From positions 1 through 48,955 of the forward strand of contig JAPHQX010000045.1 in NCBI GenBank assembly GCA_026196035.1: 48,955 nucleotides of DNA. Direction: 5' to 3'. The stretch comes from Gammaproteobacteria bacterium (GTDB lineage: Bacteria; Pseudomonadota; Gammaproteobacteria; SZUA-229). The position numbers and the translations under genes are program-made. The notes under the pieces were generated by a model. That model saw nothing but the letters and a program-made list of their open reading frames with translations. It had not been told where the DNA came from and made no database searches. Shown in pieces: positions 1-48,955 of this stretch (the first letter of the stretch is position 1; each line of letters starts with the position of its first letter).

Positions 1-940
1 CAGGAAACTATCATCTTTATTTTCATTACTGATCTATGCGCATTATCGTACTCAGCCATCTGATTTGAGGCATTTGCTAGACGATGAACATGTGCACTTA
101 TATACATTAGAGTTGGCAGATAATATTTTAGCTGTGGCGTTAATTAGCCGGGAAGGTGGTTTTGATGCGCAATTGTCTACAGAGATATATCGTGGCCTGC
201 GTCGTCCACAGGGTAATCTTCTGCCGCAAACCTTAACTTTTCATGCAGGTTGTGAACAGGCTGCCACATTAAATTATGCGCGTATTATGCGTATTGCGGT
301 GCATCCTGAGTTACAACAGCAGGGACTGGGTACGTATTTACTTAAAAATATTGTTGAAAAGGAAAAGCAACATGTTGATGTTATTGGTACAAGTTTTGGA
401 GCGACAGTTGAATTATTAAGTTTCTGGAAGAAAGCTGGATTTGAAATGGTGCGCATGGGGTTCACGCGGGATCATGCCAGTGGTGCGCATTCAGCAGTAA
501 TGATGATGCCATTTAGTGAGAGAGGCTGCCAGGTTTTTTCGCAAATTCGAAAAAAGTTTCAGTATCATTTATCTTACTGGCTGGCAGAGCCATTAAGGTA
601 TCTTTCAAGTGATATCAGGCGCCTTCTTGAAAGACAGGTAGTGGAAGATATGCCTGAGTTGAGTAATGAAGACTGGAAGGATATTTATTCATTTATTGAT
701 ACACATCGTGGTTATGAAGCCTGTATGGGGCCAATTAATAAATTACTTAAAAAATATAGTCTGATATCAAAGATGGATAATGACCAGAATAGGTTGATTC
801 TGGAAACAAAAGTATTGCAACAGAAGAGCTGGTCAGAGACTGTAAAAATATGTGGAATAACAGGTAAGGCAAACGCAATTCAGAAGCTCAGGCAGGCGGT
901 TTTTGCTATAATTGAACAATATCATTTAACAGAAAAATAA
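1..940 (+). CDS. tmcA: tRNA(Met) cytidine acetyltransferase TmcA, C-terminal part (5' end outside window)
   Basis: TmcA uses acetyl-CoA and ATP to acetylate the wobble cytidine of elongator tRNA-Met. The reading frame is open from base 2, so the gene starts before the window. About 312 residues are visible, against roughly 670 in full-length E. coli TmcA, so the N-terminal helicase/ATPase part is missing here. The sequence before and around the apparent TTG at 65 (AHYRTQPSDLRHLLDD) matches the family's stretch ahead of the acetyltransferase domain, so the TTG is not a true start. The GNAT domain shows the acetyl-CoA loop QQQGLGTYLL within RIAVHPELQQQGLG. The tail, from about position 540 on, corresponds to the tRNA-binding C-terminal domain. 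Identification rests on family recognition and is fairly secure. Confidence 0.88.
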   Translation, partial: RKLSSLFSLLIYAHYRTQPSDLRHLLDDEHVHLYTLELADNILAVALISREGGFDAQLSTEIYRGLRRPQGNLLPQTLTFHAGCEQAATLNYARIMRIAVHPELQQQGLGTYLLKNIVEKEKQHVDVIGTSFGATVELLSFWKKAGFEMVRMGFTRDHASGAHSAVMMMPFSERGCQVFSQIRKKFQYHLSYWLAEPLRYLSSDIRRLLERQVVEDMPELSNEDWKDIYSFIDTHRGYEACMGPINKLLKKYSLISKMDNDQNRLILETKVLQQKSWSETVKICGITGKANAIQKLRQAVFAIIEQYHLTEK

Positions 941-958
941 TATAAAAGGTTTTTTTAG

Positions 959-1936
959 ATGAAACTTACCAGGCGGCAATTAATCAAGGTTTTTAGTGCG
1001 GGTATTGTAACTGCTTCAATGCCGTCATTTATAATGGGTTGCAGTCATAAAGAGCCGCTGTTAAGAATTGCTTCAAATGTCTGGCCTGGTTACGAGCTGA
1101 TTTATCTGGCGCGAAAGTTAGAGTATTTTGGAGATGATGCCGTTAGACTGGTTGAGCTTCCATCGGCAACAGTTTGTATCCAGTCTTTAGCGGCGGGAAC
1201 CATTGAAGGTGCGATGTTAACTCTTGATGAAGTTATTAGTGCGCGTTCTGGCGGGATTGATCTTCGGGTTGTAGCAATACTGGATATATCGATGGGCGCA
1301 GACGTTTTAATGGCCGGGCCAGAAATTAAAAGCATTTCTGATCTGGTCGGTAAAAGAATAGGTGTTGAGCAATCGGCTGTAGGTGCAGTCATGCTGGATG
1401 CTATTCTTGATGAAGGCGGTTTAAAACCGGAAGATATTGAAACAAAATATATGACAGTTAATCGGCATCGTGAAGCATATAATGCTAAGCAGGTGGATGC
1501 ATTAATTACCTTTGAGCCGGTTAAAACACAGCTTATAGCAGATGGCGCGCATCAGCTTTTCGATAGTAGTCAAATTCCCGGTAGAATAATTGATGTGCTT
1601 GCGGTCTTGCCCAGCGTGATTGAGAATAGTCCTGATAATTTAAGAAAATTAGTTGCAGCTCATTTTCAGGCAAGAGATTATTTCAGGAATAATCAGATAC
1701 AAGCATCAGAAATAATGTCAAAACGATTACAACTTGACCCGGCTGATGTGCCTGGGTCATATGACGGAATTGAATTGCCAGATATCAATATAAATTATCA
1801 ATGGATGGGGGGGGCTAACTCAAAATTAACACAGTCTGCTATTGTTCTTGAAGAAATTATGAAAAAAGCAAAATTATTGTCGGGTAGTACCGATTTAGTT
1901 AATCTTATTGATAATCGTTTTCTTCCTGATATTTAA
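959..1936 (+). CDS. NMT1/SsuA/TauA-type periplasmic substrate-binding lipoprotein
   Basis: The 325-residue protein has an N-terminal twin-arginine-like motif (TRRQLIK) and then a lipobox ending at Cys28 (SFIMGC), so it is probably a lipoprotein facing the periplasm. The body has the fold signature of NrtA/SsuA/ThiY-like binding proteins: WPGYELIYLARKLEYF near the start, a ligand-cleft segment around EGAMLTLDEV, and GKRIGVEQSAVG in the second lobe. No ABC permease or ATPase gene is adjacent. Instead a histidine kinase starts 2 bases after the stop codon and must be co-transcribed. I infer that this protein may present a ligand to the kinase rather than feed a transporter. A stand-alone binding protein for a distant transporter is the alternative. 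The ligand cannot be told from sequence; sulfonates, nitrate and pyrimidines are all bound by the family. Confidence 0.8.
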   Translation: MKLTRRQLIKVFSAGIVTASMPSFIMGCSHKEPLLRIASNVWPGYELIYLARKLEYFGDDAVRLVELPSATVCIQSLAAGTIEGAMLTLDEVISARSGGIDLRVVAILDISMGADVLMAGPEIKSISDLVGKRIGVEQSAVGAVMLDAILDEGGLKPEDIETKYMTVNRHREAYNAKQVDALITFEPVKTQLIADGAHQLFDSSQIPGRIIDVLAVLPSVIENSPDNLRKLVAAHFQARDYFRNNQIQASEIMSKRLQLDPADVPGSYDGIELPDININYQWMGGANSKLTQSAIVLEEIMKKAKLLSGSTDLVNLIDNRFLPDI

Positions 1937-1938
1937 TA

Positions 1939-3777
1939 ATGAAAAGATTCCTTTCCCTGGAAGTAATTCTACCCCTGGTATTAATAGCCATCGCTTTGCT
2001 GATGATTGTGGTTTCTATGGCTAATGGTTTGCTACGTGGCCAGGAAGCTATAACGAAAAATTCCATTGATGATATTAAACGTGAAATATCCCGTATTGCA
2101 GCTATTTCAGAAAGGGCCTTGCATCTTGAATCTCAGTTACTTGAGGATGATCTTACACGCATAGCGACTGATGTAAGAGTCTCTTCAGCAATGATAATAG
2201 ATACAAAAGGGATCGTTGTTTATGCGAGTGATTTTTCCTTGCGAGGATCTAATGTAAAAAACGCATTAGAGAATTTTAATGAGCTGGATTATCAGAATGC
2301 ATTGAATCAGAAGTCAGCAATTATAAGATCATCTGATGATGGTAATTATTTTGTTGCTATGATGAGCTACGTTGAGCCTGCATCATCTCACATGTTAAGA
2401 AGTATAAAAAAAGGTGTTGTTTATCTGTCATATGATGTTTCACCTATGAGGCAACAGGTATTTAGAGCGGTTTTATTTGAGCGCTCACTTGAAATGATGA
2501 TTATGCTTATTGCGGCTGTTATTATTGCTTTGGTTTCTAATCGTTATCTTGTCAGGCCACTGGCCGATCTTAAGAAAGCAACGGACAAATTTTCAACGGG
2601 GGAGTTTAACGACAAAGTCTCTCCGGCAGGTCTGTCTGAAACTATTTCATTGGCTAATTCTTTTAATAGAATGGCAGCGCAACTAGCATCTAATATTAAT
2701 CAATTACAGAGCCAGCAAAAAAACACACAGGCCATATTAGATAATGTTATTGATGGCATTATCACAATTAATGGCGCAGGTATTATTCAATCGTATAACA
2801 AATCGGCAGAAAAGATTTTTGGTTACAATGCTGACGAAGTGATGGGTTGTAATGTTAAAATGTTAATGCCTGAGCCATATCATAGTGAGCATGATGGTTA
2901 CTTAAGTGATTATTTGACTAGCGGCCATGCAAAAATAATTGGAATTGGACGCGAGGTTGAAGGCAAGAGAAAAAATAACGAAAGCTTTTCAATGGATCTT
3001 GCCGTAACAGAGATTGAAAAAGATGCTGAAAGATTATTTATCGGAATTGTTCGTGATATTACAGAGCGCAAGAAGATTGATAAACTTAAGAGTGAATTTA
3101 TATCAACTATAAGTCATGAGCTCAGGACGCCATTGACTTCGATTAATGGTGCCGTGTCCCTGGTTCTATCAGGATTAATGGGTAAGCTTAATGATCAGGG
3201 AAAAGACCTGATGAAATCTGCGCATCGAAATGGAGAAAGGCTTTTATGTTTGATTAATGATTTGCTTGATATGGAAAAGATCATTGCAGGACATATGCAG
3301 CTCTCAATTAAGGCTCAGGAGCTGAGTCCTGTTCTTGAAGAGGCATTAAAAATAAATCAAAGTTATGCAGAAAAATTTAATGTGACATTGAAAATTGATC
3401 AAGCTATCGGTGATGTCGTGGTGCGGATAGATCAATTCCGGTTGATGCAGGTGATTACAAACTTTATTTCAAATGCATGTAAATTTTCAGGCAATGGAAG
3501 TGAAGTGGTTCTGCGTTCTGAGGTTCTGGGTGAAACTGTTCGCGTTTCTGTAGTTGATCAGGGTGCCGGTATAGATGATGAATTTAAATCACATGTTTTT
3601 GATAAATTCTCACAGGCGGATGCATCAGATACCCGGAGTCACGGTGGAACTGGTTTAGGGCTGGCAATCGCCAAAGATTTAGTCGAATCAATGGGTGGTG
3701 TTATCGGTGTTGAGTCTGAAAAAGATAAAGGCTCTACATTTTATTTTGATTTGCCAATAGTGAGTGATTTAGTATGA
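1939..3777 (+). CDS. Membrane sensor histidine kinase with HAMP and FixL-like (possibly haem) PAS domain
   Basis: This is a 612-residue kinase. Order of domains: TM1 at about 8-30, an extracytoplasmic sensor region at about 31-180, TM2 at about 183-203, HAMP at about 202-255, PAS at about 264-370, HisKA with His393 in SHELRTPLTS, then the HATPase. The HATPase shows the N box (NFISNACKFS), DQGAGI, VFDKFSQ and GGTGLGLAIAKD. The PAS contains MPEPYHSEHDGYL and IIGIGREVEGKRK. His318 and Arg338 are 20 residues apart, matching haem ligand His200 and distal Arg220 of Bradyrhizobium FixL, so oxygen or NO sensing is plausible but unproven, since related non-haem PAS domains share parts of this motif. 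The gene is coupled to the binding protein upstream and overlaps the methyltransferase downstream by ATGA. No response regulator gene is adjacent. Confidence 0.9.
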   Translation: MKRFLSLEVILPLVLIAIALLMIVVSMANGLLRGQEAITKNSIDDIKREISRIAAISERALHLESQLLEDDLTRIATDVRVSSAMIIDTKGIVVYASDFSLRGSNVKNALENFNELDYQNALNQKSAIIRSSDDGNYFVAMMSYVEPASSHMLRSIKKGVVYLSYDVSPMRQQVFRAVLFERSLEMMIMLIAAVIIALVSNRYLVRPLADLKKATDKFSTGEFNDKVSPAGLSETISLANSFNRMAAQLASNINQLQSQQKNTQAILDNVIDGIITINGAGIIQSYNKSAEKIFGYNADEVMGCNVKMLMPEPYHSEHDGYLSDYLTSGHAKIIGIGREVEGKRKNNESFSMDLAVTEIEKDAERLFIGIVRDITERKKIDKLKSEFISTISHELRTPLTSINGAVSLVLSGLMGKLNDQGKDLMKSAHRNGERLLCLINDLLDMEKIIAGHMQLSIKAQELSPVLEEALKINQSYAEKFNVTLKIDQAIGDVVVRIDQFRLMQVITNFISNACKFSGNGSEVVLRSEVLGETVRVSVVDQGAGIDDEFKSHVFDKFSQADASDTRSHGGTGLGLAIAKDLVESMGGVIGVESEKDKGSTFYFDLPIVSDLV

Positions 3778-4415
3778 GTTGTTGCTGCCCTCATGCACAA
3801 TCTGCCAGCCGGTTCTTCTCGTTTTTTGCACGGCGTTATCGACAGCGTTTTGAGAAAAAAGGTTTTGAACCATCACAGAAACAGTTAATGGAAGGTTTGA
3901 GTCAGGCGGGTTACCAGGGTTTAACGATACTGGAAGTGGGTAGTGGCGTGGGCCATGTACATCAAACCTTGCTGGAGCAGGGTGCTGCCAGTGCTGTCGG
4001 TATAGATCTGGCACCGGAGATGATTAAAGAAGCTGAAAGATGGGCTGAGGATCGCGGATTAACTGAACGTACCCGATATATAGAGGGTGATTTTATTCAC
4101 CAGACAAATGAAATTGAAACAGCAGATGTTTGTGTCATGGATAAAGTGGTCTGTTGTTATCCGGATGCTGAGGCGCTGGTGAAAATTACATTGACCAAGA
4201 CATCTAAAATTTACGCGCTTACCTATCCCAGGAATAAATGGTATGTCCGGTTGGCCATCGGCCTGGCGGCTTTTATGCTGAAATTAATTCGCTCTGACTT
4301 CAGACCCTATGTCCATGACCCGGAACTGATTGAGCACTGGATTGCCGATCAGGGCTATAGCAAGACCTATGAAGCCAGAACGTTTGTCTGGTTGACGCAG
4401 GTTTATACTCAATAA
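3774..4415 (+). CDS. Class I SAM-dependent methyltransferase (BchM-like subgroup)
   Basis: The 213-residue protein has a Rossmann methyltransferase core. Motif I is ILEVGSGVG at residues 52-60, the acidic ribose-binding residue lies in VGID (Asp78), and MDKVVCCYPD follows at the end of strand 4. This last signature is common in proteins annotated as Mg-protoporphyrin methyltransferase-like, but nothing nearby belongs to chlorophyll synthesis, so the substrate is unknown. The N-terminus carries three consecutive cysteines (MSCCCPH). Residues at about 165-180 are hydrophobic (LAIGLAAFMLKLI), perhaps contacting membrane or a lipophilic substrate. Translation is coupled to the kinase gene by a 4-base ATGA overlap, so this is the third gene of that operon. 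Confidence 0.75.
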   Translation: MSCCCPHAQSASRFFSFFARRYRQRFEKKGFEPSQKQLMEGLSQAGYQGLTILEVGSGVGHVHQTLLEQGAASAVGIDLAPEMIKEAERWAEDRGLTERTRYIEGDFIHQTNEIETADVCVMDKVVCCYPDAEALVKITLTKTSKIYALTYPRNKWYVRLAIGLAAFMLKLIRSDFRPYVHDPELIEHWIADQGYSKTYEARTFVWLTQVYTQ

Positions 4416-4763
4416 TTTCTGTATTTAGGCAGAAATAATATTAGTTAATGCTAATAGTGTAAGGTTTTCTGATTATCATTAGTGTTAATGACTGTTCATT
4501 TGGCTTTGTGTATTTTGTTATTTTATTTAAGTAAAACAGTTAGTTAAATAAAAGGGTTTATTTTTAATAAAAATAACTGTCGATAATTTTTACATGAATG
4601 TATAAGCATAAATTATTTATTTTCATCTTAATGACGTAACTCATTGTTTGTTATAAATAAATTCATGTTTGGCTTTCATATTGCATATGGTTACAGAAAT
4701 TATGTTGCTATGCACTAATTACACAAAAATGATGATCAAAATAAATGTTGGAGTTGATTACAA
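4416..4763. other. 348-base gene-free interval, very AT-rich, with several inverted repeats
   Basis: No convincing reading frame is present. A 7-bp hairpin, ATTTCTG/CAGAAAT (4415-4436), follows the methyltransferase stop but lacks a T tract. A perfect 10-bp inverted repeat, TTTTATTTAA/TTAAATAAAA, lies at 4521-4530 and 4544-4553. A 19-base palindrome with 9-base arms, TTATTTTTA/TAAAAATAA, lies at 4558-4576. All are AT-only or nearly so and could be chance in such sequence. The right end carries the sigma-54-like site listed separately. Confidence 0.5.
4670..4685 (+). promoter_or_regulatory. Sigma-54-type (-24/-12) promoter candidate for the secreted-protein pair
   Basis: The site TGGCTTTCATATTGCA has the GG at 4671-4672 and the GC at 4683-4684, the exact 12-base phasing of the sigma-54 consensus TGGCAC-N5-TTGCA, and the -12 part TTGCA is perfect. 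Transcription would start near 4696, about 68 bases before the ATG at 4764. rpoN is in this same window. Pattern reading only. Confidence 0.45.
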
Positions 4764-5333
4764 ATGGAAAATCGAATTTCTAAAATGATTTTAGCGGCCT
4801 GCCTGACTATGCTGGTTGGATTAACAGGTTTTACCGGTTCTGTAATGGCTAATACACCAGATGGTGAAACACCTGCTAATGAGGGTGTCTGTGATGTATT
4901 GCATGGTGGTACACCGGGTCTTTATGGTCTGTGTGTGGCTTACTGCGAAGCTCAGGATCTTGATTCATTTGACAAGCAACCACCGAATACAAAAATCCTT
5001 TCTAACTACCGTAAAAAAATGCAGGACGGTGATCCAGATATGCCCTGTATTAAGGTGCCATGTCCTTGCTGGAGTGATGAAGAGATTGCTTCTTTCACAA
5101 CTGATGGAGCAATAGCTGCGTGTATCGGTGGTGATAGCTCAGACAAGGTTCAGGTCATTGATAATGCGGTACGGACTAAATTTGCAGATGCTGATATAAC
5201 TCCTTCATCAGAAAGATGTCGTTATATTGATCTGAATACTGATCCAAGAATTATTAGAAGTTTTACTATTACAGCAGAAGAAGCACAGGGTTGTTTTACA
5301 GTGCTGGTTAATACATGTAATTCTGTTCAGTAA
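4764..5333 (+). CDS. Secreted cysteine-rich protein of unknown function
   Basis: The 189-residue protein starts with a clear Sec signal peptide (about residues 1-29, cleavage after SVMA). The mature part holds ten cysteines, including GLYGLCVAYCEAQD and VPCPC. The even number suggests disulfides in the periplasm or outside the cell. A GLCxAYCEAxD motif recurs, as I remember it, in proteobacterial secreted proteins of unknown role. The gene sits 20 bases before a gene with a C-terminal sorting signal and the two are probably one transcript. A ribosome site (GTTGGAG) precedes the ATG. I do not recognise a catalytic motif; a surface or matrix role is a guess. Confidence 0.65.
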   Translation: MENRISKMILAACLTMLVGLTGFTGSVMANTPDGETPANEGVCDVLHGGTPGLYGLCVAYCEAQDLDSFDKQPPNTKILSNYRKKMQDGDPDMPCIKVPCPCWSDEEIASFTTDGAIAACIGGDSSDKVQVIDNAVRTKFADADITPSSERCRYIDLNTDPRIIRSFTITAEEAQGCFTVLVNTCNSVQ

Positions 5334-5353
5334 GGGACTCTGGGGAAATAAAA

Positions 5354-5866
5354 ATGATTAAAATAGAAAAAATATTATCAGTTACAGCATGGGTTTTTAT
5401 TATGCTGTTGAGTATGAGTTCAGCTAAAGCCGCACTGGTTAACTTTGAAATTCAAGGTACAGTAATTGCGGGAGATGAGTTCGGTGATCCTAATGCATTT
5501 AACCTGTCTTCTGGTGAAACTATCATAGCTTCAGGTATATTTGATGACAGTGTACTCAGTGCTGGTATGCATGATGTTTTTTTCGGTTCGGGTAATGTTT
5601 TGAGCATTGATGTTAATGGCACAATATTTACTCATGCTGATGATGCTGCCGCTTCATTAAGTTTTACTGATGGTGTGCTGACTGATTTTGATTTTATGGT
5701 GGCAGGTTCATTTAATTCAAATTTCACTCAGTTTGATGATTTTGGTCTTATGTTCGGTGAATGGAATGCAGTAGTTGCAACGTCACCAGTACCTGTACCA
5801 GCCGCAGCATGGTTATTTGGTTCTGGCCTGATTGCTCTGGTCGGCTTTGTCCGCAGAAAGAAATAA
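5354..5866 (+). CDS. Exported protein with VPxPA/PEP-CTERM-type sorting signal
   Basis: The 170-residue protein has a signal peptide (about 1-26, SSAKA cleavage) and a classic tripartite C-terminal sorting tail. The tail consists of a PVPVPAAAW motif, one hydrophobic helix (LFGSGLIALVGF) and a basic end (VRRKK). Such tails are processed by exosortase-type enzymes, and substrates are usually surface or biofilm-matrix proteins. The middle is beta-rich and has few charged blocks (repeated FDDF/FNL patterns), with no enzyme motif. It follows the cysteine-rich gene by 20 bases and ends before a strong terminator. No exosortase gene is present in this window. Confidence 0.8.
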   Translation: MIKIEKILSVTAWVFIMLLSMSSAKAALVNFEIQGTVIAGDEFGDPNAFNLSSGETIIASGIFDDSVLSAGMHDVFFGSGNVLSIDVNGTIFTHADDAAASLSFTDGVLTDFDFMVAGSFNSNFTQFDDFGLMFGEWNAVVATSPVPVPAAAWLFGSGLIALVGFVRRKK

Positions 5867-5904
5867 ATCAGAATAAAATAAATAATAAAGTGGTATTTAT
5901 TTAT

Positions 5905-5938
5905 AAAAGCTTCTGCAGTTTTGCAGGAGCTTTTTTTT
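5905..5938 (+). terminator. Rho-independent terminator
   Basis: AAAAGCTTCTGCA pairs with TGCAGGAGCTTTT across a 4-base loop (one wobble pair) and is followed by a run of eight T. It closes the secreted-protein transcript. The reverse direction may also help end the convergent START gene. Confidence 0.85.
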
Positions 5939-5964
5939 GCCTGCTGGATTTATATTGTTAGATG

Positions 5965-6609
5965 TTATTCTGAATGATATTTTCCCAGGGCCTGTTCTCT
6001 AAGGTTTCTTAAGATTAGATAGGGCAGGGTTTTTTGAATAATATTAATGATCCACGCAGGTAACCAGCCTTTTGGATCTGCATGGAAGATAAGTTCTACC
6101 TGTGTTTGCTGTTCATTTAATGCGGTGAGTGTATAGATGCTTTCGATCAGCTCTGCTCGTATGATGTCATCATGAAACGGTAAGAGGGTGCTGTTTTCTG
6201 ACTTCATATGATAGATGAGTTTATTGTCATCGTGATGAATTAAATGAATACGATAAACGAAGTCTCTGTCTGAGGCAGGCCAGGGTGCAGAGAAGTGAGA
6301 GTATTCCAGTTTTTCGGTATTTGAGTATGAATATACGATGCTTGAACTTTTTAAATAGGGAATCCAGTTTTCACGGTGTGGGGCATCATCCAGTATATCT
6401 CGAATCTGGTTAATTTCTGTATTGATGATGATCTGTGTTTTGACTTTTAATATATCTGAGCCAGCGACTGCTTTTGTATACACAGTTATACCCTGTTTAT
6501 TTTTTACCAGTTGCCAATCAGTTGATTTGATCATGTCATTAGCATAAGTGGAATGACAAAAGAGGAGCATAGAGTAAAAGGGTATGTGGAGAAAAAGTCT
6601 GAATATCAT
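5965..6609 (-). CDS. Exported START-domain (lipid-binding) protein
   Basis: The 214-residue protein has a signal peptide (about 1-23, ending TYA) and then one START domain over most of its length. Typical stretches are WQLVKNKQGITVYTKAV at the front, WIPYLKSSSIV, SAPWPASDRDFVYR in the middle, and WLPAWIINIIQKTLPY in the C-terminal lid helix. START domains hold a single lipid or other hydrophobic ligand in a deep cavity, and bacterial exported members are poorly characterised. The gene is single and convergent with the secreted-protein pair. The lipid ligand and role are unknown. Confidence 0.82.
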   Translation of the reverse strand: MIFRLFLHIPFYSMLLFCHSTYANDMIKSTDWQLVKNKQGITVYTKAVAGSDILKVKTQIIINTEINQIRDILDDAPHRENWIPYLKSSSIVYSYSNTEKLEYSHFSAPWPASDRDFVYRIHLIHHDDNKLIYHMKSENSTLLPFHDDIIRAELIESIYTLTALNEQQTQVELIFHADPKGWLPAWIINIIQKTLPYLILRNLREQALGKYHSE

Positions 6610-6673
6610 AGGCTTATTATATAGATTATGAAAATTATATGGGTTACAGGTTTTTAGATAGCTATTTAAAATC

Positions 6674-6689
6674 TGGCCTGAAATATGCT
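6674..6689 (+). promoter_or_regulatory. Sigma-54-type promoter candidate upstream of the 105-residue protein
   Basis: TGGCCTGAAATATGCT has GG at 6675-6676 and GC at 6687-6688 with the correct -24/-12 phasing. The -12 part (ATGCT) has one departure from TTGCW. The start would fall near 6700, about 33 bases before the gene. This is weaker than the rpoN site. Confidence 0.35.
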
Positions 6690-6732
6690 TATTTAGCTAG
6701 TGTACTTATACATAGAAAAATGAGACAAAAAA

Positions 6733-7050
6733 ATGACATTAAAAGAAAAGTTCCTCAATGCTGTTATGGATGGCGAGCTGGGTATGCTCACTGATTATGG
6801 TGCCGTGGTTACGCTGGCTGATTTTAAACGCTATTTCAAAGATATAGAAACGGACTATGTGAATTCGTTTATGCCTGCCGCTGTAATTGAGGCAGGGCAG
6901 TATACTGCAACGCATACTAAATTCCTCTTCAGGGTTAAACGTGGTGTTTATCGTGTGCATCCCGATGCACTTGCAGAGCAGTTTGATAATAATTTCCTGC
7001 ATCCAGGTATAAGAGAATCTGTGCCGGCATATGCGCGTATGGCTCTTTAA
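6733..7050 (+). CDS. Hypothetical 105-residue cytoplasmic protein
   Basis: I do not recognise this protein. It has no signal peptide and no membrane segment. Its 105 residues mix an N-terminal helical part (MTLKEKFLNAVMDGE), a middle segment (DFKRYFKDIETDYVNSFMP) and a basic beta-like part (KFLFRVKRGVYRVHPDAL) that could contact nucleic acid or a partner protein. Codon use looks like that of its neighbours. It stands alone between a divergent START gene and mtgA, with a sigma-54-like site in front and a hairpin after it, so it seems to be its own transcript. Confidence 0.6.
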   Translation: MTLKEKFLNAVMDGELGMLTDYGAVVTLADFKRYFKDIETDYVNSFMPAAVIEAGQYTATHTKFLFRVKRGVYRVHPDALAEQFDNNFLHPGIRESVPAYARMAL

Positions 7051-7081
7051 GCAGAGTTAACTGTTTAACTTGCTGTTATTT
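7050..7081 (+). terminator. Probable terminator after the 105-residue gene
   Basis: AGCA(G)AGTTAA pairs with TTAACTTGCT around a CTGT loop, with one bulged G, and is followed by the T-rich stretch GTTATTT. The stem is fairly strong but the T tract is short. Confidence 0.4.
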
Positions 7082-7143
7082 CTGCGGTTTTTCTTCAGAC
7101 TATGGGCTATGGTTTGTAAAGAGCTATCTATGGAGAAAAACCA

Positions 7144-7887
7144 GTGGCCTTTTTTGTATCTATTCGCTACAGGCTTGAGCGTTTAAGAGTCAGGCGTGAC
7201 CGTTTTCTGCGTCTATTTAAATATTTATTTTATATATCGCTGATCTTGCTGTTAATTGATGCCGGTTTTATCTGGGGTTTATTACCTGACTGGAATCATT
7301 ACGAAAAGGGGCCGGTACAGAAATCCAGTTTTATTAAAACTTATGAATATCGTCGAGCAGAGGATCCGGGTTTGCCAGGATTACGCTGGCAGCCAGTTGG
7401 CTTATCTAAAATATCTAAAAAATTAATTCGAGCAGTGATTGTTGCAGAAGATGCTCGTTTTTACCAGCATCAGGGTATTGATACTGAAGCATTAAAAGAT
7501 GCTATGGAGTACAACCTGTCTAATATCACTATTGGTTATGGCGGCAGTACAATATCTCAGCAGATGATCAAGAATATGCTGCTCACGCCCTCGCGTAATC
7601 CATTAAGAAAATGGCATGAATTATGGTTAACGATAGATCTTGAGCGTCATGTCAGTAAGAAGCGTATTCTGGAAATTTATCTGAATGTGGCTGAGTTTGG
7701 TAAGGGCGTTTATGGTGTAGAGTCAGCTGCGCAATATTATTTTAATAAATCAGCCAGTAAGCTTAATATGCGTGAATCAATAGATCTTGCAGCTTCACTT
7801 ACCAGTCCAGTTAAACATAATCCGGGAACTCGGAGCGATTATTTTCTGAGTCAACAGAAAAAAATCAGAAAAAATATAGGTTTATGA
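7144..7887 (+). CDS. mtgA: Monofunctional biosynthetic peptidoglycan transglycosylase
   Basis: MtgA polymerises lipid II into glycan strands at the periplasmic face of the inner membrane. The 247-residue length is normal. One N-terminal anchor at about residues 28-48 is followed by a GT51 domain with its standard motifs: AEDARFYQHQGID (catalytic Glu102), GGSTISQQMIKN, RILEIYLNVAEFG and GVYGVESAAQYYF. The start is GTG at 7144 with GGAG nine bases before it; an ATG at 7130 lies in another frame that closes soon. The gene ends 1 base from the convergent DUF1631 gene. Confidence 0.93.
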   Translation: MAFFVSIRYRLERLRVRRDRFLRLFKYLFYISLILLLIDAGFIWGLLPDWNHYEKGPVQKSSFIKTYEYRRAEDPGLPGLRWQPVGLSKISKKLIRAVIVAEDARFYQHQGIDTEALKDAMEYNLSNITIGYGGSTISQQMIKNMLLTPSRNPLRKWHELWLTIDLERHVSKKRILEIYLNVAEFGKGVYGVESAAQYYFNKSASKLNMRESIDLAASLTSPVKHNPGTRSDYFLSQQKKIRKNIGL

Positions 7888-7888
7888 T

Positions 7889-9298
7889 TTAAATAATCAG
7901 TGACGCAATAACCTGTCCCAGTGCGTGATCAAAGACTGAGTGATCGGCCAGTATACGCGATTTGTTGGTCTTCAATTCTTCATTGAATTCAGCGGCATCT
8001 TTCTCGAGTACCTTAACGCCAACACGATCAACAAATACCAGTTTTGCTTCATCAAAAAGAATCATTGATAGTTTAAGTCTACGTACTGACTGTCCTTCAC
8101 CTTTGAAAATTTCAAACCAGACACCCTGTTTAACTTCTGCTGGAAGTTGTGCGATCTGGTCGGCTATATTTTCTTCAGCGAGTTCTTTGCTAGTGTTTTC
8201 AAGGGTTTCTTCTGATTCTAGTGAATTAATAGCATCGTCATCAAAATCCGTTTCTTCCAGTATTTTTTGGTAGGCTTTTTTTAATGCATCGATTGATGTA
8301 TCAATACTGCCTTTATCCTGTTTGGTGGTATAAAGTTTGTTTTTTATTGTTTCAGTAAATTCTTCGGATTCATTATTATGGAAGGTCCATTGTTCTTTTG
8401 TGGTGATTGGCTGTAGACCATTAATCATCTGTTTTAGTAGAGAAACAATTTCATTCCATTCATCGCTGTCTTTACCATTGCGTAAAAAGTGATTGAACAT
8501 CAGAGTTGACCACTGTTTTAATATTAGTGGTTTAACATCGGCAGGCAGATTTCTATTTTTAGTGTGGTATTGAAGTTCTGTTATTACAATCTGTCGAGCA
8601 TGTTCTTTAAGGATTTGCTGATGTGTTTCGGCTTCTTTCTGTTCGTGTTTTTCTGCTTCGATTTTTGTTAATCGACTTAATGATGCATAAGCAGTGTTAA
8701 AACTGGCAATATTCTGATCAAATGTATTGAGTAATTGATCAATAATCAGATTCATTGTCTGGTATACGGGGTTATCCGGATTATCGATGCCAATACCAAT
8801 ATGAGCCATAGTATCCAATACATGCCGAGCCGGGTGCCTGTTATTCTGGAAGAACTGCTTGTCCAGCATGGCTATTTTGATCATTGGGATTTGTAATTTT
8901 AATAGCAATGATTTGATAGAGTCAGAAATATTTTTATCTCGTAGAAAAGCCCCAAAAATCATTTCTACAAAATCAATAGTACGGTCATCAACCTGGTTCA
9001 CTGATTTGGTTACGGCGGAATTACTGATTTTTGCCATGCTTTGCAGCAGTGCAAATTTAAAATCATCGGTATTGATATTTACAGACTGTCCCGGTGTGTA
9101 TTCAGGTTTATAAGTAATCTGTAATTGGGTAAGCGCTTTTATAATCTCGCGACGGTCATGAAACTGTTTGCCATCCGTTGCCTGTGCGGTAGACGTTTTA
9201 ATTGAGCTGTCTGAATCACCGTTGATGAAGTTTTTGATGACTTCTTTAACGCGATCAGGATCTTTGGCTGCTTCAGGTATGTTGGTTTCCACGCTCAT
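7889..9298 (-). CDS. DUF1631 family protein, short form
   Basis: The 469-residue protein resembles the DUF1631 family, sometimes mis-annotated as thymidine phosphorylase. Members known to me are usually about 700 residues or more, so this is a short form. The front half is helical (DRTIDFVEMIFGAFLRD, HPARHVLDTMAHIGIG). The middle, at about 200-230, is charged and probably coiled coil (KIEAEKHEQKEAETHQQ). The end is a beta-rich module (GVWFEIFKGEGQSVRRLKL, then MILFDEAKLVFVDRVGVKV) like the C-terminal part of DUF1631 proteins. No signal peptide or membrane helix is seen. The function is unknown. It has its own 193-base upstream region and is convergent with mtgA. Confidence 0.7.
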   Translation of the reverse strand: MSVETNIPEAAKDPDRVKEVIKNFINGDSDSSIKTSTAQATDGKQFHDRREIIKALTQLQITYKPEYTPGQSVNINTDDFKFALLQSMAKISNSAVTKSVNQVDDRTIDFVEMIFGAFLRDKNISDSIKSLLLKLQIPMIKIAMLDKQFFQNNRHPARHVLDTMAHIGIGIDNPDNPVYQTMNLIIDQLLNTFDQNIASFNTAYASLSRLTKIEAEKHEQKEAETHQQILKEHARQIVITELQYHTKNRNLPADVKPLILKQWSTLMFNHFLRNGKDSDEWNEIVSLLKQMINGLQPITTKEQWTFHNNESEEFTETIKNKLYTTKQDKGSIDTSIDALKKAYQKILEETDFDDDAINSLESEETLENTSKELAEENIADQIAQLPAEVKQGVWFEIFKGEGQSVRRLKLSMILFDEAKLVFVDRVGVKVLEKDAAEFNEELKTNKSRILADHSVFDHALGQVIASLII

Positions 9299-9425
9299 GT
9301 TTCTATCCGTATGTATTTCTTAACTGAGATACTAGTTATTGTTGTTATTCCTGTGATCCTTCGAATGGGGGATTTCCGGAGATTAATCTGTATTTTGTGA
9401 ACTCGATTGATTTTTTGTGTCTGTT

Positions 9426-9454
9426 AAGTGTAGTTTATGTGTGACCAAGGTCAA
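9426..9454 (-). promoter_or_regulatory. Possible promoter with overlapping palindrome for the DUF1631 gene
   Basis: On the minus strand TTGACC (9449-9454) is 17 bases from ACACTT (9426-9431). The -35 element overlaps a TGACC-TT-GGTCA palindrome (9442-9453), which could be an operator. The -10 match is poor. A weak CCTGAT/ATCAGG stem near 9471-9496 may mark the end of the preceding SOS cassette. Confidence 0.3.
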
Positions 9455-9491
9455 GTAATTCTATGATTTTCCTGATTTTTTTAGGTGTTAA

Positions 9492-9905
9492 TCAGGGCAG
9501 AGTGATAATTCTGGGCCAGCGCTCATGGATGGCATCGGGCATTTCCGGTGCAATGGTGACTACATAAATACGGCTTTCATTGTTACTGCGCGCCAGTAAG
9601 CCCTGTATGCATTGGCCTCTGGTGAGCTCAAACCAGTGACTGTTGTTTTCAATGTCTTTTTCCATGAATTGATCAATGATGATTTTTACAGGCTTCGGGA
9701 ACCAGCGATCCCATAGTCCTTTTTTAATGGATTCCAGTCGTGCCCAGCCACCAATGGGTAATGGGCTTATCTGATTTTTACGTCGTCCCCAGGGGATAAG
9801 TTTATTATTACCATTACGAATGCGTACAGGTAAATGAGCTTTCGGGTTAGGGAAGTAAATCTTTATCTTTTTACCTTCAAGGGTATATTCAACGCCACCG
9901 CACAT
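9492..9905 (-). CDS. Compact SRAP/HMCES-like protein (abasic-site DNA-protein crosslinking family)
   Basis: The 137-residue protein starts MCGG, like the MCGR of SRAP (YedK/HMCES) proteins, which link Cys2 to abasic sites in single-stranded DNA. Other family landmarks can be matched by eye: LIPWGRR, GWARLES (family ARAET), VKIIIDQFMEKD (family CLIPADGFYEW, giving Glu82 at the catalytic Glu position), GLLA, and VTIAP-x6-HERWP (family HDRMP, His127). It is much shorter than the usual 220 residues or so. It is the third gene after lexA and a Y-family polymerase, 14 bases behind the latter, which fits an SOS or lesion-tolerance role. The family assignment is my inference from motifs; the cross-linking activity is untested. 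Confidence 0.6.
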   Translation of the reverse strand: MCGGVEYTLEGKKIKIYFPNPKAHLPVRIRNGNNKLIPWGRRKNQISPLPIGGWARLESIKKGLWDRWFPKPVKIIIDQFMEKDIENNSHWFELTRGQCIQGLLARSNNESRIYVVTIAPEMPDAIHERWPRIITLP

Positions 9906-9919
9906 AATGATTGTTTTCT

Positions 9920-11170
9920 TTATATTGACTGACGATGACCGTCGGGTTTCCAGGAAGGCGCAATGACATTAGGCATGCTGGATCGATTAAGCAGGCGTGC
10001 AGGGGACAATGTCATATCGCCATAACGATGATTGATTTGATCCACTGTGTGATTCAGTTGTTTGTGTTGTTCAGTGCAAAGCTCAGCTTCAAATAAATCT
10101 CTCTGTAATTTAGCCGGTTGTGGATCCAGTGCGGTAACCTGGACCTGTATCAGCCCTTCACCCTGCCAGTATTGATCAAGGGTCATTTTACAAAGCTGAA
10201 ATAATAACTGTGTATCATTATGATGTGTGGCCAGTTTCATTTTACCGCCCAGCCAGCCGTCATAAGATTTAAAGCCGATAAAGTAGTTTCTAGCTTCAAA
10301 ATGGTAACGTCTTAAACGAGCAGATACCTTTACCGCCATATGCAGTAAATAGGTGAGTATGATTTCACGGTCACGGGTGTTGGGAGGTATGACCTTGCCA
10401 TGACCAATGGATTTGGGATCAGCTACTTCAGTATGGATAGTATCGGGATCAAGACCCTGTGCCATATACCAGATACGTCGACCCGGATTGCCAAAGCGTT
10501 GAGCCAGTACACTGATGGGCAGCTTTTCCATGTCTCCGCACAGGTGTACTCCATGATTTGCCAGAAAGCCGCCAATACCTTTGGCAATGCCACAGAGTTC
10601 TGTGACAGGTACCTTGCGTAAGCGTTGCCTGGCTTCCCAGGGTGGGATGATGGTGAAACCATCGGGTTTGTTAACTTTAGCGGCATATTTGGCGGTGGTT
10701 TTATCGCCGCTGATACCAATAGAGCAGAGTAAACCGGAAGCATCAAACACGGCCCGTTTTAATATGTGAGCAATGCGTACAGGTGAGCCATAAAGCTGCT
10801 GACAGGGAGTCATATCAATAAAGGCTTCATCTACAGAAAAGACTTCAATATCCGGGCAGACATTGCTGATGGCCTGCATAATCTGAGTGGAAACCTGTGC
10901 GTAGACATTGGGTCGTGTGGATCGCTGAATCAGCTGGGGGCACAAAGTATAGGCTTCCTTCAGACGCATACCGGTTTTAATGCCATAAGCTCGTGCTTCA
11001 TAGGAGCAGGTAATAATGCAGGTGCCCTGTAGACCATTAGTGATGGCGACAGGGTGACCGCGCAATTCCGGAAAATCACGCATTTCGACCGAAGCAAAAA
11101 AGGCATTCATATCGATAAGGGCTATGGCCCGTGGCCAGTGAACCGGGCAGGCAAGTTCAGTATTCATCAC
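9920..11170 (-). CDS. Y-family translesion DNA polymerase (DinB/UmuC type)
   Basis: The 416-residue polymerase should copy past damaged bases. Catalytic carboxylates are intact: Asp20 in ALIDMNAFFASVE and Asp114-Glu115 in FSVDEAFIDM, with a Phe steric gate in the first motif. The YEARAYGIKTGM finger segment and the IGISGDKTTAKYAAK palm segment follow, then the helix-hairpin-helix thumb (LCGIAKGIGGFLANHG) and a little-finger domain to about residue 350. The intact active site argues against the ImuB type, which is catalytically dead. The start is GTG at 11170 or, more likely, the next ATG at 11167, only 2-5 bases after the lexA stop. I see no clear C-terminal beta-clamp motif. Confidence 0.88.
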   Translation of the reverse strand: MMNTELACPVHWPRAIALIDMNAFFASVEMRDFPELRGHPVAITNGLQGTCIITCSYEARAYGIKTGMRLKEAYTLCPQLIQRSTRPNVYAQVSTQIMQAISNVCPDIEVFSVDEAFIDMTPCQQLYGSPVRIAHILKRAVFDASGLLCSIGISGDKTTAKYAAKVNKPDGFTIIPPWEARQRLRKVPVTELCGIAKGIGGFLANHGVHLCGDMEKLPISVLAQRFGNPGRRIWYMAQGLDPDTIHTEVADPKSIGHGKVIPPNTRDREIILTYLLHMAVKVSARLRRYHFEARNYFIGFKSYDGWLGGKMKLATHHNDTQLLFQLCKMTLDQYWQGEGLIQVQVTALDPQPAKLQRDLFEAELCTEQHKQLNHTVDQINHRYGDMTLSPARLLNRSSMPNVIAPSWKPDGHRQSI

Positions 11171-11172
11171 GG

Positions 11173-11763
11173 CTAGTAGCGTCGTAGTGAGCCAATCAGA
11201 ATGCCCTGTATCTGCACGCGTTCAGCTTCATAGATCATCGCCTGCATATATTTGTTAGCTGGGATTAGTTTGATAAGATTCTGGTCGACGCGTTGGAATG
11301 TTTTTAAGGTGGCTTCTTCATTATCAATGAGTGCCACCACGATATCGCCATTGTGAGCATTGTTTTGCTGTTTAATGATGGCAATATCACCATCCAGTAT
11401 GCCGGCATCTATCATGGACTCGCCCTGTACCTTCAGCGCAAATCGATCAGCACCCATAAAAAAATCACTTAGATTGATTTCATCATGCCCTGGGATGGCT
11501 TCGATGGGCTGGCCGGCTGCGATTTTGCCGAGCAGGGGCAAACGAGTATCGTGTGAAAATTCTACTAGTTGCAGGCCACGATGACGCCCAGAGGTATTTT
11601 TAAGGAGGCCTTCTGCGATGAGTGCCTGTACATAGCGGTGTACGACGCCACGAGACTGGATGCCAATGCCTGATGCAATTTCCTGAAGTTTGGGTGCATA
11701 GCCATGTTGTGCCACATAATGACGAATAAAAGCCAGGGTTTTGCGTTGACTATCAGTAAGCAT
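11173..11763 (-). CDS. lexA: LexA-type SOS repressor with self-cleaving S24 domain
   Basis: The 196-residue repressor has an N-terminal winged helix (about 1-65, with IQSRGVVHRYVQALIAEGLL as the recognition region). The LexA peptidase domain has the Ala83-Gly84 cleavage site in KIAAGQP, nucleophile Ser116 in GESMIDAG and Lys154 in EATLKTF. The normal cue is RecA filament after DNA damage. It heads a three-gene unit with a Y-family polymerase and a SRAP-like protein. The DNA-binding helix differs from the E. coli type, and the operator candidate found upstream also differs, so this may be a second, cassette-specific LexA. Confidence 0.92.
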   Translation of the reverse strand: MLTDSQRKTLAFIRHYVAQHGYAPKLQEIASGIGIQSRGVVHRYVQALIAEGLLKNTSGRHRGLQLVEFSHDTRLPLLGKIAAGQPIEAIPGHDEINLSDFFMGADRFALKVQGESMIDAGILDGDIAIIKQQNNAHNGDIVVALIDNEEATLKTFQRVDQNLIKLIPANKYMQAMIYEAERVQIQGILIGSLRRY

Positions 11764-11766
11764 AAT

Positions 11767-11781
11767 GTTCTCTTAATGTTC
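11767..11781 (-). promoter_or_regulatory. Putative LexA operator, GAAC-N7-GAAC direct repeat
   Basis: On the lexA coding strand the bases before the ATG are two exact tandem copies of AAGAGAACATT (11764-11785), which gives GAACATTAAGAGAAC. GTTC-N7-GTTC (equivalently GAAC-N7-GAAC) is the known LexA box of alphaproteobacteria, not of enteric bacteria (CTGT-N8-ACAG). The site lies between the promoter and the start codon and overlaps the ribosome site, so bound repressor could block its own operon. Confidence 0.5.
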
Positions 11782-11792
11782 TCTTCTGGGTA

Positions 11793-11821
11793 AGAGTAGA
11801 GAATGATGCTTCATCAGTCAA
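11793..11821 (-). promoter_or_regulatory. Sigma-70-type promoter for the lexA cassette
   Basis: On the minus strand TTGACT (11816-11821) and TACTCT (11793-11798) are separated by 17 bases. The predicted transcript starts near 11786, directly before the tandem AAGAGAACATT copies. The -35 is good and the -10 is weak. Confidence 0.45.
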
Positions 11822-11911
11822 GTAGTCTGATTAACGGTTGCCACGAACAGGTGAAGGGGTGTTATGATATTAGCTGTGTTTACGGAATGAATGATGGAGA
11901 GGGGAGGTTAT

Positions 11912-12106
11912 ATGGCTGATTTAATATTTGATCATCGTGGTCAGATTGAGGATCGACGTAGTTGGGATAGAGTCCGAGCGTTTCCGATTAAAGACCGTAA
12001 AGGTGTTATTGTTTATGAAGATAGACGATTGAGTGCCGAGCGTAGAGGTTATCAATTAGAAGAAATTACGCTTAAAGCTGAAGGCATTAAAAGCTTGTTT
12101 CAGTAG
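11912..12106 (+). CDS. Small hypothetical charged protein
   Basis: The likely start is the ATG at 11912, which has a strong ribosome site (GGGGAGG) about six bases upstream and gives 64 residues; an upstream ATG at 11891 in the same frame has no such site. The product is highly charged, with repeated EDRR motifs (QIEDRRSWDR, VYEDRRLSAERR). It has no signal peptide or membrane helix. It is divergent from lexA across about 150 bases and ends at a clear terminator. I do not know its function. Confidence 0.65.
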   Translation: MADLIFDHRGQIEDRRSWDRVRAFPIKDRKGVIVYEDRRLSAERRGYQLEEITLKAEGIKSLFQ

Positions 12107-12135
12107 ATTATAAATTATCATTCCCAGTTTATTGT

Positions 12136-12167
12136 AAAGGCCACTCTGTTTTCAGCGTGGCCTTTTT
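12136..12167. terminator. Bidirectional rho-independent terminator
   Basis: AAAGGCCAC and GTGGCCTTT form a perfect 9-bp stem over a 12-base loop, followed by T residues on the plus strand and preceded by A residues that serve the minus strand. It lies between the small protein and the convergent dehydrogenase gene. Confidence 0.85.
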
Positions 12168-12178
12168 ATTGTCTGATT

Positions 12179-13600
12179 TTAGTAAATTCCAACATCCAGA
12201 TAAGAACGAGCAATTTTGCGGATGGATGTTACATAGGATGCAGTACGTAGATCATGGATAGTGGCTTCATCTTCCAGTGTGCTGCGAATTTGTTGATAAG
12301 CCGATCGCATGGTGTCATCCAGGCCTGAGCGTACCAGATCCAGTTCGTCGGCACCCCGGGTAACATTGTTGCGTAGATTTTCTGATACTTTGGAGCCGGT
12401 GACTTCTTCCAGCATAGCGGTCATTTGATGGCCACGTAATTCATCATGACGTTTTTGCATGCGGCCAAAACGGATATGAGAAATATTACGGATCCATTCA
12501 AAATAGGATACGGTGACACCACCCGCATTGGCATAGGCATCTGGAATAATGATAATGCCTTTTTTGTTTAGAACTTCATCTGCGCCGTAGGTAATGGGCC
12601 CATTAGCGGCTTCAACAATTAATCTGGCATTAATACGATCAGCATTTTCGAGGGTGATCTGGCTTTCAAGTGCAGCGGGTATCAGTATATCGCATTCTTT
12701 TTCCAGTAATGTCATACCATTTTCTTCGAAACTGGCGCCGGGGAAATTCTTTATGGTACGGTGGTTCTGTATATGCTGAAACACATCTTCAATATTGATG
12801 CCTTCGTCATTAATTAATGCACCATCACGTTCGATGATAGCAATGATTTTTACACCATCTTCTTCAGATAAAAATTTTGCAGCATGGTAACCCACATTTC
12901 CAAGCCCCTGAATGATGCAGGTTTTGCCATCCAGTGAACCAGTCATTTTTGCCTTTGTTACATCTTCGGGGTGGCGGAAAAATTCACGTATGGCATATTG
13001 TACGCCGCGACCTGTGGCTTCAATGCGACCCTGAATACCACCATGATGAACAGGTTTGCCAGTGACGCAGGCAACATAGTTGATATCATCAGGATTGAGG
13101 TGTTTATATGTGTCAGCAATCCAGGCCATTTCTCTCTGCCCTGTTCCTATATCCGGTGCAGGCACATTAGTTGATGGGCTTAAAAAACCTTTGCGAATGA
13201 GTTCAAGTGCAAATCGGCGGGTAATTAATTCCAGTTCATCACGATCATACTGATTGGGATCAATAAGCAAGGCGCCTTTTGATCCTCCAAAAGGGACATC
13301 GACAATGGCGCATTTATAAGTCATTAGTGCTGCCAGTGCTTCGACTTCATCCTGATCTGCATAAGGTGCATAACGAATACCGCCTTTCGAAGGTAAACGA
13401 TGGGTGCTGTGAGTTGCACGCCAGCCGGTAAATACTTCAATCTTGCCACGTATTTTTACCGGAAACTGAACCTGTAAAACTGCATTGCATGTTTTAATGG
13501 CTTTAGCAGTTCCTTCATCCAGTTCCATGGCGGCCATCGCTCTATCAACCATAAGATCAACACTTTCACGGAAACTGGGTTCATTGGAGGCGTTTGTCAT
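12179..13600 (-). CDS. Glu/Leu/Phe/Val-family dehydrogenase, probably glutamate dehydrogenase
   Basis: The 473-residue enzyme matches hexameric amino-acid dehydrogenases that interconvert glutamate and 2-oxoglutarate plus ammonia. Substrate and catalytic residues appear in PSKGGIRYAP, MTYKCAIVDVPFGGSKGAL and PAPDIGTGQREMAW. The dinucleotide fold is marked by IQGLGNVGYHAAK, and VSYFEWIRN carries the conserved serine of the glutamate pocket. The sequence looks closer to the GudB/RocG type than to the NADP enzyme of enteric bacteria, so NAD-linked glutamate breakdown is the best guess. It is a single gene, with a long divergent AT-rich promoter region shared with the next gene. Confidence 0.85.
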   Translation of the reverse strand: MTNASNEPSFRESVDLMVDRAMAAMELDEGTAKAIKTCNAVLQVQFPVKIRGKIEVFTGWRATHSTHRLPSKGGIRYAPYADQDEVEALAALMTYKCAIVDVPFGGSKGALLIDPNQYDRDELELITRRFALELIRKGFLSPSTNVPAPDIGTGQREMAWIADTYKHLNPDDINYVACVTGKPVHHGGIQGRIEATGRGVQYAIREFFRHPEDVTKAKMTGSLDGKTCIIQGLGNVGYHAAKFLSEEDGVKIIAIIERDGALINDEGINIEDVFQHIQNHRTIKNFPGASFEENGMTLLEKECDILIPAALESQITLENADRINARLIVEAANGPITYGADEVLNKKGIIIIPDAYANAGGVTVSYFEWIRNISHIRFGRMQKRHDELRGHQMTAMLEEVTGSKVSENLRNNVTRGADELDLVRSGLDDTMRSAYQQIRSTLEDEATIHDLRTASYVTSIRKIARSYLDVGIY

Positions 13601-13623
13601 ATTTATTCTCGAATTAATTATTG

Positions 13624-13640
13624 TTTGTACTTAATACAAA
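13624..13640. promoter_or_regulatory. Inverted repeat in the divergent promoter region
   Basis: TTTGTA-CTTAA-TACAAA has 6-base arms around a 5-base centre and lies 24 bases upstream of the dehydrogenase start. It could be an operator for either divergent gene. No core promoter fits convincingly, and the sequence is AT-rich enough for chance. Confidence 0.25.
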
Positions 13641-13699
13641 AGCACATATTTAGTTAATATCAAGTTAAAATGCTAATAAAAAATTAACAGGTGTTTTTT

Positions 13700-14449
13700 A
13701 TGGCTGTTGTTTGGCAAAATAAAATTAATGGGGATCTGTATGAAGTGCGTAATGCAGGAAAAACATTGCGCTTATATACTAATGGTGTTTTTCATACACA
13801 ATATAATCCAGAGCAAGCTTTAACCGGACACGTCTGGGATTTATTGATGTTGCCGGCTTTTTTTTATCCGCAAGATAAAATTAAACGTGTACTGGTATTA
13901 GGTGTTGGCGGCGGTGCAGTTATTCAAATGTTAAAACAGTTTGTTAAGCCGAATGAGATCGTGGGTGTGGAATTGAATCCCGTGCATTTAACAATTGCAC
14001 GACATTTTTTTAATCTTAAAGGTGAGGATGTTCATCTGTATCAGGATGATGCGGTGAACTGGATAAAAGATTATAAAGGTAAAAAATTCGACATGATCAT
14101 TGAAGATCTATTTTCTGAAAAAGATGGAGAGCCAGTATCTGCAGTTGAGGCTAATGGCGTGTGGTTTAGTCAGTTGCTTAAGCATCTTTCAAGAGATGGT
14201 GTTATTGTCAGGAATTTTGTGGATAAAAATGAATTAAAAAACTGTTCAGCTTTGACCAGTAAAACAGTGGCTAATAAATTTAATTCAATTTTTCAGTTGA
14301 CTACAGTATTTAATGAAAACTTTGTGGGTGTTTTTGTGAGAAGCAAAGTAACCAGTCAGCAACTAAGAAAACGTTTGATAAATACGCCGGGCTTAAACCC
14401 GGCATTAAAAACCAGTCGCTTACGCTATCAAATTAGATGTTTGAAGTGA
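13700..14449 (+). CDS. Spermidine-synthase-like protein (aminopropyltransferase/methyltransferase fold)
   Basis: The protein is 249 residues from the ATG at 13700, which has CAGG eight bases upstream; an in-frame GTG at 13691 is a less likely start. The fold is that of spermidine synthases: RVLVLGVGGGAVIQML for the nucleotide loop, VGVELNPVHLTIARHFF with the ribose-binding Glu, YQDDAVNWI, and FDMIIEDLFSE. The usual catalytic Asp-Xaa-Xaa-Asp pattern (DSTDP type) is replaced by EDLFSE, so it may not make spermidine. Many stand-alone proteins of this kind have no known substrate. It is tail-to-tail with slyD, with the stops abutting. Confidence 0.65.
   Translation: MAVVWQNKINGDLYEVRNAGKTLRLYTNGVFHTQYNPEQALTGHVWDLLMLPAFFYPQDKIKRVLVLGVGGGAVIQMLKQFVKPNEIVGVELNPVHLTIARHFFNLKGEDVHLYQDDAVNWIKDYKGKKFDMIIEDLFSEKDGEPVSAVEANGVWFSQLLKHLSRDGVIVRNFVDKNELKNCSALTSKTVANKFNSIFQLTTVFNENFVGVFVRSKVTSQQLRKRLINTPGLNPALKTSRLRYQIRCLK
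14386..14403. terminator. GC-rich hairpin inside the 3' end of the spermidine-synthase-like gene
   Basis: GCCGGG and CCCGGC form a perfect 6-bp stem with a CTTAAA loop, 46 bases before the stop codon. Because slyD ends head-on at 14450 with no intergenic space, this coding-region hairpin may end slyD transcription, although the T tract on that side (GTATTTATC) is weak. Confidence 0.3.
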
Positions 14450-14932
14450 TCAGTGTCCGCAGGATTCACCATGGGCATGAATATGGCCATGACTGAGTTC
14501 TTCTTCAGTGGCATCGCGTATATCAATGATATGAATATCATAATGTAGTGTTACGCCTGCTAGTGGGTGATTACCATCAATTGTAACCTGATCACCATTC
14601 ACTTCAGCAATTGTTATCATTACCAGGCCGCCATCTTCAGCCTGTGCCTGAAATTGCATACCAACTTCAACTTTTTCATCACCAAACATGGACTGGTCAA
14701 CGACCTGTGTTATAGCTGGATTGTGTTCACCATAAGCTTCAGCAGGTGGAATAACGATGCTGAACTGTTCGTCCTTTGTCTTGCCAGATAAGGCGCTTTC
14801 AAGTCCTGGAATAATGTTGTTGGCGCCATGTATATAGCAAAAACTGCCATCGTTGGATGCATCGATGGTTTCGCCAGCATCATTTTTTAGAGTGTAATTA
14901 ATGGTTACCACTTTCTGGGCTTGTATAGACAT
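14450..14932 (-). CDS. slyD: FKBP-type peptidyl-prolyl isomerase, SlyD type
   Basis: SlyD is a cytoplasmic prolyl isomerase and chaperone that also delivers nickel. The 160-residue protein has the FKBP core (VVTINYTLKNDAGETID, PGLESALSGKTKDEQF, PPAEAYGEHNP) interrupted by the insert-in-flap chaperone domain at about 70-125. It ends with a short metal-binding tail rich in His and Cys (HGHIHAHGESCGH). The tail is shorter than that of E. coli SlyD. It is a single gene, convergent with the spermidine-synthase-like gene. Confidence 0.9.
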   Translation of the reverse strand: MSIQAQKVVTINYTLKNDAGETIDASNDGSFCYIHGANNIIPGLESALSGKTKDEQFSIVIPPAEAYGEHNPAITQVVDQSMFGDEKVEVGMQFQAQAEDGGLVMITIAEVNGDQVTIDGNHPLAGVTLHYDIHIIDIRDATEEELSHGHIHAHGESCGH

Positions 14933-15041
14933 GTCAGTTATTCACTTATTTGGAGGAAAACTGCATTATAAGATGATTGTACCTGGTAGGTCTAATTATG
15001 CTGCTGAGATAACAGTCGGTATTAAATGCTATGCATTTATC

Positions 15042-15365
15042 CTAGATGGCTGCGATTTTATTTTGCTGTATATCTGCGCAGTGTTGAAACAGGTTTTTGA
15101 ACCAGTGAGTTTGTGTAGCAGGTGTTTGTTCAGGTTGCTCGATTAAGTGAACCAGCTTGGCCAGTTCGTTAACTGTCCACTGGATTTCCTGAGCAGAGCC
15201 TTGGGTTTTTAATTGTTCTTTTAATTCTTCAAGTTTCCAGTTCAGGTAATCATTAAATAAATTACAGGCCTGCTGAAAATTGATATCTTCTGGGTCTTCG
15301 GCATATGAAATAACATTGCCAAAGTCGATCACTTCCTGAATTAGATTGTCGAGTTCCTGAATCAT
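15042..15365 (-). CDS. Hypothetical helical 107-residue protein
   Basis: I do not recognise this protein. It is almost wholly helical and acidic, with a heptad-like stretch (LNWKLEELKEQLKTQG) and no signal peptide or membrane segment. The end (THWFKNLFQHCADIQQ) contains the only clustered aromatic residues. It lies on the same strand as slyD but about 110 bases upstream of it, and on the same strand as the next hypothetical gene. A partner-binding or adaptor role would be speculation. Confidence 0.55.
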   Translation of the reverse strand: MIQELDNLIQEVIDFGNVISYAEDPEDINFQQACNLFNDYLNWKLEELKEQLKTQGSAQEIQWTVNELAKLVHLIEQPEQTPATQTHWFKNLFQHCADIQQNKIAAI

Positions 15366-15501
15366 TTGAATTTCACACGATTATTCATTTATAAGAGAGT
15401 TAAATTATATAAGTGATTGATTAAATACTATATCTCTAAACCCTGAAAGTCGTGTCAGGAAATTCCTACAAAAGCTATTTGAATAAGATTCTTATCTATA
15501 G

Positions 15502-15861
15502 TTAGTCGAAGTTGGTGGTTATTTTAAGTCCCTGCTGCGTGATGGCTTCTGCCATTCGAGCAAAATTGTCTTCATTGGCAAATAATTCATCACCTGAGCC
15601 CTCAACTTCAAGGATTTTTTTACGTGTTTTGGGGTTTTCAACGGTTAATTTCCATAAGTCATTGTTAATTTTTTGTCGTTTTACGGTCAGTGACGAGTCT
15701 GAAAATCCCCATTTTCGGCTGCCGCTACTCATAAGAGATGCTGTCGATTTTTGTAATGATGCTAATCCATCTGTTTGTGGATAAATGTTGTGTACAGAAT
15801 AACGTGCTATTTTGAGCCCTTTTACGGCTTCTGCGTGTCTGGCTATTGAGTTGTTATCCAT
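15502..15861 (-). CDS. Hypothetical 119-residue protein
   Basis: I do not recognise this protein. A strong ribosome site (AGGAGG) sits about 10 bases before the ATG, which supports it as a real gene. The N-terminus (NNSIARHAEAVKGLKIARYSV) is followed by a serine-rich segment (LQKSTASLMSSGSRKW) and a basic beta-like part (LTVKRQKINNDLWKLTVENP). There is no signal peptide. Neighbours do not suggest a pathway. Confidence 0.6.
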   Translation of the reverse strand: MDNNSIARHAEAVKGLKIARYSVHNIYPQTDGLASLQKSTASLMSSGSRKWGFSDSSLTVKRQKINNDLWKLTVENPKTRKKILEVEGSGDELFANEDNFARMAEAITQQGLKITTNFD

Positions 15862-16196
15862 GATTTCAGTAACCTCCTGGGGGGGTGGTTGTTAATCAGG
15901 TTGATAAGTATCTAACCGGCCGATCAGTATATACCGTATTTGAGATAGAAATAAAGAGAAAATGATATAAAAGCTATATGTTTTTGTGTTTAACAGGCTT
16001 TAAAGTGATATAAATTTTATGAAATGATTATTAAATATAATCTATAACTATATGATTACTATTAAATATTTATTAAAAATATAGTTTTTACGTAATTTAT
16101 TTATTTATTTGTCAGTTATTGTTGTTATGAAAGCGCTTATATATCCAATATGGTTGAGGATTGGAGGGCGGGTTAACAAAATCACTTCCAGATTAA
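15862..16196. other. 335-base gene-free interval, AT-rich
   Basis: I see no credible reading frame, RNA gene or terminator. It begins with the ribosome site and a seven-G run of the preceding minus-strand gene. From about 15950 to 16130 it is almost only A and T, with runs such as ATTAAATATTTATTAAAAATA. It should contain the promoter of the 119-residue gene and the end of the epimerase transcript; neither can be placed securely. Confidence 0.5.
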
Positions 16197-17120
16197 TTAT
16201 TGATTGACTGAGTCCAGTAAAGCGCTGAGTCCCTCTTTGAGTGTGGATTCAGCGACAACCCCCAGTTCTTTGTTCATGCGCCCGGGGTTAGCCAGTGAAT
16301 GTACAATGTCACCTGTTCTGGGTTCTTCAAAGCTGATGTCAGTTTGATTACCTGCAAGATCTGAAAGGACATCAATCAGATCAAGAAGCGTTGTTTGCTG
16401 GCCTGTAGCTACATTACAGGCTCCCTGATAGTTGCTTTGTAGTGCTGCAACATTGGTGCGAGCAACATCACGTACAAAAATAAAATCACGGGTATGTTTG
16501 CCGTCACCAAATACAGTGACCGGTTGACTGGCTGATATACGATCTACTAATAGAGCGATGACGCCTGCATAAGGTGATTTTGGATCCTGTCTTGGGCCAT
16601 ATACGTTGAAGTAGCGCATGCCAAGTGAAGAAAAGTTATATAAACGATGGTAAAGATCGCAATATTGTTCGTTAATCTGTTTTTCCAGGCCGTAGGGTGA
16701 AAGTTGTTTAACTGGAAGGTCTTCATCCAGAGGTAGCCTGGGTGGTTCTCCGTATATGGCAGCTGATGAGGCGTAGACTAGCCTCTGGACATTGTTTGTG
16801 CGAGCAGCCTCCAGTACATTGACAAAGCCAAGAATGTTTTGCCGGGCTGAAAAGGCAGGATCTTCCAGTGAGGCGACAACCGATACCTGTGCGGCTAAAT
16901 TTAGGCAGTGACTAACACCGTTCATGGCATTTTTGACGGTACCCTCATCACATATGTCACCTTCAATGAATTCCAGTAGTGGATGTTTATCAGGTAAATT
17001 ATGGCGATGACCTGAGGAAAGATTGTCGAGTACTCGAACCGGTATATCCTGTTCCATGAGTAAATCAGCTGTGTGTGATCCAATAAAACCGGCACCACCG
17101 GTAATTAATACTTTTTTCAT
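16197..17120 (-). CDS. NAD-dependent sugar-nucleotide epimerase/dehydratase (extended SDR)
   Basis: The 307-residue enzyme has the NAD-binding GGAGFIGS motif at residues 8-15, catalytic SSAAIYG with Tyr143 and Lys147 (SPYGLEK), and substrate-side features MRYFNVYGPRQDP and GDGKHTRDFIFVRDVA. It resembles UDP-glucose/UDP-GlcNAc 4-epimerases of the WbpP/GalE group, which supply LPS or exopolysaccharide sugars. The exact substrate cannot be assigned from sequence. It is a single gene divergent from purEK across about 130 bases, with no other polysaccharide gene adjacent. Confidence 0.85.
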   Translation of the reverse strand: MKKVLITGGAGFIGSHTADLLMEQDIPVRVLDNLSSGHRHNLPDKHPLLEFIEGDICDEGTVKNAMNGVSHCLNLAAQVSVVASLEDPAFSARQNILGFVNVLEAARTNNVQRLVYASSAAIYGEPPRLPLDEDLPVKQLSPYGLEKQINEQYCDLYHRLYNFSSLGMRYFNVYGPRQDPKSPYAGVIALLVDRISASQPVTVFGDGKHTRDFIFVRDVARTNVAALQSNYQGACNVATGQQTTLLDLIDVLSDLAGNQTDISFEEPRTGDIVHSLANPGRMNKELGVVAESTLKEGLSALLDSVNQ

Positions 17121-17248
17121 TATTTTGTTGTTTTATGAATGTGATTAATATTGATATATAGGGTAGTTTAATTTGGTTCGTAAAAAAACATGTATTCATA
17201 TAAAATATGCTGTTTTTCTCGGTTTCGACCGCCACATGGGTTTAAGAG

Positions 17249-17746
17249 ATGGCAAATATTAAAGTCGGTGTTGTAATGGGCAGTAATAGTGACTGGCCTG
17301 TGATGCAGCATGCGGTAACACAGCTGGAAGCATTTGGTATTGAGTATGAAGCCCGAGTGGTCTCGGCACATAGAACGCCTGAGTTATTGTTTGAGTATGC
17401 GGCAACGGCTCGTGAAAGAGGCCTGGCTTGTATTATTGCGGGTGCGGGTGGTGCTGCTCATTTGCCTGGAATGCTGGCAGCTAAAACCACATTGCCTGTT
17501 TTGGGTGTACCTGTACCTTCGCGTTATTTGAAGGGTATGGACTCATTGCTTTCTATTGTGCAAATGCCCAGGGGCGTGCCTGTGGCGACTTTTGCAATTG
17601 GTGAGGCGGGTGCCGCCAATGCGGGCTTATATGCGGTGTCGTTGCTGGCTAATAATGATGAAGTGCTTGCTGAGAAGCTGGCTGATTTCAGAGCTGACCA
17701 GCAGGATGCGGTACTGGCTATGGATTTGCCTCCGGTCGAAAAATGA
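17249..17746 (+). CDS. purE: N5-carboxyaminoimidazole ribonucleotide mutase
   Basis: PurE class I converts N5-CAIR to CAIR in purine synthesis. The 165-residue length is standard. Signature motifs are [13 protein letters not shown] at the phosphate site, SAHRTPE with the catalytic His, and [14 protein letters not shown]. It overlaps purK by ATGA, the usual paired arrangement. The upstream 128 bases contain a TATAAA-like element near 17199 but no convincing -35 and no PurR box that I can see. Confidence 0.95.
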
Positions 17747-18861
17747 TATTACCAGGTGCAACATTAGGTGTTTTAGGGGGCGGTCAGCTTGGGCGCATGT
17801 TCTGTGTAGCTGCGCGTACCATGGGATATCACACGGTAATACTTGATCCAGATCCGGCGAGTCCGGCAGGTCGTGTGGCAGATGATCATATTCAGGCTGA
17901 TTATACCGATAAGGCTGCGCTTGACCGACTGGCTGAATGTTGTGATGTAATTACAACTGAATTTGAAAATGTGCCCGCTGAAAGCCTTAAGTATCTGTTA
18001 GATAAAAAACCTGTTCATCCTTCTCCGCAGGCGGTGGAAATTGCCCAGAACCGTATTAAAGAAAAGAATTTTGCCATAGATGCGGGTATAGCACCGGCAC
18101 CATTCGCGGCTATTTATGCTGAAGCTGATCTGCAGCCGGCCGTTGAGGCTATTGGTTTTCCTGCAATATTAAAAAGCTCTACTTTGGGTTATGACGGCAA
18201 AGGGCAGTTTATTGTTGATGACCTGGCTCAGGCCGTGGATGCTTTTAGAAGTATGGGCAGTGTCGAGTCAGTGCTAGAGAAGAAGCTGGATCTGAAAAAA
18301 GAAATTTCTGTTTTACTGGCAAGAAATGCTCATGGTGACGTTCAGTGTTATTCACCGGCTGAAAATGAGCATCGTAATGGTATTTTACATCAGTCAATTG
18401 TACCGGCCAGAGTGAATGATGAAATTGCTAAGGAAGCCATACAAAAAACCATAGGGCTGGCGGCAGCGATGAATTATGTTGGTGTACTGGCCGTCGAGTT
18501 CTTTATTACCGAGGATGATCAGTTAATATTTAATGAGATGGCGCCACGTCCGCATAATAGTGGTCACTATACAAAAGATGCCAGTGTGACATCGCAGTTT
18601 GAACAGCAGGTACGTGCTATTTGTGATTTGCCTCCGGGTGATACCCGGCTGTTATCGCCCGTCGTGATGGTGAATATGCTGGGTGATGTATGGGATCCTG
18701 ACTGGTCATTTCTATTATCAGAAACGGGCGTTAAATTACATTTGTACGGTAAAAAAGAAGCTCGGCCAGGTCGTAAGATGGGGCATTTTAATGTGCTTGA
18801 TAAAGATATTAATAATGCCATCTTGAAAGCAGAGCGATTATTTATCGGCTTATCCAGATAA
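17743..18861 (+). CDS. purK: 5-(carboxyamino)imidazole ribonucleotide synthase
   Basis: PurK uses ATP and bicarbonate to make N5-CAIR, the substrate of PurE. The 372-residue ATP-grasp enzyme has [13 protein letters not shown] at the N-terminal domain, [13 protein letters not shown] for the ATP-binding loop, VLAVEFF and [13 protein letters not shown] at the metal and active site. The start overlaps the purE stop by 4 bases, so translation is coupled. Confidence 0.95.
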
Positions 18862-18906
18862 ACACCGTTTAATTTCTAATTGTTGAACTCATTCCCGTTA
18901 TATCAA

Positions 18907-18935
18907 TTGATGTTTGCTTATTCTGTGCCCATAAT
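18907..18935 (+). promoter_or_regulatory. Sigma-70-type promoter for the 142-residue gene
   Basis: TTGATG (18907-18912) and CATAAT (18930-18935) are 17 bases apart, close to consensus. The start would be about 33 bases before the ATG at 18976, which has a GGGAGG ribosome site. Confidence 0.5.
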
Positions 18936-18975
18936 CATACAGATAATTAGAGTTATATAGCAGGGAGGTTTTGTT

Positions 18976-19404
18976 ATGAGCTTATCTGACCCGGTAAAAG
19001 AGTTTGAAGGTTTATTAGATAAACCTTCAAATATGGAGATGATCGCTTTTCTCAAGCAGCATCAACCATCAGCACATACTGATATAGTTGATCTACTTAT
19101 CAAGACTGTAGAAAACTTACCTGATGTTCATTTCTATTGTCCTGATACAGATAATCATGCTTATTATGTTGCGCATACATCTGATGGCATCATGTTTGCG
19201 GTTGCAATGGGTATGAGTGGACTGATGTTTCGATTGCCTAAAAAAGCCATGTCTGGCGCTCTGGTTAAGGGCGGAGAAATTATTAAAGAAATTGGCGATG
19301 ACTGGGTAAATTTTAATCCCTTCTGGCCAGAAGAAAACAGGGACAAATATTCTGTAGATGATATGAAGCACTGGTGTAAACTGGCTTATCACGCAGCCAA
19401 GTAA
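18976..19404 (+). CDS. Conserved-looking hypothetical 142-residue protein
   Basis: I do not recognise a family with certainty. The protein is soluble and has no signal peptide. Aromatic-rich segments (VHFYCPDTDNHAYYVAHT, WVNFNPFW) surround a glycine- and methionine-rich beta stretch (IMFAVAMGMSGLMFRLP). It has its own promoter and a strong ribosome site and is followed 26-35 bases later by a two-helix membrane protein gene, so the two may be co-transcribed. Confidence 0.6.
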   Translation: MSLSDPVKEFEGLLDKPSNMEMIAFLKQHQPSAHTDIVDLLIKTVENLPDVHFYCPDTDNHAYYVAHTSDGIMFAVAMGMSGLMFRLPKKAMSGALVKGGEIIKEIGDDWVNFNPFWPEENRDKYSVDDMKHWCKLAYHAAK

Positions 19405-19439
19405 AAAATCATGCATGAAATTTACCGGGGATGAGTAAT

Positions 19440-19949
19440 ATGGCGTTAATGATGCCAAATGCAATGCGATTTTATAAAGTGTGTACAGTTGTTGGTCTGC
19501 TTATCATTATTTTATCGGTCTTATTTGCATGGGTAAAAATCAACCGTTTTGAAATGACAATTGTTGATGCCTTTGAAGGTGCTGTCACAACTTCCCTGGA
19601 GGTTGAAGGTATTGATGAAGCGCTTAATCATATAGAAAAAGTGCTTCAGGAAGTAGATCAGTCTGCGACACCAAAAGAATCAGTGACTACCGATGGTATT
19701 TCTTATTCGGCTTATGAAATTGAACGGTTGCGTTCAGAAAAAGCTAATCTTGTAGTACATAAAAAAGAGAAAGAACTTGAATTAACAGCATCAAATCATG
19801 TAAAGAAATATGTCTTGAATGAGATTAGGCTGTTATTTTTAATGATGCTGATTACGTTAATTATTGGTATCTTTCTTGGTGTTCTGGGGATACTCGGCTG
19901 GTATCTGAAAATTGAATTATTTGAAGATAGAAGGCAAAAGCCCAGATGA
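19440..19949 (+). CDS. Hypothetical protein with two membrane helices and a coiled coil
   Basis: From the ATG at 19440 the product is 169 residues; an ATG at 19431 directly abuts the GGGG ribosome site and is too close to it. The layout is a TM helix near residues 11-33, a periplasmic or cytoplasmic middle with a charged coiled-coil stretch (EIERLRSEKANLVVHKKEK), then a long second TM segment (LLFLMMLITLIIGIFLGVLG) and a basic tail. I do not recognise a family. It probably follows the 142-residue gene in one transcript. Confidence 0.6.
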   Translation: MALMMPNAMRFYKVCTVVGLLIIILSVLFAWVKINRFEMTIVDAFEGAVTTSLEVEGIDEALNHIEKVLQEVDQSATPKESVTTDGISYSAYEIERLRSEKANLVVHKKEKELELTASNHVKKYVLNEIRLLFLMMLITLIIGIFLGVLGILGWYLKIELFEDRRQKPR

Positions 19950-20282
19950 ATTATTTATTGTTTTTAGATTAAAAAATGGATATTTAAACTGATAAAGTAT
20001 GTAATTGATCCTGAGTCGGCCTTTCAAATTAACATCGCTAAAATATTATGTAAAGCATTTTTCTGTAAATGTTCAAATTTAATTATTTCCCCTTGACCCC
20101 TTAGTCGCTATCCTCTATAAGTTTTAGTAACTTAAAATGATAAAAGGAGATGTGTAAGTCATAAATAACATATTGACCGTTTGATAACAGAATCGTGAGA
20201 ATGGATACAGTAAAGTGATTTTTATACCTGTCACATAGCTAATTTATTCTTGTAAGAGGAATTCAACAAAAGGTGAATTTAT
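19950..20282. other. 333-base gene-free interval; long leader of the PhoH-family gene
   Basis: No reading frame of any length stands out. The left half is plain AT-rich sequence without a clear terminator. A near-consensus promoter at 20093-20121 would give a transcript leader of about 155 bases before the ATG at 20283. The leader contains a partly self-complementary TTTTAGTAACTTAAAA and a GGAG followed by a 4-codon frame, neither persuasive as a riboswitch or leader peptide. Confidence 0.5.
20093..20121 (+). promoter_or_regulatory. Sigma-70-type promoter for the PhoH-family gene
   Basis: TTGACC (20093-20098), a 17-base spacer and TATAAG (20116-20121) make the best housekeeping promoter in the window. 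It points at the PhoH-family gene with a long leader. Confidence 0.65.
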
Positions 20283-21038
20283 ATGGCTAAAAAATCCATG
20301 GCCAAAAAGAAGGCGATGCGAACATCACGAAAACGAGGACCAGCTAATTCAGTCGTCGTTGATATACATTCCCATAACGCATATCTTGATGCGCAGCCAA
20401 AGTCCTTCTCTCCGTTAAAACCCCTCAAAGCAAAAACACAATCACAGTCTCAGTATATAGCTGCAATAAAATCTAATAAATTAACATTTGGTATTGGCCC
20501 TGCGGGGACAGGCAAAAGTTACTGTGCGGGTGCTTTAGCGGCAGAAGAGCTGGAAAGTAGACGTGTTGAACGAATTATTATTAGTCGGCCGGCAGTTGAG
20601 GCGGGTGAAAATATGGGTTTTTTACCAGGAGACCTGCAGGAAAAATTTGATCCTTATTTTGACGCGTTTAGAGATTGTCTGATTGATCGACTTGGTAAAG
20701 GTGTCGTTGAATGCGGAATCAAGAATGATCGAATTGTTGTTTCTCCCCTGGCGTATCTTCGTGGTAAAACTTTTAATGATGCATTTGTTGTGCTTGATGA
20801 AGCACAGAATTGTACGAAGGCGCAATTAAAAATGTTTTTAACACGTATAGGAGAAAATTGTAGAGTGGTTGTTAATGGTGATATTCGACAATCGGATATA
20901 GGTCAGGCATCAGGATTGCAAGATGCTATTGACAGACTGGGTGGACTTGGGGGAGTATACGTACACGAGTTCGGTCACGAAGATATAGTTCGTAGTGGTT
21001 TGGTAAAAGATATTATTGAACGTTACGAGCATGCGTAA
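20283..21038 (+). CDS. PhoH-family ATPase
   Basis: The 251-residue protein is a P-loop ATPase with Walker A GPAGTGKS at residues 72-79, IISRPAVEAGENMGFLPGD, Walker B FVVLDEAQN, and VVVNGDIRQSD, all typical of PhoH. PhoH proteins are linked to RNA metabolism, with proposed helicase activity, and to phosphate starvation in some bacteria. It is shorter than E. coli PhoH (about 350) because the N-terminal region is small. That region is very basic (KKSMAKKKAMRTSRKRG), which could bind RNA. No pho box is evident upstream. It ends at a strong hairpin that touches the greB start. Confidence 0.85.
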   Translation: MAKKSMAKKKAMRTSRKRGPANSVVVDIHSHNAYLDAQPKSFSPLKPLKAKTQSQSQYIAAIKSNKLTFGIGPAGTGKSYCAGALAAEELESRRVERIIISRPAVEAGENMGFLPGDLQEKFDPYFDAFRDCLIDRLGKGVVECGIKNDRIVVSPLAYLRGKTFNDAFVVLDEAQNCTKAQLKMFLTRIGENCRVVVNGDIRQSDIGQASGLQDAIDRLGGLGGVYVHEFGHEDIVRSGLVKDIIERYEHA

Positions 21039-21097
21039 TTTAACTGGTAGCTATATCAGTTGTGTTGAATAATAATAATAACTTTATTTGTTATTGT

Positions 21098-21124
21098 AGG
21101 GCGCTAAGGCGCCCTTTTGTTTTA
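21098..21124 (+). terminator. Hairpin terminator (or attenuator) directly before greB
   Basis: AGGGCGC-TAAG-GCGCCCT is a perfect 7-bp stem with a 4-base loop, followed by TTTTGTTTT that runs straight into the greB ATG at 21124. It can end the PhoH transcript. Because nothing separates it from greB, any greB mRNA from upstream must pass it, and no Shine-Dalgarno sequence fits between. Confidence 0.8.
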
Positions 21125-21630
21125 TGGGCAGATACAGACCTCCCTCACCTAAAAGTTCGCATTACATAACTCCTGAAGGCAGGCAGAAGCTTGCTGATGA
21201 GTTTGATTATCTGTGGCGAAAAAAAAGACCTGAAGTGACTCAGGCATTATCTGAAGCGGCAGCGGAAGGTGATCGTTCAGAAAATGCTGAATACATTTAT
21301 CGAAAAAAACAATTAGCTGAAATTGATCGTCGTGTTCGTTATTTGACAAAACGACTTGATGAGCTGGTTGTGGTTGATCGCAAGCCAGATAATGAAAGTC
21401 AGATTTTTTTTGGTGCATGGGTTGAGCTTGAGAATGAATCAGGTGATATTTTGCGTTACCGTATTGTGGGTCCTGATGAGTTTGATGTTGATAAATCATA
21501 TATTAGTATGGATTCTCCAGTTGCAAAGGCATTGATGCGCAAATTTGAAGGTGATGAAATTGAAGTCATTAGCCCAAATGGCAAAATGTCCTATTCAATA
21601 TTAGAAGTTCGTTATGAAGTATTTGATTAA
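21124..21630 (+). CDS. greB: Transcript cleavage factor GreB
   Basis: GreB enters the RNA polymerase secondary channel and triggers cleavage of backtracked RNA. The 168-residue protein has the N-terminal coiled coil with the acidic tip (EGDRSENAEYIYRKK) and then the C-terminal FKBP-like domain (FFGAWVELENESGD, VGPDEFDVDKSYISMDSP). LWRKKRPEVTQ and RRVRYLTKRLDEL mark it as GreB rather than GreA. The N-terminus MGRYRPP-x4-SHYITPEG resembles GreB of Pseudomonas-like bacteria as I remember it, so the ATG at 21124 is right even though no ribosome site precedes it, only a terminator U tract. Confidence 0.93.
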   Translation: MGRYRPPSPKSSHYITPEGRQKLADEFDYLWRKKRPEVTQALSEAAAEGDRSENAEYIYRKKQLAEIDRRVRYLTKRLDELVVVDRKPDNESQIFFGAWVELENESGDILRYRIVGPDEFDVDKSYISMDSPVAKALMRKFEGDEIEVISPNGKMSYSILEVRYEVFD

Positions 21631-21686
21631 AGTTTTATCATAATTTACCGCTAACCTGTGGAGATACCTTTATATTCTCACAGATT

Positions 21687-22544
21687 ATGCAAAAAACTAT
21701 TTTTACAATTCTGCTTGTCATTTTCTCAACTCAGTCGCTGGCCAGTCAGCGGTTTCAGGCGAACTTTGAAGAATCCCAGTGGCATTTGAAAACATCGCCG
21801 ATCCGTTGTGAGCTGGTTCATCCGATACCTCGCTATGGTCAGGGTAATTTTGTGTATGCTTCAAATGGTGAGCTTGCCTTTAGTCTGGATGTCTTGCAGC
21901 CACCTGTGAAGGATGGTGTAGCGAGCATGGCATCGATTCCTTCATTCTGGAAAGCAGGCTCTGAGGGTAAGGATATTGGTGAATTTGCAATTTCGGCAGG
22001 TAAAACACCGATTTATGCGCCTCATAAAATTGCACTAAGAATATTGTATGAACTGGATGCGGGAATGTTTCCTGTGTTGCAGTATAAAGACTGGGCTGAT
22101 CAGCGTGATGAGGTTATCGTTGCTCTGTCACCAGTTCATTTTCGTGATGTTTTGCCGGCCTTTCAGCAGTGTATTAGTCAGTTATTGCCTTATAGCTTTG
22201 AGGATCTGAGAGAGTCAACGGTAATGTTCCATTTAAATAAGGCAACATTAACGACTGAAGCTAAGCAGATTCTGGAAAATCTATCCCTGTACGCCAAAGA
22301 GTATAAAAACATTAAAATGGTGATAGAAGGGCATACTGACAGTATTGGTAGTCGTTATTACAATCGGCGTTTGTCCAGGCAAAGAGCGCAATCAGTGAAG
22401 AAATTCCTGTTATCTAAAGGGGTACCTGGCAAAAGGGTGGTGATTAAGGGTTATGGTGAAAGCAGGCCGGTGGCCAGTAATAACAGCCAGGATGGGCGAG
22501 CGGCTAATCGTCGGGTCAGTGTGACGCTTAACATGACGAAATAA
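21687..22544 (+). CDS. motY: MotY-type flagellar stator protein with OmpA-like domain
   Basis: MotY forms the T ring of the flagellar basal body and recruits sodium-driven stators. The 285-residue protein has a signal peptide (1-19, ending LAS). The MotY N-terminal domain (CELVHPIPRYGQGNFVY) is followed by a C-terminal OmpA-type peptidoglycan-binding domain from about 165 (IEGHTDSIGSRYYNRRLSR, KGYGESRPVASN). It stands alone; no other flagellar gene is in this window, which is common for motY. Its last codons (MTK, stop) form the first part of the tandem repeat that follows. Confidence 0.88.
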   Translation: MQKTIFTILLVIFSTQSLASQRFQANFEESQWHLKTSPIRCELVHPIPRYGQGNFVYASNGELAFSLDVLQPPVKDGVASMASIPSFWKAGSEGKDIGEFAISAGKTPIYAPHKIALRILYELDAGMFPVLQYKDWADQRDEVIVALSPVHFRDVLPAFQQCISQLLPYSFEDLRESTVMFHLNKATLTTEAKQILENLSLYAKEYKNIKMVIEGHTDSIGSRYYNRRLSRQRAQSVKKFLLSKGVPGKRVVIKGYGESRPVASNNSQDGRAANRRVSVTLNMTK

Positions 22545-22730
22545 GGTTTTTGGCTGTATATCACCGCTTGATTGCTCTAAATATGACTAAATAAGCTTTT
22601 TTCTGTAATAAGTCTTCATGTCGCTCTTTTCTGTCTCTAAACGAGGTTTTTTCCTGCATAAGTCTTCGCGTCTCTCTTTTTATATGGTTGAGTAAGTTTT
22701 TCCTGCAATAAGCTTTCATGCTTGGGTATA
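22531..22730 (+). repeat. Four imperfect tandem copies of a 50-bp unit between motY and argG
   Basis: Copies occupy 22531-22580, 22581-22630, 22631-22680 and 22681-22730. The first begins inside the end of motY; ACATGACGAAATAAGG (copy 1) recurs as ATATGACTAAATAAGC (copy 2), including a second Met-Thr-Lys-stop. Copies 2-4 share AGTCTTCATG, AGTCTTCGCG and AGCTTTCATG at exact 50-base steps, each after a T run and CTG. I count 36 of 50 identical bases between copies 2 and 3. The last copy merges with the argG -10 element. Confidence 0.75.
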
Positions 22731-22732
22731 AT
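22727..22732 (+). promoter_or_regulatory. -10 element of the argG promoter
   Basis: A perfect TATAAT at 22727-22732 lies 31 bases before the argG ATG. No good -35 is seen at 16-18 bases (TGCAAT is the nearest). I could not find an ArgR box. Confidence 0.45.
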
Positions 22733-22763
22733 GTGCGCCCTCAAGAATTAACGGAGCACGTGC

Positions 22764-23978
22764 ATGTCCAACGTCAAAAAAGTCGTACTGGCCTATTCTG
22801 GTGGCCTGGATACATCAATTATTCTCAAATGGCTTGAAGATACCTATGGCTGTGAAGTAGTGACTTTTACAGCTGATATTGGCCAGGGTGAAGAAGTTGA
22901 GCCTGCTCGTGCTAAAGCCCAGGCTATGGGGATTAAGGAAATATACATTGAAGATCTACGCGAAGAATTTGTACGTGATTACGTATTTCCCATGTTCCGT
23001 GCCAATGCCATATATGAAGGCGAGTACCTGCTTGGAACTTCAATAGCACGTCCTTTGATTGCTAAACGACTGGTAGAGATTGCCAATGATACAGGTGCGG
23101 ACGCAATTTCCCATGGCGCAACGGGCAAGGGTAATGATCAGGTGCGTTTCGAGCTGGGTGCCTATGCACTGAAACCGGGTGTTCAGGTGATTGCGCCCTG
23201 GCGTGAGTGGGATCTGAATTCACGGGAAAAACTTATGGCCTATGCTGAACAGCATGGTATCCCCGTTGATTTTGCCAAGAATAAAAAGAAATCGCCTTAT
23301 TCTATGGATGCGAATCTGCTGCATATTTCCTATGAAGGTGGCATTCTTGAGGATCCATGGGCCGAAGCAGAAGATGATATGTGGCGCTGGTCCGTGTCAC
23401 CTGAGGCGGCGCCTGATAAACCGACCTATGTTGAACTGAGTTATGAGAAGGGTGATATCGTGGCCATAGATGGTCTGCGTATGTCACCGGCTGAAGTATT
23501 AACAAAACTGAACAAGCTCGGCGGAGACAATGGTGTTGGTCGTCTGGATATCGTTGAGAATCGTTATGTGGGTATGAAATCGCGGGGTTGTTATGAAACA
23601 CCCGGTGGTACCATTATGCTAAAAGCGCACCGCGCCATTGAATCTCTGACGCTTGACCGTGAAGTTGCGCATCTTAAAGATGAGTTAATGCCCAAGTATG
23701 CTTCATTGATTTATAACGGTTACTGGTGGAGTCCAGAGCGTGAAATGATGCAGCAGATGATTGATGCATCACAGCATAATGTTAATGGTGATGTGCGCGT
23801 TAAATTATATAAGGGCGCTGTTTCAGCAGTCGGTCGTCGTTCAGAATCAGATTCTTTGTTTGATGAGAAAATTGCTACTTTTGAAGATGATGCGGGCGCT
23901 TATAATCAAAAGGATGCTGAAGGTTTCATCAAGCTGAATGCATTGCGTTTAAGAATAGCGGCAAGTCGACGCAAATAA
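22764..23978 (+). CDS. argG: Argininosuccinate synthase
   Basis: ArgG joins citrulline and aspartate with ATP in arginine synthesis. The 404-residue length is standard. Diagnostic motifs are [16 protein letters not shown] (N-type ATP pyrophosphatase loop), [30 protein letters not shown] for citrulline and aspartate binding, and [17 protein letters not shown]. The ATG at 22764 follows a modest ribosome site (ACGGAG). It is a single gene ending at a 15-bp perfect hairpin. Confidence 0.97.
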
Positions 23979-23984
23979 TTGATG

Positions 23985-24019
23985 TTAAGGAAACTCTGAT
24001 TATTTCAGAGTTTCCTTAA
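23985..24019. terminator. Long perfect hairpin terminator after argG
   Basis: TTAAGGAAACTCTGA and its exact complement TCAGAGTTTCCTTAA form a 15-bp stem over a TTATT loop. The T tract is short on both sides, so it probably serves argG and the convergent cytochrome operon together. Confidence 0.75.
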
Positions 24020-24080
24020 TTGTTTCAATCCATGCCTGATTTAGTTTTATCTGGCAGAGTGATCTGAATAGTTCTGTTAG

Positions 24081-24551
24081 CTATTTTGAGAACTGTATCG
24101 CATCAATTCTGTAGCCAGCATGACAGCCGACGCAATTTTGCATCAGAGTAGCCAGCTGCTTCAGGCTGACTGCAGTATCACCAAACTGTTCAGCATCCAG
24201 TGCTATCTGATCGAATTTAGCGTGGGTATCAAAACCCAGTTGTTTAAATTCCAGTGGTAACTTCTTCATCAGTGATCCAGGCACGGCCTGTTGTGCAGCA
24301 CGACCAACTGTTCTTGCCGCCTTAACAATTTTTTCGGCATCATTTTCATTGGCCGCATGAATAATTTCCTGTACAGATGTTAAAAACATTCGCATTTCTG
24401 TTAGAACCAGGTCTCTTTCACCGGGTTCTAATAATAATTGTTGCCTGCCATCTTCGGCTGTTAATGTTTCGCCAGCTATAATGAACTTATAGGCCATCGC
24501 TCCCACGGCAAGACACGCGATTAGTAATGATGACCAGCATAATTTACACAT
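24081..24551 (-). CDS. Small c-type cytochrome, cytochrome c'-like
   Basis: The 156-residue protein has an N-terminal signal or anchor (about 1-20, with two Cys) and a four-helix-bundle-like body. One haem site, CVGCH at residues 140-144, lies close to the C-terminus, the arrangement of cytochrome c'. Class II cytochromes of this kind bind NO or carry electrons in the periplasm. It is last in a minus-strand operon that also holds a second such cytochrome and an outer-membrane channel. The exact partner is unknown. Confidence 0.75.
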   Translation of the reverse strand: MCKLCWSSLLIACLAVGAMAYKFIIAGETLTAEDGRQQLLLEPGERDLVLTEMRMFLTSVQEIIHAANENDAEKIVKAARTVGRAAQQAVPGSLMKKLPLEFKQLGFDTHAKFDQIALDAEQFGDTAVSLKQLATLMQNCVGCHAGYRIDAIQFSK

Positions 24552-24600
24552 ATATTTTCCTCAAATAAATTCGTTCCTTTAAAAGGCAACCTGGTTTGTT

Positions 24601-24684
24601 TTAAAAGCTTATGTAATAAGCTGCAATAAGTGCGGTAATCGACCATAGAATTAAGGCCAGCAACTTAAGTTTGTTTTTTAACAT
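24601..24684 (-). CDS. Possible 27-residue single-helix membrane peptide
   Basis: Between the DUF2892 gene and the cytochrome gene, a frame of 27 codons plus stop encodes a peptide with a basic start (MLKNKLK) and one hydrophobic helix (LLALILWSITALIAAYYISF). This is the usual shape of small bacterial membrane proteins. A weak purine-rich stretch (GAGAGAAC) precedes it. It lies in the same direction as its operon neighbours. It could be chance; conservation would decide. Confidence 0.4.
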   Translation of the reverse strand: MLKNKLKLLALILWSITALIAAYYISF

Positions 24685-24713
24685 GAGTCAGAAGGGTTCT
24701 CTCTATGAATTGA

Positions 24714-24914
24714 TTAGCCACAATTGCTTTCCTTAATCCCCGCTTTTTTTAGCATGCTGTACAAAGGGCAGAAATTGGTGATTCCGCTCTGGGCCAGGTT
24801 GAGGCCAACAAATGCCGCCAGGCCAATCCAGTAAGGATGAACAAAGTGGGCGAGGGCGATACTAATTAATATCATTGTGCCAGCTACTAAATGAACAATT
24901 CGATCAACAGTCAT
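24714..24914 (-). CDS. DUF2892 family small inner-membrane protein
   Basis: The 66-residue protein matches the two-helix DUF2892 (YgaP-like membrane) family. The N-terminus MTVDRIVHLVAGTMIL is followed by a hydrophobic hairpin around FVHPYWIGLAAFVGLNLAQ and the conserved end TNFCPLYSMLKKAGIKES. In other proteins this unit is fused to rhodanese domains; here it is free-standing. The role is unknown. It lies 15 bases after the FadL-type gene. Confidence 0.85.
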   Translation of the reverse strand: MTVDRIVHLVAGTMILISIALAHFVHPYWIGLAAFVGLNLAQSGITNFCPLYSMLKKAGIKESNCG

Positions 24915-24929
24915 ATTTATTCTCCAAGT

Positions 24930-26072
24930 TTAATATTGATAAGAAATCTGAACATTAATTACATTCTGTTCAAGTTCGATAGTGGTTGGTGTAGAAGAAG
25001 AAGTAAGTTTGTTGTTGAAGGCATGTAGATAAGAAACTGAACCTTCAACTCGCTGACCCAGTTTGCGAGTTGCACCCAGCGATAAATGAGTTTCGGTAAT
25101 TGCCAGTGAACCGATGTTATTATCAACATCTTCTGGGTCTATGGGAGATTCGCCATAATTGAAACCGGCACGTATAGTGGTCTTATCATTAAGCTGTTTC
25201 TGTACGCCCAGGGCAAATACCACCTGGTCATCCCAGCCAAAGTTCATGGTAGTGGTTCCGCCAGGTGTTTCAAATGGAACCCGGTCAAGCACATCAGAAA
25301 AACCAATGTATTTAATGTCCGCCTCGACCAGCAGGCCATTACCCGGCTGATATGCCAGACCCAGAGTCAGAGTTTCTGGTGCATCCATGGTCATCGCATA
25401 GGCACCTGCTGTGGTATTCCAGTGGAATTTACTCATGGACTGCTTGCTAATGTAGGATGCGCCAAACTGCATGGCGTCATTTAGTTTATAAATAGCTCCG
25501 AGCGAGAATCCAAAACCGTAAACCTGTTTTTGTGGTAAGTGCATCATCGAATTATCTAATGCCAGACTCTGATAATCGATATTTAAGGCGGCACCAAGGG
25601 CCAGATTGTTATTCAGATGGTAGGAGAAACCGGGTGCTATTTTATAAAATTGTTTGGTAGTGACTACATTCTGGTTTCCAGCCAGTGGTGCAATATCGGC
25701 GAAATCCACTCCCATACCGGATAAGCCAGCCATACCCATGCCAAAGGTTAAGTGTTCATCGATTTTTAAAGCAACGGCACCGGATGGTATCAGGTATACG
25801 TTTGAGTCACTTTCAGTATTATTAGCCTTTCGTGGTGGGTTAAGAAAACCGAAGCCCATATCAAAACGAACATCTTCCATCTTCAGTAATGACAGTCCAG
25901 CTGGGTTGGTGATAACTGTGCCACTGTCCTGGGGTGCTGCGACAACGGCTCCAGCCATACCCCATTGAGTTGCAGTTACACCCAGCATCTGGTCACCATT
26001 GGTTGCATGTACCGTTGATGTGCTAACAGTCAGAGCAGTAAGTACAGCTATTTTAATTGCTTGATTATTCAT
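24930..26072 (-). CDS. FadL/TodX (OmpP1)-family outer-membrane channel
   Basis: The 380-residue beta-barrel has a signal peptide (about 1-23) and the N-terminal plug region NGDQMLGVTATQWGMAGA with SGTVITNPAGLSLL, typical of FadL/TodX channels that import fatty acids or aromatic hydrocarbons. Alternating amphipathic strands continue to the end (NVINVQISYQY, with a C-terminal aromatic residue for barrel assembly). It is somewhat shorter than E. coli FadL. It is the second gene of a cytochrome-containing operon, which suggests uptake of a hydrophobic electron donor, but this is inference. Confidence 0.85.
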   Translation of the reverse strand: MNNQAIKIAVLTALTVSTSTVHATNGDQMLGVTATQWGMAGAVVAAPQDSGTVITNPAGLSLLKMEDVRFDMGFGFLNPPRKANNTESDSNVYLIPSGAVALKIDEHLTFGMGMAGLSGMGVDFADIAPLAGNQNVVTTKQFYKIAPGFSYHLNNNLALGAALNIDYQSLALDNSMMHLPQKQVYGFGFSLGAIYKLNDAMQFGASYISKQSMSKFHWNTTAGAYAMTMDAPETLTLGLAYQPGNGLLVEADIKYIGFSDVLDRVPFETPGGTTTMNFGWDDQVVFALGVQKQLNDKTTIRAGFNYGESPIDPEDVDNNIGSLAITETHLSLGATRKLGQRVEGSVSYLHAFNNKLTSSSTPTTIELEQNVINVQISYQY

Positions 26073-26089
26073 TAAAATATATCCTCAAT

Positions 26090-26722
26090 TTAACGTAAAC
26101 GACTAGAAAGACCGGGTTGTCCTCTAAATACCTGATGACATGCAACGCAACCTTCTGCAATTTTTCCTACATAACCTGTTGCTTCGCTTATATTGCCTTT
26201 ATCTGCTGCAGATGCGAGGCGCAAGGCGTTTCCTTCGACTAAATCATTAAAGCCAACAAGGCTTGCCAGGCTTTCATCATTAACATCGTTTTGTTTCATG
26301 TAAGGTAGTAAACCACCTACCGGTAGTCGATGATTTGCCAGCCGTCTTGCTGAATCAGCAGCTTGCTCGGTATTGTCTGTGGCAAGGCCAGATATGATGC
26401 TCTGGTAATCAGACAGTACCTCATTCATGACCTGGCGCAAGGTAAGCTGTTTACTACGTCGTTCATGTTTAGAAAGAATTTTCATTAATTCCATTTTTGT
26501 TTGTTTGGATAATCCTTTAACCTGTTTCTGTAAGTCGGGCTTCATTAATGCCATATCAGACTTCATGGTTTTTTGCATGGACATCATGGTTGTTTTATCC
26601 ATGCTTTGTGTGTCAGCAGGTGCTGAGCCTGCAAATGCGATTAACGCAGTACCTGTAACAAGGGTTTGAATGAGCCTGATTACTGGTTTAATAGTAAAAT
26701 ATTTTATTGGAGTAGATGACAT
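26090..26722 (-). CDS. Periplasmic c-type cytochrome with C-terminal haem site
   Basis: The 210-residue protein has a signal sequence up to about residue 37 (AGSAPA), then a methionine- and lysine-rich helical region, and one haem motif CVACH at residues 192-196 near the C-terminus. It thus resembles cytochrome c' with an extended N-terminal half. It is the first gene of the five-gene minus-strand operon, divergent from the response regulator gene over 142 bases. The similarity to the last gene of the operon in haem position suggests two related cytochromes acting in one pathway. Confidence 0.72.
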   Translation of the reverse strand: MSSTPIKYFTIKPVIRLIQTLVTGTALIAFAGSAPADTQSMDKTTMMSMQKTMKSDMALMKPDLQKQVKGLSKQTKMELMKILSKHERRSKQLTLRQVMNEVLSDYQSIISGLATDNTEQAADSARRLANHRLPVGGLLPYMKQNDVNDESLASLVGFNDLVEGNALRLASAADKGNISEATGYVGKIAEGCVACHQVFRGQPGLSSRLR

Positions 26723-26834
26723 ATGCTTTATTCCAGTTTGGTAGCGGAAGATTGTATGCTGCCTTTTGTTAAAGGCTTCATACTGACATAATGAAGCAGA
26801 TATATTTCCTGGTTATTTCAGGAAGCCTGTGAAA

Positions 26835-26851
26835 TGTAACAAATTGTTACA
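26835..26851. promoter_or_regulatory. Perfect 8-base-arm palindrome before the OmpR-like gene
   Basis: TGTAACAA-A-TTGTTACA sits 13 bases before the regulator start codon, in the region shared with the divergent cytochrome operon. GTAACA half sites are characteristic of OmpR-type DNA binding, so this is a candidate autoregulatory operator. Confidence 0.5.
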
Positions 26852-26864
26852 GAAGTAAAAGCTA

Positions 26865-27590
26865 ATGAACGATTCAAATATTAAACTTGAAAAAATACTC
26901 ATAGTGGATGACGATAAAGCTTTACGTGATCTTCTTAAGCGTTATTTGACTGAAAATGGTTATACAACACTAACGGTAAATGATGGTGTCGCAATGAGTA
27001 AGGTGCTGGCTGAAACCACGCCTGACCTTATAATTCTGGATTTGATGCTACCAGGAGAAGATGGGCTAACACTTGCCAAACAGGTTCGTAGTCAGGGAAA
27101 TATACCTATTATTATTTTATCCGCCCGGGGTGATGAAGTGGATCGTATTGTTGGTCTCGAAATAGGTGCAGATGATTATCTGGCTAAACCGTTTAATCCT
27201 AGAGAATTGCTGGCCCGGATTCGCTCAGTATTAAGACGTAGCCAGATCAATCAGAAAGAAGTAGCTGTTAGTGATCAGAAAAAAACCTTTGGTAATTATC
27301 TTGTACAGTCTGAAAGCAGGCAGCTCTTTTTTAATGATAAAGAAGTGGTACTCACCAGCGGTGAATTTGCCTTGCTAGAAGTGTTTGTTAATAACCCTAA
27401 TCGCGTACTGAATCGAGATTCACTGTTACAATTTCTCAGAGGATATGAGCATCAGCCTTATGACCGCAGTATTGATGTGCGTGTGACCAGGTTGAGGCGA
27501 AAAATTGAGCCTGATCCTTCTAAACCTGTATATATCAGAACAGTCTGGGGAGAAGGCTATATATTTACTCCCGAGGCTAAAGAAAGCTAA
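26865..27590 (+). CDS. OmpR-family response regulator
   Basis: The 241-residue regulator has a receiver domain with the acidic cluster Asp15-17, phosphoacceptor Asp59 (LIILDLMLPGEDG) and LAKPFNPRELLARIR. A winged-helix effector follows (LTSGEFALLEVFVNNPNRVLN, SIDVRVTRLRRKIE, YIRTVWGEGYIF). The sequence is close to E. coli OmpR throughout the receiver. Its kinase partner begins within 6 bases. It is divergent from the cytochrome/FadL operon and may control it; a palindrome lies between. Confidence 0.92.
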   Translation: MNDSNIKLEKILIVDDDKALRDLLKRYLTENGYTTLTVNDGVAMSKVLAETTPDLIILDLMLPGEDGLTLAKQVRSQGNIPIIILSARGDEVDRIVGLEIGADDYLAKPFNPRELLARIRSVLRRSQINQKEVAVSDQKKTFGNYLVQSESRQLFFNDKEVVLTSGEFALLEVFVNNPNRVLNRDSLLQFLRGYEHQPYDRSIDVRVTRLRRKIEPDPSKPVYIRTVWGEGYIFTPEAKES

Positions 27591-27595
27591 TCTTG

Positions 27596-28915
27596 ATGAA
27601 GTTACCAGCTACTCTGTTTGCCAGAACCGTAACTGTGATTGCAGCAGCTTCTATGGTGTTCTTTTTGTTTGCATTAAGCATAGTTGGGTACTTTATACTG
27701 GTGCCTGTTGGAAAACAGTCGGCAAATGACCTGGCAGCATTAATGATATTTAGTGCTAAAACCTGGGCAAAAACCAGTGCTGTTGAAAGATCTAAATTCG
27801 AGCAGGACATGCTTGAAAAGTACAGCCTTAATATCTCAGAAAACCAGCAAGTGGAGCCGGTTAAATTTAAACCCTTACCTTATTATTACTTTCTTGAATC
27901 ATCCCTTGAGTCATATGTCGGGCATGCTGTATATCTTAAAATTTCACGGGATGATAATGGTGAAGAATGGTACTGGGCGTATATACCCATTAACGATAGA
28001 AATGTATATGTTGGATTTCCTGGCTCGCATGTCAATGTACGGCCACCACTGGTTCTGATATTGCTGCTTATTGTTGGTGGCCTGGCAATCCTGGTAACAG
28101 CCGCAGCACTGGTTCGGCATCTGACAAAGCCGCTGGAATGTTTAACCCGGAATGCACTGCGTATTGGTAGCGGTGAACAGCCAGAACTGATCCCCGAAAC
28201 AGGGCCGGAAGAAATGCTGACACTGGCAAAAAGTTTTAACACAATGGCAGTTCAGGTAAAAGAGTTACTCACTAATCGGACAACATTGCTAGCCGGTATA
28301 TCTCATGATCTTCGAACACCGCTGGCGCGTATTCAACTGGCACTGGAAATGTTACCCAAAGATGCTGATCCTGTTATTGTCGATGGAATACGTGGTGATG
28401 TAGAACAAATGAACTGTCTGATAGGTCAGTTTCTCGAACTGAGTCGTGTACTGGAGAAAGGTGAAAAACAGTCGATTGAAATCACTGAAATACTGGAGGA
28501 CCTGGTTAGTTGTGGTAAGCGTGGAGGCGCAAACATTCATTGGCAAGCCCATGAAAAATGTCATCTGTTAAGTAATCCGATGGCTGTGCGCCGAATTATT
28601 GTTAACTTGCTGGAAAATGCGGTGCGCTATAGTGAAGGTCAAACTGTCGAGGTGGATTATGCATGTGAAAAAGATCAGGTGACGATAAAAATTCTGGATA
28701 GAGGGCCTGGTATTCCCGCTAATGAACAGGAGGCTGTTTTCAGGCCTTTTTACCGCCTGGATCAATCACGCAATACTGAAACAGGGGGGACCGGGCTTGG
28801 TCTGAGTATTGCGCTACAGCTGGCAAAAGTTCATAAAATAAAAATACGCCTCTATGACAGAACAGGTGGAGGAACTATTGCTGAAATAAAAATTCCGAAT
28901 GAAAGCCTGGCATAA
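27596..28915 (+). CDS. EnvZ-like sensor histidine kinase
   Basis: From the ATG at 27596 (a TTG one codon earlier is possible) the kinase is 439 residues. TM1 lies near 12-35, a periplasmic domain of about 115 residues follows, TM2 near 152-174, then HAMP and a dimerisation helix with His237 in AGISHDLRTPLARIQ. The ATP domain carries NLLENAVRYS, DRGPGIP, FRPFYRLDQSR and GGTGLGLSIA. The layout and the LFARTV start resemble EnvZ. It pairs with the OmpR-like regulator directly upstream. The signal is unknown; EnvZ itself responds to osmotic and pH stress. Confidence 0.9.
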   Translation: MKLPATLFARTVTVIAAASMVFFLFALSIVGYFILVPVGKQSANDLAALMIFSAKTWAKTSAVERSKFEQDMLEKYSLNISENQQVEPVKFKPLPYYYFLESSLESYVGHAVYLKISRDDNGEEWYWAYIPINDRNVYVGFPGSHVNVRPPLVLILLLIVGGLAILVTAAALVRHLTKPLECLTRNALRIGSGEQPELIPETGPEEMLTLAKSFNTMAVQVKELLTNRTTLLAGISHDLRTPLARIQLALEMLPKDADPVIVDGIRGDVEQMNCLIGQFLELSRVLEKGEKQSIEITEILEDLVSCGKRGGANIHWQAHEKCHLLSNPMAVRRIIVNLLENAVRYSEGQTVEVDYACEKDQVTIKILDRGPGIPANEQEAVFRPFYRLDQSRNTETGGTGLGLSIALQLAKVHKIKIRLYDRTGGGTIAEIKIPNESLA

Positions 28916-28922
28916 AATAATC

Positions 28923-28976
28923 AGCTCCTGAGTAGAAATATCTTGTTCCGAAAATTGAAGATGCTGGAGCTTTTAT
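28923..28976 (+). terminator. Probable terminator after the kinase gene
   Basis: AGCTCC (28923-28928) pairs with GGAGCT (28966-28971), with an inner ATCTT/AAGAT stem nested in the loop, and TTTT follows. The folded form is longer than a standard terminator. Confidence 0.4.
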
Positions 28977-29074
28977 TAAATTGAAAGCATAGTGCCTGAG
29001 AATTTCAGCGGGTCTTAACCAGGTTGGTTTTTCAATAGCTTCGATCTACTAACCAGTCGAAGTTATTCGTTTCA

Positions 29075-30154
29075 CTAAGCAGATTTATTTTTTATTACCT
29101 GATTGAAAAGTTCTATCCACTGGCTGTCAAACTGAGTTCCCGAGTTGCTGTTGATTTCCATAATGGCCTGCATCGGTGTTTTGATTTCTTCACGATGATT
29201 TCTTTCGTGTGTTAGTGCCTCAAAGGTATCAACTATAGCAATAATTTTTGCACCGTCAGAAATTTCATCCTGTTTCAAACCCTGTGGGTAACCGTTGCCA
29301 TCTGAACGTTCGTGATGTTGAAACACCATTTCTGTTGCAGCTTCCCAGCCGGGTATACGTTTGATCCATTGATATCCCAGATGACAGTGTTCCCTTAATA
29401 CCAGTTCATCATCACAACTTAAAGGTAAGGGCATAATAAGAATATTATAGGGGATAAATGACATGCCGATATCATGTGCATAAACCGCGGCTGTTAACTG
29501 TTTAATGTCAACAGGATGACTGGCTAGTGTGTTTATCTTAAGGCAGATATCCAGTATGCGTTTGTTTCTGCCTGACCAGTGAGGAAAGAAACTTTCTATT
29601 TGCTGGCTGACTTCAATAAAGAAATCCAGATCATCTTCAGTGTAAAGAGAGTTAGTACTGGTTTTATCTATGTTATTGGTTATTTGATGACCACCATCAG
29701 GATCAATTTTATTTAAAATACTGGTTATAGTTTGCTCTAGCGTGTTGTTGTTTGTCTGGTTTAATTCAGTGATGGCATTTGATAAGAACATAATATCTTC
29801 ACTGCTGTTCCTGTCCTGAAGCTGCAGGCTGGCTAGTTCACGTACCTGATTGATGACTGTTAGAATAAGTTGACTTAGTTCGGGTATATATTGAAGTTTA
29901 TTGTGACGAATATCGTCCAGAGTGTTTTCAAGCACATGGATAATGGCTGATAAGTCATCAAGTGCAACCATGCGTAAATTGCTTTTGATGGAATGTACGC
30001 TGCGAAACAGTTTGTTTATAAGCTGGCTGTTATCAGGGCCTGATTCTGCTTCGGCAAAAGTGCGTTCAAGTTCTTCGTAGGCATCGAGGTATTCGTCAAG
30101 AAAATCCTTGATGATGTCTGCGTCCAGTTCAAATATATTTTCGTCCGTGCCCAT
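29075..30154 (-). CDS. HPt domain fused to an HD-GYP-like domain
   Basis: The 359-residue protein starts with a histidine phosphotransfer domain, about 1-110, with His54 in FRSVHSIKSNLRM. It ends with an HD-GYP-type domain of the cyclic-di-GMP phosphodiesterase class: AHDIGMSFIPYNIL, REHCHLGYQWI, HHERSDGNGYPQGL and IVDTFEALTHERN. Two departures stand out: the first metal-binding His appears replaced (SGRNKRI where SGHxxRV is usual), and HDIGM lacks the Lys of HDxGK. Either could weaken catalysis. Phosphorelay input to c-di-GMP signalling is the likely logic. It lies about 80 bases downstream of mgtE on the same strand. Confidence 0.82.
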   Translation of the reverse strand: MGTDENIFELDADIIKDFLDEYLDAYEELERTFAEAESGPDNSQLINKLFRSVHSIKSNLRMVALDDLSAIIHVLENTLDDIRHNKLQYIPELSQLILTVINQVRELASLQLQDRNSSEDIMFLSNAITELNQTNNNTLEQTITSILNKIDPDGGHQITNNIDKTSTNSLYTEDDLDFFIEVSQQIESFFPHWSGRNKRILDICLKINTLASHPVDIKQLTAAVYAHDIGMSFIPYNILIMPLPLSCDDELVLREHCHLGYQWIKRIPGWEAATEMVFQHHERSDGNGYPQGLKQDEISDGAKIIAIVDTFEALTHERNHREEIKTPMQAIMEINSNSGTQFDSQWIELFNQVIKNKSA

Positions 30155-30236
30155 GCAAAGTATCCATTAAGAAAAATAACCTTACAAAGTATAGACATAT
30201 ATTTAGTGGATTGAGGCCATTCGAACGGGGGGTAAT

Positions 30237-31598
30237 TTATAATAGAAACAGGGTCGCTAGCCCAAGAAAGGCCAGTAAGCCTACTATATCGGTAATGGTC
30301 GTAAGTATAACGCTGCCCGCAATTGCTGGATCAATACCGAATTTACGCAGAACTAATGGAATAATAACGCCAGAAGCAGCAGCAAAGACCAGGTTGATGA
30401 TCAGGGCTGCGGCAATAATGATGCCGATGGAAATGTCTCCAAACCAGAGAATGGCGATAGCTGCAACCACCAGTGCCCATAATGTTCCATTCAGTAAACT
30501 GACAATGACTTCTTTATTGAAAATCCATTTTCTATTGCTGCGGCTGACCTGGCCCAGAGCCATGGCACGAATTACCAGTGTAATGGTCTGGCTGCCCGCA
30601 ATGCCGCCCATGCTGGCAACCACATTCATTAAAATGGCAACAGTGACCACTTTTTCTAAAGTGGTTTCAAAGTTGCTGACAACCCAGGATGCCATAAATG
30701 CTGTAATCAGGTTAATACCTAACCAGATGGCTCGACGTTGACTGCTGGGAAATGCCGGTGCAAACAGGTCTTCTTCATCATTTAAGCCTGCCATACTCAA
30801 GACTGAGTGATCGGCTTCATCACGAATAACATCGACCACATCATCGATGGTAATGCGACCCAGCAGAATATTGTTACCATCAATGACAGGTGCGGAGATC
30901 AGGTCATGATTCTCAAACAGTTTGGCGACATCACTGTCAGACATGTCCGAGGGTATGGCTTCACTCTGCTTGTCCATGATGTCATCAACAGTATTGACGG
31001 GTTCATTGATTAACAGGCGGGATAGTGGCAGGGTGCCCAGGTAATGGTTGTCCCGATCGACAACTATCAGGCTGTCTGTAAGGTCAGGGATTTCACCCAG
31101 TAAGCGTAGATAGCGTAGTACTACATCCAGTGTAACTTCTGGTCGTATTGTAATAGTATCGGTGTTCATTAGACCACCGGCACTATCCTCAGGAAATGAT
31201 AATACAGATTCAAGGAGTTTACGGTGCTGGCTATCGAGAGAATGTAAAACCTTGTCTATAACCGCATCTGGCAGAGACTGAACAAAGTCAGCAGAGTCAT
31301 CAACATCCAGGCCTTCCGCAACATTACCCAGTTCTTCCGGGGACATGTCTTTAATTAAGTGGTTTCTAAGTTCCTCGCCGATATTAATTAGGACCTCGCC
31401 TTCAATTTCCTTGGCGACCAGTTCCCATATTAGCGTTCGTTCACGGGGAGGTAGTGATTCAAGTAGATTGGCAATTTCGGCTGGATGCAGAGTGTTGAGC
31501 ATGCCCCTTGCAGTATGCAGGGTTCCGGATTCCAGTGCTGCAGACAGGGCCTCAATGTTTTGTTCTGTTGTTTCAGTTGTGTCTACAGTATCGACCAT
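30237..31598 (-). CDS. mgtE: Magnesium channel MgtE
   Basis: MgtE is a gated inner-membrane Mg2+ channel. The 453-residue protein has the cytoplasmic N domain (about 1-130, LHPAEIANLLESLPPRER), two CBS repeats at about 135-260 (DSAGGLMNTDTITIRPE, LISAPVIDGNNILLGRITI) and five TM helices from about 285 to the end. The conserved pore segment VASMGGIAGSQT is present. No Mg2+-responsive leader is apparent upstream in the short 106-base gap. Confidence 0.93.
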   Translation of the reverse strand: MVDTVDTTETTEQNIEALSAALESGTLHTARGMLNTLHPAEIANLLESLPPRERTLIWELVAKEIEGEVLINIGEELRNHLIKDMSPEELGNVAEGLDVDDSADFVQSLPDAVIDKVLHSLDSQHRKLLESVLSFPEDSAGGLMNTDTITIRPEVTLDVVLRYLRLLGEIPDLTDSLIVVDRDNHYLGTLPLSRLLINEPVNTVDDIMDKQSEAIPSDMSDSDVAKLFENHDLISAPVIDGNNILLGRITIDDVVDVIRDEADHSVLSMAGLNDEEDLFAPAFPSSQRRAIWLGINLITAFMASWVVSNFETTLEKVVTVAILMNVVASMGGIAGSQTITLVIRAMALGQVSRSNRKWIFNKEVIVSLLNGTLWALVVAAIAILWFGDISIGIIIAAALIINLVFAAASGVIIPLVLRKFGIDPAIAGSVILTTITDIVGLLAFLGLATLFLL

Positions 31599-31704
31599 GT
31601 TGAATGAGCCCGGTTTTTTGTGTTACATGTTTTTGTTAAGTTTAGCAGTAAAGTTGGCAGGGGAGTTTAAGTTTTGAGAATACTGGGTTCAAGTTTCTGG
31701 CTAA

Positions 31705-33603
31705 TTAATTCTCTATTTTGTAAATGGGCATCTCAATCCATAGTGTTGCGCCACTGTCAGGTATGCTTTCAGCACCAATAAATCCATTCATGAGTTCTAT
31801 TAGTTGCATGGAGATACTAAGTCCAATGCCGGAGCCCTCTATATTTCCACCTTCGTGACCCAGGCGATTAAAAGGCTCGAATAGCTCGTTGATCTTATCC
31901 AGTGAAATACCCTTTCCAGTATCCGATATATTAATGCGAATAGCATTATTATTGATATTTTCACAGTTTATTGTAATAAGGCCTTCCGGTTTATTGTACT
32001 TGCATGCATTCGATAGCAGGTTTAGAAAAACCTGTGTCAGGCGTAATTTATCAGCACGAACAATGATTCCACTGCATTCATTCATGGTTTCTTCGAGTGT
32101 GAGATTGTTTTTTTCCAGATCAGGTTTAATTAGTGATATACATTCATTTACAAGTTCACTGATATTTACCGATATAATATCCAGCTTAATATGTCCTGAT
32201 TCAATTGTGGATAAGTCAAGAATATTATTAATAAGGTTTAATAAATGATTTCCTGCTGTCTCAATAATATTCAGGTTGTTCTTCTGCCATTCTGACGGAG
32301 GTTCTTTTTCATCCAGTAACATGATTTGTGAAAATCCGATGATTGAATTTAAAGGTGTGCGTAATTCATGGCTCATATGAGAAATGAATTCCATTTTTGC
32401 TTTGCTAGATAGTTCGGCTTTTTCTTTGGCCTTAATTAATTCCTTTTCGGCATGTTTTCTTTCGCTGATATCTCGAATGACGGCTACAAATCCTTTTTTG
32501 TTATAGTATTTTATGGGGGATATATTGATTTCGAGTGGAAATATGGTGCCGTCTTTTTTCTGTCCGTAAAGGTCTCTATTTTTGTTTAATATGCGAGGAG
32601 CGTGTAATGCAGACTGCTGGATGTATTGATCGTGGTGTGATTTTTCATCAGGAGTCAGCAGAATAGATGTGCTCGCACCGATTACTTCATTTCTGCGATA
32701 GCCAAATATTTTCTCAGCTCCATAATTAAATATTTCAATTAATCCATTCTGGTCTATCGATATTATAGCTTCACTTACATTGTCAATTAGGGAATTGAGC
32801 CTGGCTTCATGCTCTTTATTGATTTTTAATGTGTCGAAATGATGGCTGATTTTTATGGCTACTAATAATGAGATTGCTATGGTTGCTGTAGTTGCACCTA
32901 TAATCCATGCCAGAATGTTTCCTGATATAGTTGTCTCGTTAATGGGTGGGTTATTGCTGGGGAAATAATAAGTTGCGAACATTGCTGTGTAATGCGTAGC
33001 AGCTATTGCGAACCCCATGGCAATTGATGGAAGAATAAACCGATTATCAAACAAAATTAATTTAGTGCTTTTGGCATCCGCCCATAACTTTAATGTTAGT
33101 GCAATGTAGGCAAGTAAGGTAGCAACAATGATCGAGAGAATGAATAAGCCGGGATCATAGAGCATATTGGCATTCATAATCATGCCGCTCATACCCGTGT
33201 AATGCATGGTGCTAATGCCAAGTCCCATAAATATTGAATTAATCAATATGTTGGACTGCTTGCGGGATGTTAATAGTACAATGAAGCTGGCAAGGATGGC
33301 AGGGATAATGGAGATTGCTGTTATCCATGGATTATAGCTAACAGTAATAGTGATGGGTAAATTGAATGCTAGTATACCAATGAAATGCATAGCCCAGATG
33401 CCCATGCCCTGAGTAATTGCGCCGAAAATTAGCCAGTTAAGTTGATTTTTGCGATTATCAAGATCAATTTTTCGGGTTAAAATAAAAGCACTATAAGATG
33501 CAATGCTGGCTACTAAAAGCGAAAGAGATACAAGAGCAGGGTCATATGATCCCTGTATCGAATTTTCTAATATGCTTGAATTATTAAGAAAATTAAAATG
33601 CAT
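31705..33603 (-). CDS. MHYT-PAS hybrid membrane sensor histidine kinase
   Basis: The 632-residue kinase begins with an integral-membrane MHYT domain of about seven helices. Its three motifs are AMHFIG, TMHYTG and ATHYTA, proposed in the literature to bind metal and sense a gas such as O2, CO or NO. A PAS domain follows at about 265-370, then HisKA with His412 in HMSHELRTPLNS and an ATP domain (LLSNACKYN, DTGKGI, GSGIGLSISMQL). It has no receiver domain and no regulator gene next to it. It lies between mgtE and ptsI, with its own upstream region of 124 bases. Confidence 0.9.
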   Translation of the reverse strand: MHFNFLNNSSILENSIQGSYDPALVSLSLLVASIASYSAFILTRKIDLDNRKNQLNWLIFGAITQGMGIWAMHFIGILAFNLPITITVSYNPWITAISIIPAILASFIVLLTSRKQSNILINSIFMGLGISTMHYTGMSGMIMNANMLYDPGLFILSIIVATLLAYIALTLKLWADAKSTKLILFDNRFILPSIAMGFAIAATHYTAMFATYYFPSNNPPINETTISGNILAWIIGATTATIAISLLVAIKISHHFDTLKINKEHEARLNSLIDNVSEAIISIDQNGLIEIFNYGAEKIFGYRRNEVIGASTSILLTPDEKSHHDQYIQQSALHAPRILNKNRDLYGQKKDGTIFPLEINISPIKYYNKKGFVAVIRDISERKHAEKELIKAKEKAELSSKAKMEFISHMSHELRTPLNSIIGFSQIMLLDEKEPPSEWQKNNLNIIETAGNHLLNLINNILDLSTIESGHIKLDIISVNISELVNECISLIKPDLEKNNLTLEETMNECSGIIVRADKLRLTQVFLNLLSNACKYNKPEGLITINCENINNNAIRINISDTGKGISLDKINELFEPFNRLGHEGGNIEGSGIGLSISMQLIELMNGFIGAESIPDSGATLWIEMPIYKIEN

Positions 33604-33727
33604 CGAGCCATTAACCTCGAAAATAATAATCCATTATAGAAATAAGAAAGACGTGTATTTATTATGTTTTTTATGGCTTTAGTATAACCATATTGATTAT
33701 ATATTCTACTGGTATAAGGTATTACTG

Positions 33728-35476
33728 CTAGCTAAATTTTTTGTTTAGCTCGAACACTTCATGTTCAATTTCATCTGGATACGAGAGGGTCAGTAGTTTT
33801 CTGACTTCTGGGGCCAGTTTATCAATTCGGCTATTGTTTATGATGTGTTTGATTTCCAGCAGGCTGTTTGCCTGAACGCTAAAATCTTTCAGTCCCATAC
33901 CTAATAATAAACGTGTATAGAGTGGCTCACTGGCCATTTCACCACATAGTGATACACTGATGCCTTTGTTGATACCAGCCTGTATTGTGATATCAATTAG
34001 TTTTAACACCGATGGGTTTAATGGTTTATATAAATGACTAACTTCATCGTCGATACGGTCAAGTGCCAGTGTGTACTGAATTAGATCGTTTGTGCCAATG
34101 GACAAAAAATCGAGTTTTTCAGCAAAGCTATGAGCTGATAAAGCCGCTGCGGGTACTTCAATCATTGCACCTATCAAAGGTTGTGGATTAAATCGTTGTT
34201 TGTTGGTTTTAAGTTCTTCTTTTGCCTGTTCAATCAGCTCCAGTGTTTGATCCAGTTCGCTGATACAGGTCATCATGGGAATCATCATTTTTATCGGGCC
34301 ATAGCTGGCGACACGTAATATCGCACGTAACTGCTTTAGAAATTGATCAGGTTCTTTCAGACAGCGACGTATGGCTCTTAGTCCCATCGCTGGATTATGT
34401 GCAAGAGGGCCATGTTGTAATGTGCTATCCAGTTCCTTGTCGGCACCAAGGTCAACAGTTCTAATGGTTAGTGGCTTGCCTTTAAGTGCTCGTAGTGCGC
34501 GGCGGTAGGTTTCAAACTGTTCTTCCTCGCTGGGATTTTCATTACGTTCGAGGAATAGCATTTCAGTTCTATACAGGCCTACACCTGTATGGTCAAACTG
34601 TCTTAGTGTTTTAATATCTTCAGGTCTATCAATATTGCCATTAAGAATTATTTGATGACCATCTAGTGTTTTAGCTGGTTTGTTTTTTAATTCAAATAAA
34701 TTTCGTTTGCGTTGTTTTTCATCTTTCTGCAGGCTTTTAAAATGCTTGAGTGTCTTTTTATCCGGGTCAACGACAATCATGCCTTCATTGCCGTCAATGA
34801 TAAGCCATTCGCCGGCAAGGATTAGCTGTTTTGCATTATGAATGCCTACTACAGCAGGAATCCCCAGATTACTGGCTAAAATAGCAGTATGTGAAAGTGG
34901 GCCACCATATTCAGTTATAAAGCCAGCTATTTTCTGATGCTGCATTAGAATGGTGTCTGCGGGTGTTAAATCATCAGCGATTATGATTCTGCCCTTAAGA
35001 TGATCGGTTTCATCATCTGCCTGTGTCGCCTGTTCATCATCTATCAGGCATCGCTGTATTCGTTGTACTACATGAATGACATCATCTTTACGTGTTTTTA
35101 AATAAGGGTCATCCATTTCATCAAATACTTTAACAAGACGATTGCACTGCGCCTGTAACGCCCATTCAGCATTGCAGATACGCTGTTCAATCTGCTTGAC
35201 AGTATCATTGCAGAAAACTGGATCATCAAGCATTAGTAAGCTGGTTTCTATGAATTGTGAAATATCCTGTGGAACATCAGCAGATATTTTCTGTTTTATT
35301 TCGTGTAATTGTTGATGTGCTTTTTTACGGGCAGTATGAAATCGTTTGATTTCATCTTTGATGTTCTCTTCCGGTATATTGTATTCGCGTATTTCAGGTT
35401 GTTCACGATAGAGCACGTAGGCCTGGCCAATGGCTATGCCTTTTGATACGCCAATACCGTTTAATAATACGCTCAT
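33728..35476 (-). CDS. ptsI: PTS enzyme I (PEP-protein phosphotransferase)
   Basis: Enzyme I takes phosphate from PEP and passes it to HPr. The 582-residue length is standard. His196 in GGPLSHTAILASN is the phosphorylated residue; PEP-site motifs are LYRTEMLFLERNE, RTVDLGADK, GAMIEVPAA and the active cysteine in SLCGEMASEP. It lacks the N-terminal GAF domain of PtsP, so it is the plain enzyme I type rather than EI-Ntr. It is last in the regulatory PTS cluster, 2 bases after HPr. No EIIB or EIIC sugar permease is in the window. Confidence 0.95.
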   Translation of the reverse strand: MSVLLNGIGVSKGIAIGQAYVLYREQPEIREYNIPEENIKDEIKRFHTARKKAHQQLHEIKQKISADVPQDISQFIETSLLMLDDPVFCNDTVKQIEQRICNAEWALQAQCNRLVKVFDEMDDPYLKTRKDDVIHVVQRIQRCLIDDEQATQADDETDHLKGRIIIADDLTPADTILMQHQKIAGFITEYGGPLSHTAILASNLGIPAVVGIHNAKQLILAGEWLIIDGNEGMIVVDPDKKTLKHFKSLQKDEKQRKRNLFELKNKPAKTLDGHQIILNGNIDRPEDIKTLRQFDHTGVGLYRTEMLFLERNENPSEEEQFETYRRALRALKGKPLTIRTVDLGADKELDSTLQHGPLAHNPAMGLRAIRRCLKEPDQFLKQLRAILRVASYGPIKMMIPMMTCISELDQTLELIEQAKEELKTNKQRFNPQPLIGAMIEVPAAALSAHSFAEKLDFLSIGTNDLIQYTLALDRIDDEVSHLYKPLNPSVLKLIDITIQAGINKGISVSLCGEMASEPLYTRLLLGMGLKDFSVQANSLLEIKHIINNSRIDKLAPEVRKLLTLSYPDEIEHEVFELNKKFS

Positions 35477-35478
35477 CT

Positions 35479-35754
35479 TTATTCGTCTTCGTCGAATCGA
35501 TTGTTAATAAGATTTTCAAGATCATTAATGCATGTGTCAGCATCATTGCCAGTGATGTGTAGTGTTATTTCTGTGCCTTTGGCAGCAGCCAGCATCATTA
35601 CGCCCATGATGCTTTTGCCATCTACTTTTTGTCCATTTTTTTCGATTTTTACTTCGCTATTAAAAGAAGATGCCAGGTTTACAAACTTGGCGGCAGCGCG
35701 AGCATGCATACCCAGTTTGTTGATGATTTCAACAGTGCGTGATAATTCTGACAT
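35479..35754 (-). CDS. ptsH: HPr phosphocarrier protein
   Basis: The 91-residue phosphocarrier has catalytic His17 in KLGMHARAAAKF and a regulatory serine, Ser48, in GKSIMGVMMLAAAKG, matching the HPr kinase target. That the kinase gene lies in the same cluster supports Ser48 as a real control site. Its ATG overlaps the preceding EIIA stop (TAATG), and it is followed at once by ptsI. Confidence 0.95.
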   Translation of the reverse strand: MSELSRTVEIINKLGMHARAAAKFVNLASSFNSEVKIEKNGQKVDGKSIMGVMMLAAAKGTEITLHITGNDADTCINDLENLINNRFDEDE

Positions 35755-36155
35755 TATACTGAATTTTTACAGCGACATTGAATAATGCCATCTGCTCCAC
35801 CTGTTTCAGCTTTTATGGTCAGTTCATCAAGATTTAACTCGGAATAATTTAACACTCTAACCAGCATAGGTAAATTAATGCCTGCGACCAGTCGTGTATT
35901 ATTTATTTCAAGAAGATCGCAACCAATATTGCTGGGCGTGCTGCCATATAAATCAGTTAGTATAAGGATACCTTCTCCATGATCTATGTCTTTAATGTAT
36001 TTTTCAGCCTGTACTTTTATATTTTCTATGGGCGCGTCAAGAGGGACTTCAATTGCTTTTATGTCTGCAGGATAGGAGCCAAGCATTTTATTCGCTGTTT
36101 CCAGCAGGCTGTTTGCAATGCCTTCATGGGTAATAAGTAATAGTCCGACGCTCAT
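35754..36155 (-). CDS. PTS EIIA component, mannose family
   Basis: The 133-residue protein has the EIIA-Man fold with phosphoacceptor His10 in LLLITHEGIANSLL and the segment ILILTDLYGSTPSN. Free-standing EIIA-Man next to HprK is known in betaproteobacteria and some other proteobacteria and is thought to be regulatory because no matching IIB, IIC or IID exists there. It overlaps rapZ by ATGA and ptsH by one base, so translation is coupled through the cluster. Confidence 0.9.
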   Translation of the reverse strand: MSVGLLLITHEGIANSLLETANKMLGSYPADIKAIEVPLDAPIENIKVQAEKYIKDIDHGEGILILTDLYGSTPSNIGCDLLEINNTRLVAGINLPMLVRVLNYSELNLDELTIKAETGGADGIIQCRCKNSV

Positions 36156-37009
36156 TCCATTTCTCGATGACGTAGTGATACATTTGATGCCTTGCCCTGA
36201 AAGTATTTACATAACTGTTCAGTAATATAAACGGAGCGGTGTTGTCCCCCGGTGCAGCCTATGGATACGGTCAGATAGTAACGATTCTGATCTGCGAATT
36301 TGGGTATCCAGTGCTCCATAAAGTTACGAATATGATTGAGCATGTCTATGACATCATCCTGGTCATGCAAAAACTCTATTACTTCCGGGTCCTGTCCTGT
36401 GAGTGCACGTAATGCAGGTTCCCAGTGAGGGTTAGGTAAGCAGCGCACATCAAAAACAAAATCAGAATCAGTGGGTACACTGTGTTTGAATCCAAATGAT
36501 TGAAATAAAATTGATAATTGTTTTTCAGTTCTTAATAGAACCCGCTCTTTTAGTAGAGAGCGTAACTGGTGTATGTTGGTATGTGTCGTATCCAGACATA
36601 AATCAGCTTCAATGGTTATAGGCGCTAGTAGATTGCGTTCAATATCTATGGCTTCTGCCAGAGGGATGCCTTTTTTTGCCAGTGGGTGACGTCGGCGTGT
36701 ATCGCTGAATCTTTTTATTAGGGTGTTGATGTCAGTTTGAAAGAAGATAGTTTCAAGTTCAACGCCGGTATTTTTAACTGTATTAATGATTTCGCTATAA
36801 CGGCGTAGATCGTTGACACCACTTCTGGCATCTATGCCGACAGCAATTTCATCATAGATTTGTATCTGGTTATCGAGGATTTGTTGTACGAAGCTGGGTA
36901 GTAGGCCTAAGGGTAAATTATCAACACAATAAAAGCCTTCATCTTCAAGGGTATGAAGAGCAACTGTTTTTCCTGAGCCGGAGAGGCCACTAATAATGAC
37001 AAGTTTCAT
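36152..37009 (-). CDS. rapZ: RNase adapter protein RapZ
   Basis: RapZ has a P-loop N-domain (GLSGSGKTV at residues 8-16) and a C-terminal domain with GCTGGQHRSVYI that binds RNA and metabolites. In E. coli it directs RNase E to the small RNA GlmZ, linking cell-wall sugar supply to GlmS. The 285-residue length is normal. It lies between hprK and EIIA-Man. Whether the GlmY/GlmZ pathway exists here cannot be told. Confidence 0.94.
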   Translation of the reverse strand: MKLVIISGLSGSGKTVALHTLEDEGFYCVDNLPLGLLPSFVQQILDNQIQIYDEIAVGIDARSGVNDLRRYSEIINTVKNTGVELETIFFQTDINTLIKRFSDTRRRHPLAKKGIPLAEAIDIERNLLAPITIEADLCLDTTHTNIHQLRSLLKERVLLRTEKQLSILFQSFGFKHSVPTDSDFVFDVRCLPNPHWEPALRALTGQDPEVIEFLHDQDDVIDMLNHIRNFMEHWIPKFADQNRYYLTVSIGCTGGQHRSVYITEQLCKYFQGKASNVSLRHREME

Positions 37010-37025
37010 TTTGATTTTTTATGAT

Positions 37026-37961
37026 TTATTTAATAAATTGACTTTGTCGGTTAATAAACTCCTCGCTGGCATCGTGTCCATGTTCAAGCAGAATATGGTT
37101 TCTTACAGCAGCTTCAACCATCACGGCCAGGTTTCTTCCAGATGCTACAGGTAACATGATCTGGGGTATATCGACATCAAGTATATTACGTACTGTTCGA
37201 TTGCCATAGAGTCTATCAAGTTGCTGCTGATCTTCAATAGACATGCGTTCCATATGAATGATCAGACGGAGATATTTATTCTGTTTTATCGCGTTTTCGC
37301 CATACATGGCTCTAATGTTGAGTACTCCCAGGCCTCTAACTTCCATAAAATCTTTAAGTACTTCAGGGCAGGAGCCATTTAGAATGTTGGGACCAATTCT
37401 TGTGAATTCAGGTGCATCATCAGCTATCAGTCGATGACCACGGGTAATGAGTTCCAGTGCCAGTTCGCTTTTGCCAACACTGCTCTCGCCGGTAATGAGT
37501 ACGCCTGTACCCATGACTTCCATTAAGACGCCGTGTAAAACTATTTTATCTGCCAGTAATCCGGAAAGATAATAACGAATCGAATCAATTAAATCATTGC
37601 TACTTAAGTGGCTTTTAAGTAGAGGCGTGCGTTTGTTGTCTGCGTATTTAATGAGATCGTCCGGGATATCAATGCCATCACTGATGATGATTGCAGATGT
37701 GCGAGGTATGAATATTTCATCAAGTGTATCCTGACGAGAATTCTTTTTAAGTTTTTCCAGATATTGCCATTCTGTTTCACCGATAACCTGAATACTGTTA
37801 GGGTGAATAAGATTGAGATGGCCGATCATGGTTGCATGATTGCCCCAATGAATTTTCTTTTTCATAGGACGATTGGCATCTCGGGTGCCTGCAACCCAGT
37901 GAAGATCAATGTGTGTGCTTAGGTGCTCAAATAATTTTCTGGGAGTAAGTCCTTCTTTCAT
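37026..37961 (-). CDS. hprK: HPr kinase/phosphorylase
   Basis: HprK phosphorylates and dephosphorylates the regulatory serine of HPr. The 311-residue protein has catalytic His143 (VLHGVLMEV), Walker A GESSVGKS at residues 158-165, IADDAPE, and the HprK signature EVRGLGVLNIRAMYG. The gene is absent from enteric bacteria but found in several deep gammaproteobacterial and betaproteobacterial groups. Its neighbours, ptsN and rapZ, are the usual ones in those genomes. Confidence 0.95.
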   Translation of the reverse strand: MKEGLTPRKLFEHLSTHIDLHWVAGTRDANRPMKKKIHWGNHATMIGHLNLIHPNSIQVIGETEWQYLEKLKKNSRQDTLDEIFIPRTSAIIISDGIDIPDDLIKYADNKRTPLLKSHLSSNDLIDSIRYYLSGLLADKIVLHGVLMEVMGTGVLITGESSVGKSELALELITRGHRLIADDAPEFTRIGPNILNGSCPEVLKDFMEVRGLGVLNIRAMYGENAIKQNKYLRLIIHMERMSIEDQQQLDRLYGNRTVRNILDVDIPQIMLPVASGRNLAVMVEAAVRNHILLEHGHDASEEFINRQSQFIK

Positions 37962-37976
37962 GAGCCTGACTCAGTT

Positions 37977-38447
37977 TCAGGATGCTTCGCTGGCTACTGA
38001 CCAGCCAGAAAGATGTTTAAATAGTGCTTCATCAGTATTGCATTGTCGTAGTTCACTGCAAAAGTTTTTGTCACTGAACATGCCGGCCAGTGAGGCAAGT
38101 ACCTGTAAATGTTCGTCAGTATGATGTTCTGGAACCAGCAGGGCGAAAAGTAAATCAGTGGGTTCGTTATCTGGACTGTCAAAATCAATGCCCTGATCCA
38201 GTTTTACAAAAGCACCAATTGTCGTTTCATCCTCACCATAACGCCCATGTGGTAGTGCAACGCCATGACCCAGACCTGTTGAGCCGAGACGTTCACGTTC
38301 GATTAAACGGTTGAAAATTTCAGCAGGGTCATAGCCGATAGCACCCAGAGAGAGTATTTGACTGAGCTTTTCCAGAACCCGCTTTTTACTGCTGATTCCA
38401 TTCAGGCAAATAACACGATCGGGTGCAATCAGCTGGTTAATATTCAT
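37977..38447 (-). CDS. ptsN: PTS EIIA-Ntr regulatory protein
   Basis: PtsN is a phosphorylated regulator of potassium and nitrogen-related functions, not a transporter part. The 156-residue protein has the phosphoacceptor His67 in GVALPHGRYG, within the GLGHGVALPHGR motif. It lies 11 bases after hpf and 15 bases before hprK on the minus strand, the conserved order downstream of rpoN. Confidence 0.94.
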   Translation of the reverse strand: MNINQLIAPDRVICLNGISSKKRVLEKLSQILSLGAIGYDPAEIFNRLIERERLGSTGLGHGVALPHGRYGEDETTIGAFVKLDQGIDFDSPDNEPTDLLFALLVPEHHTDEHLQVLASLAGMFSDKNFCSELRQCNTDEALFKHLSGWSVASEAS

Positions 38448-38458
38448 TGCATAGTTAC

Positions 38459-38776
38459 TTAGGTTAAATCAGGCTGCGGTTTATGATGCAGGTGATTTGT
38501 GAGTTTTTCCTTGTGTTTTTTAACCTGGCGATCAAGCTTGTCAATCAGGCCGTCAATGGCTGCATACATGTCGTCTTCGGTGTTTTCAGCGAAAATATTG
38601 TTGCCGCTCATGCTAACTGTTGCTTCAGCTTTATGACGTACACTTTCAACAGAAAGAATAACGTGTGTATTGGTGACTTTGTCAAAATGTCTTTCCAGTC
38701 GTTCCATTTTTTCATCAACATAATTGCGGAGTGAATCAGTAATGTCTACGTGGTGTCCGGTTAGATTGATTTGCAT
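38459..38776 (-). CDS. hpf: Ribosome hibernation promoting factor
   Basis: The 105-residue factor binds idle ribosomes and helps them form 100S dimers. Typical segments are MQINLTGHHVDITDSLRNYV and AENTEDDMYAAIDGLIDKLDRQ. It is the short type, as in enteric bacteria, without the long C-terminal dimerisation domain. It directly follows rpoN, as in E. coli. Confidence 0.93.
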   Translation of the reverse strand: MQINLTGHHVDITDSLRNYVDEKMERLERHFDKVTNTHVILSVESVRHKAEATVSMSGNNIFAENTEDDMYAAIDGLIDKLDRQVKKHKEKLTNHLHHKPQPDLT

Positions 38777-38803
38777 AAGGACTCCTTATTTATTATAGGC
38801 CTT

Positions 38804-40303
38804 CTAAGCAAGGCGTTTGCGCTCATTTGAAGGCGGTATCATCATGGCTTCTCTGTATTTTGCCACAGTTCTACGCGCCACGTTTATACCCTGTTCAACT
38901 AATAAGCCAGCAATTTTATTGTCGCTCATTGGTTTTCGGGAATCTTCATTATCGATCAGCTTTTTGATCATAGCTCTAATGGCTGTGGCTGAACATTCTC
39001 CGCCATCTGCAGTGCCAACATGGCTGGAGAAGAAATATTTGAATTCATATAAACCATTGGGTGTATGCATGTATTTTTGCGTGGTCACACGGGAAATGGT
39101 TGATTCATGTAGTTCGAGTTCTTCTGCAATTTCCCTTAGTACCAGGGGTTTCATGCCTTCTTCACCATATTCGAGAAAAGTTCTCTGATGTTCAACAATG
39201 GCGGTCGCGACACGCATCAAGGTCTCATTGCGACTTAGCAGGCTTTTTAGAAACCATTTTGCTTCCTGCAAATTATTCTTCATATAGGTGTTGTCTTCAC
39301 TGCGGTTCTTATTATTAATAAAACTCGCATATAAAGGGTTAACCCTTAATTTTGGTGCGGTATCCGGGTTAAGCTCAACCAGCCATCGGCCTTTATCCTT
39401 GCGGACAAAAACATCGGGGACGACGTACTGAGTCGATGTTTTTGTAATGCTGGCACCGGGTTTGGGGTTGAGTGTCTGGATAAAGCTAATGGCTGCAGCA
39501 AGTTCACTTTCAGATATGCGTGTGTAACGTTTTAGTTTGGCATAGTCATGATTGCCCAGTAGATCCAGGTGTTCAGTAATAATGTTTTTTGCGTGAATCA
39601 GTTCAGGAGTTTCAGTGAACTGTTCCAGTTGTAGTAACAGGCATTCCTGTAAATTTCTGGCGGCAACACCTATCGGGTCAAAATGCTGGACCAGATGAAG
39701 AACGGCTTCAACTTCATCCATTTCGATTTCTTCATAATCCTTAAGGATGCCGATATGAATATCTTCGAGGCTTTCCTTTAAATAACCATCATCGTCAATG
39801 GCATCAATAATAGAAGTAGCAATGGCGCGATCTGCATCACTTAAATTGGTAACCTGAAGCTGCCATAACAGGTGTTCGATGAGTGAATCATTGTCGCCAC
39901 TCTGATTTTCGAGAAATTCCCTGGCTTTATCATCATCAGTGATGGTGCCACTGCTGCTCGCAGTGGTCATGTCATAGATATCATCCCAGGCACTATCAAC
40001 TGGCAGATCATCAGGGATTTCCTGATTTTCGTTGATATCCATATTATTGATATCAGGCTGTTCAGTTGTCTCAGGCGTGCTGGCTTCGGCTTCCTGTGAC
40101 TGGCTATTGGGGGTTTCTGTGTTTTCTGTGGCTTCGGCAGACTGATTTTCATCTTCAGCCTCCAGCATCGGATTTGATTCAAGGACTTCCTGAATTTCAG
40201 CCTGTAATTCTAATGAAGATAGCTGCAACAGCCTGATGGCCTGCTGGAGCTGGGGGGTCATGGTGAGTGATTGACCGATGCGTAACTGTAAGGACTGCTT
40301 CAT
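38804..40303 (-). CDS. rpoN: RNA polymerase sigma-54 factor
   Basis: The 499-residue sigma factor begins with the activator-interacting region I (SLQLRIGQSLTMTPQLQQAI). An acidic, low-complexity region II follows at about 55-110, then the core-binding and helix-turn-helix parts. Near the C-terminus is the RpoN box (ARRTVAKYREAM) that reads the -24 element. Region II is rich in Glu, Asn and Thr. The 138-base gap before it holds a sigma-54 promoter candidate, so the factor may regulate its own gene. Confidence 0.97.
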   Translation of the reverse strand: MKQSLQLRIGQSLTMTPQLQQAIRLLQLSSLELQAEIQEVLESNPMLEAEDENQSAEATENTETPNSQSQEAEASTPETTEQPDINNMDINENQEIPDDLPVDSAWDDIYDMTTASSSGTITDDDKAREFLENQSGDNDSLIEHLLWQLQVTNLSDADRAIATSIIDAIDDDGYLKESLEDIHIGILKDYEEIEMDEVEAVLHLVQHFDPIGVAARNLQECLLLQLEQFTETPELIHAKNIITEHLDLLGNHDYAKLKRYTRISESELAAAISFIQTLNPKPGASITKTSTQYVVPDVFVRKDKGRWLVELNPDTAPKLRVNPLYASFINNKNRSEDNTYMKNNLQEAKWFLKSLLSRNETLMRVATAIVEHQRTFLEYGEEGMKPLVLREIAEELELHESTISRVTTQKYMHTPNGLYEFKYFFSSHVGTADGGECSATAIRAMIKKLIDNEDSRKPMSDNKIAGLLVEQGINVARRTVAKYREAMMIPPSNERKRLA

Positions 40304-40367
40304 TCTTATTTTATTGCGGAATCTTAAATCTCTGTTAGTAATGATTTTACTTCAAAATGGAGCAATA

Positions 40368-40383
40368 TGCAGAGATTGTGCCA
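40368..40383 (-). promoter_or_regulatory. Near-consensus sigma-54 promoter upstream of rpoN
   Basis: On the minus strand TGGCACAATCTCTGCA matches the sigma-54 consensus TGGCAC-N5-TTGCA at all but one base, with GG and GC in correct phase. It lies in the lptB-rpoN gap, and transcription would begin near 40357, about 54 bases before the rpoN ATG. This suggests autoregulation. Confidence 0.6.
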
Positions 40384-40441
40384 TTTTTTATTTGTTCTAT
40401 TTCAAACTAGCATGATTTATCAGCAGAAGTCTTGATTCAGG

Positions 40442-41167
40442 TTACAGACTAAAGTTATGGCCCAAATAAACATCTTTAACGTTTTCATCGTTCATCACTG
40501 CTTCCGGGCTGCCTTCTGCAATAACCTGGCCGGCACTCATAATATAGGCGCGCTGACAGATGCCCAGCGTTTCTCTGACATTATGATCAGTAATAAGCAC
40601 ACCGATATTTCTTTCTGTAAGTTGTTGAATAATACGCTGAATTTCAAGTACTGAGATAGGATCAACACCAGCAAAAGGCTCATCCAGTAAAATAAAACCG
40701 GGTTCCGCGGCCAGAGCTCTGGCAATTTCAACTCTTCGTCTTTCACCACCAGACAGGCTGATACCGGTATTATCCCGGATATGGTCAATCTGCAGATCAT
40801 CCAGCAACTCCTGCAGACGTTGTTTGCGCTGGCTTCGACTGAGGTCATGTCGGGTTTCCAGTATCGCCATAATGTTATCGGTGACACTGAGTTTTCTGAA
40901 AACAGAGGCTTCCTGGGGTAAATAGCCAATACCCATACGTGCGCGATTGTGCATGGGCAGTTGTGTAATATTCTTTTCATTTAAAAAAATATTGCCCTTA
41001 TCAGCCTGTATCAGACCCACCATCATATAAAAGCTGGTGGTCTTACCAGCACCATTAGGGCCTAACAGACCAATAACTTCACCGCTTCTGACTGAAATAG
41101 ATACCTGATCAACGACTTTGCGCGAGCGAAAGGTTTTTATCAGGTTATCTGCCCGTAATATATTCAT
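40442..41167 (-). CDS. lptB: LPS export ABC transporter ATPase LptB
   Basis: LptB powers extraction of LPS from the inner membrane with LptFG. The 241-residue ATPase has Walker [12 protein letters not shown], the Q-loop region [15 protein letters not shown], signature [12 protein letters not shown], Walker [14 protein letters not shown] and a His switch (ITDHNVRET). It starts 3 bases after lptA ends, in the conserved lptC-lptA-lptB order. The partner genes lptF and lptG are not in the window. Confidence 0.96.
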
Positions 41168-41170
41168 GTG

Positions 41171-41686
41171 TTATTCGGAGTCTTTTTTCTTAGCGGGTTG
41201 AATAGTGATGGTGACACGTTCAGTTTCTGTTTCGCTGTTTTTTGTTGTGGGGTCACCGGCCTGTACTATATCCTGTTGTGTATCATATACAATATGTTCG
41301 CTGGTAAAGCGATTCTGACCCTGTACCAGAATGGCCTTTTTATTGAGGATTAATTTATTATCATTAGCCTGGTATTCCATCTGCAGGCTTTGCGCGCTGA
41401 TTTCTTCGTCCTGATCATTGAGTTGTCTGAATTTTGCGGGCACACCTTCAACACGGATTTTTTTTACTTCATTTGCACTAGTGTGTACATGGATCAGTTC
41501 TCCCTGAATAATCATTGATCCTCTGGTAATGAGAACATTATTTTTATAAATGCTGATACCATCTTTTTCACGAATTTCTACTGAGCCAGCCTGAATATGC
41601 AGTGGCTGATTCATGTCAGCAGTTTTTGACTCTGCCTGCATCGACATGAAAAAAAATAAAACAAGAAATTTACTTGCCTGTTTCAT
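41171..41686 (-). CDS. lptA: Periplasmic LPS bridge protein LptA
   Basis: LptA bridges LPS from LptC to the outer membrane. The best start is the ATG at 41686, giving 171 residues with a signal peptide (MKQASKFLVLFFFMSMQAES). A longer frame upstream would overlap lptC by more than 130 bases and hide this signal. The OstA-like domain follows (QPLHIQAGSVEIREKDGIS, ITRGSMIIQGELIHVH). The start overlaps the end of lptC by 17 bases. Confidence 0.9.
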   Translation of the reverse strand: MKQASKFLVLFFFMSMQAESKTADMNQPLHIQAGSVEIREKDGISIYKNNVLITRGSMIIQGELIHVHTSANEVKKIRVEGVPAKFRQLNDQDEEISAQSLQMEYQANDNKLILNKKAILVQGQNRFTSEHIVYDTQQDIVQAGDPTTKNSETETERVTITIQPAKKKDSE

Positions 41687-42227
41687 AAGTGCCTTTAACT
41701 CTTGATAATAATTTAAGTATACCTTTGTTGTTATCAAAGACCATACCTGTTGTATCGAGTTCAAATTGCTGTGTTTTGATATGAGCCAGTTTATCTGTTT
41801 CAGCAATTTTATTATCAGTGTAAACCTTCAAGTATTCGGTGGTGATAGATAATGCCTGTTGCTGAGCTGAGGGTACCCGGCTGATATTTACATTTTCATA
41901 AAGATGAATAATGTTGTTGTTTGTCTGGATATGTGCGCGTTGTGCAGATATTGACCAGTCACCCTCGGTCTCCTTGAATAGAATGTGGGGCTGTATTATT
42001 TCTGTGCTGTCATCATCTGCATAGTGGTCGAGTCTTCTGGCAGTAAGAATATAGGCTGGCTGGCCCTGTTGATTCATGTTGGTGATCGTGAAGTTATCCA
42101 TGAAGTAGTCAGGAAAATGTTCATCTTTTATGGTTTTGACAATGGGTGTTTCTTTCCACAGATCCTGAAACCACCAGCTGAGTAAGGCAAGAATTAGAAC
42201 GATAATGAGGCTGGTGGTTGTTCGCAT
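41670..42227 (-). CDS. lptC: LPS export factor LptC
   Basis: LptC is the inner-membrane anchored periplasmic protein that receives LPS from LptB2FG. The 185-residue protein has one N-terminal TM segment (LIIVLILALLSWWF) and then a beta-jellyroll (DYFMDNFTITNMNQQGQP, YILTARRLDHYADDDST). Sequence conservation in this family is low; assignment is helped by position between kdsC and lptA. Confidence 0.9.
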   Translation of the reverse strand: MRTTTSLIIVLILALLSWWFQDLWKETPIVKTIKDEHFPDYFMDNFTITNMNQQGQPAYILTARRLDHYADDDSTEIIQPHILFKETEGDWSISAQRAHIQTNNNIIHLYENVNISRVPSAQQQALSITTEYLKVYTDNKIAETDKLAHIKTQQFELDTTGMVFDNNKGILKLLSRVKGTYETGK

Positions 42228-42239
42228 GATTGAAAATAA

Positions 42240-42764
42240 CTAAACGGTGTATTCATGCAGCATAGAATCTAATTTGCCATGGGCTTCCAGAATCAGTTCG
42301 CAAACATCACGAGCGGCGCCGCGGCCACCACCCCGTTCAGTAATCCAGTGAGCATGTTTTTTGACATAGTGATGACCATCCTGGACGCAGATCGCTAAAC
42401 CAACCCGACACATAACCGGCAGGTCGACAACATCATCACCGACATAAGCAATCTGTTCCGGTTTTAATTTCACCTGTTCAAGTAGTTCTTCAAAGGCCGG
42501 TAGTTTTTCACGTTTACCCTGGTAAACATATTTAATGCCCAGTTCTTTAACGCGATGTTCAACCACGTTGGATACACGGCCAGTGATAATGGCAATGTCT
42601 ACGCCGCCGTTTTGTAACATACGTAAACCATGGCCGTCTTTTGAATTAAAGGCCTTGTATTCTTCACCACCATCACCGATAAATAGTGAGCCGTCGGTGA
42701 GTACGCCATCGACATCAAAAATAACCAGTTTTATGTTTTTCGCTTTTTCGAGTATGTCCTGCAT
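42240..42764 (-). CDS. kdsC: 3-deoxy-D-manno-octulosonate 8-phosphate phosphatase
   Basis: KdsC removes phosphate from Kdo-8-P in LPS core synthesis. The 174-residue HAD enzyme has the nucleophile motif FDVDGVLTDG (Asp17, Asp19), motif II in AIITGRVS and motif IV GDDVVDLPVM. The length fits the minimal C0-type tetrameric form. It lies 5 bases after kdsD and 12 bases before lptC. Confidence 0.95.
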   Translation of the reverse strand: MQDILEKAKNIKLVIFDVDGVLTDGSLFIGDGGEEYKAFNSKDGHGLRMLQNGGVDIAIITGRVSNVVEHRVKELGIKYVYQGKREKLPAFEELLEQVKLKPEQIAYVGDDVVDLPVMCRVGLAICVQDGHHYVKKHAHWITERGGGRGAARDVCELILEAHGKLDSMLHEYTV

Positions 42765-42769
42765 GATTG

Positions 42770-43741
42770 TTATACAACTCCTGCACGCAATAGATCGTGC
42801 ATGTTAATGGCGCCAGTGAGGGTGTTGTCATCATCAACAACCACAATGGCATTTATTTTTTTGTCTTCCATTACTTTTAATGCTTCAGCTGCGAGTATGT
42901 TTTTCTTAATGGTTTTGCAGTTGCTGGTCATTACGTCATTAATGCTTGCACTGTGTATATCAATATTTTTATCCAGTGTACGGCGCAGATCACCATCGGT
43001 GAATATACCGAGTAATTTATTATTACTGTCGACAATGGCTGTCATACCCAGTTTCTTGCGAGTCATTTCCAGTAGTGCATCCCGTAAACTGGCATTGGCA
43101 GCGACACGAGGTATGTCATCATCAGTATGCATAATATCAGCAACGTGGAGTAACAGGCGTCGACCCAGACTGCCACCGGGGTGAGACAGGGCAAAATCTT
43201 CAGCGGTAAACCCCTGTGCTTCAAGGCAGGCGACGGCCAGAGCATCTCCCATCACCAGTGTCACTGTGGTACTGGATGTGGGGGCCAGGCCGAGTGGGCA
43301 GGCTTCTTTTTCAACACTGATATCAAGATTGATATCGGCTTCCTGGGCCAGTGTAGATTTGGAGTTGCCGGTCATGCTGATTAAAGGCACGGCCAGACGT
43401 TTAATAATAGGTACGATGGTGAGCAGTTCATGGGTTTCACCTGAATTAGACAGTGCCAGTACCACATCTTTATCGGTGATCATACCCAGGTCACCATGAC
43501 TGGCTTCACCCGGATGAACAAAAAATGCCGGTGTTCCGGTACTCGCCAGAGTGGCTGCAATCTTGCCACCAATATGGCCTGACTTGCCCATGCCGGTGAC
43601 CACAACCCGTCCCTTGCAGTCCAGCAGTAGCTGACAGGCATCGGCAAAATTGTCATCAATTCGGGGTTTGAGAGCGGCTATGGCACTCATTTCAGTTTCG
43701 ATAACCGCCAGGCCCAGTTTTTTTAATTGATCATTATTCAT
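42770..43741 (-). CDS. kdsD: D-arabinose 5-phosphate isomerase
   Basis: KdsD converts ribulose-5-P to arabinose-5-P, the first committed step to Kdo. The 323-residue protein has an N-terminal SIS domain ([40 protein letters not shown]) and two C-terminal CBS repeats at about 205-320. The order yrbG-kdsD-kdsC-lptCAB equals that in E. coli. Confidence 0.95.
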
Positions 43742-43752
43742 GGTGTTGGTTT

Positions 43753-44733
43753 TTATCCGCCTGCTACTTCTGTATAGAGTAAAATTTCATAAGCAATAAA
43801 TATAGCCAGTAATACCGAGCCTTCAACACGTGTGATTTTGCCCTGTCCCCTGAAGCCGGATGCCATAAAAAACAGTAATAGTGTCAGAATAATCATCAGT
43901 GGTAAATCACGGCTTAATACACCACTGGCCAGTTCCGCTGGATGAATCAGGCCGGTAACGCCCAGTACGCCTAGAGTATTGAACATGTTTGAACCTATGA
44001 CATTACCTAATGCAATATCATGCTCATTTTTCAGGGCGCTCATGATGGATGCGGCCAGTTCTGGCAGGCTGGTACCAATGGCAACAATGGTCAGCCCTAT
44101 AATAAGGTCACTTACACCCAGTTCGGTCGCAATATTAACCGCTCCCCATACTAGCAGGCGGGAGCTCAGCATAAGAATGATAATGCCTGATAATAATAGC
44201 CAGAGAGCCTTTTTCATTGGCATATGAGAGGGTATCTCATGTTCATATTCTTCTATCAACGGGTCTGTGTTGCGATTTTTTACGGCCTGATGAATCAGCC
44301 AGAACATGATCAGCAGAAGGGTGAAGGCAAATATTAAAGCATCAATCCAGCCCAGGTGATTGTCGAAAACAATACACAGGGCCACCAGTAAGGTGGCTAA
44401 AAATAGTAGTGGGTATTCTCGTTTCAGAATGCTTGAATGAACCACCATGGGTGCTACAACTGCAGTGCAGCCGAGTACCAGTGCAATATTCGTAATATTG
44501 GAGCCAATAGCGTTACCAATCGCCAGGCCCGGGCTGCCTTCACTGGCGGCAAAGGCGGCAACCAGTAATTCCGGTGCAGAAGTGCCAAAACCCACAATGG
44601 TGAGTCCGATAATGAGGGGTGAGACACCCAGATTTCGGGCGGTTGCAGAGGCACCGGTAACAAAATGATCTGCGCTCCAGATCAGAAGGCCGAAACCGGC
44701 TAGAATGGCGATGATATCGATTAAAATAGTCAC
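43753..44733 (-). CDS. yrbG: Calcium/sodium antiporter family protein YrbG
   Basis: The 326-residue protein has about ten TM helices in two inverted halves, each with the alpha-repeat motif of CaCA exchangers ([15 protein letters not shown] and [15 protein letters not shown]). The start is GTG at 44733. It is the first gene of the Kdo/LPS operon and is divergent from the DUF72-like gene across only 29 bases. The ion exchanged in vivo is not settled for YrbG. Confidence 0.92.
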
Positions 44734-44762
44734 AATCCTGATTCACTTAAAGTTAGCGCGCA

Positions 44763-45377
44763 ATGATACACGATTCTACTGATAAGGCTGAACAATCCCC
44801 CGGAGTTTGTCTGGGTAGTTATGGCTGGCGGCATGCTCACTGGGAGGGGGCGTTTTATCCTGATGACTTGCCGGAGGACTGGCAGCTGGGTTATTACTCT
44901 AATGAATTTTCAGCGGTGCTGGTACCCCGGAGTTACTGGGAGACGGGAACGGGCTTTGATGTGGAAAGCTGGCAGGAAGATGTATCGGGTGATTTTCGTT
45001 TCTATATAGAGTGGCCATTTAATCATGCTGAGGGTGAGGATGCGTCTTTATGTCTGGAGCAATGCCAGGATCTTGGGAGATTACTCGGTGGTATTATTGT
45101 TAATCAGGATTTTGAGCTGATAACTGATCTGCCTGTTTATTATACCGGCTATCAGCGGGGTCCCTTATTACAGCAGATCTGGACAGCAGAGCATCATACT
45201 CAATCCGGAGTGGCATTTCTCAAGCTGGCAGGAGCGGATCTGCGTACACAGAGAAAGTGGCTTGAGCAATTTGCAGATAGTGCCAGATCTTTACACTGTA
45301 TTCTTTTATCAGATACAGCCATCGAGATAGAATCCTTACGAAATATTAAAACCCTGATTGAATTACTGGGTCTATAA
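44763..45377 (+). CDS. DUF72-like protein, diverged
   Basis: The 204-residue protein has the start of a DUF72 (YecE-like) TIM-barrel: LGSYGWRHAHWEGAFYP, then LPEDWQLGYYSNEFSAVLVP, where the family has W-x-x-x-F-Y-P and Y-x-x-x-F-x-x-V-E. The usual continuation is weakly preserved and the length is below the family norm of about 240 or more. The function of DUF72 is unknown. It precedes the Mla operon, but a promoter lies between, so the two may be transcribed separately. Confidence 0.55.
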   Translation: MIHDSTDKAEQSPGVCLGSYGWRHAHWEGAFYPDDLPEDWQLGYYSNEFSAVLVPRSYWETGTGFDVESWQEDVSGDFRFYIEWPFNHAEGEDASLCLEQCQDLGRLLGGIIVNQDFELITDLPVYYTGYQRGPLLQQIWTAEHHTQSGVAFLKLAGADLRTQRKWLEQFADSARSLHCILLSDTAIEIESLRNIKTLIELLGL

Positions 45378-45410
45378 CGGACAGGCAGACATAATATGTG
45401 AGCTGAACAG

Positions 45411-45438
45411 GTGACAAATTCAGTGGAACAAATACAAT
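45411..45438 (+). promoter_or_regulatory. Sigma-70-type promoter for the mla operon
   Basis: GTGACA (45411-45416) and TACAAT (45433-45438) are 16 bases apart, five of six matches each. Transcription would begin near 45445, leaving a 20-odd base leader that contains AAGGA at 45456-45460. Confidence 0.55.
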
Positions 45439-45467
45439 AGCCTGAGTTTTCATGTAAGGACATAATA

Positions 45468-46298
45468 ATTAAATATTCTACAAATCATTCTGATGTTCTG
45501 GTTGAAATTCGTGGCCTGAGTTTTTCCCGTGGTCACAGGCCCATATTCGATAATGTTGACATTGATATTCCCCGTGGCAAGGTGACGGCTATTATGGGGC
45601 CCAGTGGTACGGGTAAAACCACGTTACTTAAACTGATAGGTGGTCAACTTAAACCGGATGCAGGCATCATTAGAGTAGACGGTCAGGATGTACATCGTCT
45701 CGGTCATAATGAGCTTTATGAATTTCGTCAGCGGATGATGGGTATGTTGTTTCAGAGCGGCGCTTTACTCACTGACCTGAATGTTTATGATAATGTCGCT
45801 TTCCCTTTACGTGAACACACCCGGTTAACCGAATCGGTGATCCGTCATCTTGTATTACTTAAGCTTCAGGCGGTGGGATTGCGCGGTGCACGTAATTTGA
45901 TGCCGGCTGAATTATCCGGTGGCATGGCCCGTCGGGTTGCACTGGCTCGTGCCATAGCGCTTGATCCTGAAATGATTTTATATGACGAGCCTTTTACAGG
46001 GCAGGATCCTATTTCCATGGGTGTTCTGGTTAAGCTGATCCACGATATGAATCATGCGCTGGGATTAACCAGTGTCGTGGTTTCTCATGATGTACGAGAA
46101 ACAGCCTCAATCTCCGATTATGTTTATGTGATTTCAGCCGGTAAGGTTGTAGAACATGGTTCGCCGAAGGATTTATATCATTCTGATTCAGAATGGGTGA
46201 AGCAGTTTATGGATGGTCTGCCTGATGGGCCGGTACCCTTTCATTATCCCTGCGCAGATTTACTGGATGATTTAATGCAAACTGAGCAGGCTAAATGA
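45468..46298 (+). CDS. mlaF: Phospholipid ABC transporter ATPase MlaF, apparent AUU start
   Basis: MlaF is the ATPase of the MlaFEDB complex that moves phospholipids between membranes. Motifs: Walker A GPSGTGKTT, signature LSGGMARRVALARA, Walker B MILYDEPFTGQDP, and VVSHDVRET. The first ATG/GTG/TTG in frame is GTG at 45582, which would remove the front beta strands that homologues have (VEIRGLSFSRGHRPIFDNV lies upstream of it, in frame, with no stop). The frame opens after a stop at 45438. An ATT at 45468 has AAGGA seven bases before it, is inside a short predicted leader, and gives 276 residues, near the E. coli length of about 269. I chose that start. Confidence 0.9.
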   Translation: MKYSTNHSDVLVEIRGLSFSRGHRPIFDNVDIDIPRGKVTAIMGPSGTGKTTLLKLIGGQLKPDAGIIRVDGQDVHRLGHNELYEFRQRMMGMLFQSGALLTDLNVYDNVAFPLREHTRLTESVIRHLVLLKLQAVGLRGARNLMPAELSGGMARRVALARAIALDPEMILYDEPFTGQDPISMGVLVKLIHDMNHALGLTSVVVSHDVRETASISDYVYVISAGKVVEHGSPKDLYHSDSEWVKQFMDGLPDGPVPFHYPCADLLDDLMQTEQAK

Positions 46299-47077
46299 TG
46301 CTGGATAAATTGCAGTTACTGGGTCAGAAAACACTGGATATATTTGCGCGCACAGGTCGTGGCGGGGCTTTTCTATTACACATTTTGTATGTATTACCAG
46401 CGACTATACTGCGCCCTGCACTGGTGATACGCCAGCTTTATTATGTCGGTGTGCAAACACTGGTGATTATTGTTGTTGCCGGTTTATTTGTCGGTATGGT
46501 CATGGCATTGCAGTCGTATATTGTGCTGGTTGATTTTGGCGCAGAAGAATCGATCAGTCTGATGGTGGCATTGAGTATAATGCGTGAACTGGGGCCAGTG
46601 TTTACCGGTCTTTTATTTGCCGGCCGGGCAGGTTCTGCATTGACTGCTGAAATTGGTTTAATGAAAAGCACAGAACAGTTATCTGGTATGGAAATGATGG
46701 CTGTTGATCCTATGAAGTATGTGATTGCGCCGCGTTTTCTGGCAGGTGTTATATCAGTGCCATTGTTAACTGCTATTTTTATGGCGGTGGCCATTTTAGG
46801 TGGCTATTTTGTTGCTGTTGAATTACTTCAGTTATATGACGGTTTTTTCTGGTCACAGTTACAGAACAAAGTCGATTTTTATGAAGATCTTTTAAATGGC
46901 ATGATCAAAAGTGTTGTGTTTGGTTTTGTGATTGTCTGGATAGCGGTATTTGAAGGCCATGATTGTTTGCCTACTTCTGAAGGATTAGGTCAGGCGACAA
47001 CCCGAACAGTGGTGCATGGTTCTTTAGCTGTCCTCGGACTGGATTTTATTTTAACAGCCATTATGTTCGGTGTTTAA
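46295..47077 (+). CDS. mlaE: Phospholipid transporter permease MlaE
   Basis: The 260-residue membrane permease has the family signature around VGVQTLVIIVVAGLFVGMV, ELGPVFTGLLFAGRAGSAL, AEIGLMKSTEQLSGMEMM and DPMKYVIAPRF, with about five to six membrane helices. The start overlaps the mlaF stop (ATGATG). It forms the membrane core of the complex with MlaF, MlaD and MlaB. Confidence 0.95.
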   Translation: MMLDKLQLLGQKTLDIFARTGRGGAFLLHILYVLPATILRPALVIRQLYYVGVQTLVIIVVAGLFVGMVMALQSYIVLVDFGAEESISLMVALSIMRELGPVFTGLLFAGRAGSALTAEIGLMKSTEQLSGMEMMAVDPMKYVIAPRFLAGVISVPLLTAIFMAVAILGGYFVAVELLQLYDGFFWSQLQNKVDFYEDLLNGMIKSVVFGFVIVWIAVFEGHDCLPTSEGLGQATTRTVVHGSLAVLGLDFILTAIMFGV

Positions 47078-47106
47078 TCGTAGAATGATTACCTGGGAAA
47101 TGTAAT

Positions 47107-47565
47107 ATGAATACACGTACAATAGAAATTGCGGTTGGTTTTTTTGTTGCCGCTGCCGTCGTTGCTTTATTTATGCTGGCACTGAAAACAAGTAATCTTG
47201 CCAGTTATGGTCAGGCAGAAGGCTACGAAATAAAAGCACATTTTGATAATATTGGCGGTCTAAAAGTTCGTTCGCCGGTGAGTGCAGGTGGTGTGCATAT
47301 CGGTAAGGTCGTGAGTATTAATTATGATACTAAAGATTATGAAGCTGTCGTGACCATGAGTATTCAGCCCGATTATCAGTTTCCAAAAGATACAGCTGCC
47401 AGCATACTCACTTCGGGTTTACTGGGGGAACAGTATATAGGGCTTGATCCCGGTGGTGATGAGGAAAATCTTCAGCCCGGTGATTTAATTGAAATCACAC
47501 AGCCCGCTCTGGTGCTGGAGCAGGTTATTGGTCAGTTTCTTTATTCCAAGGCGCAGGAAGAATAA
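47107..47565 (+). CDS. mlaD: Phospholipid transporter MCE protein MlaD
   Basis: The 152-residue protein has one N-terminal TM helix (IEIAVGFFVAAAVVALFML) and one MCE domain (ahead of it, YEIKAHFDNIGGLKVRSPVSAGGV), plus a C-terminal helix that lines the hexameric ring. It is slightly shorter than E. coli MlaD (183). It follows mlaE by 29 bases. Confidence 0.94.
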   Translation: MNTRTIEIAVGFFVAAAVVALFMLALKTSNLASYGQAEGYEIKAHFDNIGGLKVRSPVSAGGVHIGKVVSINYDTKDYEAVVTMSIQPDYQFPKDTAASILTSGLLGEQYIGLDPGGDEENLQPGDLIEITQPALVLEQVIGQFLYSKAQEE

Positions 47566-47568
47566 TTT

Positions 47569-48174
47569 ATGAAAAAAATTATATCGTTAGTAATGTTTAT
47601 GTTGTTGCTTGCAGTTAATGCCAGTGCGGAACCACTGGGGCCACAGGAGCTGATTAAACAGACATCAGATAATGTTCTGCATACCCTGGAAAAAAATAAA
47701 GCCCTGTATGAAAAAGATCCTGATCAGATATATACACTGGTGAATGAAATTATTTTGCCCCATCTGGACTTCAAGGCGATGAGCCAGCTGGCTCTGGGTA
47801 AACACTGGCGTAATGCAAATGATGAGCAGAAGGAACAATTTACAGCGGTGTTTAAAACCATGCTGATTCGAACCTACAGCAAATCATTAACTGAATATAC
47901 AGGCCAGGAAGTTGAATATTTACCTTTCAGGCCTCAGGAAGATAAAAAAATAGTCACTGTAAAAACTAAGATCAAACAGGATTCAGGTCCGGCCATTCCA
48001 ATTGATTATCGTCTGCGGTTTAAAAATGATATCTGGAAAGTCTTTGATATCAAGATTGATGGCATCAGTCTGGTCACAAACTATCGTAACAGTTTTGCGG
48101 CTGATATCCGTGAAGTTGGTATCAGTGGTCTGATTGAACGAATGAATGATAAATACAGGAAGAAAACCACGTGA
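47569..48174 (+). CDS. mlaC: Periplasmic phospholipid-binding protein MlaC
   Basis: MlaC ferries phospholipids between the MlaA outer-membrane complex and MlaFEDB. The 201-residue protein has a signal peptide (about 1-20, ASA) and the Ttg2D fold: QELIKQTSDNVLHTLEKN, LPHLDFKAMSQLALGKHWR, FKTMLIRTYSKSLTEY and DIKIDGISLVTNYRNSF. The mlaA gene is not in the window, as is usual. Confidence 0.94.
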   Translation: MKKIISLVMFMLLLAVNASAEPLGPQELIKQTSDNVLHTLEKNKALYEKDPDQIYTLVNEIILPHLDFKAMSQLALGKHWRNANDEQKEQFTAVFKTMLIRTYSKSLTEYTGQEVEYLPFRPQEDKKIVTVKTKIKQDSGPAIPIDYRLRFKNDIWKVFDIKIDGISLVTNYRNSFAADIREVGISGLIERMNDKYRKKTT

Positions 48175-48461
48175 CCGAGGCCAGTATTAGCCAGCAGGGC
48201 GATATTCATAAGCTAACTGGCCAGTTGGATTTCAGTTCAGTGGCCAGACTGCTAACGGCTAATGGCTGGTTACAGGGTGATCAGGTTCAAATTGATATGA
48301 GCCATGTCGAACAGTCAAATAGTGCTGGCCTGGCACTTTTACTGGAATGGATGAAAATTGCCCAGCAAAAAGGCCTGCAAATCAAGTATCATAACGTCCC
48401 CGAACAATTACTGGTTATTGCCCGTGCATACGGTGTTGATCAGGATTTACCCATAATTTAA
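48171..48461 (+). CDS. mlaB: STAS-domain protein MlaB
   Basis: MlaB is the small cytoplasmic STAS subunit that stabilises MlaF. The 96-residue protein has the STAS core with VEQSNSAGLALLLEWMKIA. The start is GTG at 48171, overlapping the mlaC stop by 4 bases. In E. coli the BolA-type gene ibaG follows; here murA starts 17 bases on, with no room for it. Confidence 0.9.
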   Translation: MTEASISQQGDIHKLTGQLDFSSVARLLTANGWLQGDQVQIDMSHVEQSNSAGLALLLEWMKIAQQKGLQIKYHNVPEQLLVIARAYGVDQDLPII

Positions 48462-48477
48462 TGATAAGTTGTATTGA

Positions 48478-48955
<478 letters not shown>

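Follow-up and report, generated by a model that had tools for sequence, protein, structure and literature searches.

In the window, i.e., the whole stretch of 48,955 nucleotides that was analysed, the gene of sigma-54, rpoN, is preceded by a -24/-12 element of the sigma-54 type, which is conserved among related genomes, keeps a fixed register with a -10-like element of the sigma-70 type and forms with it a strict composite specific to rpoN. As far as sequence comparison can tell, this sigma-54-like site is a real one and not a chance match, since its fixed place 5' of rpoN is conserved and such sites are enriched class-wide in front of this gene; rpoN very probably is a target of sigma-54 here. 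Respective to function, the architecture points more to autorepression through holoenzyme competition than to a simple enhancer-driven promoter, because an overlap in fixed register is what competition requires and because glmY, glmZ, Pseudomonas and Rhizobium provide precedents. We give a probability of about 0.55 to the reading of a composite rpoN promoter, where the sigma-54 site lies over a sigma-70-type promoter and the level of sigma-54 would be held by autorepression.

The -24/-12 element and the rpoN gene cluster

The features considered are the following:

33728..35476, minus strand: enzyme I-like protein (named from its sequence alone)
35479..35754, minus strand: HPr-like protein (named from its sequence alone)
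35754..36155, minus strand: mannose-type EIIA
36152..37009, minus strand: rapZ
37026..37961, minus strand: hprK
37977..38447, minus strand: ptsN (EIIA-Ntr)
38459..38776, minus strand: hpf, ribosome hibernation factor
38804..40303, minus strand: rpoN (sigma-54; AID, CBD and DBD domains)
40336..40337, minus strand: predicted sigma-70 start (A at 40336 invariant in 12 aligned relatives)
40344..40349, minus strand: TAAAAT, -10-like element of the sigma-70-type promoter, at the same distance in aligned relatives
40344..40383, minus strand: complete 40-base composite promoter; its strict pattern is single in each carrying genome and found at rpoN only
40357, minus strand: predicted sigma-54 start (+1 if the C of GC is -12)
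40367..40372, minus strand: CTGCAT, possible -35 of the overlapping sigma-70 promoter, overlapping the -12 box, 17 bases from the -10-like element
40368..40383, minus strand (that of rpoN): sigma-54 -24/-12 element TGGCACAATCTCTGCA, whose GG and GC do not vary among the 12 aligned relatives
40442..41167, minus strand: lptB, ABC ATPase, upstream neighbour of rpoN

With its GG (40382-40381) at -24, its GC (40370-40369) at -12 and exactly ten bases in between, the 16-mer TGGCACAATCTCTGCA has the phase of a sigma-54 promoter and nearly matches the consensus, scoring 0.91 of the maximum on a hand-weighted consensus score. A preliminary description had reported a single mismatch with exact GG/GC phase, which holds for TGGCAC-N5-TTGCW, the longer TGGCACG-N4-TTGCW giving two (A for G, C for T); it had also placed the element at these coordinates on the rpoN strand, within the 138-base gap between the end of lptB (40442) and the ATG of rpoN (40303), which re-reading of the sequence confirmed. 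In its CTGCA form, the -12 box presumably resembles that of the weakly bound nifH promoter of Klebsiella pneumoniae. Transcription from this element would start 54 bases 5' of the ATG.

As previously described, rpoN heads a tight run of genes, namely rpoN-hpf-ptsN-hprK-rapZ followed by the PTS genes, all on one strand and separated by gaps of at most 27 bases, and the whole run is likely carried by a single transcript.

Counting motifs says little about the site. With up to two mismatches, 34 matches were observed in the window for 31.3 expected from shuffled sequence, i.e., chance level, while the pattern TGGCAC-N6-TGCW gave 9 matches genome-wide against 5 for the reversed control, which is not clearly above chance; as such, pattern counts in the window or the genome were rejected as stand-alone evidence. 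Elsewhere, a full-consensus sigma-54 site, TGGCACGCGGTTTGCT, was noticed at L046:1501-1516 (G000:C100:8416-8431) and at L250, where a 130-codon ORF follows after about 42 bases, the site and its leader being conserved in sister genome G002; at L240 and L245, from two other genera of the family, full-consensus sites with similar leaders are followed after about 50 bases by a 488-codon ORF.

A composite element conserved among relatives

When rpoN was taken from 58 related genomes and the upstream DNA read, 13 genomes from at least six genera carried TGGCAYA-N4-(C/A)TGCWT, the first base of which lies 72-82 bases ahead of the rpoN start codon. In genera g1, g3, g4, g5, g6 and g10, all of the same family, the site is present without exception in the genomes whose upstream DNA was read. 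Twelve genomes could be aligned on the site without gaps; the columns TGGCA, A, TGC and T do not vary among them, while much of the flanking sequence is unconserved. The thirteenth genome (L053) carries an agreeing site. The form of the site in this clade deviates from the sigma-54 consensus by an A after TGGCAC and a C before TGC. In the RpoN tree, which omits one genome with a truncated RpoN (L005) and where L100, identical to L011, was not counted, the site carriers with full-length RpoN form one clade (99% SH-aLRT). The remaining members of the family are without the site, and since many relatives thus do without it, rpoN can dispense with this control.

A second conserved block, mostly TTTGAAG-TANACT, begins 11 bases after the site in the 12 aligned genomes and ends in a -10-like hexamer, which reads TANANT in 11 of them and AAATAT in the twelfth. 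In all 12, as in the thirteenth carrier, this hexamer sits exactly 17 bases after the position of CTGCAT, thereby keeping a fixed register with the -24/-12 element, as expected of overlapping promoters of the glmY type. Compared with TTGACA, CTGCAT is a weak match sharing the TG core only; its C is nonetheless kept in 11 of the 12 genomes and its last T in all 12, though the sigma-54 consensus requires neither. Eight bases beyond the hexamer, an invariant A falls at about the position expected for a sigma-70 start. A generic sigma-70 scan did not call the sigma-70-like promoter of the composite. The strict composite pattern has a single copy per genome in 9 of the 58, every copy being 5' of rpoN (none for the reversed control), and this confinement indicates a device of rpoN rather than a general operator.

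In sister genera without the sigma-54 site (L013-L016), a plain TATGAT-like -10 lies upstream of rpoN, shortly after lptB. In L004, GCTATGAT, which resembles it, persists 5' of the composite and is perhaps an older upstream promoter.

rpoN upstream regions across Gammaproteobacteria

A sample of 276 Gammaproteobacteria supplied 106 regions upstream of rpoN, generally a single one for each family. At a hand-weighted score of at least 0.84, a site was found in 34 of the 106 regions, while shuffled sequence, reversed sequence and the antisense strand gave 1.2, 1 and 11; at 0.90 or above, the figures were 16, 0.08, 0 and 0, respectively. About two thirds of the sample are without a sigma-54-like site at rpoN, as is E. 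coli, where the best score is 0.67. Since this score rewards GG and GC, their invariance in the class set is partly built in, while the result on the -10 described hereafter is independent of it.

Of 29 class rpoN sites, 18 show TANNNT one base past the 16-mer and thus past its -12 box; in 12, an nTGnnn hexamer precedes that TANNNT by 17 bases. In the control, namely canonical sigma-54 sites from the family of the window, TANNNT at the same position is found in 2 of 30 (Fisher p=6e-6), and on that count the idea that sigma-54 promoters generally have such a -10-like element was rejected. In the class lineages, the sigma-54-like site mostly falls within the spacer of a sigma-70-like promoter. 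Given this excess at rpoN over the control sites, a sigma-54-like site laid over a sigma-70-like promoter is a recurring feature of rpoN among distant lineages and comes in two registers. In L117 and L127, a TAAATTA-like stretch follows the sigma-54-like site upstream of rpoN by several bases instead of adjoining it, possibly a third register.

Proposed competition of holoenzymes, other readings and known systems

Once on DNA, the sigma-54 holoenzyme is stable and silent until activated, so that a site placed over the promoter of its own gene would make a simple device for fixing its level. In the proposed mechanism, when sigma-54 is plentiful, its holoenzyme, lying on the site in a closed complex that stays silent, would block the sigma-70 enzyme; when sigma-54 is scarce, the sigma-70 enzyme would transcribe rpoN and the genes behind it, the net effect being that sigma-54 would be kept at a set level. 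In a second mode, the same site might also fire if an enhancer-binding protein reaches the complex. From this arrangement we infer that sigma-54 binds, that it represses, and that the repression extends to hpf, ptsN, hprK, rapZ and the PTS genes. More tentatively, and with the odds somewhat against it, Gammaproteobacteria may repeatedly have evolved a sigma-54 homeostat, in which a -24/-12 element is superimposed on the sigma-70 promoter of rpoN; its registers would be two or more, i.e., within the spacer or, as in this clade, with the -12 and the -35 fused, and one short sequence would set sigma-54 and, via the operon, ribosome hibernation and the regulatory PTS.

The most serious rival, of which we remain doubtful, is a working sigma-54 promoter under an enhancer-binding protein, where an active activator would raise rpoN together with the hpf-ptsN-hprK-rapZ-PTS genes. 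The good element in the right phase, the fitting start, at least seven GAFTGA-type activators encoded in the genome, and the glmY precedent, which permits activation as well as competition, all speak for it, but no NtrC, NifA, QseF or NorR-like site, the known enhancer motifs tried, is conserved across the clade within 300 bases upstream. Moreover, the end of lptB is just 29-34 bases from the site in four genomes and nearer in some other lineages, and an enhancer-driven promoter alone leaves the -10-like element at fixed distance unexplained. What stood of the earlier proposal, that an enhancer-binding protein governs rpoN and the genes downstream, is the conserved sigma-54 element tied to rpoN and the tight run of genes that rpoN heads; with the sigma-70-like overlap in fixed register, and with lptB some 30 bases away in four genomes, competition or autorepression fits better than activation. 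A perfect QseF-like TGT-N12-ACA was seen 97-233 bases upstream of the site in L008, L009, L010, L012 and L053; found in most g4-related genomes only, with borderline shuffle frequencies of 0.05 to 0.13, it could be a candidate enhancer site in that genus.

It is improbable that the TGGCACAA-N3-CTGCAT block is instead the operator of another DNA-binding regulator, at about -38 of the sigma-70 promoter: its centre has the position typical of class II activators or repressors and the clade shows fixed deviations from the sigma-54 consensus, yet the class set retains GG-N10-GC and an A/T-rich middle in a different register to the -10, and in Pseudomonas aeruginosa RpoN binds upstream of rpoN (PMC8855297). 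As for a functionless chance match, its frequency in the window equals the shuffled expectation, but conservation in 13 genomes amid diverging flanks, class-wide enrichment and a strict composite found only at rpoN make it negligible. Autorepression by competing holoenzymes is thus the preferred reading, and the composite being short and conserved, it is directly testable by point mutations. If the genes do share a transcript, hpf and the nitrogen-type PTS genes would be coupled to the level of sigma-54.

For rpoN, self-regulation has been reported in Pseudomonas putida (Kohler et al., 1994, as cited in PMC8855297), P. aeruginosa and Rhizobium leguminosarum, and is predicted for Gammaproteobacteria, where rpoN is enriched among predicted sigma-54 targets, an enrichment read as autoregulation in PMC12316311; the present clade is probably a further conserved case with a register of its own. 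It would extend such self-regulation beyond the few model species to many Gammaproteobacteria that have not been cultured. Constitutive rpoN in enteric bacteria, as formerly contrasted with autoregulated copies in rhizobia, agrees with the lack of the site in E. coli, but confining autoregulation to rhizobia is too narrow, gammaproteobacterial cases being published (PMC8855297; PMC12316311). The sigma-54 promoters predicted for rpoN across many bacterial classes are alike in enrichment; the passage concerned in PMC12316311 takes autoregulation as a general inference, and an overlap with a sigma-70-type promoter is not described there. In the literature consulted, a recurrent overlap of this kind at rpoN, or a register where -12 and -35 coincide, was not found described. 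The likeness to Pseudomonas lies in a gammaproteobacterial rpoN with RpoN at its own gene, compared here by reports and not by promoter sequence (PMC8855297). In R. leguminosarum, RpoN lowers its own expression (PMC3538637); that rpoN is alphaproteobacterial and the likeness is again one of reported autoregulation rather than of promoter sequence. Closest in mechanism are the enterobacterial glmY and glmZ: in E. coli, the sigma-70 promoter of glmY is repressed by sigma-54 bound to the site that overlaps it (PMC6075780), and glmZ transcription is higher in an enterobacterial rpoN mutant (PMC3844500), so that two holoenzymes contest one stretch of DNA, as the sequence suggests here. The glmY promoter differs in having known QseF enhancer sites, whereas none is conserved in this clade, and in its register, the glmY-type -12 lying beside the -10, whereas here the -12 box falls on the -35 position, 17 bases upstream of the -10.
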